Both the position numbers and the translations under genes were made by a program. From Bacilli bacterium (lineage in GTDB: Bacteria > Bacillota_I > Bacilli_A > RF39 > UBA660), in contig JAUNMV010000004.1 of assembly GCA_030531695.1 (NCBI GenBank), positions 19,121 through 59,779 of the forward strand: DNA of 40,659 nt. Reading direction: 5' to 3'. The notes beneath the pieces were generated by a model, which was not told the origin of the DNA, made no database searches, and was given only the letters and a program-made list of their open reading frames with translations. Positions 1 through 40,659 of the stretch are shown piece after piece. Each line of letters starts with the position of its first letter. Within the stretch, counting starts at the first letter, position 1.

Positions 1-1
1 A

Positions 2-1414
2 TTAAATAAAATTATTAAATATATGGAAGATTATTCTAATAAAAAAGAGAGTAATTATTTACCATTTCATATCACAATAGAAACTAAGGATAATAATACA
101 ATTACTAGTCTTACTAATATTATTAAATATTATGCTTCTAAATATAATTATGTAGATAATAAAAATAGTATTAATTTATCTTTATATAAATTAGATAAGA
201 GTGAAGATTTAGAAAAGTATTTTAAAGATAATGGTATTATTACTATTACTGATTTAGATTCTTTAGGTATGCAAGATGTTATATATCATAAAAAGTTTTT
301 CTATAACCTAAGTGAATTAACTAAAGGTAGAAATATTACTATACTTGCTGGTAAGAAAGATGTATTAAATAGTTTCTTACTTGAAGATAATAATCTAAAA
401 AATATTTATTGTTTTAATTTAGTTGGAGTTAATCCTACTGTACAAGATGTATATAATGAGATTAATAATAAAACTACTTTAAGTGATGAATTAAATATTA
501 AAGTATTAGATTATATTACTGAAACTTATCCAAAGAGTGAGGATAGTTTTACTACATATGTAGATAATTTATATAAATATATTTCATTTAATAAAGATGT
601 ACCTGAAGTAGAAAAGATGAAGAGTGTAGATGAAGTATTTGAAGAATTAAATGAATTAGTTGGACTTGAAAAAGTTAAGAATTCGCTTCATGATTTAGTT
701 GATCTTATTACTTTAAAGAATAAGACTAAAGATGAATTAAAGATTAATAATGTTAATCTACATATGGTATTTTTAGGTAATCCAGGTACTGGTAAAACTA
801 CAGTTGCGAGAATGATTGGAAGTATTTTATATAATTTAAAATATATTAAACAAAATAAATTAATTGAAGTTAGTTCTAAAGATTTAGTTGCTGAATATGT
901 TGGTCAAACTGCAGTTAAAACTATGAATGTTATAGAGAAAGCTATGGGTGGAATCTTATTTATAGATGAAGCTTATGCTTTAGCTGATAAGAATGGAGAA
1001 AATTCTTATAATGGAGAGTGTATTGCGACTTTAATTAAAGCTATGGAAGATTATCGTGATGAATTAGTTGTTATATTTGCTGGATATACAAAAGAAATGC
1101 AAGATTTCTTAGATTCTAATTCAGGTATTGTTTCACGTATTGGATATACATTAGAGTTTGATGATTATACAAATGAAGAACTAATAGAAATATTTAAAGG
1201 TATGGTTAAGAAGAGTGGATTTAGTTTAGATGAAGATGCGATAGAAGTAGTTAATGATTTAATTAATAAGAATCGTGATACTAAGAATTTTGGTAATGCT
1301 AGATTCGTACGTAATATGTTTGAAAAAACTGTTATCAATCATGCTAAAAATACAAAGAATAATAAACGTAAAGATATTCTTAAAACTATTACTAAAAAAG
1401 ATATTACTTTATAG
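2..1414 (+). CDS. AAA+ ATPase, CbxX/CfxQ/SpoVK type (5' end outside window)
   Basis: ATP-driven remodelling ATPase of the CbxX/CfxQ/SpoVK family. Counting from the first in-window ATG (position 23), residues 1-210 are an unrecognised N-terminal region. The AAA core follows: Walker A GNPGTGKTT near residue 252, Walker B ILFIDEAYAL near 311, and the sensor-2-like stretch GNARFVRNMF near 423. The frame has no stop between base 2 and the ATG at 23, and no Shine-Dalgarno precedes that ATG, so the gene probably begins upstream and is cut by the window edge. SpoVK acts in late sporulation in Bacillus; the sporulation genes further along make that role possible here, but the family also has other functions. 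Family call is firm, substrate unknown. Confidence 0.85.
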   Translation, partial: LNKIIKYMEDYSNKKESNYLPFHITIETKDNNTITSLTNIIKYYASKYNYVDNKNSINLSLYKLDKSEDLEKYFKDNGIITITDLDSLGMQDVIYHKKFFYNLSELTKGRNITILAGKKDVLNSFLLEDNNLKNIYCFNLVGVNPTVQDVYNEINNKTTLSDELNIKVLDYITETYPKSEDSFTTYVDNLYKYISFNKDVPEVEKMKSVDEVFEELNELVGLEKVKNSLHDLVDLITLKNKTKDELKINNVNLHMVFLGNPGTGKTTVARMIGSILYNLKYIKQNKLIEVSSKDLVAEYVGQTAVKTMNVIEKAMGGILFIDEAYALADKNGENSYNGECIATLIKAMEDYRDELVVIFAGYTKEMQDFLDSNSGIVSRIGYTLEFDDYTNEELIEIFKGMVKKSGFSLDEDAIEVVNDLINKNRDTKNFGNARFVRNMFEKTVINHAKNTKNNKRKDILKTITKKDITL

Positions 1415-1436
1415 AAGAGATTATCTCTTCTTTTTT
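1413..1436 (+). terminator. Rho-independent terminator of the AAA ATPase gene
   Basis: 8-bp perfect stem (1413-1420 with 1424-1431), loop TTA, then a T-run. The stop codon TAG forms part of the 5' arm. Confidence 0.85.
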
Positions 1437-1442
1437 GTTGTC

Positions 1443-1471
1443 TTGATATTTACTCTTAAAAATAGTAAAAT
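1443..1471 (+). promoter_or_regulatory. sigma-A promoter for the first glycine-rich protein
   Basis: TTGATA (1443-1448), 17-bp spacer, TAAAAT (1466-1471), 30 bp before the start codon and directly after the terminator. Confidence 0.65.
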
Positions 1472-1501
1472 TTTATTAGAATAAATATAGTAGAGGGAAA
1501 T

Positions 1502-3064
1502 ATGAAAAAAAGAAGAACAAGACGTATTTTATTACTAGCTATAGTACTATTTATTAGTATTGGTTTTGCAGTGCTTTCAAGTAGTACTTCTATTAATGGC
1601 TTATTTAACTTTACTCAAAATAGTTGGAGTATAGTATTCAAAAATGTAGTAGTAGATGATACTAGTGTTACAAAAACTGCTCCTACAATTAATCAAGATG
1701 AAGATACTATTACTTTTAGTGCAGAACTTAATAAACCTGATGATTATTATAGCTTTAATGTAGATGTAGAAAATGATTCTACATTAGACGCTATGTTAGG
1801 TAATATTACAATTAGTGGAATAACATCACAATATTCAGATTATTTAGATTGTATCGTAACTTATTCTAATGGAGTAACTCCTAATCCTAATGATATATTA
1901 TATAAAACTGCGAGAGTTACTTTTAATATTAAATTACTTTATAAAGATATAAATACTAGTCAAATACCAGCAAATACTTTAAGTCCTACAGTATCAATCA
2001 CTATAAATTATCGTCAAGCAAATAAAAACGCTGTTTTTGTAACTGATACAAATCATTGGAATTTTGACTATACTGGTAACTCACAAACATTTACTCCAAT
2101 AAAAACAGGTAACTATAAAATAGAGTTATGGGGAGCAAGTGGTGGTAAAGGAAAAATTGGTTCTTCTTCAACTATCGATGAGATAGGCGGTAATGGTGCA
2201 TATACTAATGGTAAAATTACTTTAAATAAAGAAACTAATTATTATGTTTATGTTGGTGAAAAGGGTTTAGATAATTTAGGTCCTTCATTTGTTGCTGGTG
2301 GTTGGAATGGTGGAGGAACTGGAAATGTAGATGTTGATAATAATGATTTTGCTGGCTCTGGTGGTGGAGCTACGGACTTTAGATTAACGTCTGGTTCTTG
2401 GGACGTGTTTAATTCTTTAAAGAGTAGAATAATGGTTGCTGCCGGAGCTGGTGGAGGACATACTGGATATAATGAAGAAAGAAATTTACCAATTAATAAA
2501 CAAGGTATGAATGGTGGAGGCCTTACTGTTACTGGAAATTTAGCAACTAGTAGAGTTATTTGGACTCCAATTGTAAATCAATTTGCTGGAAATGTTTTTG
2601 GTAAAGGTTTTGATGGAACTAATATAACTGATACTATACATGCTGCTGCCGGTGGAGGTGGTGGCTATTATGGTGGTATTAATAAAAAAATATTCACAAA
2701 TGATGCATATTCTAGTAGTAGAGCAGCTGGAGGTTCTTCATTCATATCTGGTCATGCTGGATGTGTTGCAATAGTTGAATCATCTACAGAAGATAATATT
2801 ACTTTTAAAACTGATAGTAATAGTGTTGCATGTAATAGTGATACATCTGCTACTTATAATTCTTTAGGATATAATACTGATCCTAAATGCAGTATTCATT
2901 ATAGTAATAAAGTATTTACAGATACTGTTATGATTGATGGATCTGGATATAGTTGGACTACTGTAAAAGGAGATACTGTAGTTGGTATGCCTAATAAGAA
3001 TGGAATTGGTACTGTTACTGGTAATACTGGTAATGGTTTTGCTAAAATTACTTTAATGAATTAG
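1502..3064 (+). CDS. Secreted or anchored glycine-rich surface protein, SipW-type N-terminus (paralogue 1)
   Basis: Predicted exported protein of 520 aa. A basic start (MKKRRTRR) is followed by a hydrophobic segment at about residues 9-27 (LLLAIVLFISIGFAVLSS), of the kind found in SipW-dependent TasA/camelysin-like proteins. Residues about 40-170 look like a beta-sandwich (WSIVFKNVVV, then an NDSTLDAML stretch). From about residue 175 there is a glycine-rich domain full of GGxGGG and AAGAGGG runs, ending NGFAKITLMN, which resembles the ALK/LTK-type glycine-rich family (Pfam PF12810). RBS is AGAGGG at 1492-1497. It has its own promoter and terminator. A paralogue at 15273 has the same architecture and ending. 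No LPXTG sorting signal is seen. Function is unknown; surface location is inferred. Confidence 0.75.
   Translation: MKKRRTRRILLLAIVLFISIGFAVLSSSTSINGLFNFTQNSWSIVFKNVVVDDTSVTKTAPTINQDEDTITFSAELNKPDDYYSFNVDVENDSTLDAMLGNITISGITSQYSDYLDCIVTYSNGVTPNPNDILYKTARVTFNIKLLYKDINTSQIPANTLSPTVSITINYRQANKNAVFVTDTNHWNFDYTGNSQTFTPIKTGNYKIELWGASGGKGKIGSSSTIDEIGGNGAYTNGKITLNKETNYYVYVGEKGLDNLGPSFVAGGWNGGGTGNVDVDNNDFAGSGGGATDFRLTSGSWDVFNSLKSRIMVAAGAGGGHTGYNEERNLPINKQGMNGGGLTVTGNLATSRVIWTPIVNQFAGNVFGKGFDGTNITDTIHAAAGGGGGYYGGINKKIFTNDAYSSSRAAGGSSFISGHAGCVAIVESSTEDNITFKTDSNSVACNSDTSATYNSLGYNTDPKCSIHYSNKVFTDTVMIDGSGYSWTTVKGDTVVGMPNKNGIGTVTGNTGNGFAKITLMN
1541..1584 (+). repeat. Nucleotide-conserved signal-peptide segment, copy 1
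   Basis: Matches 15312-15355 with three mismatches over 44 nt; the first 29 nt are identical, including third codon positions. Both copies encode the hydrophobic core IVLFISIGFAVL of the two glycine-rich proteins. The rest of the two genes is much more diverged. Confidence 0.85.
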
Positions 3065-3087
3065 AAGTATATTTATACTTCTTTTTT
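3063..3087 (+). terminator. Rho-independent terminator
   Basis: Stem 3063-3069 with 3076-3082 (AGAAGTA / TACTTCT), 6-nt loop, then a T-run. It includes the last bases of the stop codon. Confidence 0.8.
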
Positions 3088-3107
3088 CTTTGTTTTTGTT
3101 ATATAAT
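3079..3107 (+). promoter_or_regulatory. Probable promoter, consensus -10
   Basis: TATAAT at 3102-3107. The best-spaced -35 (TTCTTT, 3079-3084) is weak and lies in the T-tract of the preceding terminator. Confidence 0.4.
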
Positions 3108-3132
3108 AACGTTGTTTAGGGAGTTGAAATAT

Positions 3133-3981
3133 ATGAAGATAGTTGTTAAAAAAGATGGTGAATTACTAGATTATTTATATAATAATTTAGATATTCCTAA
3201 AAAAAGAATTAAACAATATTTAACACATGGATCTATTTATGTTAATAATAGTAGAACTACTAAATATAATTATAAAGTAGTAGCTGGTATGAATATAACT
3301 ATTGATACTGATAGTAAAAATAAAAAGACTCTTCCTTTTGAAGTGTTATTTGAAGATGATCATATTATTGTTGTTAATAAACCGAGTGGATTACTTACTA
3401 TAGCAACAGCTAAAGAAAAAGATAGAACTCTATATCATATAGTTCGTGAGTATTTAGTTAGTAAAGATAGAAATGCTAGAGTATTTATTGTGCATAGATT
3501 AGATAAAGATACTAGTGGAGTAGTAGTTCTTGCTAAAGATGAGAAAACTAAAAATCAATTACAAGAAAATTGGACTGAATATGTATCTTTACGTGAATAT
3601 GTAGCTGTTGTACATGGACATCTAAAAAAAGATAGTGATAGAATTGTTCAAATGTTAAGTGAGACTAAAACTAATTTAGTTTATGTATCTAAAAAAGAGG
3701 ATGCTAAAGAAGCAATTACTAATTATAAGGTAGTTAAAACTAGTGATAAATATAGTCTTGTATCTATTAATATTGAGACTGGTAGAAAGAATCAAATACG
3801 TGTAGCATTTAATTCTTTAGGTAATCCTATTGTTGGAGATAAAAAATATGGTGATGTTAAAGATAATGAAAATAGATTATATTTACATGCTAATAGATTA
3901 AAGATGTATTATCCAGTTATAAAGAAAGATATCTTATTTGAAACTAGTACACCTAATGAATTTAAAAAGATAATGGGTTAA
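3133..3981 (+). CDS. RluA-family 23S rRNA pseudouridine synthase
   Basis: Isomerises specific uridines of rRNA (or tRNA) to pseudouridine. An N-terminal S4-like RNA-binding segment (about residues 1-60, with KKRIKQYL...GSIYVNN) precedes the catalytic domain. The catalytic motif HRLDKDTSGVVVLAK places the nucleophilic Asp at about residue 124. NKPSGLLT and the late GRKNQIRV and VGDKKYG motifs are also typical. The frame is open from a TTG at 3112, but AGGGAG at 3118-3123 with a 9-nt spacer selects the ATG at 3133, giving 282 aa, normal for the family. The uridine modified (RluB/C/D-type specificity) cannot be read from sequence. The next gene begins 3 nt after the stop. Confidence 0.9.
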   Translation: MKIVVKKDGELLDYLYNNLDIPKKRIKQYLTHGSIYVNNSRTTKYNYKVVAGMNITIDTDSKNKKTLPFEVLFEDDHIIVVNKPSGLLTIATAKEKDRTLYHIVREYLVSKDRNARVFIVHRLDKDTSGVVVLAKDEKTKNQLQENWTEYVSLREYVAVVHGHLKKDSDRIVQMLSETKTNLVYVSKKEDAKEAITNYKVVKTSDKYSLVSINIETGRKNQIRVAFNSLGNPIVGDKKYGDVKDNENRLYLHANRLKMYYPVIKKDILFETSTPNEFKKIMG

Positions 3982-3984
3982 TTT

Positions 3985-5142
3985 ATGAAAAAGATAATTT
4001 TGTTTTTTGCAATAATTATATTAATTGGTGTAGGTGGATATTTTATTTATAATAATTATTTACCTAAGAATGAAAATACTATTAAGAAAGATAATGATAC
4101 TGTGGAAGAAGTTAGTGATGATTTATTTGGAAAATATTATGGTAAAGCTACTAAGATTATTGATGATATGACACTAGAAGAAAAAGTTGGTCAATTATTC
4201 TTAGTTAGATATGATGGCAATTTAGCAAATACTTATATTAGTAAATATAATGCTGGTGGTTTCTTATTATTTGCTAGAGACTTTGATGGTAAGACTAAAA
4301 GTATTATTAAAGAAGAAATAGATGGTAAACAAAAACTTAGTAAGATTGGTTTAGCTATAGGAGTAGATGAAGAGGGTGGATATGTTACTAGAGTTAGTAG
4401 ATTTAAAGCTCTAAGGGATGAGAAATTTACTTCTCCTAAATCTTATTATGAGACTGGTGGATATCCATTAGTTGAACAAATGGAAAATGAGAAAGCAACG
4501 TTACTTAAATCCTTAGGAGTTAATTTAAATTTAGCACCTGTTGCGGATATTAGTACTAATCCAGATGATTTTATGTATATTAGAAGTTTTGGTGGTACTG
4601 CAGAAGAGACATCTACATTTATTAAGAATATGGTAGGATATGCTAAAAATAATAATATTTCTTCTTGTTTAAAACATTTTCCTGGATATGGTAATAATGT
4701 AGATACTCATACTGGTGTTGCTATTGATACTAGAAGTTATGATACTTTTACTACTAGTGATTATTTACCTTTTATATCTGGTATTAATGAAGGTGTACCT
4801 TTTGTATTAGTTAGTCATAATGTTGTTACTAGTATGGATGATATATTTCCAGCATCTCTAAGTAATAAAATTATTACTGGAGAACTAAGAGATAAGTTAA
4901 ATTTTACAGGTATAATTATTACTGATGATTTAGATATGGATGCAGTTAAAGCTTATGCAGAAGGTGGTAATGCTGCTACACTTGCAATTAATGCAGGAGC
5001 TGATATGCTTATTACTAGTGATTATGTTAATATGTATAATGAAATCATTACTAATATAAATAATGGTATAATAAAAGAAGAAACAATTGATATGGCTGTT
5101 AAGAGAATAATCTCTTGGAAATTAGCTTATGAAATAATATAG
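3985..5142 (+). CDS. Glycoside hydrolase family 3, beta-N-acetylhexosaminidase (NagZ-like)
   Basis: Likely removes terminal N-acetylglucosamine from peptidoglycan fragments at the cell surface. An N-terminal membrane anchor or signal (about residues 4-24) is followed by a GH3 catalytic barrel. KHFPGYG at about residue 230 and a VDTHTG loop at about 239-244 keep the Asp-His dyad used as general acid/base by NagZ enzymes. ITDDLDMDAV at about 312-321 holds the nucleophilic Asp (about D314). At 385 aa it is a single-domain enzyme without the C-terminal domain of larger Bacillus NagZ. It starts 3 nt after the pseudouridine synthase and its stop overlaps the RBS of asnS, so the three genes form an operon. 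The exact glycan substrate is inferred from the family. Confidence 0.87.
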   Translation: MKKIILFFAIIILIGVGGYFIYNNYLPKNENTIKKDNDTVEEVSDDLFGKYYGKATKIIDDMTLEEKVGQLFLVRYDGNLANTYISKYNAGGFLLFARDFDGKTKSIIKEEIDGKQKLSKIGLAIGVDEEGGYVTRVSRFKALRDEKFTSPKSYYETGGYPLVEQMENEKATLLKSLGVNLNLAPVADISTNPDDFMYIRSFGGTAEETSTFIKNMVGYAKNNNISSCLKHFPGYGNNVDTHTGVAIDTRSYDTFTTSDYLPFISGINEGVPFVLVSHNVVTSMDDIFPASLSNKIITGELRDKLNFTGIIITDDLDMDAVKAYAEGGNAATLAINAGADMLITSDYVNMYNEIITNINNGIIKEETIDMAVKRIISWKLAYEII

Positions 5143-5150
5143 GAGGATAT

Positions 5151-6527
5151 ATGGATTTAGTAGAATTATTTAATAAGAAAGATGAATTAATTGATAAAGA
5201 AGTTAAAGTATGTGGTTGGATTAGAAATCATAGAAAGCAAAAAGAATTTGGTTTTATTGATTTTTCTGATGGTACATGTTTTAAACATTTACAAGTAGTT
5301 TATGATAATAAATTAGTAAATTTTGATGATATTCAAAAGATGCATGTAGGTAGTGCAATAGAAGTAGTTGGAACATTAGTTAAATCTTTAAATGAACAAC
5401 AAGATGTAGAAGTTAATGCTACTAGTGTTACACTTCTTGGAGACTGTCCTGAAGACTATCCAATACAACCTAAGAGACACACTAGAGAATTTTTAAGAGA
5501 ACAAGCTTATCTTCGTCCTCGTACAAATTTATTCCAAGCTGTATTTAGAGTTAGAAGTGTAGCAGCTTATGCAATACATAGATATTTTCAAGAAAGAGGA
5601 TATGTTTATTTTCATGCTCCATTAATTACTGCTAGTGACTGTGAAGGTGCTGGAGAAATGTTCCATGTTACTTGTATGGACTTAGAAAATATTCCTAAAA
5701 AAGATGGAGTAGTTGATTATTCACAAGATATGTTTGCTTGTCCTGCATCACTTACTGTTTCTGGACAATTAGAAGCAGAGAGTTTTGCGTTAGCTTATGG
5801 TAAAACTTATACTTTTGGTCCTACATTTAGAGCAGAAAACTCTAATACTAAAGTTCATGCTAATGAATTCTGGATGATTGAACCTGAAATGGCTTTTACT
5901 GATCTTGAAGGTGATATGGAAGTTATGGAAGATATGCTTAAGAATGTTGTTTCTTATGTATTAGATAAATGTCCTGATGAGATGAACTTCTTAGATAACT
6001 TTGTTGAAAAAGGATTAATTGATAAATTAAATAAATTAGTTAATTCTAAATTTACTAGAATTACTCATGAAGAATGTATAGATATATTACAAAAAGCAGA
6101 TGTTCAGTTTGAATTTGAACCTAAACAAGGGGAAGATATTGCAAAAGAACATGAAAAATATATTACTGAACATTTCAATGGACCAGTATTTATTACTGAT
6201 TGGCCTAAAGATATTAAAGCGTTCTATATGAAACAAAATCCTGATGGAAAAACTGTTGCTGCAGTAGACTTAGAAGTTCCTGGAGCAGGTGAAATCATGG
6301 GTGGATCTCAAAGAGAAGAAGACTATGATAAGTTAGTTGCTCGTATGGATGAATTAGGAATGGATAAATCTATATTAGAATGGTATATTAATTTACGTAA
6401 ATTTGGTGGATGTGTACATTCTGGATTTGGTATGGGATTTGAAAGACTTCTTATTTATTTAACTGGTGTTGATAATATAAGAGATGTTATACCTTATCCA
6501 CGTACTCCGGGAGCATGTGAATTTTAA
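5151..6527 (+). CDS. asnS: Asparaginyl-tRNA synthetase
   Basis: Charges tRNA-Asn with asparagine. This is a class IIb synthetase of 458 aa. An N-terminal OB-fold anticodon-binding domain (about residues 15-100, VKVCGWIRNHRKQKEFGF) precedes the catalytic domain. That domain has motif 2 (FRAENSNT), EFWMIEPEMAF, typical of AsnRS rather than AspRS, and motif 3 GFGMGFERLLIYLTG, ending NIRDVIPYPRTPGACEF. AGGAGG overlaps the previous stop codon with a short spacer to ATG 5151, so translation is probably coupled to the upstream glycosidase. A strong terminator follows. No T-box precedes it, unlike ileS and glyQS here. Confidence 0.95.
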   Translation: MDLVELFNKKDELIDKEVKVCGWIRNHRKQKEFGFIDFSDGTCFKHLQVVYDNKLVNFDDIQKMHVGSAIEVVGTLVKSLNEQQDVEVNATSVTLLGDCPEDYPIQPKRHTREFLREQAYLRPRTNLFQAVFRVRSVAAYAIHRYFQERGYVYFHAPLITASDCEGAGEMFHVTCMDLENIPKKDGVVDYSQDMFACPASLTVSGQLEAESFALAYGKTYTFGPTFRAENSNTKVHANEFWMIEPEMAFTDLEGDMEVMEDMLKNVVSYVLDKCPDEMNFLDNFVEKGLIDKLNKLVNSKFTRITHEECIDILQKADVQFEFEPKQGEDIAKEHEKYITEHFNGPVFITDWPKDIKAFYMKQNPDGKTVAAVDLEVPGAGEIMGGSQREEDYDKLVARMDELGMDKSILEWYINLRKFGGCVHSGFGMGFERLLIYLTGVDNIRDVIPYPRTPGACEF

Positions 6528-6553
6528 AAGTTTGTTTAATACAAACTTTTTTT
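6527..6553 (+). terminator. Rho-independent terminator of asnS
   Basis: 9-bp perfect stem (6527-6535 with 6541-6549), loop TTAAT, T-run. The stem begins at the last base of the stop codon. Confidence 0.88.
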
Positions 6554-6573
6554 GTAAAGAGATGTATATTACT

Positions 6574-6603
6574 TTGCTACTCGAGTAGTCTATATGTTAT
6601 AAT
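6574..6603 (+). promoter_or_regulatory. Extended -10 promoter with embedded palindromic operator candidate
   Basis: TTGCTA (6574-6579), 18-bp spacer, TATAAT (6598-6603) preceded by TGT (extended -10). A perfect 12-bp palindrome, CTACTCGAGTAG, lies at 6577-6588, overlapping the -35 and the spacer, where a repressor would block RNA polymerase. Expected transcript start near 6610, which rules out the in-frame ATG at 6602 as start codon. Confidence 0.65.
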
Positions 6604-6625
6604 GTTATACGATTGGGGTAATAAT

Positions 6626-7438
6626 ATGAGAGATGAATTTATATTACAAAAGAAAACTGATATAGGCCTAATAAGAGAGAAAAATGAAGATTCTGGTATT
6701 GTCTTAACACACCCAAAAGATGATAATATTAAATTACTTGCGATAGCAGATGGTATGGGTGGTAAAGATTTAGGTGATGTTGCTAGTAACTATGTAATTA
6801 CACAGATTAGTAAATGGTTTCAAAAATCATCTGTTGAATTATTAGAAGACTCATTTAAGACTTCATTAGAATTAAAAGAAATAATAAATAGAAGTAATAA
6901 TAATTTAATCTCTAAGTATGGAGAAAATAGATTAGGTACTACACTTACTATGGCACTTATTAATAGTAAAGAAACATTGATACTTAATATAGGTGATTCT
7001 AGATGTTATATATATAAAAATAATACATTAACTCAAGTTACTGAAGATGACTCACAAGTATGGTTATACTATAAAGCTGGGGAAGTAGGAAAAGAAGATT
7101 TAAGATATTTTTCTACAAGTAATTATATAAGTGCTTGTGTTGGTTTAAATAAAGATTTATGTAATTCTGATATTGAAATAATTGATAATGATAGTTATGA
7201 ATTAATATTATTAGTAACTGACGGAGTAACTGATTTACTTACTGATGAGAAGATTAAATCTATTATAGATAAACATAAAGATAAGGATATACTAGAAAAA
7301 ATAATACAAGAAGCTGTATATGTAGAACAAGATTTACATGTACCATTGAGACTTAGAAGAACTTTTAAAGAACCATTCTATGTACCTGCACATGGTAAGG
7401 ATAATGCGAGTGGTGCTATATTTATTAAAAATAATTAG
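6626..7438 (+). CDS. PP2C-family serine/threonine protein phosphatase (PrpC/Stp-like)
   Basis: Metal-dependent phosphatase that removes phosphate from Ser/Thr residues, normally opposing a PASTA-type Hanks kinase. Motifs in order: KTDIGLIREKNED (first metal Asp), AIADGMGGKDLGD around residue 42 (metal-binding Asp), GTTLTMALI, NIGDSRCYIY, LLVTDGVTDLL, and the C-terminal GKDNASG with the last metal-binding Asp. ATG 6626 is preferred: GGGG at 6615-6618 precedes it, and the in-frame ATG at 6602 lies inside the -10 element. That gives 270 aa. No kinase gene lies next to it, whereas prpC and prkC are adjacent in Bacillus. Confidence 0.9.
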   Translation: MRDEFILQKKTDIGLIREKNEDSGIVLTHPKDDNIKLLAIADGMGGKDLGDVASNYVITQISKWFQKSSVELLEDSFKTSLELKEIINRSNNNLISKYGENRLGTTLTMALINSKETLILNIGDSRCYIYKNNTLTQVTEDDSQVWLYYKAGEVGKEDLRYFSTSNYISACVGLNKDLCNSDIEIIDNDSYELILLVTDGVTDLLTDEKIKSIIDKHKDKDILEKIIQEAVYVEQDLHVPLRLRRTFKEPFYVPAHGKDNASGAIFIKNN

Positions 7439-7450
7439 TATAAAATAATT

Positions 7451-7485
7451 AAATCTTTCCACTATATTAGTGGGAGGATTTTTTT
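7451..7485 (+). terminator. Terminator-like hairpin whose 3' arm contains the next gene's Shine-Dalgarno
   Basis: 14-bp stem (7451-7464 with 7468-7481, two G-U pairs), loop TAT, followed by T residues up to the ATG at 7486. The 3' arm holds GGGAGG (7472-7477), the only ribosome-binding site for the lipoprotein gene. The hairpin can end phosphatase transcription and also mask translation initiation of the lipoprotein. Confidence 0.7.
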
Positions 7486-8073
7486 ATGAAGAAAATATTT
7501 GGAGTACTTTTATTATCTATTTTATTTTTAACAGGTTGTGGTAATGCATTAAATACACCTACTAAGGCAGTTGAAGAGTATTTAAAAACTTATCAAAACC
7601 TTGATGATCGTGTTATTACACAACTTGATGATATCATTGATAATGATAATGTTATGAGTGAAGAGCAAAAGAAAGATTATAGAGAGTTGATGATTAATCA
7701 ATATAAGAATTTTTCTTATAAAGTGGTAGATGAGAATGAAACTAATGATGAAGCTGAAGTAGAAATAGAACTTGAAGTATTAGATTATGCTTCTAGTATA
7801 GGAGAGTCTAGAATCTATTATAATAATCATAGAGACGAGTTTAAAGATGATGAAAAATCTACTAATAATGAAGTAGTTGATGGCGTAGTAGGAGATACTA
7901 TTGATAATATGGCTAGTTTTATTGATTATAAGATTAAAAATATGAAAAACGTTACTAATAAAAGTAAAACAACTATTACTTTTTACTTAAATAAAATAGA
8001 TAATGAATGGGTAGTAGAAGACTTATCAGCTACTGATATTCAAAAACTTCATGGGTTATATGAAAAACAATAA
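7486..8073 (+). CDS. Putative lipoprotein of unknown function
   Basis: Exported lipoprotein of 195 aa. The lysine start and hydrophobic stretch end in lipobox LTGC, placing the lipidated Cys at residue 18. The body is acidic and begins NTPTKAVEEYLKTYQNLD, a pattern seen in NTF2-like or DUF4878-type lipoproteins whose first helix has TP...AVEEYL; the C-terminal part YLNKIDNEWVVEDLS also fits that fold. This is fold-level resemblance only and no enzymatic motif is present. Its RBS is sequestered in the preceding hairpin. It is followed by its own terminator. Confidence 0.7.
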   Translation: MKKIFGVLLLSILFLTGCGNALNTPTKAVEEYLKTYQNLDDRVITQLDDIIDNDNVMSEEQKKDYRELMINQYKNFSYKVVDENETNDEAEVEIELEVLDYASSIGESRIYYNNHRDEFKDDEKSTNNEVVDGVVGDTIDNMASFIDYKIKNMKNVTNKSKTTITFYLNKIDNEWVVEDLSATDIQKLHGLYEKQ

Positions 8074-8080
8074 TTTTTAT

Positions 8081-8113
8081 AGATAGATTTTATAAATTAT
8101 CTATCTTTTTTTT
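8081..8113 (+). terminator. Rho-independent terminator
   Basis: AGATAGA (8081-8087) pairs with TCTATCT (8100-8106), followed by eight Ts. Confidence 0.8.
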
Positions 8114-8122
8114 ATTGTGTTG

Positions 8123-8131
8123 TGTTATACT
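8123..8131 (+). promoter_or_regulatory. Extended -10 promoter for the HerA-type gene
   Basis: TGT followed by TATACT (8126-8131). No good -35 is seen. Start codon 25 bp downstream. Confidence 0.45.
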
Positions 8132-8155
8132 AATAAGTAGAATAGAGGTGGTTAT

Positions 8156-10306
8156 GTGTTAGGTAGAATACTAGAAATTATAGATAATACCATAACAATA
8201 AAACTAGCGATTGATATTAATGCACAACCTAGTTTAGTTAATTTGCATGTAGTGTTTGATGATGGAGACGATAAGAAGAAGGTAGTAGCTCAAGTTGTTA
8301 ACTGTACTCAGACAGTAATGACTTGTAATATTGTTGGTGAATTAGACGGAGATAGATTTACTCCAGGTAGTAGTTCTAAACCATCATTTAAATCTAAACC
8401 TAGAATAGTTAAGATGGAAGAATTAAAACTATTATTAGGTGATAATGAAACAAAATTTGGTACTACTAATTTTGGTACAAGTAATGTTTATGATGGATAT
8501 AGAATTAATGTTGATATAAACGAGTTCTTTAGTAATCACTTTTCTATATTAGGAAACTCTGGTGCTGGTAAATCATGTACTGTTTCTTCAATATTACAAA
8601 AGTTATTTACATCAACTGCTGCTCCAATAAATTCTAGTCTATTCTTCTTTGATGCGTATGGTGAATATACAAATGCATTTGCTGGACTTCATCAAGTAAA
8701 CGATAAAATTAATTATAAAGCTTATACTACTAATACTTTAAATCCTGAGTGTGAAGTATTAAGAATACCAGTATGGTTATTAGATGTAGATGATTTAGCA
8801 TTATTATTAGATGTTAATACTGCATCACAATTACCAATACTTGAAAAAACATTAAAATTAGTTCCTATTTTAACTGGTACTAGTCCTAATGTTGTTAAGA
8901 GAAAAAATGATATTATAGCTAGAGCTGTACAAGATATATTATTAAGTGGAGAAGATTCTACTAAAATTCGAGATCAAGTTATTGCAGTACTTACTAAGTT
9001 TAATACTGTTGAACTTAATCTTGAAAGTCAAATTGTTCAACCTGGATATGTTAGAACATTAAAACAATGTTTATATATTGATAAAACAGGTAAGATGCAA
9101 GAGATGGAACTTGTTGTTGAATTCATTAGAGGATTTATTAATGATGTTGAAATGGATATTCCTGAAGAAGAATTGAATAAGTTCTATACATTGAATGACT
9201 TAGAGTTAGCAATGGATTTTGCACTTATTAGTGAAGGGATTTTAAAGAGTGCTAAAGTATTTGATTATGCTAATGTACTTAGTGTTAGACTTCATACTTT
9301 ATGTACTGGAGACTATAAAGAATACTTTAATTATCCAACATATGTAACTAGGGATGAATATATTAATGATATTACTACTAGTAGACAAACTGGTGGTAAG
9401 TGTCAAATTATTAACTTTAATATTAATTATATTGATGATAGATTGGCTAAAGTAATTACTAAGATTTTATCTCGTATGTTATTCTTAAAGGCATCTACTA
9501 CTAAACCTCGTGGATGTCGTGCTTATCATATAATTATTGAAGAAGCTCATAGATATGTTCAACACGATACTGATGTTGAAATATTAGGATACAATATATT
9601 TGAAAGAATTGCTAAAGAAGGACGTAAATATGGTATGTTTATGGCTCTTATTACACAAAGACCTTCTGAGTTATCAGATACATGTATTTCACAATGTATG
9701 AACTTTGTAATCTTAAGAACTCTACATCCTAAAGATTTAGCTTATATTAGAGAAATGGTTCCAAATATTTCTTCTGAGATTGTTTCACAACTTAAGAACT
9801 TAAAACCTGGTAACTGTATTGCATTCGGTAGTGCTTTTAAAGTACCTATTCCTATGTATATAGATTTACCAAATCCTAGACCATTATCTAATAACGTAGA
9901 TTTAACTAATGTATGGTATAATTTCATTCCTGAAGAAACAGGAGATGAATTAGTAGATATGGGAGTTGTTGCTGCTGGAGCAGGATCTGTTATGATGGAT
10001 CAAGATGCTCAAGAGGAAGCAGCACCTGAGACTCCAGTAGATAATGGATTCCTTCCTGGTATGGAACAAGCTGGTGGAGCAGCACCACAAGTAGAAAGTA
10101 ATGCTAATGTTACAGAGGTAGTTAATCCTGCTGTACAAGTTGTACAACAACCTGAAGGAGTACAAGTAATGCCAAATCCTGCAGAGGCTGCAGTTCAAAC
10201 TACTATGCCGCCAATAGGTAATGGTATGCCACCTATAGATGGGGGAATGCCACCAATAGATAATCAACAAGTAATGTATCCACAAAATCCAGCTGGCGTA
10301 GCTTAA
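8156..10306 (+). CDS. HerA-type (DUF87) DNA-translocating ATPase with Pro/Gly/Gln-rich tail
   Basis: FtsK/HerA-superfamily ATPase, expected to form hexamers that pump double-stranded DNA. The N-terminal ~100 residues fit a HAS-barrel. Walker A GNSGAGKS is at about residues 133-140, Walker B IIIEEAHRYV at about 457-466, and LITQRPSEL at about 498-506 follows. The start is GTG at 8156 after AGAGGTGG; an ATG two bases earlier reads ATG-TGT-TAG and cannot be used. From about residue 592 the protein becomes an acidic, then Gly/Pro/Gln-rich tail of ~125 aa with MPPIG, MPPIDGG and MPPIDNQ repeats, unusual for HerA. No NurA nuclease or Sir2-type partner is nearby; sepF is next. The role is open: chromosome handling or defence are both possible. 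Confidence 0.82.
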   Translation: MLGRILEIIDNTITIKLAIDINAQPSLVNLHVVFDDGDDKKKVVAQVVNCTQTVMTCNIVGELDGDRFTPGSSSKPSFKSKPRIVKMEELKLLLGDNETKFGTTNFGTSNVYDGYRINVDINEFFSNHFSILGNSGAGKSCTVSSILQKLFTSTAAPINSSLFFFDAYGEYTNAFAGLHQVNDKINYKAYTTNTLNPECEVLRIPVWLLDVDDLALLLDVNTASQLPILEKTLKLVPILTGTSPNVVKRKNDIIARAVQDILLSGEDSTKIRDQVIAVLTKFNTVELNLESQIVQPGYVRTLKQCLYIDKTGKMQEMELVVEFIRGFINDVEMDIPEEELNKFYTLNDLELAMDFALISEGILKSAKVFDYANVLSVRLHTLCTGDYKEYFNYPTYVTRDEYINDITTSRQTGGKCQIINFNINYIDDRLAKVITKILSRMLFLKASTTKPRGCRAYHIIIEEAHRYVQHDTDVEILGYNIFERIAKEGRKYGMFMALITQRPSELSDTCISQCMNFVILRTLHPKDLAYIREMVPNISSEIVSQLKNLKPGNCIAFGSAFKVPIPMYIDLPNPRPLSNNVDLTNVWYNFIPEETGDELVDMGVVAAGAGSVMMDQDAQEEAAPETPVDNGFLPGMEQAGGAAPQVESNANVTEVVNPAVQVVQQPEGVQVMPNPAEAAVQTTMPPIGNGMPPIDGGMPPIDNQQVMYPQNPAGVA

Positions 10307-10330
10307 TAAAATTTTTGTTTGTTTATTAAG
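10302..10330 (+). other. Perfect hairpin at the 3' end of the HerA-type gene
   Basis: CTTAATAAA (10302-10310) pairs with TTTATTAAG (10322-10330), loop 11 nt containing the only T-rich stretch. No T-run follows, so it is not a standard terminator. It may stabilise the mRNA 3' end. Confidence 0.45.
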
Positions 10331-10337
10331 TAATATG

Positions 10338-10346
10338 TGTTAAAAT
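10338..10346 (+). promoter_or_regulatory. Extended -10 promoter for sepF
   Basis: TGT then TAAAAT (10341-10346). The -35 region is T-rich without a well-spaced consensus match. Confidence 0.45.
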
Positions 10347-10390
10347 ATTACTAGATAATAGGAAAAAATGTATTAAATATGGAGGTATTT

Positions 10391-10840
10391 ATGGATAATG
10401 ATAAATTCAAAGGAATAAAAAGTTTCTTTGGTTCTAATAAAGAAAACTCTGAAGCAGAAGATAATGTAAGTGAAGAACATTATACTACTAGTAAAGAAGA
10501 GTATCATGTACAAAATGGTATGGCTGGATCTAAGATGATGTTACTAGAACCTCGAGCTTATTCTGAGAGTCAACAAATTGCTGATTATTTAAAAAATAGA
10601 AATGCAGTAGTAGTTAATTTAAAAAGAGTAACACCAGATGTTGCTAAGAGAATTGTAGATTTCTTATATGGTGTTATTTATGCTATCAATGGTGATTTAC
10701 AAAAATTAGGAGGAGGAATATTCTTATGTACTCCTAATAATGTAAATGTAGAAGGAAATATTACTGATGAACAAGCTCCTCAAAAGAGTAGTTCAAGAGT
10801 TAAAAAAGAAGATGGTGAAGAAGAGGATGATTTCTTTTAG
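10391..10840 (+). CDS. sepF: Cell division protein SepF
   Basis: FtsZ-associated membrane-binding division protein that shapes the septum. The N-terminal segment ([14 protein letters not shown]) fits the amphipathic membrane-targeting helix. A charged linker of ~45 residues leads to the conserved SepF domain with [49 protein letters not shown] and [10 protein letters not shown]. The ATG at 10379 overlaps the SD; GGAGG at 10381-10385 with a 5-nt spacer selects ATG 10391, giving 149 aa. In Bacillus sepF lies in the ylm division cluster; here its upstream neighbour is the HerA-type ATPase and no ftsZ is in the window. Confidence 0.93.
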
Positions 10841-10857
10841 AAGTCATTCTTTTTTTA
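10824..10857 (+). terminator. Rho-independent terminator overlapping the end of sepF
   Basis: GATGATTTC (10826-10834) pairs with GAAGTCATTC (10840-10849) with one bulged T, then eight Ts. Most of the 5' arm is sepF coding sequence. Confidence 0.7.
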
Positions 10858-10873
10858 TTTTTGAAAAATATGT

Positions 10874-10902
10874 TTGATATTCTTAAAAATATGTGCTATA
10901 TT
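10874..10902 (+). promoter_or_regulatory. sigma-A promoter of the T-box(Ile) operon
   Basis: TTGATA (10874-10879), 17-bp spacer ending in TGC (extended -10), TATATT (10897-10902). Transcript start expected near 10909. Confidence 0.75.
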
Positions 10903-10908
10903 ATTCGT

Positions 10909-11121
10909 TGTAAAGCAAGTGCGAAAGACGGAATATATTGGATTATCAGAGAGCTTGTGGTTAGGTGAAAACAAGTTATGAAGATATATTTAGATCACTT
11001 TCAAGTGCTATTTATGGATAAGATAAATACGGTGACGCGTTATAGTATAGAGATGTTTTTTAACATAAATTAAGGTGGTACAGCGGTATATTCGCCCTTA
11101 GGGGAATATATCGCTTTTTTT
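10909..11121 (+). promoter_or_regulatory. T-box riboswitch, isoleucine specific
   Basis: This fills the ~317-base gap between sepF and the antiporter gene. It senses uncharged tRNA-Ile and prevents termination. A full-length Stem I is recognisable by the distal AGAGAGC and GTGGTTAGGTG elements. The 3' side holds the likely specifier codon ATC at 10994-10996, followed by the usual A. The T-box is at 11072-11100 (AAGGTGGTACAGCGG...); its TGGT pairs with an ACCA end, matching discriminator A of tRNA-Ile. The terminator stem is 11082-11097 with 11101-11114, then TTTTTTT. ileS downstream supports the Ile assignment. Confidence 0.92.
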
Positions 11122-11157
11122 ATTTATCTATTCATGAACTTAGAATAAGGAGGATTT

Positions 11158-12111
11158 ATGTTTCTAAGTATTATTTTATTAATAGTGGGGTTTGTAATAC
11201 TTATTAAAGGTGCTGATATTTTTGTAGATGGTGCTAGTAATGTAGCTTCTAACTTCAAAGTATCTAAGATGTTAATTGGTTTAACTATTGTTGCTTTTGG
11301 TACTTCTGCACCAGAGTTTGCTGTATCAGTTAAATCATTAATTTCTGGTCATGGAGATATCGTTTTAGGTAACGTAATAGGTAGTAATATATTAAATATA
11401 TTATTAATATTAGGTACTGCTTCATTATTTCATTCATTAAATGTAAAAAATAATACGGTTAAGAAAGAGTTACCAATTACTTTATTGATATCATGCTTAT
11501 TTGCAGTACTTTTATCAGATAATTTATTTGATAGTAGTGTAGTTAATAAGTTTACTAGATCAGATGGTGTAGTTGTATTATTGTTCTTTTTAGTATTTAT
11601 TTATTACTTAATTAGTTTAACACGTAATAAGATAGATGCTGATCAAGAAGAAAATGATATTATGCCTATTGGTAAATCTATATTATTTACTGTATTAGGT
11701 ATTGTTGGAATAGTATTAGGAAGTAACTTTGTAGTAGATAGTGCTTCTGATATTGCTTCAATATTAGGAGTTAGTCAAAGAATGATTTCTTTAACTATAG
11801 TAGCGTTAGGTACATCATTACCTGAACTTGTAACTAGTGTTACAGCTACACGTAAGGGTGAATATGATATTGCGATAGGTAATGTAGTAGGTAGTAATAT
11901 ATTCAATGTAGGTATGGTTATAGGTATTCCTGTTGCTATATTTGGTGGTATTGGTACTATTTCATTTAGCTATATAGATTTAGCCGTAATGATACTTGCT
12001 GCAGTATTATTATTTGTATTTTCATTTAAAGATTATAAGATATCTAAGAGAGATGGAATATGTTTCTTAGTGTTATTTGTAATTTATTATAGTTATGTAA
12101 TTTTTAATTAG
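11158..12111 (+). CDS. Ca2+/cation antiporter of the CaCA family (YrbG-like)
   Basis: Inner-membrane exchanger, probably Na+ or H+ against Ca2+. The 317-aa protein has two inverted alpha-repeats: GTSAPEFAVS with GNVIGSNILN in the first half and GTSLPELVTS with GNVVGSNIFN in the second; the Glu residues in both repeats are the ion ligands. About ten hydrophobic segments are visible, separated by a charged central loop (NKIDADQEENDI). AAGGAGG precedes the ATG. It is the first gene after the isoleucine T-box, with no terminator before ileS 14 bp downstream, so its expression should follow tRNA-Ile charging. Why an ion exchanger should be under Ile control is not evident from sequence. Confidence 0.92.
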   Translation: MFLSIILLIVGFVILIKGADIFVDGASNVASNFKVSKMLIGLTIVAFGTSAPEFAVSVKSLISGHGDIVLGNVIGSNILNILLILGTASLFHSLNVKNNTVKKELPITLLISCLFAVLLSDNLFDSSVVNKFTRSDGVVVLLFFLVFIYYLISLTRNKIDADQEENDIMPIGKSILFTVLGIVGIVLGSNFVVDSASDIASILGVSQRMISLTIVALGTSLPELVTSVTATRKGEYDIAIGNVVGSNIFNVGMVIGIPVAIFGGIGTISFSYIDLAVMILAAVLLFVFSFKDYKISKRDGICFLVLFVIYYSYVIFN

Positions 12112-12125
12112 GAGGAGGTAATTTT

Positions 12126-15100
12126 ATGAAATTTGAAAAGTTAAAAAATGGAAAGATCTCAGAAGTTGAAAATGAATATACTGAGTATTGGAAAAAGATA
12201 GATATTTTAAATAAGTCTACAGAAAATAGAAAAGGAAATAAAGAATTTGTTTTCTATGATGGACCAATTTATGCTAATGCTAAACCTGGAATCCACCATG
12301 TGTTTGCAAAAACTATAAAAGATGCTTTCTGTAAGTTTAAAGTTATGGAAGGTAATTATGTATTAAGAAAGATTGGTCTTGATACACATGGATTACCAAT
12401 TGAAGTAAATGTAGAGAAAAAACTTGGATTTAAAAATAAAAATGATATTGAAAAATTAGGAGTAGAAAAGTTCTGTCAAGAATGTCATAAAGAAACAGCA
12501 ACTAATATTGATGAGGTTAAAAAAGTTACTGATATGATGGGACAATTTATTGATTTTGATGATCCTTATGTTACTTGTGATAATGATTATATTGAATCTG
12601 AATGGTGGATTGTTGATCAATTAAATAAAAAAGGTTTAATTTATTATGGAAATAAAGTATTACCTTATTGTCCTAGATGTGGTACTGAACTTGCTTCTCA
12701 TGAAGTTTCTCAAGGATATAAAGAAGTATCTGTAAATACAGTTATTGTTCCATTTAAATTAGTAGATGAAGACACTTATGTATTAGTTTGGACAACTACT
12801 CCATGGACTTTAATGGCAAATGTTGCTTTATGTGTTAATCCATCACTTGAATATGTAAAAGTAAATAGTAAGGGTTATAAATTTATTGTTGCTAAAGAGT
12901 TAGCTGATACTGTATTAGGTGATGAATATGAAGTTCTTGAAACTTATAAAGGTACTGATTTAGTTGGTAAGAAATATGAACAATTAATGCCTTTTGTTAA
13001 AGTAGAAGGAAAAGCATTTGAAATCTTAGCAGATAATTATGTTACTGCAAGTGATGGTACTGGTATTGTTCATATAGCTCCTGCTTATGGTGTAGATGAT
13101 AATCGTGTAGCATCTGCTAATGGTATTACATTTATTAATCCTGTAGGAAAAGATGGTTGTTATACTGAAGGTCCTTGGGCTGGAAGACTAGTAACTGATC
13201 CAGAACTTGAAATTGATATTATTAAATATTTAAAAGGTGAAGATAAGTTATTTAAAAAAGTTAAAATGACACATGATTATCCACATTGTTGGAGATGTAA
13301 ACAACCACTAGTTTATTATGCTAAACCAGCTTGGTATGTTAATAATACTTCTTGTAAAGATAAGATAATCGCAGAAAATAAAAAAATTAATTGGTTCCCA
13401 GATTATGTTGGTGAAAAGAGATTTGCTAACTGGTTAGAGAATATGATTGATTGGGGTATTTCTAGAAATAGATATTGGGGATGTCCATTACCTATTTGGA
13501 CTTGTGAATGTGGTCATTTTGAAACAATTGGTAGTGTAAAAGAATTAAGAGAAAAAGCTATTGAAGATGTAGCAGAGGATATTGAATTACATAGACCATA
13601 TGTTGATAATATTCATATTACTTGTCCACATTGTGGAAAGACTATGTCACGTGTATTAGATGTTATGGATGTTTGGTTTGATTCAGGAGCTATGCCTTAT
13701 GCTCAATATCACTATCCATTTGAAAATAAAGAATTATTTGAATCTCAATTTCCAGCTGACTTTATTGCTGAAGGTGTAGATCAAACTCGTGGATGGTTTT
13801 ACGTATTACTTGTTTTATCTACTTTAATTAGTGGTGAATCAAGTTTCAAAAACGTTGTAGTTAATGATATGATGTTAGATGCTCATGGTAAGAAGATGTC
13901 TAAATCTGTTGGTAATATTATTAATCCTGTTGAGATTATGACACAATACGGAGCAGATACAATTAGATTTTATATGTTATATACTTCTCCAGTATGGACT
14001 CCATTACGATTTGATGAAAATGGTGTAAAAGAAGTTTATTCTAAATATGTATCTACTTTTAAAAATGCATATTCATTCTTTGAAATGTATGCTAATGCTG
14101 ATCATATTGATCCGAGAGAGTATGATATTCCTGTTAAAGATAGAGAATTAATTGATAGATGGTTAATTTCTAAATTAAATAAATTAGTTAAAAATGTTAC
14201 TGATGCGATGAATGAATATGATTTAAATAAGGCTACTAAGTATATAGTTCCTTTCTTAAATGATGATTTATCTAATTGGTATATTAGAAGTAATAGAAGA
14301 AGATTCTGGGATTCTGAATTAACTGAATCTAAAAAGGCTGTATACTTAACTACTTATGAAGTACTTGAAACTCTATGTAGATTATGTGCTCCTATAACTC
14401 CATTCTTAACTGAAGAAATTTATATGAAGTTAACTGGTAAGGAATCAGTACATTTAGCTGATTATCCGAAATACAATAAAAAGTTAGTAGATGAAAAAGT
14501 AGAAGAAAGAATGGATTTAGTAAGAGATATTTGTTCTTTAGGAAGATTTGCAAGAGAAGAAGTTAATATTAAAGTAAGACAACCTATTTCTGATGTAATC
14601 TTACCGCTTGATAATAAAAAGATTATTGGAGACTTACTTCCAATAATTCAAGAAGAATTAAATGTTAAGAATGTAGAATTTAGAGAAGATATGAGTGAAT
14701 ATCTAGAATATACAATTAAACCTAACTTTAAAGAATTAGGTAAAGTATTAGGACCTAAGATGAAGACTCTTCAAGATGTATTATCTAAATTTAGTAAGAA
14801 AGATATTTTAGAAGTACAGTCAGGAGAAAAGAAAGTTGATCTTGATGGAGAAGAATTTACTTTAACTAATGATATGGTAATTATTTCTTTAAAACAAAAA
14901 GAAGGATTTACTGCTACTGTTAATGATAAGACTTGTGTAGTACTTGAAACTACTTTAACTGAAGAATTAATCTTAGAAGGATTAATGAGAGAATTTGTAA
15001 GAACAGTTCAAGCTTTAAGAAAAGAAGCAGACTTTGTAATTACTGATCATATTAAAGTATACTTCAATGGTACTGATAAAGTTAAAGCTATGATGAATAC

Positions 15101-15215
15101 TTATAAAGATTATATAATGGGTGAAGTATTAGGTGATGAGTTAATTGAAGTTGATGATGAGTTTAATACAGAACTTAATGATGAAAAAGCATTTATCAAA
15201 GTAGAGAGAATATAA
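12126..15215 (+). CDS. ileS: Isoleucyl-tRNA synthetase, type 2, with swapped HIGH motif (GIHH)
   Basis: Charges tRNA-Ile. It is 1029 aa and belongs to the eukaryote-like type 2 (GRYWG-type CP1, Cys clusters CPRCG, CWRC, CPHCG, long C-terminal domain). The ATP-binding signature aligned with HxGH of other type 2 enzymes reads P-GIHH-VF at residues 55-58 (12288-12299), so the first His and the Gly have traded places. KMSKS is intact near residue 590. WTTTPWTL and the editing domain are present. AGGAGGAGG precedes the ATG. It is second in the T-box operon and ends in a strong terminator. Type 2 enzymes are intrinsically resistant to mupirocin, and GxHH variants have been reported as hyper-resistant; resistance here is inference. 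Confidence 0.95.
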   Translation: MKFEKLKNGKISEVENEYTEYWKKIDILNKSTENRKGNKEFVFYDGPIYANAKPGIHHVFAKTIKDAFCKFKVMEGNYVLRKIGLDTHGLPIEVNVEKKLGFKNKNDIEKLGVEKFCQECHKETATNIDEVKKVTDMMGQFIDFDDPYVTCDNDYIESEWWIVDQLNKKGLIYYGNKVLPYCPRCGTELASHEVSQGYKEVSVNTVIVPFKLVDEDTYVLVWTTTPWTLMANVALCVNPSLEYVKVNSKGYKFIVAKELADTVLGDEYEVLETYKGTDLVGKKYEQLMPFVKVEGKAFEILADNYVTASDGTGIVHIAPAYGVDDNRVASANGITFINPVGKDGCYTEGPWAGRLVTDPELEIDIIKYLKGEDKLFKKVKMTHDYPHCWRCKQPLVYYAKPAWYVNNTSCKDKIIAENKKINWFPDYVGEKRFANWLENMIDWGISRNRYWGCPLPIWTCECGHFETIGSVKELREKAIEDVAEDIELHRPYVDNIHITCPHCGKTMSRVLDVMDVWFDSGAMPYAQYHYPFENKELFESQFPADFIAEGVDQTRGWFYVLLVLSTLISGESSFKNVVVNDMMLDAHGKKMSKSVGNIINPVEIMTQYGADTIRFYMLYTSPVWTPLRFDENGVKEVYSKYVSTFKNAYSFFEMYANADHIDPREYDIPVKDRELIDRWLISKLNKLVKNVTDAMNEYDLNKATKYIVPFLNDDLSNWYIRSNRRRFWDSELTESKKAVYLTTYEVLETLCRLCAPITPFLTEEIYMKLTGKESVHLADYPKYNKKLVDEKVEERMDLVRDICSLGRFAREEVNIKVRQPISDVILPLDNKKIIGDLLPIIQEELNVKNVEFREDMSEYLEYTIKPNFKELGKVLGPKMKTLQDVLSKFSKKDILEVQSGEKKVDLDGEEFTLTNDMVIISLKQKEGFTATVNDKTCVVLETTLTEELILEGLMREFVRTVQALRKEADFVITDHIKVYFNGTDKVKAMMNTYKDYIMGEVLGDELIEVDDEFNTELNDEKAFIKVERI

Positions 15216-15219
15216 TTAA

Positions 15220-15246
15220 AGGGACTATATATTAGTCTCTTTTTTT
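15220..15246 (+). terminator. Rho-independent terminator of the ileS operon
   Basis: 8-bp stem AGGGACTA (15220-15227) with TAGTCTCT (15233-15240), one G-U pair, 5-nt loop, then T-run. Confidence 0.85.
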
Positions 15247-15254
15247 GTTATAAT
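15246..15254 (+). promoter_or_regulatory. Extended -10 promoter fused to the terminator T-tract
   Basis: TGT then TATAAT (15249-15254). The T of the TG motif is the last T of the ileS terminator. Start codon 19 bp downstream, so the leader is only about 12 nt. Confidence 0.6.
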
Positions 15255-15272
15255 TTATGGTAGGAGAATGCT

Positions 15273-16679
15273 ATGAAGAGACATAATACTAAAAAATTAC
15301 TTATTATAATTATAGTACTATTTATTAGTATTGGTTTTGCTGTGCTTACAAGTAATTTAAATGTTGCTACTACTCTTACATTTAGAGAAAATGTATGGGA
15401 TATTCACTATGAAAATTTAAAATTAATTGATTGTAGTAGTGATAATCCTACTCTTACTTTAGATAATGATAAAGATGAAATTACTATTGGTAATACTTTT
15501 GATATACCAACTGATTATATAGAATTTAGTTTTGTTGTATTAAATGCTGGTACAATTGATGCAGTACTTAATCAAATTAATGTTAATTTAACAACAGAAC
15601 AACAAAAATATATAGAATATAGTTTTAAGTATGTTTTAGATGATAGTACTGTTGCGGTAAATGATAAATTGTTTGCTGGTCAAGGAAAACTAATTAAAGC
15701 AAGATTTTCTTATAAGTATGATATTAATGAGTTTTCTACTTTAGATAATACTTCTATAACTATAGGATTTAAGTATATACAACCTCAGTCTAGTTCTGTT
15801 ACTACATGGAATTATGAATATACTGGTACTGAACAAGTATTTTATGTACCAAAGAATGGAATATATAAAATAGAAGCATGGGGAGCACAAGGTGGAAGCT
15901 GTTCTAATCCTACTACTACGTATATAGGTGGATATGGAGGATATTCTGTTGGTACAATAAGTTTAACTAAGAATCAGGCGATATATGTAAATGTAGGTGG
16001 ATCTGGTGAAGATTCTAAGGGATTAGATTATATTTATAACCTAGAGGGTGGTTATAATGGTGGAGGATCTGGTGGTAAGAATGGTAAAAATGAAAACACT
16101 TCCACTTGGGCTGCTGGTGGTGGTGCGACACATTTAGCTATTTCAGATGGTGTTTTATCTTCTTTTTCTTCTAAAATTTCAGATTTATTACTCGTATCTG
16201 GAGGTGGCGGAGGATCAGGATGCTATATTACAAATGGATTTGTTGGTGGTGCCGGTGGTGGATATATAGGCAATAGTGGAAATGGTGTCACACCTCGAGC
16301 GACAGGTGGTACACAAAGTAATGGAGGTACTTCACATAATCCAGACTTACATATACCTGCATCTTTTGGCTTAGGAGCTTCCGTAGATAATAGTAAATTT
16401 GATACTATTTGGAATTCAGCCGGCTCAGGTGGCGGCGGTGGTTACTATGGTGGTGGTTTAGGATTTAATCAATATGGCTCTGCTGGAGGTGGCTCTGGAT
16501 ATATTGGAAATACTAATTTAAGTAATAAAGTTATGTATTGTTATAATTGTCAATCATCAGAAAATGAACAAGATGAAACTCATATAAAAACAAGAAGTAC
16601 TACTAATGTAAATTCTACTGCTACTAGTAATTATGCTAAAATTGGTAATGGTTTTGCTAAAATAACATTTGTTAGTTAA
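15273..16679 (+). CDS. Secreted or anchored glycine-rich surface protein (paralogue 2)
   Basis: 468-aa paralogue of the protein at 1502. The hydrophobic N-terminal segment (LLIIIIVLFISIGFAVLTS, residues about 7-26) is followed by a beta-sandwich-like region with NVWDIHYENL and NAGTIDAVL, then from about residue 175 a glycine-rich domain (GGYGGYSVG, SGGGGGSG, GSGGGGGYYGGG). It ends NGFAKITFVS, like paralogue 1. RBS is TAGGAGA at 15261-15267. No cell-wall sorting signal is seen. It heads a run of four closely spaced genes with a membrane thioredoxin, an SDR reductase and a YnbB-like enzyme; the CNCQ-type Cys pair near the C-terminus (CYNCQ) could be a substrate for the thioredoxin next door, which is speculative. 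Confidence 0.75.
   Translation: MKRHNTKKLLIIIIVLFISIGFAVLTSNLNVATTLTFRENVWDIHYENLKLIDCSSDNPTLTLDNDKDEITIGNTFDIPTDYIEFSFVVLNAGTIDAVLNQINVNLTTEQQKYIEYSFKYVLDDSTVAVNDKLFAGQGKLIKARFSYKYDINEFSTLDNTSITIGFKYIQPQSSSVTTWNYEYTGTEQVFYVPKNGIYKIEAWGAQGGSCSNPTTTYIGGYGGYSVGTISLTKNQAIYVNVGGSGEDSKGLDYIYNLEGGYNGGGSGGKNGKNENTSTWAAGGGATHLAISDGVLSSFSSKISDLLLVSGGGGGSGCYITNGFVGGAGGGYIGNSGNGVTPRATGGTQSNGGTSHNPDLHIPASFGLGASVDNSKFDTIWNSAGSGGGGGYYGGGLGFNQYGSAGGGSGYIGNTNLSNKVMYCYNCQSSENEQDETHIKTRSTTNVNSTATSNYAKIGNGFAKITFVS
15312..15355 (+). repeat. Nucleotide-conserved signal-peptide segment, copy 2
   Basis: Counterpart of 1541-1584: 29 identical nt followed by 15 nt with three mismatches, encoding the shared hydrophobic core of both glycine-rich proteins. 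Confidence 0.85.
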
Positions 16680-16693
16680 AGGAGATAGATAAT

Positions 16694-17116
16694 ATGACAG
16701 GTGCTAAGAATGAAGAGTTTATTAAATTTAGAAATAATATTTTAATTGTTTTAGCAGTTACACTTATTTGTATTGCTTTTGTAATATTATTATTTGGTAA
16801 AGGTATAAATAGTGGACCTATTAATAAAAAAATAAAGAATAAAGAGACATTTCTTATTTATATAACTAGTTCTGATTGTGATAAATGTAGTGAAGTAAGA
16901 GATTTTCTTGATGAGAAAAATGTTACTTATGAAGAAATATATGAAACTAGTAGTCAAGCAAAAAAGATATTTAAAGAATACAATTTTGTATTAGATGGAA
17001 CTGTTGCTCCGGCTATAGTATTTGTTTATAAAGGTAAAATTTATTCTAACTTTGTTAATATAAAAGATACTGAAGAGTTAAGTGAATTTGTTGATCATTA
17101 TAAATTAAGTAAGTAG
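16694..17116 (+). CDS. Membrane-anchored thioredoxin-like protein
   Basis: Probable thiol-disulfide protein outside the membrane. Residues about 15-36 form one transmembrane helix (NNILIVLAVTLICIAFVILLFG), followed by a thioredoxin fold: beta-strand TFLIYITSSDC, active site CDKC (about residues 58-61), helix, then VAPAIVFVYKG with the expected cis-proline. The CxxC is near the start of the fold as in thioredoxins and glutaredoxins. It is 140 aa, with RBS AAAGGAGAT. It is co-transcribed with the glycine-rich protein before it (14-bp gap) and the reductase after it (8-bp gap). Substrate unknown. Confidence 0.8.
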   Translation: MTGAKNEEFIKFRNNILIVLAVTLICIAFVILLFGKGINSGPINKKIKNKETFLIYITSSDCDKCSEVRDFLDEKNVTYEEIYETSSQAKKIFKEYNFVLDGTVAPAIVFVYKGKIYSNFVNIKDTEELSEFVDHYKLSK

Positions 17117-17124
17117 GTGATATT

Positions 17125-17865
17125 ATGGGAAAAGTTGCATTAGTTACTGGAAGTAATAGAGGTATAGGTAAAGCTATTATAGAAGAGTTTGCGAAAGCAG
17201 GGCTTGATGTAGTTATTAATTATTGTCATCATGAAGAGGAAGCTAAGAAACTACAAAAGTATATTTCTAAAAGATATAATGTTTCTGTAATGGTAGTTAA
17301 ATGTGATATATCTAAAGAAGATGAAGTAGAAAATATGATTAATGATATATGTGATGCTTTTGGAGGAATAGATATTTTAGTTAATAATGCTTCTGTTTGC
17401 AGAGATTCTTTATTCTTAGATAAATCTATTAAAGATTTTAAAAGAATACTTAGTGTTAATTTAATTGGTACTTATTTAGTTAGTAAATATGTTGCGAAGA
17501 GTATGTTAGATCATAAGAAGGGTAAAATTATTAATATAGGTAGTAGTAATGCTATTGATACTTATTATCCTGAAAGTTGTGATTATGATGCATCTAAAGC
17601 AGGTGTTATTTCTCTTACTCATAATATGGCTAGAGAGTTTGCTCCTCATATTCAAGTTAACTGTGTTTGCCCTGGATGGGTTAAAACTGATATGAATAAA
17701 GATTTGACAGTAGAGCAAGTAAGTGAGTATAATAAGAAAATCTTGCTTGGGAGATTTGCAGAACCTGAAGAGATTGCTAAAGTAGTATTATTTTTGGCAT
17801 CTAATAAAGCAAGTTATATTAATGACTCTATTATTAGAGTTGATGGTGGAAAATTTAATGAGTAA
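17125..17865 (+). CDS. Short-chain dehydrogenase/reductase (FabG-like)
   Basis: NAD(P)H-dependent oxidoreductase of the classical SDR family, 246 aa. The cofactor motif TGSNRGIG is at about residues 8-15, NNAS at about 87-90, a catalytic Ser in GSSNA, and YDASK (catalytic Tyr and Lys) near residue 154, followed by PGWVKTDM and the C-terminal RVDGG. The best family match is 3-oxoacyl-ACP reductase, but there are no other fatty-acid genes nearby, so the substrate could differ. The Asn in GSNRGIG and an Arg downstream do not settle NADP versus NAD. Tight operon context. Confidence 0.88.
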   Translation: MGKVALVTGSNRGIGKAIIEEFAKAGLDVVINYCHHEEEAKKLQKYISKRYNVSVMVVKCDISKEDEVENMINDICDAFGGIDILVNNASVCRDSLFLDKSIKDFKRILSVNLIGTYLVSKYVAKSMLDHKKGKIINIGSSNAIDTYYPESCDYDASKAGVISLTHNMAREFAPHIQVNCVCPGWVKTDMNKDLTVEQVSEYNKKILLGRFAEPEEIAKVVLFLASNKASYINDSIIRVDGGKFNE

Positions 17866-17877
17866 GGGGATGTTTTT

Positions 17878-19125
17878 ATGTATAATGAATTAGGAATTAG
17901 AGATGAAGTTGTTAATTTAGTAAATGAAAGTGATAAAGAATTAAAGAATATATTTAATAGTATTGATGAATTATGTGACTATAATAGTTTAAGAGTACTT
18001 AGTAGTTTTCATAAGTTTGAAGTATCTGAGGCTTGTTTTAATTCTACAACTGGTTATGGTTATAATGATTTAGGAAGAGATACTATTGAAAAGATATTTG
18101 CAGATATATTTGGATGTGAAGATGCCTTAGTTAGAAGTCAATTTATATCTGGTAGTCATGCTTTAACTGTATGTTTATTTGGATTACTTCGTCCTGGAGA
18201 TACATTACTTAGTATTTGTGGTAAACCATATGATACATTAGATGAAGTTATTGGAATTGTACCTAATAATTCTTCTTTAATGAGTTTTGGTGTTAATTAT
18301 GCTCAAATAGATTTATTAAATAACGATTTTGATTATGATAAGATAAGAGAATATATTACTAATAATAAAGTTAAAGTAATTGAGATTCAAAGAAGTAAGG
18401 GATATTCTACACGTAAGAGTTTAACTATTGATAAAGTAGAAAAAGTTATTAAGTTTATAAAAGAAATTGATTCTAATATTATTATTATGATTGATAACTG
18501 TTATTGTGAATTTGTATCTAATAGAGAACCTGTAGCAGTAGGTGCAGATATTATGGTTGGTTCATTAATTAAGAATTTAGGTGGTGGTATTGCACCTAAT
18601 GGAGCATATATTGCAGGTCGTCATGATTTAGTTGAATTATGTGCTGAGAGATTAACTCTTCCTGGAGAAGGTAGAGAAGTTGGACCATCTTTAGGAATTA
18701 ATAAACAAATACTACAAGGTTTATTTATGGCTCCATCTGTTGTTGCTTCTGCTTTAAAAACTGCAATACTTACATCACATGTACTTGAAAAATTAGGTTA
18801 TGATGTGGAACCAAAATTTAATGAACTTCGTGCTGATATAGTTCAAAATATTATATTTAGAGATTCAAATTTATTAATAGAATTTACTAGAGGTATTCAA
18901 CAAGCTAGTCCAATTGATTCTAATGCAATAGTAGAGGCATGGGATATGCCAGGATATACTGATAAAGTTGTTATGGCAGCTGGTGCATTTACTCAAGGAT
19001 CTTCAATTGAATTATCATGTGATGGTCCTATTAGAGAACCTTATATTGCTTATATGCAAGGTGCTTTAACTTATAACTATGGTAAATTAGGATTAATGAA
19101 AGCTGTAGATAGAATTTATAAATAA
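17878..19125 (+). CDS. PLP-dependent methionine gamma-lyase-family protein (YnbB/aluminium-resistance family)
   Basis: Predicted PLP enzyme of the family annotated as YnbB or 'aluminium resistance protein' (Pfam Met_gamma_lyase, PF06838), 415 aa, usual length. Family marks are the start with FNSTTGYGYNDLGRDT, the cofactor-contact stretch QFISGSHAL, MIDNCYCEF, and VGSLIKNLGGG, where the Lys is the likely PLP Schiff-base residue. The C-terminal part has PIDSNAIVEAWDMPGY. Biochemical function is not firmly established for the family. RBS is AAGGGGAT. It is the last gene of the four-gene run and is followed by a terminator. Confidence 0.87.
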   Translation: MYNELGIRDEVVNLVNESDKELKNIFNSIDELCDYNSLRVLSSFHKFEVSEACFNSTTGYGYNDLGRDTIEKIFADIFGCEDALVRSQFISGSHALTVCLFGLLRPGDTLLSICGKPYDTLDEVIGIVPNNSSLMSFGVNYAQIDLLNNDFDYDKIREYITNNKVKVIEIQRSKGYSTRKSLTIDKVEKVIKFIKEIDSNIIIMIDNCYCEFVSNREPVAVGADIMVGSLIKNLGGGIAPNGAYIAGRHDLVELCAERLTLPGEGREVGPSLGINKQILQGLFMAPSVVASALKTAILTSHVLEKLGYDVEPKFNELRADIVQNIIFRDSNLLIEFTRGIQQASPIDSNAIVEAWDMPGYTDKVVMAAGAFTQGSSIELSCDGPIREPYIAYMQGALTYNYGKLGLMKAVDRIYK

Positions 19126-19147
19126 GAAGAGAAATCTTCTTTTTTTT
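19124..19147 (+). terminator. Rho-independent terminator (twin of 20625-20647)
   Basis: AAGAAGA stem with GAAA loop and TCTTCTT, then T-run. The stop codon bases begin the stem. Essentially the same sequence recurs after the next gene. Confidence 0.85.
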
Positions 19148-19148
19148 A

Positions 19149-19157
19149 TGTTAAAAT
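19149..19157 (+). promoter_or_regulatory. Extended -10 promoter for the histidine kinase
   Basis: TGT then TAAAAT (19152-19157), 20 bp before the start codon. Confidence 0.5.
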
Positions 19158-19177
19158 GTTAATAGTAGGTGATGAAT

Positions 19178-20626
19178 ATGAATAAGTTAAATATAATTAA
19201 TAACGGTATTATGATAATGTTTTTTGTATATCTATTTTGGATGTATAAGTCAAAGGATAATCCTAATACTCCAACAGGAAGAATCTTTAATAGATTACTT
19301 ATCTCTAATGGATTGGTTTTAATATCTAATTTTATATGGTTATTTGCTGGACATTTCTTAAGAGATTATGAGTCTATTGCGACTATATTCTATAATATAT
19401 ATTTAGTATTTAAAACTCTTTGGATTTATTATCTTACATATTATACTATTTTATCTTCTTATGAGAATAATAGGTTATCTATGGATATTTATGAGACATA
19501 TAAGAAAAAAATTGAGATTATTAGTTATATTGTATTAATTATTGCATCTATTATTCAATTTCTTTTACCTTTAGAGATTTTATATGATGATAATGATGTT
19601 TTATTAAAAGTAACTGGATTAGGTGTTAAATATTGGTATTTATTTTTAGTATTTGGATTTATTTTCTGTGTATCTTTCTCTTTATTTGTTTTAAGAAATA
19701 AAAAGAATAGCTCTAATACAGTAGTTATAAAAAAGAAAAAAGGTATGTTTGGAATAATTATAGTTATTTCTTCTATATTTTTCTTCTTAAAATATATTGA
19801 TACAACTCTTTCTTTAGCAATAATTGCGACTACTATGATTAGTTATTTACTTTATTTTTCTAAAGAGGATCCAGATCTTAAATTAATTAATAAACTGGAA
19901 TTCGCAAATGAGCAAGCTAGTAGAGCTAATAATGCGAAAGTGGACTTTCTTGCTTCTATGTCACATGAGATAAGAACTCCATTAAATGCGATAGTTGGAT
20001 TGTCTCAATTAATTAAATCATCTGATTCGATGGAACAAATTAAAGAAGATTCTACTGAAATAATGATTGAATCAGAGAACTTATTAGAAATTGTTGATAG
20101 TATTTTAGATATTAATATGTTAGAAGCTGGTAAGATTGAACTTATTGAGATGAAATATAATATGAAAGATGAATTTTATGATATATTTAAAAAGGTATCT
20201 ATAAGACTTGATAATAAACCTATAGAGTTTAAGACAAATATAACTAATGATTTACCTTATTTATTGTATGGAGATATTGAAAAGATAAAAAGAATAATAA
20301 CTAATTTACTTACTAATGCAGTTAAATATACTGAACAAGGAACTGTAGATTTTACTGTAGACTGTCATAATATTGGGGATATTTGTAATCTTGTTTTTAC
20401 TATAAAAGATACAGGTAGAGGAATGTCACAAGAACAATTGGATAAATTATTTACTAAATTTTATAGATTAGATGCTGATAGAGATAGTTCTATAGAAGGA
20501 ACAGGTTTAGGTTTATCAATTACTAAATCTTTAGTAGAATTAATGGATGGTGAAATTAAAGTAGATAGTAAATTAGGAGAAGGTTCTACTTTTATAGTTA
20601 CATTAAGTCAAAAAATAAAAAATTAA
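19178..20626 (+). CDS. Membrane sensor histidine kinase
   Basis: Autophosphorylating sensor kinase of 482 aa. The N-terminal ~225 residues hold about seven hydrophobic segments and no obvious extracellular domain, so it probably senses within the membrane. A HisKA domain with FLASMSHEIRTPL puts the phospho-accepting His at about residue 263. The HATPase domain has N-box NLLTNAVKYT, G1 DTGRGM and G2 GTGLGLSI. GTG 19169 and ATG 19172 overlap the SD AGGTGA; ATG 19178 has proper spacing. No response regulator is adjacent: it is an orphan kinase, flanked by near-identical terminators and followed by sporulation genes. A role as a sporulation-phosphorelay kinase is a guess from context. Confidence 0.9.
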   Translation: MNKLNIINNGIMIMFFVYLFWMYKSKDNPNTPTGRIFNRLLISNGLVLISNFIWLFAGHFLRDYESIATIFYNIYLVFKTLWIYYLTYYTILSSYENNRLSMDIYETYKKKIEIISYIVLIIASIIQFLLPLEILYDDNDVLLKVTGLGVKYWYLFLVFGFIFCVSFSLFVLRNKKNSSNTVVIKKKKGMFGIIIVISSIFFFLKYIDTTLSLAIIATTMISYLLYFSKEDPDLKLINKLEFANEQASRANNAKVDFLASMSHEIRTPLNAIVGLSQLIKSSDSMEQIKEDSTEIMIESENLLEIVDSILDINMLEAGKIELIEMKYNMKDEFYDIFKKVSIRLDNKPIEFKTNITNDLPYLLYGDIEKIKRIITNLLTNAVKYTEQGTVDFTVDCHNIGDICNLVFTIKDTGRGMSQEQLDKLFTKFYRLDADRDSSIEGTGLGLSITKSLVELMDGEIKVDSKLGEGSTFIVTLSQKIKN

Positions 20627-20647
20627 GAAGAGAAATCTTCTTTTTTT
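20625..20647 (+). terminator. Rho-independent terminator (twin of 19124-19147)
   Basis: Same AAGAAGA / GAAA / TCTTCTT hairpin and T-run as the one before the kinase gene. Confidence 0.85.
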
Positions 20648-20674
20648 CATACTTCTATTTTTATCACATATATT
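20647..20674 (+). promoter_or_regulatory. Candidate sigma-E (mother-cell) promoter for spoIIIAH-like gene
   Basis: TCATACT (20647-20653) resembles the sigma-E -35 and CATATATT (20667-20674) matches 7 of 8 positions of CATACAnT. The spacer is 13 nt, slightly short of the usual 14-15. No sigma-A promoter is seen here. Confidence 0.35.
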
Positions 20675-20691
20675 TTCTTAGAGGTGAAGAT

Positions 20692-21189
20692 ATGATAAAA
20701 AGAAGAAAACTATGGTATATGATGTTATTTAGTATAATATTTGTATTAAGTATTTATTATGTTACAATGCCTAATGATTTATTAAGTACTAAGATTAATA
20801 TAGGAAAGAAAGATAGTGATAAAGTTATTGAGACAATAGAAGAGGCTTCTTCACTTGTAGCTTTAAGAGTTAATCTTCAAGAGGAAAGACAAGAAGAGAT
20901 GACTGTTTTACAAAAACAATTAACAGAAGATTTAACTAGTGATGAAAAAAATGAAGCATATGAGAAGATTAAATATTTAAATCAAATAGAATCTTTAGAA
21001 GAAGAAACAGAGACTAGAATTAATAAAGAATTAGGATTAGATTGTTTTGTGAAAATAGATAATACTAATATTAATACTGTTTGTATTTCAAGTAAGCATG
21101 ATGCGGCTTTAGCTAATAAAGTAATGAGATTAATACAAAATGGTTTTGATACTAAGAAATATATTACTGTTAAATTTCAGAAAAAATAG
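20692..21189 (+). CDS. spoIIIAH: SpoIIIAH-like sporulation protein
   Basis: Mother-cell component of the SpoIIIA-SpoIIQ feeding-tube complex. The 165-aa protein has a short cytoplasmic basic start (MIKRRKLW), one transmembrane helix at about residues 8-25, an extracellular coiled-coil with Glu-rich EEASSLVALRVNLQEERQEE, and a C-terminal region ending VMRLIQNGFDTKKYITVKFQKK-like, as in the ring-building domain of SpoIIIAH. RBS AGAGGTGA. In Bacillus it is the last gene of the eight-gene spoIIIA operon; here it stands alone with gerE next. Family call is from overall pattern, so moderately sure. Confidence 0.78.
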   Translation: MIKRRKLWYMMLFSIIFVLSIYYVTMPNDLLSTKINIGKKDSDKVIETIEEASSLVALRVNLQEERQEEMTVLQKQLTEDLTSDEKNEAYEKIKYLNQIESLEEETETRINKELGLDCFVKIDNTNINTVCISSKHDAALANKVMRLIQNGFDTKKYITVKFQKK

Positions 21190-21190
21190 A

Positions 21191-21217
21191 ACTTATATAT
21201 TATTTAGTCATAGATTA
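21191..21217 (+). promoter_or_regulatory. Candidate sigma-K promoter for gerE
   Basis: AC (21191-21192), 16-bp spacer, CATAGATTA (21209-21217): a full match to AC-N16/17-CATAnnnTA. gerE is sigma-K transcribed in Bacillus. Caveat: the start site would fall near 21224, trimming the SD AGGTGA. Confidence 0.5.
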
Positions 21218-21231
21218 CTATAGGTGATAAT

Positions 21232-21438
21232 ATGACTAAATCTATTTTAACTAATCGTGAAAAAGAAATCTTTTCTTATTTAATTAATGATTATAGTACT
21301 AAACGTATTTCTTATCTTTTAGGTATAAGTGAGAAGACTGTTAGAAATCATATTTCTAATGTTATTCAAAAATTAGGTTCTAATAGTAGAAGTGGGGCAA
21401 TACTAGAATTAATTAAATTAAATGAATTTACTTTATAG
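21232..21438 (+). CDS. gerE: GerE-like LuxR-family regulator of late spore genes
   Basis: Small DNA-binding regulator of 68 aa, essentially one LuxR-type helix-turn-helix. LTNREKEIFSYL, then the recognition region ISEKTVRNHISNVIQKLG, and SRSGAILELIKLNEF follow Bacillus GerE along its whole length (GerE is 74 aa). GerE activates and represses coat genes in the mother cell after sigma-K. RBS AGGTGA. Flanked by the SpoIIIAH-like gene and gerM; gerE and gerM lie in the same neighbourhood in Bacillus too. A non-sporulation LuxR-HTH protein is the alternative, made less likely by context. Confidence 0.85.
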   Translation: MTKSILTNREKEIFSYLINDYSTKRISYLLGISEKTVRNHISNVIQKLGSNSRSGAILELIKLNEFTL

Positions 21439-21461
21439 CGTACTAAATTGTACGTTTTTTT
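21438..21461 (+). terminator. Rho-independent terminator of gerE
   Basis: Stem GCGTAC (21438-21443) with GTACGT (21450-21455), 6-nt loop, T-run. It begins at the last stop-codon base. Confidence 0.75.
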
Positions 21462-21469
21462 CATATATT
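21462..21469 (+). promoter_or_regulatory. Candidate sigma-E-type -10 for gerM
   Basis: CATATATT directly after the gerE terminator, the same element as before the spoIIIAH-like gene. No convincing -35 is seen. Confidence 0.3.
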
Positions 21470-21483
21470 TTAATGGTGATAAT

Positions 21484-22389
21484 ATGATTAGAAGAAGAGC
21501 TATTAGAAAGATATTTATTACTACATTATCATTATTTATTATATTAACTGTATCTACTATTACTAATTTTAAAGATACTTTAAGTGTTAATGTTCAGTTG
21601 GAAGATGTTACTAATCTTACTAATGGATGTGTATATCTTCTTAATGATAAAGGTTATTTAGTTAGAAAAAATATATTTATAGATAGTAATAATATTACTG
21701 ATAGTATTAGAAAAGTTATTAATTATTTAAAGATTAATAATGATGAGAAGTATTCTTCTAATTTCATTGGGACTATTCCTAGTACTTGTATTTTAAATGA
21801 TCTATTATATGATGAGGGTTATGTTACTTTAAACTTTAGTAAAAGTTTTTTAGATAATAATAATATTGATATTTGTGTTTCTTCTATTGTTTATAGTATT
21901 TATGCTTTAGGTGATGTAGAAGGTATTACTATATTAGTAGATGATAGTTATTTAGATGGTTATCCTAAAATTATAAAGAAAGATATTGATATTAATAAAG
22001 AGAGTTTTTTAACTAGTAGAGAAGATATTACTAAAGTAGTTATTTATTATTTGATGAATGATAATTTTGAGTATTATTATGTACCTGTTACTAAGTATTT
22101 AAATGATTCTAGAGATAAGATTAATATTATTGTAGATCAATTAGCTAGTAATACTTCTTATGATTTAGTTAGTCTTGTGAATAGTAATATAGAGTTGATT
22201 AATTCATATGAAGAAAATGATATGATGGTTCTTAATTTTAATAATTATTTATTTGATAGTGATAATAAAGTACTTGAAGAAGTTTTATATTGTATATCTT
22301 ATTCTGTGTTTGATAATTATGATGTGGATATGGTTATGGTGGAAGTAGATGGTAAAAATATATATTCAATTGATAGGAAAAGCTTATAA
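21484..22389 (+). CDS. gerM: GerM-like sporulation/germination protein with two GerMN domains
   Basis: Exported or membrane-anchored protein of 301 aa. An N-terminal hydrophobic segment (about residues 9-28) is followed by two similar units: one ending in EGYVTLNFSKSFL...SIVYSIYALGDVEGITILVDD and one with NDMMVLNFNNYLF...LYCISYSVFDNYDVDMVMVEVDG. This tandem is the GerMN architecture of Bacillus GerM, made under sigma-E and needed for sporulation and germination. The classical lipobox Cys of GerM is not seen; the segment looks like an uncleaved anchor. An upstream in-frame ATG (21448) lies in the gerE terminator loop; GGTGAT before ATG 21484 decides the start. Confidence 0.82.
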   Translation: MIRRRAIRKIFITTLSLFIILTVSTITNFKDTLSVNVQLEDVTNLTNGCVYLLNDKGYLVRKNIFIDSNNITDSIRKVINYLKINNDEKYSSNFIGTIPSTCILNDLLYDEGYVTLNFSKSFLDNNNIDICVSSIVYSIYALGDVEGITILVDDSYLDGYPKIIKKDIDINKESFLTSREDITKVVIYYLMNDNFEYYYVPVTKYLNDSRDKINIIVDQLASNTSYDLVSLVNSNIELINSYEENDMMVLNFNNYLFDSDNKVLEEVLYCISYSVFDNYDVDMVMVEVDGKNIYSIDRKSL

Positions 22390-22407
22390 ATATTAGAAAA
22401 AAGTGAA

Positions 22408-22434
22408 AAAAGTACTTGAATTATAAGTACTTTT
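22408..22434 (+). terminator. Rho-independent terminator of gerM
   Basis: 10-bp perfect stem (22408-22417 with 22425-22434), 7-nt loop. The downstream T-tract is short. Confidence 0.7.
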
Positions 22435-22444
22435 ATTATATAAT
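22416..22444 (+). promoter_or_regulatory. sigma-A promoter of tRNA-Arg, nested in the gerM terminator
   Basis: TTGAAT (22416-22421) lies in the terminator loop, then a 17-bp spacer and TATAAT (22439-22444). The tRNA starts 21 bp later. Confidence 0.65.
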
Positions 22445-22464
22445 CTTAGTTGTCAGTTGAATAT

Positions 22465-22541
22465 GTCTGCGTAGCTCAGCTGGATAGAGCAATCGCCTTC
22501 TAAGCGATCGGTCAGGCGTTCGAGTCGCCTCGCGGACACCA
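22465..22541 (+). tRNA. tRNA-Arg (anticodon UCU), CCA encoded
   Basis: 77-nt cloverleaf. Acceptor stem GTCTGCG (22465-22471) pairs with CGCGGAC (22531-22537) with one G-U; the anticodon stem ATCGC/GCGAT encloses loop CTTCTAA with anticodon TCT at 22499-22501; the T-arm has GTTCGAG. Discriminator A then CCA encoded in the gene. It reads AGA, the dominant Arg codon in this AT-rich window. Confidence 0.97.
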
Positions 22542-22550
22542 TATTGATAT

Positions 22551-22583
22551 AAAACGATGTACTTTATGTATATCGTTTTTTTT
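22551..22583 (+). terminator. Rho-independent terminator of tRNA-Arg
   Basis: AAAACGAT (22551-22558) pairs with ATCGTTTT (22572-22579), followed by Ts to 22583. Confidence 0.75.
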
Positions 22584-22610
22584 GACTTTTTTGCCTAATT
22601 GTGCTATAAT
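22582..22610 (+). promoter_or_regulatory. Strong sigma-A promoter
   Basis: TTGACT (22582-22587), 17-bp spacer ending TGC, TATAAT (22605-22610). The -35 overlaps the tRNA terminator T-tract. Confidence 0.82.
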
Positions 22611-22635
22611 ATGTCTTGTTTTTAGAGGGGTTTTT

Positions 22636-23808
22636 ATGGTGGATAAGAATAATTTTATTTCATTCAATAAATTGTATAAAGCAATTAAAGAAGTTGCATA
22701 TTATGATCAATTAAATAGAGAGTATAATCAGATGACATTTAATAGTTTATTTTATGGTAATTTTGGTGATTATGCTTTATCTCATTATGATTATAGTAAA
22801 AGTAGTATAGTTATTAATAAAAGATTATTTTATTCAATTTTTGATGATAATACTTTTTATATTAAGAATGAGAATGGTAAACTTACTATTAATAGTGAAA
22901 AAGCTGATGATTATTTTTATAGTGTTATTTTAAATAATGAAGATATTTTTAATAAGATGATTAATGATTATGAAGATTATAGAGAATTTCACACTGAACA
23001 TTTAAAAGATGCTTATGTTGTAAGTGTTGACGGAAATAGTGATTATTGTTTAGATTTAACTGATATTGCATTATCTTTTAAAAGAAAATCTGAAGATCAA
23101 GAAAGAGATATAGTTGAATATAGGCGTTTTCTTAGAGGAACTAAGAATATTGAAAAATGTATTGAAGGTAATTTAAAAATGGTTCAATATATTAAAGAAA
23201 ATGAAAGTGCATATATTAATAGATGGATACAAATAGATAAAAGAGCTTTACCTAAATGGGTAAATAATGCGATTAAATATTATGAATCTAAACACAAGAA
23301 TATCATTTTTAAATTAGTTGATAAGTTGCCATTTAATAAACAACCAGTACCTATTAATGTAGAAGAAAACAATAAGAAAGTTTTAATTTCTAAAGATGAT
23401 TTATATGATAGAGTTAAAATTAGTAATGATCTTTTATTTAAACGTGTGGATGATCACTTTGAAATTAATGAATATTATATTAATGATTTAAAATTTATTG
23501 ACTTAAGTAATGTAGATTTTAAAGATGTATTAGTAAGTGGTATAGATTTTACTGATACAAATATTAATTATTTTGATCCACAAAAAGTTTATAAAAAAGA
23601 TTTAAGTTATTGTAGATTTGGCGATATTGATATGAAGGATAATAATATACCATTTTCTCATTATACTGATTTTAATGAAGTTAATTTATGTGGTACTGTT
23701 ATTTATGGTGATAGTGATTTTAGATTTAATTTAAATGGTGCGATTACTGATAGTAATACTAATATCATTTATGATCATAGTGTACAAAAATATAATAAGA
23801 AAAAATAA
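22636..23808 (+). CDS. Unknown protein with a pentapeptide-repeat-like C-terminal region
   Basis: Not recognised. It is 390 aa with no signal peptide or membrane segment, Asn/Asp/Tyr/Lys-rich. The C-terminal third (from about residue 275) has FIDLSNVDFKDV, GIDFTDTNINYF, DLSYCRFGDIDMK and TDFNEVNLCGT at intervals reminiscent of degenerate pentapeptide repeats (A/D-L/F pattern), which form a right-handed beta-helix; N-terminal two thirds show no motif I know. The frame runs upstream to 22582, but that lies inside the promoter; AGAGGGG at 22624-22630 sets ATG 22636. It is monocistronic, with its own strong promoter and terminator. Confidence 0.7.
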   Translation: MVDKNNFISFNKLYKAIKEVAYYDQLNREYNQMTFNSLFYGNFGDYALSHYDYSKSSIVINKRLFYSIFDDNTFYIKNENGKLTINSEKADDYFYSVILNNEDIFNKMINDYEDYREFHTEHLKDAYVVSVDGNSDYCLDLTDIALSFKRKSEDQERDIVEYRRFLRGTKNIEKCIEGNLKMVQYIKENESAYINRWIQIDKRALPKWVNNAIKYYESKHKNIIFKLVDKLPFNKQPVPINVEENNKKVLISKDDLYDRVKISNDLLFKRVDDHFEINEYYINDLKFIDLSNVDFKDVLVSGIDFTDTNINYFDPQKVYKKDLSYCRFGDIDMKDNNIPFSHYTDFNEVNLCGTVIYGDSDFRFNLNGAITDSNTNIIYDHSVQKYNKKK

Positions 23809-23831
23809 GTTAAAAAAACTTATTTTTTTTT
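23801..23831 (+). terminator. Rho-independent terminator
   Basis: 11-bp stem (23801-23811 with 23817-23827), A5 loop, T-run. The stem overlaps the stop codon. Confidence 0.85.
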
Positions 23832-23882
23832 AGTTATTTTAAATCTCTAATCAAATATATATATAGGAGGTTAGAGAAAGAT

Positions 23883-25949
23883 TTGAAAATAGTTTTACAG
23901 GAAGGTAGGAGTGACTGCGGTGTTTGTTGTCTTCTTAGTATTATTAGATATTATGGTGGAGGTGTATCTTTAGAATACTTAAGAGAGATTACTAATACTA
24001 ACCGTGATGGTGTTTCTGCCTATAATTTAATAGAGGCTAGTAAAAGTTTAGGATTAGATGCTTATGGCGTAACAGGCAAACTAGAAAATATAGAGACTGA
24101 TAACTTACCGTGTATTGCCCATGTAAATGTAGGTTCTAATTATCAACATTTTGTAGTTATCTATAAAATATCAAATAATAAAATAATTATAATGGATCCA
24201 GCTAAAGGTAAGAGAATATTATCTTTATCAGAATTTAGATTAATGAGTACAAATAATTATATATTTATTAAATATAAGAAAAAATTACCAGTATTAAATA
24301 ATAAAAAATATATGAATCACTTTATACTAAGTTATATTAATAAAAATAAAATAATTCTTGTCATGCTATCCTCTATTTTATTTAATAATTTAATACTAGA
24401 TATAATTTTATCTTTTAATTTTAAATATATTATTACGTATTGTATTAATTATAAGAATTCTATAAATATATATCTTATATCTTTAGTAATGGTATTTATC
24501 AGTTTAATTAGTTATTTACTTAATATTATTAATAAAAAAATTCTATTTAAAATTATTTTTATGTTTGATTTTAATACTACCTGTAGTACATTTAAACATC
24601 TTCTCTTACTTCCATATTATTACTATAAGAATAGAACGGTAGGTGAGGTATTATCAAGATTTAGTGATCTAACTACTATTAAGAATTACTTAATAGAAAT
24701 TATTTCTTCTTTTCTAAGTGATTTAATTAGTTTAATTATATTTTTTATATTTATTTTTAATATTAATAAGTTACTAAGTTTATTTATTATTATTTATTTT
24801 TTCACATCCATTTTCATCTCATTACTTAGTAATAAAAGAAAAAAGAAATTGTATAAAAATGTTAAATTAAGTGAAGAAGCTATCAATAGTTATATAGTAG
24901 AATCTATTAGTAATGTAGACACTACTAAAAGTAGTCATTTAGAGAAGAGATTTATTGATAAGTTTTCTTTAAAATATAAGAGGTTTTTAAATTATAATTA
25001 TGATTATTTAAATAATGTAGATTTCTATAATATGTTTTTAAAATTAATAGAAGATTTATTATTAATTGTTACTTATGGTTATGGTGGATATTTAATTGTA
25101 TGTAATAAGATTGGATTAAGTGACATGATTGTCTTTATTACTTTTTTTACTTATAGTCTAAGATTAATTAATAAGATAATTAATTTGATTATGGAGTATT
25201 CTACTTTTTGTGTTTCTTTAAATAGAATAGAAGATATTTATTCTTTATGTAGAGAAGATTTTTCTAAGAGTTATTTCTTTTTACCATATGATATGAAGGG
25301 GAATATTCTTTTTAATAATTTATCTTATAAAATTGATAATAAAATCTTATTTAATAATATTAATTTAACTATTAATTATGGTGATAAAGTATTATTCTTT
25401 GGAAATAGTGGAAGTGGAAAGAGTACTTTATTTAAGATGTTACTTAGATATATAGATGTAGATTATTCTATGATTAATATTAATGGTATAGATCTTAATC
25501 ATTATCATTTAGAAAATATTAGAAGATATATTACTTATGTTAGTTCTAATGAATTATTATTTAGTGATACCATTTATAATAATATTTGTTTATATAAAGA
25601 GATTAGTGATGAAGATTTTTTAAAAGTTATAAAGATCTGTAGAGTAGATCTTATATTTGGAGAAGATTTAAATAATTATAATAGTATGTTAGAGGAGAAT
25701 GGTTTCTTACTTAGTAGTGGTGAAAGACAGAGAATTATTTTAGCAAGAAGTATACTTAGAGGTAGTAATATTTATATTTTTGATGAAGCTTTTGGTCAAA
25801 TAGATATTGATTTAACTAATAAAATAATAAGTGATTTATTTGAATATTTAAAAGATAAGACAGTTATAGTGATAAGTCATAGAAATAATTCTAAGAAATA
25901 TTTTAATAGGATACTTAAGTTAGTAGATGGTAAGATTTATGAAAAATAA
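23883..25949 (+). CDS. Peptidase-containing ABC transporter (C39 peptidase, bacteriocin export)
   Basis: Cleaves double-glycine leaders and exports the peptide. The C39 domain has oxyanion Gln6, catalytic Cys12 in RSDCGVCC, His near 89 (NYQHFVV) and Asp near 105 (MDPAKG). Several transmembrane helices follow at about 150-440. The ATPase domain has Walker A GNSGSGKST (about 506-514), signature LSSGERQR (about 610-617), Walker B IYIFDEAF (about 630-637) and VISHR. At 688 aa it is full length. The start is TTG at 23883, chosen because QEGRSDCG must lie close to the N-terminus; AGGAGG is 12 nt upstream, longer than ideal. Two double-glycine peptides downstream are the evident cargo. No clear sigma-A promoter was found. 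Confidence 0.95.
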   Translation: MKIVLQEGRSDCGVCCLLSIIRYYGGGVSLEYLREITNTNRDGVSAYNLIEASKSLGLDAYGVTGKLENIETDNLPCIAHVNVGSNYQHFVVIYKISNNKIIIMDPAKGKRILSLSEFRLMSTNNYIFIKYKKKLPVLNNKKYMNHFILSYINKNKIILVMLSSILFNNLILDIILSFNFKYIITYCINYKNSINIYLISLVMVFISLISYLLNIINKKILFKIIFMFDFNTTCSTFKHLLLLPYYYYKNRTVGEVLSRFSDLTTIKNYLIEIISSFLSDLISLIIFFIFIFNINKLLSLFIIIYFFTSIFISLLSNKRKKKLYKNVKLSEEAINSYIVESISNVDTTKSSHLEKRFIDKFSLKYKRFLNYNYDYLNNVDFYNMFLKLIEDLLLIVTYGYGGYLIVCNKIGLSDMIVFITFFTYSLRLINKIINLIMEYSTFCVSLNRIEDIYSLCREDFSKSYFFLPYDMKGNILFNNLSYKIDNKILFNNINLTINYGDKVLFFGNSGSGKSTLFKMLLRYIDVDYSMININGIDLNHYHLENIRRYITYVSSNELLFSDTIYNNICLYKEISDEDFLKVIKICRVDLIFGEDLNNYNSMLEENGFLLSSGERQRIILARSILRGSNIYIFDEAFGQIDIDLTNKIISDLFEYLKDKTVIVISHRNNSKKYFNRILKLVDGKIYEK

Positions 25950-26322
25950 ATATGAAGAATTTAATGTAGTAATATTTTTTCTTATTATTACTTTTATATT
26001 AGAAATTATTTTATTTATTTCTTTAATTAATATTAATATAAGTACTTATAAAGTATTTAGTGGCGTTATTAGTAATGATAATTGTATTAGTTTATTAGTT
26101 GATAAAAAAGAGTTAGAAATATTACGAGATAATAAGAGACTATTTTTTAATAATAAAACTTATGACTATGAGATAGAAAGTATAGATAGGGAGTCAATTG
26201 ATAATTATATATTAGTTAATATAAAGACTAAAATTAAAACTAAAAAATCTGTTATAAATGTTTCTATACTTGATAATAAAATATCAGTTATTAAAATATT
26301 TAAGATTATTTGGAAGGAGTGA
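25939..26322 (+). CDS. Small membrane accessory protein of the bacteriocin exporter
   Basis: Predicted partner of the ABC transporter, 127 aa from ATG 25939. Residues about 9-31 form one transmembrane helix (VVIFFLIITFILEIILFISL), followed by an external beta-rich domain (KVFSGVIS..., FFNNKTYDYEIESI). Topology (short inside, one helix, beta domain outside) is like a much shortened HlyD/LcnD membrane-fusion protein without the coiled-coil and lipoyl domains; homology is not established. It overlaps the transporter gene by 11 nt, so the two are translationally coupled, and its TGA stop is 3 nt before the first peptide gene. An in-frame ATG at 25927 is the alternative start. Confidence 0.7.
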   Translation: MKNKYEEFNVVIFFLIITFILEIILFISLININISTYKVFSGVISNDNCISLLVDKKELEILRDNKRLFFNNKTYDYEIESIDRESIDNYILVNIKTKIKTKKSVINVSILDNKISVIKIFKIIWKE

Positions 26323-26325
26323 AAT

Positions 26326-26484
26326 ATGAATAAAATTAATAATGAGGAACTAACAAAAATAAAGGGTGGATTTACTATGAATGGGTGGACATTTTTAGGT
26401 ATTGCGGCAGCTATAGTGTTCATTTCAGGAATAATAGAGGGTATAACAAATCCGGAAAGGTGTATAAATCATGGAGAAAATTGA
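26326..26484 (+). CDS. Double-glycine bacteriocin precursor, peptide A
   Basis: 52-codon gene. Leader MNKINNEELTKIKGG has the classical pattern: hydrophobic at -12, -7 and -4, Glu at -8, Gly-Gly at -2/-1. The predicted mature peptide is 37 aa, starts FTMNGWTFLG, has a hydrophobic helix with a GxxxG motif (GIIEG), and ends in a polar tail with one Cys (PERCINHGEN). RBS AAGGAG (26314-26319) lies 6 nt before the ATG. It follows the exporter genes and overlaps peptide B by 14 nt. Features fit one half of a class IIb two-peptide bacteriocin; activity is inference. Confidence 0.87.
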   Translation: MNKINNEELTKIKGGFTMNGWTFLGIAAAIVFISGIIEGITNPERCINHGEN

Positions 26485-26641
26485 TGATAGTAGACTATGT
26501 AATATAAAAGGTGGAGCAGATATTACATCAACTTTAGTTAATGCTTTTACAAATGTGATTAAAGTTCTTTTTGATGCAGGACATAGTGTTGGTTCGGCAA
26601 TAAGAAGATTTGCTGAAGGTGATTTATGTCCTCTAGATTAG
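26471..26641 (+). CDS. Double-glycine bacteriocin precursor, peptide B
   Basis: 56-codon gene. Leader MEKIDDSRLCNIKGG repeats the leader pattern of peptide A (Ile -12, Leu -7, Ile -4, Gly-Gly), with the same 15-residue length and the same IKGG end. The predicted mature peptide is 41 aa: ADITSTLVNAFTNVIKVLF, then GHSVG (a GxxxG motif), a basic SAIRRFAEG stretch, and one Cys near the end (GDLCPLD). It starts inside the end of peptide A in another frame, preceded by AAAGGTG. The pairing of two GxxxG peptides with one exporter is the hallmark of class IIb bacteriocins. The Cys in the leader (-6) is unusual. Confidence 0.87.
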   Translation: MEKIDDSRLCNIKGGADITSTLVNAFTNVIKVLFDAGHSVGSAIRRFAEGDLCPLD

Positions 26642-26769
26642 ATATTTTTAAGATATTTTTTATAATTATTATGATTCCTATCGTAGGCTTTATATTTCAA
26701 CATATTTTTGAAATTGGTATTCATTTGGGTACTTATTTGCGAATTTTGACGAATTTTCATTGTTTTTAG
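26626..26769 (+). CDS. Small membrane peptide, candidate bacteriocin immunity protein
   Basis: 47-codon ORF overlapping the end of peptide B by 16 nt, with SD AAGGTG at 26616-26621 and ATG at 26626. Sequence starts MSSRLDIFKIFFIIIMIPIV, a basic end followed by one membrane helix, then FEIGIHLGTYLRIL, an amphipathic stretch with its own GxxxG (GIHLG), and ends at a TAG. No leader with Gly-Gly is present, so it is not a third cargo. Position right after the structural genes and membrane character are what immunity proteins of two-peptide bacteriocins show. The function is inferred from position; coding status rests on overlap, SD and length. Confidence 0.62.
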   Translation: MSSRLDIFKIFFIIIMIPIVGFIFQHIFEIGIHLGTYLRILTNFHCF

Positions 26770-26790
26770 AAAAAAAATAAAGAAAACTTG

Positions 26791-26819
26791 TTGAAAAATA
26801 AATAATTGTTTGTTATAAT
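26791..26819 (+). promoter_or_regulatory. Strong sigma-A promoter for rpsU
   Basis: TTGAAA (26791-26796), 17-bp spacer ending TGT, TATAAT (26814-26819). The bases between 26770 and here hold no recognisable terminator for the bacteriocin operon. Confidence 0.82.
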
Positions 26820-26851
26820 CGTTGGTAGTTGAAGCGAAGGGAGGGATAAAG

Positions 26852-27052
26852 ATGGCAACTAAAGTTACTGTTAGAGGAAATTTAGATCAAGCTCTAAGAA
26901 AGTTTAAACAAAAAGTAGCAAGAGACGGTGTCCCTTCAGAATGGAAAAAAAGAGAAGCTTACGATAAACCAGGGGTAAGAAGAAGAGCTGCTAAAAAAGA
27001 GGGAATTAAAAATTCTCAAAAAAGAAATCGTGCTAATAATAGAGATTATTAA
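26852..27052 (+). CDS. rpsU: 30S ribosomal protein S21
   Basis: Small basic ribosomal protein near the 3' end of 16S rRNA that helps base-pairing with mRNA. 66 aa; the S21 pattern is VRGNLDQALRKFKQKVARDG, then KREAYDKPGVRRRAAKKEG. The frame is open from a TTG at 26822, but AAGGGAGGG with a 6-nt spacer fixes ATG 26852, which also lies properly downstream of the promoter. It begins the conserved rpsU-yqeY block. A terminator follows, so it forms a single-gene transcript with partial readthrough at most. Confidence 0.95.
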   Translation: MATKVTVRGNLDQALRKFKQKVARDGVPSEWKKREAYDKPGVRRRAAKKEGIKNSQKRNRANNRDY

Positions 27053-27067
27053 AATCTCTATTTTTTT
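27039..27067 (+). terminator. Rho-independent terminator of rpsU
   Basis: 9-bp stem ATAGAGATT (27039-27047) with AATCTCTAT (27053-27061). The stop codon is in the loop, and a T-run follows. Confidence 0.85.
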
Positions 27068-27080
27068 ATTATTATTTTTA

Positions 27081-27089
27081 TGATAAAAT
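27081..27089 (+). promoter_or_regulatory. Extended -10 promoter for yqeY
   Basis: TGA then TAAAAT (27084-27089), 19 bp before the start codon. Confidence 0.5.
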
Positions 27090-27107
27090 AACCGTGAGGT
27101 GGAAAAA

Positions 27108-27545
27108 ATGGTAGAAAAGTTACAAAAAGATATGATTGAAGCTATGAAGAATCATGAAAAAGAAAGATTAACTGTAATTCGTATGGTTAAAGCAGCTATG
27201 GCTCAAGAAAGAATAGATCATAAAAAAGAAGAAAATGATGAGTTATTAATTGATGTTGTTAATAAACAAATTAAAATGAGAAAAGATTCTATTACTGAAT
27301 TTGAAAAAGGTGGAAGACAAGATCTAGTTGAAAAGACTCAAGCTGAAATAGATGTATTAATGAATTATTTACCAGAACAATTATCTCATGAAGAAGTATT
27401 AAAAATAATTGATGAGATATTTAGTGAAGTTAATCCTACAGGACCTAAAGATATGGGTAAAGTTATGGGACCTGCTCAAGCTAAACTTAAGGGTCGTGCT
27501 GATATGAAGGAAGTTTCTTCAATTATAAGAGAAAAATTACAATAG
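27108..27545 (+). CDS. yqeY: GatB/YqeY domain-containing protein
   Basis: Stand-alone YqeY protein, 145 aa, related to the tail domain of GatB that contacts tRNA; exact function unsettled. Family marks are LQKDMIEAMKNHEKERLTVIRMVKAA, VVNKQIKMRKDSITEFEKGGR, MNYLPEQLS, and the Gly-rich GPKDMGKVMGPAQAKLKGRADM near the end. GAGGTGG at 27096-27102 and a 5-nt spacer favour ATG 27108 over a GTG at 27099 that lies in the SD. It follows rpsU as in most Firmicutes. Confidence 0.92.
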   Translation: MVEKLQKDMIEAMKNHEKERLTVIRMVKAAMAQERIDHKKEENDELLIDVVNKQIKMRKDSITEFEKGGRQDLVEKTQAEIDVLMNYLPEQLSHEEVLKIIDEIFSEVNPTGPKDMGKVMGPAQAKLKGRADMKEVSSIIREKLQ

Positions 27546-27575
27546 AAATACTTTAGAAAGTATTTCTTTTTTTTT
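27544..27575 (+). terminator. Rho-independent terminator of yqeY
   Basis: 10-bp perfect stem (27544-27553 with 27558-27567), 4-nt loop, nine Ts. It includes stop-codon bases. Confidence 0.88.
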
Positions 27576-27583
27576 CATATAAT
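27576..27583 (+). promoter_or_regulatory. Candidate promoter for yqfC (sigma-E-type or sigma-A)
   Basis: CATATAAT directly after the terminator T-run. It matches 7 of 8 of the sigma-E -10 and also contains TATAAT, so the two readings cannot be separated without a -35; none is convincing. Confidence 0.35.
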
Positions 27584-27599
27584 TTATTAGGTGATATAC

Positions 27600-27839
27600 T
27601 TGAGAGATTATATAAATAGATATTTTAATGATTTAGATTTTAGATATACTGTTTATTCTAATATGTTACATATTATTAATTATAATAAGATTATTTCTTT
27701 AGAAGATAACCGTATAAGTATTCTTTATAATAATAAGAGAATTATATTTAAGGGTAATAATTTTATTTTGAAAAAGATGTTAGATAATGAAGTATTAATT
27801 AGAGGGGTAGTGTTAGGGGTAGAAGTAAATGATATCTAA
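27600..27839 (+). CDS. yqfC: YqfC/YabP-family sporulation protein
   Basis: 79-aa protein of the YabP/YqfC family, made in the mother cell in Bacillus and needed for efficient sporulation. Pattern: short N-terminus, MLHIINYNKIISLEDNRISI, then RIIFKGNNFILKKML, VLIRGVVLGVEV. The whole protein is a beta-rich single domain. The start is TTG 27600: AGGTGA (27589-27594) fits it with a 5-nt spacer, whereas the GTG at 27591 lies inside that SD. The gene overlaps yqfD by 11 nt, as coupled genes do. Confidence 0.82.
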   Translation: MRDYINRYFNDLDFRYTVYSNMLHIINYNKIISLEDNRISILYNNKRIIFKGNNFILKKMLDNEVLIRGVVLGVEVNDI

Positions 27840-28965
27840 AATTACTTTAAAGATTACTGGTAGAAATAGTGATTATTTTACTAATATTTTAATAAGTAAA
27901 AATATAAATTTTAGTGTTATAAATAAGACTAGAAAAGAATTAATTATTACTGTTAGTGATAGAGATTATAAGAAGATTAAGAGTATTAAAACTAGTTATA
28001 AAATTAAAGTAATTAGAGTATATGGATTACTATATATTAAATATTTATTTAAGAATTATTTATCTTTTATTATTAGTTTTTTTATTTGTCTTATGTTAGT
28101 TATTATTACTAGTAATTTAATATTTGAAATTGATATTAATAGTAATAATACTAATTTAGAGAAGACTATATTAGAAGATTTAAAAGTAAGGGGAATATCT
28201 AAATATAGATTTAAGGTTAATTATGATAAAAAAAGAAAAATAGTTAATGAAATACTTAATGAAGAAAGAGATACTATAGAATGGTTAGAGATAGAAGAAT
28301 ATGGTACTAAGTATATTATTAATGTGGTTGAAAGAATTAAGAATACGGATAAAGAAGAATGTATTCCATCTAATATAGTTGCGAAGAAGGATGCAATTAT
28401 TACTAGTGTAGAGGCTTATAGTGGAGAAGTATTAACTTATATTAATAAGAGTGTTAAAAAGGGAGATATATTAATTAGTGGAAGAATTTATAATAAAGAA
28501 GAAGTAGTTAATACTAAATGTAGTAGAGGTAGAGTATTTGGAGAAGTATGGTATCAAGTATTTGTAGATTTACCTAAACATTATTATGAAGAGAATGTTA
28601 CTGGTAATGTAGAAAGAAGAATAGGAATAGATTTTTTTAATTATTCTAGTAAAAGTAGTTATAAGACTTATAAAAGAAAAGATATTGATATATATGATAA
28701 TAAATTATTACCTATTAGATTGTTTTATACTGAATATTTAGAAACTAATGTTATTGATAAGTATTTTACTATTGATAATGTAGATGAATATGCATTAGAA
28801 AAAGCTACTACTAAGATGCTTAATAAGATAGGTAAGGATGATAGGATTGTACTTAAAAAGATTTTGAAAAAAGAGGAGAAAAATAGTAGAATAATAGTAG
28901 GGGTATTTTTTAAAGTGAATGAAGATATTACTAAAGTAGAAAACATTATAGATAATGGAGAGTGA
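27829..28965 (+). CDS. yqfD: YqfD, stage IV sporulation-type membrane protein
   Basis: Mother-cell sporulation protein, 378 aa. N-terminal cytoplasmic beta-rich domain (MISKITLKITGRNSDYF), one transmembrane helix at about residues 77-103 (FIISFFICLMLVIITSNLIF), then the extracellular YqfD domain with EWLEIEEYGTKYIINVVERI, SNIVAKKDAIITSVEAYSGE and KKGDILISG. It follows and overlaps yqfC, as in Bacillus. It ends in TGA, 3 nt before the VanZ-family gene. Confidence 0.88.
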   Translation: MISKITLKITGRNSDYFTNILISKNINFSVINKTRKELIITVSDRDYKKIKSIKTSYKIKVIRVYGLLYIKYLFKNYLSFIISFFICLMLVIITSNLIFEIDINSNNTNLEKTILEDLKVRGISKYRFKVNYDKKRKIVNEILNEERDTIEWLEIEEYGTKYIINVVERIKNTDKEECIPSNIVAKKDAIITSVEAYSGEVLTYINKSVKKGDILISGRIYNKEEVVNTKCSRGRVFGEVWYQVFVDLPKHYYEENVTGNVERRIGIDFFNYSSKSSYKTYKRKDIDIYDNKLLPIRLFYTEYLETNVIDKYFTIDNVDEYALEKATTKMLNKIGKDDRIVLKKILKKEEKNSRIIVGVFFKVNEDITKVENIIDNGE

Positions 28966-28968
28966 GTT

Positions 28969-29568
28969 ATGATAGATACATTTAATAATACGATACAAGA
29001 GATACTTAATCTTACATGGCCTATGCTTGTAATATCTAGTGTGGTACTTATTTCTGTTAGAGTTAGTTATTTAATTAAGAATAAAGAAAAGATAGTTATT
29101 TATAAAGAATTATTAATGTATGCTTTTATTATTTATACATTATGTTTATTCCAAATAGTTACTTTTCAGGATGATGTTTCTTTTGGTACTAATAATTTTA
29201 TTCCATTTAAAGAGATTTTGCGTTATAATATGGGCAGTCGATTGTTCTTTAAGAATGTTATTGGGAATATGATATTATTTTTACCATTTGGATTCTTTAT
29301 AAGTTTATATCTTAAAGAAGAAAAAGCTAATTTACCATTACTAATTATTTTAATTACTTCTTTTTCTATAGAAGCTGTTCAAATGATTATAGGTAGAGTA
29401 TTTGATATAGATGATATTTTACTTAACTTAGTTGGTGGTTATTTAGGTTATTTAGTTTATTATTTCTTAAAGAAGATATGGGATAAGATACCTAATGTCT
29501 TAAAGAATGAATGGATACTTAATGCGATAGCGTTAATTATATTAATAATTATTATTACGATTATATAG
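28969..29568 (+). CDS. VanZ-family membrane protein
   Basis: 199-aa membrane protein of the VanZ-like family. NNFIPFKEI, then a helix with GNMILFLPFGFF, EAVQMIIGRVFDIDDILLNLVGGYLGY are the family marks; five hydrophobic segments are visible. VanZ proteins have been linked to glycopeptide (teicoplanin/lipoglycopeptide) tolerance and envelope maintenance, but most chromosomal members are uncharacterised. It sits exactly where phoH and pgpH lie in related genomes, between yqfD and ybeY, 3 nt and 8 nt from its neighbours, so it is part of the operon. Confidence 0.87.
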   Translation: MIDTFNNTIQEILNLTWPMLVISSVVLISVRVSYLIKNKEKIVIYKELLMYAFIIYTLCLFQIVTFQDDVSFGTNNFIPFKEILRYNMGSRLFFKNVIGNMILFLPFGFFISLYLKEEKANLPLLIILITSFSIEAVQMIIGRVFDIDDILLNLVGGYLGYLVYYFLKKIWDKIPNVLKNEWILNAIALIILIIIITII

Positions 29569-29576
29569 GAGATATT

Positions 29577-30032
29577 ATGGATAGTAGTAAAATTGAAATA
29601 TTTAATCAAGTAGGGGAAGATATACCTGAACTTGAGACTGTTGAGAAAGTACTTTTAAGTGCGATTGAGAAAGAAAAATTAGAGGGAATTAATTTTAATT
29701 TAATTATAGTGGATAATGAATATATTCATGAATTAAATAAGAATTATAGAAATATTGATAGAGAGACTGATGTTATTACTTTTGCATTAGAGGATGATGA
29801 TACTATGGTATTACCTGATAATATTAGAGTATTAGGAGATATTTATATTTCTATTGATAGAGCTAGAAGTCAAGCTGAAGAGTATGGTCATTCTTTCTTA
29901 AGAGAAATATGTTTTTTAGCTGTACATGGTTTTTATCATTTATTAGGATATGATCATATGACACCAGAGGATGAAAAGGTTATGTTTGGTAAGCAAGAGG
30001 AGGTACTAAGTGCTTATGGGATTACTAGGTAA
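29577..30032 (+). CDS. ybeY: Endoribonuclease YbeY (rRNA maturation)
   Basis: Zinc-dependent endoribonuclease involved in 16S rRNA 3'-end maturation and ribosome quality control. 151 aa. Zinc-binding motif HGFYHLLGYDH (H-x3-H-x5-H) near residues 120-130; NKNYRNIDRETDVITFAL and LGDIYISIDRA are family-conserved. RBS GGAGAT. The last 23 bases overlap dgkA. Confidence 0.95.
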   Translation: MDSSKIEIFNQVGEDIPELETVEKVLLSAIEKEKLEGINFNLIIVDNEYIHELNKNYRNIDRETDVITFALEDDDTMVLPDNIRVLGDIYISIDRARSQAEEYGHSFLREICFLAVHGFYHLLGYDHMTPEDEKVMFGKQEEVLSAYGITR

Positions 30033-30438
30033 GTTTTTTAAAACTAAGACTCCTGTTAGAAATAAAGATACTGGAACAGTAGTTGAAAGATATTGGAAGA
30101 GTTTCAATCATGCGATTGATGGTTTAGTTTATTCAATTAAATATGAACATAATATGATTATTATATTTAGTGCAGCTATATTAGTATCTGCATTAGGTTT
30201 ATATTTTCAAATTAGTGAAGCTGAATGGTTATTTATATTATTTATATGTGGTGTGATTGCGGCATGTGAACTTATTAATTCTTCAATAGAAGCTACAATA
30301 GATTTAATTACAAGTGAGATGCATCCACTAGCTAAGATTGCTAAAGATACAGCATCTGCTGCATCACTAGTTTTATGTTTTGTTGCATTAATAGGTGGAT
30401 TAATTATATTTATACCTAAATTTTTAGGATTATTTTAG
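30010..30438 (+). CDS. dgkA: Undecaprenol/diacylglycerol kinase family protein
   Basis: Small integral membrane lipid kinase, 142 aa, that phosphorylates undecaprenol (DgkA of Gram-positives). Family marks: RYWKSFNHAIDGLVYSIKYEHN, three transmembrane helices, ACELINSSIEATIDL with metal-binding Glu residues, and AKDTASAASLVL. AGGAGGT at 29998-30004 lies 5 nt before GTG 30010 and 11 nt before ATG 30016, so the GTG is preferred. It overlaps the end of ybeY by 23 nt; conserved order ybeY-dgkA-cdd-era. Confidence 0.93.
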   Translation: MLMGLLGKFFKTKTPVRNKDTGTVVERYWKSFNHAIDGLVYSIKYEHNMIIIFSAAILVSALGLYFQISEAEWLFILFICGVIAACELINSSIEATIDLITSEMHPLAKIAKDTASAASLVLCFVALIGGLIIFIPKFLGLF

Positions 30439-30446
30439 GAGGTTAT

Positions 30447-30833
30447 ATGATAGATAAATTAATAAAATTACAAGAGAATAGTTATAGTCCTTATTCTAAC
30501 TTTGCAGTTAGTGCTATAGCAGTTATGAAAGATGGAAGAGAATTTCCTGGAGTTAATGTAGAAAATGCTGCATATGGAGCCGCTATATGTGCTGAGAGAA
30601 GTGCAATACTTTCTGCTATTAGTAATGGATATAAGAAATATGATTTTAAGGAATTATATGTAATGGTATCTAGTGGAGATATTGGTATGCCATGTTTTCA
30701 ATGTAGACAAGTAATTTCTGAATTATTTGAGAAAGATGCTATTATACATTGTTGTAGTACTAAAGGAGATATTAAAGATTATACAGTAGCAGAACTTTGT
30801 CCATATCCATTTGGAGAGGATGATTTAAAATGA
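30447..30833 (+). CDS. cdd: Cytidine deaminase
   Basis: Deaminates cytidine and deoxycytidine to uridine forms for pyrimidine salvage. 128 aa, tetrameric type. NSYSPYSNFAVSA, NVENAAYGAAICAERSA (Cys ligand and catalytic Glu) and PCFQCRQV (PCxxC zinc ligands) are all present. AGGAGG precedes the ATG. Its stop overlaps the era start in an ATGA arrangement. Confidence 0.96.
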   Translation: MIDKLIKLQENSYSPYSNFAVSAIAVMKDGREFPGVNVENAAYGAAICAERSAILSAISNGYKKYDFKELYVMVSSGDIGMPCFQCRQVISELFEKDAIIHCCSTKGDIKDYTVAELCPYPFGEDDLK

Positions 30834-31720
30834 GATGTGGATTTGTTAGTTTAGTAGGACGCCCTAATGTTGGTAAATCTACTTTACTTAATAGTTTATT
30901 AGGTATGAAGTTAGCAATTACTTCTAATGTTAGTGGTACTACTAGAAATGTTATACAAGGTATTTATAATGATGATGATTCTCAAATTATTTTTGTAGAT
31001 ACTCCAGGTGTACATAAACCAGTTAATAAATTAGGAAATTTAATGAATAAAAAAGCTTATCAAAATGCACATGATGTAGATGTAATACTATTACTTATAG
31101 ATGCTACTCATGGATTTGGTAAAGGAGATCAATTTATATTAGATAAGATTAAAGATAGTGAATCTCCAATATTTTTAATTTTAAATAAAATAGATCAAGT
31201 TAAGGATAAGACTAAGTTATTAGAAGAGATTAATGAAGTTAAGGATAAATATAACTTTAGTGAAATTATACCAATAAGTGCTAAAAGAAATAATAATATA
31301 GATGAGTTAATTAAATGTATTAAGAAGTATCTTAATGAGATGGATAGAATATATTCTGAAGAAGAGTTAACTAATGTATCTACTAGATTTATTATGGCTG
31401 AATTTGTACGTGAAAAGATTTTAGAGCTTACTAGAGATGAAATTCCACATACAGTTACTTGTTATGTTGAAAACTTTGAAGAGAATTCTAAATCCATTCA
31501 TATACAAGTATTAGTTGTAGTAGATAGAGAAAATATTAAGAAGATTATTATTGGTAAGAATGGTGCTATGCTTAAAGAAATTGGTACTAGAGCTAGACAT
31601 GATATGGAAGAATTCTTAGGTAAGAAAGTATTCTTAGAGACTTATGTTAAGACTATAAAAGATTGGCGTAATCAAGAAAAGCTATTTGTAGAATTAGGTC
31701 TTGATGATAAAGATGAATAA
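30830..31720 (+). CDS. era: GTPase Era
   Basis: Ribosome-assembly GTPase that binds the 3' end of 16S rRNA. 296 aa. G1 GRPNVGKST (about residues 8-16), G2 region TTRNVIQG, G3 DTPGVH, G4 NKID, G5 SAKR, then a C-terminal KH domain with GKNGAMLKEIGTRARHDMEEFLG. Coupled to cdd by the ATGA overlap. Same order as in Bacillus. Confidence 0.97.
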   Translation: MRCGFVSLVGRPNVGKSTLLNSLLGMKLAITSNVSGTTRNVIQGIYNDDDSQIIFVDTPGVHKPVNKLGNLMNKKAYQNAHDVDVILLLIDATHGFGKGDQFILDKIKDSESPIFLILNKIDQVKDKTKLLEEINEVKDKYNFSEIIPISAKRNNNIDELIKCIKKYLNEMDRIYSEEELTNVSTRFIMAEFVREKILELTRDEIPHTVTCYVENFEENSKSIHIQVLVVVDRENIKKIIIGKNGAMLKEIGTRARHDMEEFLGKKVFLETYVKTIKDWRNQEKLFVELGLDDKDE

Positions 31721-31741
31721 ATTTTTGTATAAATAAAAAAT

Positions 31742-31771
31742 AAATCACCACTATATATGTAGAGGTGATTT
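31742..31771 (+). terminator. Terminator-like hairpin whose 3' arm contains the yqzL Shine-Dalgarno
   Basis: AAATCACC (31742-31749) pairs with GGTGATTT (31764-31771), plus an inner CTA/TAG after an A-A mismatch, then a short T stretch to the ATG at 31773. The yqzL SD (AGAGGTGAT) lies in the 3' arm. Second example of this layout in the window. Confidence 0.55.
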
Positions 31772-31772
31772 T

Positions 31773-31865
31773 ATGAATAAACAAGAAAAATTATTATGGG
31801 AATTATTTAAGAAGACTGGAGATATTAAATACTATAACTTATTACAAGAATTAAAAAAGAAGTGA
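31773..31865 (+). CDS. yqzL: YqzL-family small protein
   Basis: 30-codon gene. MNKQEKLLWELFKKTGDIKYYNLLQE contains the YqzL signature W-x-x-F-x-x-TG-x-I-x-x-Y-x-L. YqzL proteins (about 45 aa in Bacillus) are encoded between era and recO, exactly as here. SD AGAGGTGAT, ending in TGA 4 nt before recO. Function unknown across the family; this version is shorter than usual because it lacks N- and C-terminal extra residues. Confidence 0.82.
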   Translation: MNKQEKLLWELFKKTGDIKYYNLLQELKKK

Positions 31866-31869
31866 TTAA

Positions 31870-32616
31870 ATGAAAATAGAAGCAGTAGAAGGTATTGTAC
31901 TTAGTGAAGTTAATTATAGTGAGTCTAGTAAAATACTTAATGTTTTAACTAGAGATTATGGACTTATAGGTATAATGTCTAAAGGATGTAGAGGTATTAA
32001 GAGTAAACTTAGAGGTGTTAGTAGAAAACTTATATATGGTACTTTTAATATTTATTATAAAGAGGGTGGAGTATCTACTCTTATTAGTGTGGATTTAATT
32101 AATTCTTTTTCTAAAACTATGATGGATTTAACTAAGATTAGTTATTCATCTTTTATCTTAGATTTAGTTCTACAGGTAGTTAGACAAAATAATGAAAGTA
32201 AGATATTTGATTTACTAAGAGATAGTTTGGTTAAAATAGAAGAGGGTATTAATCCTTTAGTAATAACTAATATATTAGAATTAAAATTATTAGAGTATTT
32301 AGGAGTTAAACCTAACTTAGATTCTTGTAGTTTATGTGGTAGTACTAAAAATATAGTAAGTTTATCTGGTACTGATCATGGATTTGTATGTGGAGCGTGT
32401 TTCACTAATCAAAGAATTACTAATACAGATACAATTAAAATGATTAGACTATATGACTTAGTAGATATTTCTAGTATTAATAAATTAGATATAGATAAAG
32501 ATATTATGAATGAGATAAATACTTTTATAGATGAATATTATGAAAAATATACTGGATTATATATTAAAAGTAAGGATTTTATTAAACAAGTTAATAGATT
32601 AGATAATACTAATTAG
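31870..32616 (+). CDS. recO: DNA repair protein RecO
   Basis: Recombination mediator that loads RecA on gapped DNA with RecR/RecF. 248 aa. N-terminal OB fold (EGIVLSEVNYSESSKILNVLTRDYGLIG), a helical middle, and a zinc-finger-like pair CSLC...CGAC at about residues 153-178. SD is weak (AAGAAGTGAT), consistent with coupling to yqzL. Ends in a strong terminator. Confidence 0.95.
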   Translation: MKIEAVEGIVLSEVNYSESSKILNVLTRDYGLIGIMSKGCRGIKSKLRGVSRKLIYGTFNIYYKEGGVSTLISVDLINSFSKTMMDLTKISYSSFILDLVLQVVRQNNESKIFDLLRDSLVKIEEGINPLVITNILELKLLEYLGVKPNLDSCSLCGSTKNIVSLSGTDHGFVCGACFTNQRITNTDTIKMIRLYDLVDISSINKLDIDKDIMNEINTFIDEYYEKYTGLYIKSKDFIKQVNRLDNTN

Positions 32617-32639
32617 CAAGTTAAAACTTGCTTTTTTTT
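32615..32639 (+). terminator. Rho-independent terminator of the cdd-era-recO operon
   Basis: AGCAAGT (32615-32621) with ACTTGCT (32626-32632), 4-nt loop, eight Ts. It starts in the stop codon. Confidence 0.87.
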
Positions 32640-32656
32640 GTGAAATGTGGTATAAT
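32628..32656 (+). promoter_or_regulatory. Extended -10 sigma-A promoter nested in the recO terminator
   Basis: TTGCTT (32628-32633, the 3' arm of the terminator), 17-bp spacer ending TGG, TATAAT (32651-32656). Confidence 0.7.
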
Positions 32657-32706
32657 TTAGACACTTTTGATGCATAGGGGTATTAAGAGTTTAGGGGGTT
32701 AAATTT

Positions 32707-33003
32707 ATGAGTTATAGAATTAAAGAAAGAGAATTATTAAAATTCGATAATATAATCTTTATTTTATCTATTATTGGATTAGTTGTTTATACTACTTTAT
32801 TTTTATTAATAGATAGTATGATTAAATATTTATTCTTAGTATTTGGTATTTATACTATTGTTACTTTAGTATTATCTTTAAAAAATATAGTTAGTTATAT
32901 TAAAGTAAAAAAGATTAAGAAGTATAATGGTACAAGAGTAAACTTAAAACTATTTAATAGTAGAAAAAGAAAGGTTACTAAAGCTTTAGATGTACAATAT
33001 TAA
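32707..33003 (+). CDS. Small two-helix membrane protein, unknown function
   Basis: Not recognised. 98 aa: a polar N-terminus (MSYRIKERELLKFD), two transmembrane helices at about residues 15-37 and 39-61 joined by a very short loop, and a very basic cytoplasmic tail (VKKIKKYNG...NSRKRKVTK). AGGGGG before ATG 32707. It has its own promoter and no visible terminator before the glyQS promoter. The basic tail could bind RNA or acidic lipid; nothing more can be said. Confidence 0.7.
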   Translation: MSYRIKERELLKFDNIIFILSIIGLVVYTTLFLLIDSMIKYLFLVFGIYTIVTLVLSLKNIVSYIKVKKIKKYNGTRVNLKLFNSRKRKVTKALDVQY

Positions 33004-33039
33004 TAATATTGATACATATATTAAAGTTAGAAAATAATA

Positions 33040-33068
33040 TTGACAATTTATAAATTTAAGTTTATATT
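33040..33068 (+). promoter_or_regulatory. Strong sigma-A promoter for the glyQS T-box leader
   Basis: TTGACA (33040-33045), 17-bp spacer, TATATT (33063-33068). It fixes the transcript start near 33075, so the leader is only about 155 nt. Confidence 0.85.
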
Positions 33069-33074
33069 ATTGGC

Positions 33075-33197
33075 ATAAGTGTGATGACGGGTGTGGAATA
33101 CCCAGAGCAGTATAGTAATGAAGCTGATTCTTCTAGAATAAGTAAGGTGGAACCGCGGAGTATAACTTCGTCCTTACATTATTCTAGAAGTTTTTTT
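33075..33197 (+). promoter_or_regulatory. Short T-box riboswitch, glycine specific
   Basis: T-box at 33144-33176 (AAGGTGGAACCGCGG...CCTTA); its TGGA pairs with a UCCA end, as expected for tRNA-Gly (discriminator U). Upstream there is room only for a very small Stem I: GGGT (33089-33092) and ACCC (33100-33103) enclose a 7-nt loop, GTGGAAT, with GGA (33095-33097) at its centre, the likely specifier. No distal AGAGAG/GGTG elements exist. A 12-bp stem (33130-33141 with 33179-33190) plus GTAAGG/CCTTAC precedes TTTTTTT, so the antiterminator sits on top of the terminator stem. Glycine identity is firm from the T-box and glyQS; specifier placement is inference. Confidence 0.85.
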
Positions 33198-33228
33198 ATT
33201 ATTATATTGTATATAAGGAGGAGATATA

Positions 33229-34608
33229 ATGGAAAAAGTCACAATGGAAAAATTAGTTAATTATTGCAAACAATATGGATACATATTTCAAGGAAGTGAA
33301 ATATATGGTGGATTAGCTAACACTTGGGATTATGGTCCATTAGGTAGAGAACTAAAAAATAATATTAAGGATGCATGGTGGAAGAGATTTATTCAAGAAG
33401 AAAAGAATAGTTATGGATTAGATGCAGCTATCTTAATGAATCCAGAAGTATGGATTGCTTCAGGACATGTTTCTAGTTTTGCTGATCCTCTTATTGATTG
33501 TAAGAGTTGTAAGACTAGACATAGAGCTGATAAGTTAATTGAAGAATTTACTAAGGGAGAAGAAACAGGAGATGGATGGAGTAATGAAAAACTAGAAAGT
33601 TTTATTGCTGATAATAAAGTTCCTTGTCCTAATTGTGGTAAAAGTGATTTTACTAATATTCGTCAATTTAATTTATTATTTGAAACTCATATGGGTGTTA
33701 CTGAAGATAATTTATCTAAAGTATATTTAAGAGGTGAAACTGCTCAAGGTATTTTTGTTAACTTTAATAATGTACAAAGAACTATGAGAGCTAAAGTACC
33801 TTTTGGTATTGGTCAAATTGGTAAAGCTTTTAGAAATGAGATTACTCCAGGAAACTTTATATTTAGATTAAGAGAATTTGAACAAATGGAATATGAATTT
33901 TTCTGTAAACCAGATACTGATTTAGAGTGGCATGCATATTGGAAGAAGACTTGTTTAGAATTCTTAGAGAGTTTAGGATTAAGTAAAGAAAATTTAAGAT
34001 ATAGAGATCATGAACCTCATGAATTAGTATTCTATAGTAAAGCAACTACTGATATTGAATATAACTATCCTATGGGATGGGGAGAATTATGGGGTATAGC
34101 AGATAGAACTAATTATGATTTATCTGTACATGAAAATCACTCTAAAGTAGATTTAAAATATTTAGATCCTGAAACTAATGAGAAATATTTACCTTATGTT
34201 ATTGAACCATCTGTTGGTGTAGATAGATTAATTCTTGCAGTACTATGTGATGCTTATTGTGAAGAAGAATTAGAGGGTGGAGATACTCGTGAAGTATTAA
34301 AACTTATTCCAAAACTTGCACCATATAAAGTTGCAGTATTACCATTAAATAAGAAATATCATGGAGAAAAAGCTGAAGAGATTTATCAAAACTTATCTAA
34401 GAAATTTATGGTTAGTTATGATGAGTCTGGTTCTATTGGTAAGAGATATAGAAGATGTGATGCAATTGGTACTCCATTTGCTATAACAATAGATGATGAG
34501 ACTTTAAATAATAATACAGTTACTTTAAGAAATAGAGATACTATGGACCAAATAGTATTAAAAGTAGAAGAAGTAGAAGATTATATAAATAAAGCTATAG
34601 AAAAATAG
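33229..34608 (+). CDS. glyQS: Glycyl-tRNA synthetase, dimeric type
   Basis: Charges tRNA-Gly. Single-chain alpha2-type class II enzyme, 459 aa. YGGLANTWDYGPLGRELKNN at about residues 22-41, a zinc-like CKSC...CPNC insertion, LRGETAQGIFVNF, motif 2 FRNEITPGNFIFRLREFEQME, motif 3 EPSVGVDRL, then an anticodon-binding domain (APYKVAVLPL). AGGAGGAGA precedes the ATG. It replaces the alpha/beta glyQ-glyS pair of Bacillus but sits at the same place after recO. Controlled by the T-box upstream. Confidence 0.97.
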   Translation: MEKVTMEKLVNYCKQYGYIFQGSEIYGGLANTWDYGPLGRELKNNIKDAWWKRFIQEEKNSYGLDAAILMNPEVWIASGHVSSFADPLIDCKSCKTRHRADKLIEEFTKGEETGDGWSNEKLESFIADNKVPCPNCGKSDFTNIRQFNLLFETHMGVTEDNLSKVYLRGETAQGIFVNFNNVQRTMRAKVPFGIGQIGKAFRNEITPGNFIFRLREFEQMEYEFFCKPDTDLEWHAYWKKTCLEFLESLGLSKENLRYRDHEPHELVFYSKATTDIEYNYPMGWGELWGIADRTNYDLSVHENHSKVDLKYLDPETNEKYLPYVIEPSVGVDRLILAVLCDAYCEEELEGGDTREVLKLIPKLAPYKVAVLPLNKKYHGEKAEEIYQNLSKKFMVSYDESGSIGKRYRRCDAIGTPFAITIDDETLNNNTVTLRNRDTMDQIVLKVEEVEDYINKAIEK

Positions 34609-34628
34609 GAATTTATTCCTATTTTTTT
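34605..34628 (+). terminator. Rho-independent terminator of glyQS
   Basis: ATAGGAA (34605-34611) with TTCCTAT (34616-34622), 4-nt loop, T-run. The stop codon is in the stem. Confidence 0.87.
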
Positions 34629-34629
34629 A

Positions 34630-34658
34630 TTGTTTATTATTTTTTATTTTAGTAAAAT
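34630..34658 (+). promoter_or_regulatory. sigma-A promoter for the pilin-like gene
   Basis: TTGTTT (34630-34635), 17-bp spacer, TAAAAT (34653-34658). A TATAAT at 34659-34664 overlaps the region and is an alternative -10. Confidence 0.5.
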
Positions 34659-34677
34659 TATAATAGGTGAGTAGTGT

Positions 34678-36807
34678 ATGGTTAAGAATAATAAGGGTTT
34701 TACTTTAATTGAAGTTATAGTTACTATTACAATATTAGGTATTGTTACTTTTATTGCGCTACCGTTATTATCTAATTTGAGTGGTACTTTAAACAATAAG
34801 AAATTTGATTCTTATAATAAGTCTATTGAGTCTGCTGCTAAATTATATACTGATTCTTATAGTGCAGATATGTTTGGATATTATGTATATGGTTGTCATA
34901 AGATACCTTTTTCTGTACTTGAAGGAAAGAATCTTGTTAAGAAAATAGGTGATAAGAAATCTGATTGTAGTAATGATTCTGGTACTTATGTTTATGTTAT
35001 TAAGATGGGAGATCATTATGTTTATGAGTCTTCTATAGTATGTGTAGATTCTCATGGAAGAGAAATATATAATTATAGTTCTATTACTAATCCTACATGT
35101 GTTACTGATATTGATGATGGAGCTCCTCATATTGTATTAGATCCCAATTCTTCTGGTCCTGTTAGAAATTTAGATGTTAATGTACAATTAGATGGAAGAT
35201 TTGGATACGGAGTTAATCAAAAAGTAAAATATGAATGGTTAGATTATTCTAAGAGTCCTATAGGTAGTGATGGCACTATCAGTTATAAAAATGATCCTCA
35301 AGATACTGAATATCCTTTACTTAGTAAAAAGGTTTCTTCTCCTACAGGTTTAACTGGTACTTATTATTTAAAAATTACACCTATTAATGTATCTAATTAT
35401 ATAGAACAAGATTTTAATACTACTGAATATGTTTCGGGTGAATATATATTTGATAATATTCCTCCTACTATAAATGCTTCTAGTGATATTAATAAGAGTA
35501 GTAATAATTTAAGTATTACTTTAAGTGATAATATTAAATTAAAGAAATATGTTATTACTAATAGTAATACAGCTCCATCTAGTAGTGATTCTAGTTGGAT
35601 TAATGTTGGTAATGTAAAAGATTATTCTACTGAAGTTACTAAGTCTACTGGTTATTATTATATTCATTGTTTAGATGCAGCTGGTAATTTAAAAACTTTA
35701 GGTATAGATGTAAAAGTTGATAATCCTACAGCTCCTGTTATAACTGGTTCTCCTAATGGTTGGAAGAATATGAATAGAATTGTATGGATTGCTACTCCTA
35801 CTTCTACATTTACAAGTGTTGTTAAATATCAATATTGTAAGAGTAATACTAATTCTAGTAGTGGATGTACATGGACTGATTTATATAATAATACTAATGG
35901 AGTTACTGCTAGTGGATTAAATGATGTGGCATTTTATCATTCTAGATATAGTGATTTAACTAATGCTTATTTAGGTGATGTTAATGGGTTAAATACACAT
36001 TATAATACTTATGGTAGAAATGAAGGTAGAGTTACTAGTGATGGTAGTTGGTTAAGAGTATCTCATAATTTCTCTGATCAGGGTAAATACTATGTATTCT
36101 TTAGAGCTTATACTTCAGGTGGGCTTTATTCTCCTGCTTCTAATGGTGTATTAATACAAATAGATAAAACAAAGCCTACTTTAACTAGTTATTCTGTATG
36201 GTCACAAAGAGGTGGCTATAACGATAGATATATTTATACTAAACCTGTTGGTAGTGATACAGGTGGTAGTGGATTATATCAAGTATGTTGGTCTTTTAGT
36301 AATAGTTATAGTGGTACTTGTAGCACAACTAATGGTTATACATTTAGTGGAGATACTGGTTATAATACTGGTTCTGGTTCTACTAGAGGTGTTTACTTCT
36401 ATGCAAGAGATGGTGCTGGAAATGTTTCTCAAATATATGGTACTAGTTATCAAGTATATAGAACCTGTTCTAAGACTAGAATTAATTGTAATTATGGATG
36501 GGATGATACAGCACATAGACCTGAAACTGTTTCTCATGGTAATGGTTGGGGTAAGAAAGGTCGTTATTGCTGGGTAATAGATACTGTACATGAGAGTAGA
36601 GGTACTTTATATAAATGTAGTGAAACTCTTAGAACTTGTCCACATGATGCATGGTGTGATAGAGATGGAAGAACAAATATTCCTTTTGATAAAACTAATT
36701 GGGATAATTTAAAACATTGGCAAGGTTATGGCGGTACATGTAGTGTTCCATTCTGTGAAAGTGTTCTATGTGCAAATGATGCTTGTTGGGATGCTTCTTA
36801 TTATTAG
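34678..36807 (+). CDS. Very large type IV pilin-like surface protein
   Basis: 709 aa. The N-terminus MVKNNKG-FTLIEVIVTITILGIV is a class III (prepilin) signal: seven-residue leader, cleavage before Phe8, Glu at mature position 5, then the hydrophobic assembly helix. Pilins are normally 120-200 aa; this one continues with beta-rich, Ig-like repeats (DNIPPTINASSDINKS; DKTKPTLTSYSVW). An inserted segment at residues about 419-451 has FYHSRYSDL and HYNTYGRNEGR. The C-terminus is rich in Cys and Trp (YCWVIDTVHESRG, CPHDAWC). Tyr/Ser/Thr/Asn-rich throughout. No prepilin peptidase, PilB or PilC gene is in the window. Probably an adhesive tip or minor pilin; function inferred. Confidence 0.8.
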   Translation: MVKNNKGFTLIEVIVTITILGIVTFIALPLLSNLSGTLNNKKFDSYNKSIESAAKLYTDSYSADMFGYYVYGCHKIPFSVLEGKNLVKKIGDKKSDCSNDSGTYVYVIKMGDHYVYESSIVCVDSHGREIYNYSSITNPTCVTDIDDGAPHIVLDPNSSGPVRNLDVNVQLDGRFGYGVNQKVKYEWLDYSKSPIGSDGTISYKNDPQDTEYPLLSKKVSSPTGLTGTYYLKITPINVSNYIEQDFNTTEYVSGEYIFDNIPPTINASSDINKSSNNLSITLSDNIKLKKYVITNSNTAPSSSDSSWINVGNVKDYSTEVTKSTGYYYIHCLDAAGNLKTLGIDVKVDNPTAPVITGSPNGWKNMNRIVWIATPTSTFTSVVKYQYCKSNTNSSSGCTWTDLYNNTNGVTASGLNDVAFYHSRYSDLTNAYLGDVNGLNTHYNTYGRNEGRVTSDGSWLRVSHNFSDQGKYYVFFRAYTSGGLYSPASNGVLIQIDKTKPTLTSYSVWSQRGGYNDRYIYTKPVGSDTGGSGLYQVCWSFSNSYSGTCSTTNGYTFSGDTGYNTGSGSTRGVYFYARDGAGNVSQIYGTSYQVYRTCSKTRINCNYGWDDTAHRPETVSHGNGWGKKGRYCWVIDTVHESRGTLYKCSETLRTCPHDAWCDRDGRTNIPFDKTNWDNLKHWQGYGGTCSVPFCESVLCANDACWDASYY

Positions 36808-36816
36808 GAGGTAGTT

Positions 36817-37632
36817 ATGAAGAATAATAATATATTTAGAATTATATTTATAGCTTTATTTGTTCTTATATTTATTGGTTTGATACTTAATTTTAAAGCA
36901 CTAATTGATATGAAAAATGATAAAAAAGTGGATATTATAGAAGATGGTAATAATTGTACTGATGAGTATTATTTATGTTCTTCTAAAGAGATTAATAATG
37001 GAGAAAAAGTTGATTATAAAGTAAACGATAAAGATACATATAGTTTTTATATTATAGATAATAGTAGTGAAACAGTTACCTTAATAATGGATAAAAATAT
37101 AGGTAAGAGTGACTGGTCTAGTGATAATAAAAATGGACCAGTCAATGTCTTGAATAAATTATTAGAATTAACTAGTGGTTGGACTAATGTAATGGATATT
37201 ATGTATTTTGATTATCAGGATTTTGGAATGATTAACTTATATACTAGTAATCCTTATGATCCTTCTAAAAGTATAGAAATTACTCCGGGAGGTTATGATA
37301 ATTTTACTGTTACTGAAGGATCTGGTTTTATAAAAAGATCTAATGGAGATACTTATAACTTTAATACTAAATTTAAAAGTAGATTGCTTAGTTATGAAGA
37401 AGTAGATAATTTAAATTATAAAAAAGCTTTACCTGATTGGTTAATAAGTAATTTAAAAGATGGAGAAGGTTACTGGTTACTTAGTTCTTCTACTAAAGGA
37501 GATAATACTAATACTAAGGCATATTCTGTAGTTAATGATAAAGGTAAAGTAAAAGTTGTTAGTAAATCTATTAATACTTCTATGGGTATTAGACCTATAA
37601 TAATTGTAGAGAAGAGTGTGTTTAGTAAATAG
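36817..37632 (+). CDS. Membrane-anchored surface protein with DUF6273-like C-terminus
   Basis: 271 aa. A transmembrane helix at about residues 7-28 leads to an extracellular domain. A short Cys pair (CTDEYYLC) follows the anchor. The C-terminal half has WTNVMDIMYFDYQDFG, LLSYEEVDNL, GYWLLSSSTKG and ends SMGIRPIIIVEKS. The 'YWL.S...G.RP.I' arrangement is typical of DUF6273/FGE-like domains in exported proteins of gut Firmicutes. AGGAGG overlaps the pilin stop codon, so it is coupled to the pilin-like gene and probably works with it at the surface. Function not known. Confidence 0.7.
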   Translation: MKNNNIFRIIFIALFVLIFIGLILNFKALIDMKNDKKVDIIEDGNNCTDEYYLCSSKEINNGEKVDYKVNDKDTYSFYIIDNSSETVTLIMDKNIGKSDWSSDNKNGPVNVLNKLLELTSGWTNVMDIMYFDYQDFGMINLYTSNPYDPSKSIEITPGGYDNFTVTEGSGFIKRSNGDTYNFNTKFKSRLLSYEEVDNLNYKKALPDWLISNLKDGEGYWLLSSSTKGDNTNTKAYSVVNDKGKVKVVSKSINTSMGIRPIIIVEKSVFSK

Positions 37633-37654
37633 ATGAGTTTATCTCATCTTTTTT
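37631..37654 (+). terminator. Rho-independent terminator of the pilin operon
   Basis: AGATGAG (37631-37637) with CTCATCT (37643-37649), 5-nt loop, Ts to 37654. It overlaps the stop codon. Confidence 0.85.
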
Positions 37655-37655
37655 A

Positions 37656-37684
37656 TTGACTTATATGTTTTATTTAAATATAAT
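37656..37684 (+). promoter_or_regulatory. Strong sigma-A promoter
   Basis: TTGACT (37656-37661), 17-bp spacer, TATAAT (37679-37684), one base after the preceding T-tract. Confidence 0.82.
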
Positions 37685-37707
37685 AATTTGGGAATTTTGG
37701 GGGATAT

Positions 37708-38271
37708 ATGAAAGACAAAATTTATTTTTTATATAAAAATAATTGTATTAAAGAACTTAATAAAGTATTAGATAAATTAAGTAATTCTTATTTTGATAAT
37801 GATCATTGTAGAATAGTAGATTTATGTAATGACTTTGGTATTACTTGTGGTATGCAAGATTTAAAAATTAATATTTCTAGTTATGCGATGTTTAATGGTT
37901 CTTATAATAATAGATTTAATAATAATAAAGTGATTGTAGTTAATAGTAAGTATGGTATTAAATATAAGAGAATGCAGTATGCATATAATTTCTTTAAATA
38001 TATATATAATGATAATAATGAGATTTATGATGTAGTATATGAGGATATATATGATATTGAATATTATGATAGTGCATTAAAGTTATTATTACCAGAGAAA
38101 AGAATACTGAAGGATTATAAAAAATATAGAAGTAAAAATAGTGAGGTAGCTACTATTATGATGTTATCTGATAAGTATTTAGTTTCATATAATGGTGTTG
38201 AAAGTAGAATTAAGACTTTAAATAAAAATAAGAAAGATAATTTATTATTTAAAAAAATAAAAAGAATATAA
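37708..38271 (+). CDS. Degenerate ImmA/IrrE-like protein (no zinc motif)
   Basis: 187 aa, soluble, basic. The layout resembles ImmA/IrrE metallopeptidases: a strand IVVNSKYGIKYKRMQYAYNFFKYIYN where the family has the HExxH helix, then an AxxLLLPEKRIL element and a C-terminal VSYNGVESRIKTL like the family's 'LLMP' and 'VS..AV..RL' stretches. The metal-binding His-Glu-His residues are replaced (AYNFFKY), so if related it is catalytically dead. No adjacent phage repressor or toxin gene is present. Homology is an impression from pattern, not proven. GGGGG lies 5 nt before the ATG, and it has its own promoter. Confidence 0.5.
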   Translation: MKDKIYFLYKNNCIKELNKVLDKLSNSYFDNDHCRIVDLCNDFGITCGMQDLKINISSYAMFNGSYNNRFNNNKVIVVNSKYGIKYKRMQYAYNFFKYIYNDNNEIYDVVYEDIYDIEYYDSALKLLLPEKRILKDYKKYRSKNSEVATIMMLSDKYLVSYNGVESRIKTLNKNKKDNLLFKKIKRI

Positions 38272-38279
38272 TTTTTTTG

Positions 38280-38308
38280 TTGACAAATAAGGTATGGATG
38301 CATATAAT
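38280..38308 (+). promoter_or_regulatory. Consensus sigma-A promoter of the infC-rpmI-rplT operon
   Basis: TTGACA (38280-38285), 17-bp spacer, TATAAT (38303-38308): a perfect consensus match, the strongest promoter in the window. Confidence 0.9.
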
Positions 38309-38314
38309 ATTACT

Positions 38315-38450
38315 AGTCGAGAAAAAAGGAAAGAGATTTTATATCCACCCGATCATGCGAATAGCGATGGGTCAAATGCCAAAGATGAAAATTTTTTCTA
38401 ATGGTTTTTTGAGTGAGTGGATATAAATGTTTATATCCGCTTTTCATTTT
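38315..38450 (+). promoter_or_regulatory. L20-type leader / attenuator of infC-rpmI-rplT
   Basis: Leader of about 160 nt before infC. Arm A TTTATATCCAC (38338-38348) is the exact complement of arm B GTGGATATAAA (38417-38427); arm B also pairs with arm C TTTATATCCGC (38430-38440), followed by TTTT. A:B would be antiterminator, B:C terminator. Between A and B lies a conserved-looking block (CCCGATCATGCGA...CGATGGGTCAAATGCC) able to form a small stem, the sort of place where L20 binds its mRNA. In Bacillus, L20 represses this operon through such a leader; its use here is inferred. Confidence 0.75.
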
Positions 38451-38474
38451 CTCTAGATTTTGGAGGTGTTAGGT

Positions 38475-39005
38475 ATAGCAAACAATAAGAATGGGTTACC
38501 CATCAATGATCAAATCAAAGCTCGTGAGGTATTAGTAATTGGTCCTAATGGAGAACAAGTAGGAGTTAAATCATTACAAGATGCTTTAACACTTGCTAGT
38601 TATGCTTCTTTGGACTTAGTGTTGATTAGTCCAAATGCTAATCCACCAGTTTGTAAAGTAATGGATTACAATAAGTATCGTTATGAAAAACAAAAGAAAG
38701 AAAAAGAAGCATTAAAGAAACAAAAGGCAAATATGTCTGAGTTAAAGGAATTTAGATTATCACCTGTTATAGATGTAGGTGACTTTGAAACTAAACTTAG
38801 AAATGCTACAAAATATCTTGAGAAAGGTGATAGAATTAAACTTTCTATTAGATTCAAGGGTCGTCAAATGGCTCATACTGAATTAGGACGTGAGGTTCTA
38901 GAACGTTTCGCCGATAGAGTTAAAGATTATGCGGATATAGAACAAAAACCTAAGTTAGATGGTAAGACAATGACTTGTTTATTGGTACCAAAGAAAGACA
39001 AATAA
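38475..39005 (+). CDS. infC: Translation initiation factor IF-3 (AUA start codon)
   Basis: Binds the 30S subunit and enforces start-codon choice. 176 aa. INDQIKAREVLVIGPNGEQVGVKS opens the N-domain, with LDLVLISPNANPPVCKVMDY, a basic linker, and the C-domain with LRNATKYLEKGDRIKLSIRFKGRQMAH. The frame has no ATG/GTG/TTG with proper SD spacing: TTG 38460 and GTG 38466 overlap the SD GGAGG (38462-38466), while ATA 38475 lies 8 nt after it. A non-standard AUU/AUA/AUC start is the rule for infC because IF3 represses it. Operon with rpmI and rplT. Confidence 0.95.
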   Translation: MANNKNGLPINDQIKAREVLVIGPNGEQVGVKSLQDALTLASYASLDLVLISPNANPPVCKVMDYNKYRYEKQKKEKEALKKQKANMSELKEFRLSPVIDVGDFETKLRNATKYLEKGDRIKLSIRFKGRQMAHTELGREVLERFADRVKDYADIEQKPKLDGKTMTCLLVPKKDK

Positions 39006-39024
39006 TTAGTAGGAGGAAAATAAA

Positions 39025-39210
39025 ATGCCAAAGATTAAAACACATAAAGGTTGGTCTAAAGTAGCTAACGAACGTAAAAATGATATTAAAATTGGAAAAC
39101 CTGGTAGACGTCATAATACTGGTGATAAAACAGCTAGTTATAATAGAGCAGGTAGAAAGGGATCTACTTTAAGTAAAGCAGATCATAATAGATTAAAGAA
39201 TTTAATTTAA
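39025..39210 (+). CDS. rpmI: 50S ribosomal protein L35
   Basis: 61 aa, very basic. MPKIKTHKGWSKVANERKNDIKIGKPGRRHNT and a C-terminal LSKADHNRLKNLI match the L35 layout (KxKTHxGxxKR...). AGGAGG precedes the ATG. Between infC and rplT as usual. Confidence 0.94.
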   Translation: MPKIKTHKGWSKVANERKNDIKIGKPGRRHNTGDKTASYNRAGRKGSTLSKADHNRLKNLI

Positions 39211-39241
39211 TCAACTAAAATAGTAAGAGGAGGAAGAGACA

Positions 39242-39820
39242 ATGGCAAGAGTTAAGAATGGAGCAGTTACAAAAGCTCGTCATAAAAAAGTATTAAAAGC
39301 TGCTAAAGGTTATTTTGGTAGTAAACATAGATTATATAAATCAGCTAAAGAACAATTAATGCACTCTGGACAATATGCTTTCAGAGATAGAAAACAAAAG
39401 AAGAGAGATTTCAGAAAATTATGGATTACAAGAATTAATGCTGCATGCCGTATGAATGAAATTTCATATTCAAGATTTATTGAAGGATTAAATAAAGCAG
39501 GTGTTGATGTTAACAGAAAAATGTTATCAGAAATCGCTATTAATGATCCAAAAGCTTTCAGTGATTTAGTAAAAGTTGCTAAAGATGGAAAAGCTGGTAA
39601 AATCAAAAGAGCAGAAGAAGTTAGTGGAAAAGAAGTAACTATTGGTACTGAAAAAGCTGCTAAAACTACTGCAAAAAAAGAAGTTAAAAAAGAAGAAAAA
39701 GTAGAAGCTGTAGATTATTCTAAAATGACAGTTGCTGAATTAAAAGAAGTAGCTGCTAAAAAGAAAATTAATGTTACAGGTATGAAAAAAGCTGAAATAG
39801 TTGAAGCTTTATCAAAATAA
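39242..39820 (+). CDS. rplT: 50S ribosomal protein L20 with extra C-terminal SAP/Rho-N-like domain
   Basis: Assembles early on 23S rRNA and regulates its own operon in Bacillus. Residues 1-118 are normal L20: [74 protein letters not shown]20 is usually about 118 aa; here 192 aa. The extra part is a charged Lys/Glu/Ala linker (about 120-160) and then [31 protein letters not shown], a helix-extended loop-helix as in SAP or Rho N-terminal domains, which bind nucleic acid. AGGAGGAAG precedes the ATG. Confidence 0.95.
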
Positions 39821-39825
39821 AAAAA

Positions 39826-39898
39826 TAAACATATTAGTGGATTTGCATATCGAGTGCCTGATGGTGATATGTAGTGGAAACTAGTAGAAGAGAAAACG
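39826..39898 (+). promoter_or_regulatory. Candidate structured leader of rpsB
   Basis: 92-nt gap between rplT and rpsB. GCATATC (from about 39847) can pair with GATATG (about 39867), enclosing GAGTGCCTGATGG; TAGTGGA occurs twice on the flanks. No terminator and no clear promoter. It may be an S2 autoregulatory leader or simply an unstructured spacer. Confidence 0.3.
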
Positions 39899-39912
39899 AA
39901 GGAGAAAATAAA

Positions 39913-40659
39913 ATGACAGTTATATCAATGAATTATTTATTAGAAGCTGGTGTTCATTTCGGACATCAAAAGAGAAGATGGAATCCAAAAATGAAGGAAT
40001 ACATCTATACTACAAGAGATGATATTTATATTATCGATTTACAAAAAACAGTTAAAAAATTAGAAGAAGCTTATGCTGCTATGAAAGAAATTGCACAACA
40101 AGGTGGAAAAGTTTTATTCGTAGGAACTAAGAAACAAGCTCAAGAAGCTGCTGAAGAATGTGCAGTACGTACTAACAATTATTTCGTAAATGAAAGATGG
40201 TTAGGTGGTACTTTAACTAACTTCAAAACTATCCGTTCAAGAATTAGAAGAATGGAAGAAATTGAAACAATGGAAAAGGATGGAACTTTCGAAGCATTAC
40301 CTAAGAAAGAAGTTATCCAAATTAGAAAAGAATACGATAAATTAAATAAAAACTTAAGAGGTATTCGTGAAATGAAGAGATTACCTCAAGCTATGGTTAT
40401 CGTAGATCCTCGTAAAGAAGAAATAGCTATTAAAGAAGCTCATATTTTAGGAATTCCAGTATTTGGTGTTGTTGACACTAACTGTGATCCAGATGTAGTT
40501 GATTATGTAATTCCAGGAAATGATGATGCAGTTCGTGCTGTTAAATTATTAATTGGTGCTTTAACTAATGCTATTGCTGAAGTTAATGGAAATGAAGTAA
40601 TTGATTATATTACAGAAGAAGACAAGACTAAAGCTGATAATAAAGCTGAAAAAGTTGAA
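39913..40659 (+). CDS. rpsB: 30S ribosomal protein S2 (3' end outside window)
   Basis: Ribosomal protein S2, 249 codons seen, still open at the window end. [98 protein letters not shown] and RAVKLL are S2 hallmarks. RBS is AAGGAG at 39899-39904. The core S2 domain is complete by about residue 225; the last codons read a Lys/Glu/Ala-rich tail. In Bacillus rpsB is followed by tsf, beyond this window. Confidence 0.97.

Follow-up and report, generated by a model that had tools for sequence, protein, structure and literature searches.

Class IIb bacteriocins of the lactococcin G/enterocin 1071 and lactobin A/cerein 7B families combine two adjacent peptides, each with a double-glycine (GG) leader and a GxxxG motif, with a C39-peptidase ABC exporter and an adjoining small membrane protein. 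Most class IIb peptides have no cysteine (PMC10100652). The two peptides of gallocin A from Streptococcus gallolyticus carry disulfides, and its immunity peptide, GIP, was modelled as resembling the bacteriocin peptides and proposed to compete (PMC10100652). For carnobacteriocin XY, immunity is assigned to CbnZ, a protein of 42 aa (PMC6957408).

The locus described here has this class IIb layout. It lies in a stretch of 40,659 nucleotides, analysed as a whole and called the window below, from a member of RF39, uncultured gut Bacilli with small genomes in which amino-acid pathways are missing (PMC7301438, PMC10868615).

Layout of the locus

The first-pass annotation of the window described an exporter followed by two short overlapping genes, taken as a class IIb bacteriocin locus. 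Both short genes were found where it had placed them, after the exporter, whereas two further genes of the same interval, encoding an accessory protein and a small membrane protein, had been overlooked. The features are as follows:

23883..25949, forward strand: C39-peptidase ABC exporter (PCAT-like, 688 aa), identified by its Pfam domains; nearest solved structures PCAT1 and ComA
25927..26322, forward strand: accessory protein, 131 aa, with an N-terminal transmembrane helix and a small beta-barrel domain
26326..26484, forward strand: pep1, GG-leader peptide of 52 aa (mature form about 37 aa), with conserved GxxxG, P and C-terminal Cys
26471..26641, forward strand: pep2, GG-leader peptide of 56 aa (mature form about 41 aa), with GxxxGxxxRR and C-terminal Cys
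26626..26769, forward strand: pep3, leaderless membrane protein of 47 aa resembling the C-terminal half of pep2; candidate immunity protein
26852..27052, forward strand: rpsU (bS21), conserved downstream neighbour and site marker, outside the system
27108..27545, forward strand: yqeY, conserved downstream neighbour outside the system, after rpsU in most loci

The pep1 and pep2 genes overlap by 14 nt, and pep3 starts 16 nt inside pep2. The details that the annotation had given for the peptides were accurate, namely 15-residue leaders (MNKINNEELTKIKGG and MEKIDDSRLCNIKGG) hydrophobic at positions −12, −7 and −4, one GxxxG per mature peptide (GIIEG and GHSVG) and exactly one cysteine in each mature peptide; the pep2 leader holds an additional one.

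The exporter qualifies as a PCAT, with its C39 peptidase (E 3e-34), ABC membrane (E 1e-24) and ABC ATPase (E 1e-21) domains all over the Pfam cut-off, and it aligns with PCAT1 (4ry2) at E 2.5e-80 over residues 6-687, ComA (8hf4/8hf7) being also among its nearest solved structures. It is similar to, and not a member of, the Mbov_0121-type mycoplasma exporters (NF045998; 310.9 vs a curated cut-off of 500), as the accessory protein is to the MAG1140 family (NF045999; 17.8 vs 35 bits). A search of the literature on MAG1140, RF39 bacteriocins and C39 proteins in mycoplasmas found nothing relevant. Space for one accessory gene occurs in 61/72 loci. The AF2 model of the accessory protein (pLDDT 92.7) has a helix at 9-34 followed by six strands, and would be compatible with a possible mini membrane-fusion protein. 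A fold search gave no match at E < 0.001, and the unconvincing VIA Z scores of the barrel (6-8) were tied among membrane-fusion proteins, F1-ATPase barrels and poxvirus polymerases; as modelled, the barrel is a common small one and no proof of membrane-fusion kinship.

In pep2 (alignment A5, 71 sequences) the leader's last glycine (G15), G37, G41, R46 and C53 are invariant, and in pep1 (alignment A6, 68 sequences) G39, P43 and C46 are invariant and F32 and G35 nearly so; a GxxxG or GxxxG-like motif is present in 159/162 pep1 and 170/170 pep2 sequences. In genome pairs selected by exporter identity, pN/pS is 0.34 in mature pep1 and 0.30 in mature pep2, compared with 0.21 in the C-terminal 250 residues of the exporter. 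The mature peptides are under purifying selection, with signs of diversification absent. Profile alignment of pep1 with pep2 showed similarity mainly at the leader, and the AF2 model of pep2 (pLDDT 80.9) consists of one long helix, 20-49, which includes GxxxG.

The window's peptides reach no curated bacteriocin family tested over its cut-off: pep1 scored 19.9 bits against NF038034 (lactococcin G-beta/enterocin 1071B; cut-off 37) and 18.7 bits against PF10439 (Bacteriocin_IIc; gathering cut-off 27.1), and neither peptide matched TIGR03949 (lactobin A/cerein 7B) at E <= 1. Among the pep1 relatives, 46/68 match TIGR03949 at E <= 0.01 and 38/68 have a weak NF038034 match. PDB sequence searches with both alignments gave no credible match. 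Some loci hold additional GG peptides, as in genus g13, where tandem pep2-like copies occur (L180 2878-3308), and in L083, where a third GG peptide (1526-1642) stands where pep3 would be.

Distribution and genomic site

A profile built from four pep2 sequences matched 357/385 sampled genomes of the order, 288/305 of the near-complete ones and 112/118 genera, almost always once; some weak matches may be other GG peptides, and most of the matches listed are near full length. With about 93% of the order's sampled genomes matched, the initial observation is far beyond chance. A control search for the ribosomal protein bS21 matched 352/385 genomes, 281/305 near-complete ones and 109/118 genera. Since pep2 is about as frequent as bS21 in these incomplete genomes, it is a core gene, and the cassette is a core, single-copy gene set of the window's family and not a patchy bacteriocin. 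In a class-wide search, full-length pep2 was limited to that family, matches elsewhere spanning the leader and a few residues, and full-length pep1 matches were likewise limited to it.

The cassette is conserved in 70 further loci, pep1 and pep2 nearly always following the exporter. The order exporter, accessory, pep1, pep2, pep3, rpsU, yqeY also occurs in same-genus genomes and in the metagenome-assembled genome L019 ("uncultured Bacilli bacterium"), the one true cassette that emerged from a contig scan with the exporter, which retrieved mostly generic ABC exporters. A search for relatives within the genus found few. In 51/72 loci bS21 lies at most 1.3 kb downstream of the cassette on the same strand, and the cassette site is mostly upstream of rpsU-yqeY. 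Neither a plasmid search with pep1, nor a scan of viral contigs with a single pep2, nor a phage search yielded a relative.

The exporter was present in 10/10 peptide-positive genomes checked, with a second, weak C39 match (218 aa) in only one of them, and 13/20 pep2-negative genomes are without any C39 protein. The finding that the first-pass annotation had set against itself, relatives keeping the exporter without the peptides, thus did not emerge. In the other seven pep2-negative genomes, the exporter lies at a contig end in four (G119, G095, G221 and G203), divergent peptides are present in G207, the exporter is kept with no peptides adjoining it in G278, and G030 has only a weak C39 match within a 1073-aa frame.

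Other families of Bacilli contain GG-leader peptides of their own. In family f4 (GC 22-28%, mycoplasma-like), single peptides of 94-130 aa stand beside rplU/rpmA-like genes (L173, L175 and L181; pattern MEKLxxxxxREIxGGKGxSGALLNG... in L175 and L181), and represent a different conserved secreted peptide of another family. Two different families share a nearly identical GG-leader peptide (GGEAITxTxxxAV...CYRLFMSSxGxxTLPGGxxFxW), encoded between genes resembling valS and radC (L176 1151-1330, L177 3970-4149 and L178 4282-4458). Within the window, both flanks of the cassette (20692-22389 and 27829-28965) carry sporulation-type genes (SpoIIIAH-like, LuxR-type HTH, Germane domain and YqfD). Farther away are two paralogous secreted-looking proteins (1502-3064 and 15273-16679) with an ALK/LTK glycine-rich domain named for animal receptors (PF12810, E 4e-45 and 1e-36), and a 709-aa protein (34678-36807) that combines a prepilin N-methylation motif with a long tail containing Cys.

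Coupled cysteines and a pep2 look-alike

In 133 distinct pep1/pep2 pairs, counting only positions after GxxxG (four genomes carry an internal GVFCG cysteine) and deliberately including lower-scoring relatives, the C-terminal cysteine is present in both peptides in 121 cases, in neither in 12 and in a single one in none. Each cysteine trait changed five times when mapped onto a tree of exporter C-termini, and the independent pairs on well-supported branches were concordant in 4/4 cases; with n = 4 the sign test cannot get below 0.05, and the pairing rests on 4-6 independent events. One further loss, in L232 (genus g23), is not placeable on the tree. This co-occurrence is good comparative evidence for a pep1-pep2 disulfide, as the first-pass annotation had suggested, and an inter-peptide bond would be the simplest reading; each mature window peptide has no other cysteine to serve as partner.

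The cysteines might be coupled for another cause, for instance the loss of both tails in lineages where the function changed, which would be compatible with other readings of the peptides. Both C-termini are indeed truncated in several of the losses (L180, L221, L232, L240 and L241); however, the cysteines are absent from L226 and L204 although the tails are not short, sister genomes in g27, g13, g3 and g23 retain both cysteines, and the complete lack of discordant pairs also speaks against this explanation, which we consider rather unlikely. Elsewhere in the window (16694-17116) is a membrane-anchored glutaredoxin/thioredoxin-like protein with CxxC, which, by analogy with the role proposed for BlpT in gallocin A, is a possible disulfide catalyst for pep1 and pep2.

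The pep3 protein (alignment A7, 49 sequences) has no leader and one transmembrane segment; many members have a lysine-rich start, the hydrophobic stretch often contains LPI and is followed by GxxxGxxxR, and some members end with a C-terminal cysteine. In hhalign, the pep3 profile matched that of pep2 over the latter's C-terminal half (probability 94.5, E 8e-8, 37 columns), and GxxxG-anchored pep2-pep3 alignments scored 21.6, versus −4.8 (SD 0.4) when the pep3 residues were shuffled with the glycines kept. The same comparison of pep1 with pep3 detected no similarity. The score was higher for cognate pep2-pep3 pairs (23.8) than for non-cognate ones (21.6; permutation p 0.005), a difference to which shared genome ancestry can contribute. 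By these profile comparisons pep3 is homologous to pep2 in its C-terminal half and looks like a membrane-anchored mimic of it, whose GxxxGxxxR should face outward by the positive-inside rule. The gene is present in 47/72 loci and absent from 25/72, some absences leaving no space for it before rpsU.

A comparable arrangement occurs on the Streptococcus suis plasmid pD20_2 (NZ_CP102146.1), where an array annotated as class IIb encodes pep2-like peptides (hmmsearch E 3e-10 in a set of 15 proteins). The array (L299 1983-6592) comprises about twelve small peptides with GG leaders, several of them annotated as class IIb bacteriocin, with leaderless hydrophobic peptides interspersed; after a 54-aa GG peptide with IFDIGKQTGRALRKL comes one of 48 aa that has no leader and carries MFEVGKEVGQTLATL, the two having a similar [DE]xGKxxGxxL motif. 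Given the pep2-pep3 likeness, this leaderless look-alike and the model of the gallocin A immunity peptide, it is a reasonable proposal that pep3 is a candidate immunity protein acting by mimicry.

Function and relation to known systems

From the genes, leaders, motifs, conservation, cysteine coupling and pep2-pep3 homology, we propose that the cassette, fixed as core, encodes a membrane-active system of class IIb-like type with putative antimicrobial activity, in which a disulfide joins the two peptides and a mimic confers immunity; we give this reading about an even chance. The C39 exporter and the mini accessory protein would cleave the GG leaders and secrete pep1 and pep2, which would pair outside the cell through GxxxG helix contacts and the C-terminal disulfide, and the resulting unit would insert into the membrane of neighbouring cells and permeabilise it. 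The leaderless pep3, anchored N-in/C-out, would expose its own version of the pep2 motif (GxxxGxxxR) on the producer membrane and compete for pep1, thereby protecting the producer where pep3 is present. The ecological role might be nutrient release or competition.

The class IIb assignment of the first-pass annotation stands for the architecture, with two GG-leader peptides, a GxxxG in each and a C39 exporter. It is not established for "bacteriocin" in the ordinary sense: purifying selection acts on these core genes, which occur as one copy, and the likely immunity gene is lacking in about one third of the sampled loci. An ordinary class IIb bacteriocin, horizontally acquired and peculiar to this genome or genus, has the sequence architecture on its side; such a patchy trait is contradicted by a distribution over 357/385 genomes, nearly always as one copy and mostly at one site, and by searches that found none in viral contigs or phages and a sole, weak plasmid match in S. 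suis, so that we give this explanation scarcely any weight. GG leaders and C39 exporters also serve the ComC/BlpC pheromones, and the exporter resembles ComA, which raises the case of a signalling pair; but in the loci read no receptor kinase or regulator accompanies the cassette, and, to our knowledge, a pair of hydrophobic peptides that are conserved together and have coupled cysteines does not resemble the known GG pheromones. Because the cassette comes without a receptor, a pheromone is very unlikely.

The core single-copy status and the purifying selection, unusual for a bacteriocin, together with the absence of pep3 from 25/72 loci, count against the bacteriocin-like reading, and fit a conserved non-toxic complex, in which pep1 and pep2 would be exported, disulfide-linked and kept on the producer envelope, with pep3 as anchor or partner, for a house-keeping role in envelope, adhesion or development, the bacteriocin features being resemblance only. 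Near-universal occurrence in 112/118 genera at a frequency like that of bS21, the dispensability of pep3 and the fact that other Bacilli families have conserved single GG peptides of a different kind beside house-keeping genes agree with such a complex, and it stays the chief and a serious rival because pep3 is missing in about one third of the sampled loci. The two-peptide GxxxG design with a predicted helical pep2, the similarity of pep1 and pep2 to class IIb families and to the class IIb plasmid array, and a leaderless look-alike of the kind proposed for bacteriocin immunity all argue the other way, and we regard the non-toxic complex as credible, though on the improbable side. We tentatively suggest, with clearly less than even confidence, that these uncultured Bacilli with small genomes rely, as a whole family, on a core secreted membrane complex of two disulfide-linked peptides that the membrane-anchored mimic controls. 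The complex would be of class IIb bacteriocin origin and would now have an essential role, such as opening neighbours for nutrients or acting in the cells' own envelope.

Bacteriocins are regarded as accessory traits that are patchy and change fast, whereas the bacteriocin-like pair described here matches a ribosomal protein in its universality across more than 100 genera of uncultured Bacilli, which suggests an important function in interactions. From the coupled cysteines a covalent heterodimer is predicted, and the open literature searched yielded no report of an inter-peptide disulfide in a class IIb bacteriocin. The pep2-like membrane protein makes the question of two-peptide immunity directly testable with three short peptides.

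Compared with the class IIb families, with which it also has weak pep1 profile matches in common, the window's system differs in being core and single copy across a whole family, and in having one coupled C-terminal cysteine per peptide where most class IIb peptides have none. Like gallocin A, it would pair disulfide-bearing peptides with a look-alike immunity peptide; the disulfides of gallocin A are intramolecular, whereas the single Cys of each mature peptide here suggests a bond between them, and the pep3-pep2 likeness, unlike the modelled one of GIP, is visible in sequence profiles. Like pep3, CbnZ is a tiny hydrophobic membrane protein, which protects against a two-peptide bacteriocin; the available part of its report mentions no likeness to that bacteriocin, whereas pep3 shares GxxxGxxxR with pep2. 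The S. suis array has pep2-like GG peptides and, after one GG peptide, a look-alike that lacks the leader; it differs by its many variable plasmid copies and by the absence of the cysteine pair. The individual parts belong to a known kind; what is new is the core status, the coupled cysteines and mimicry at the level of sequence.
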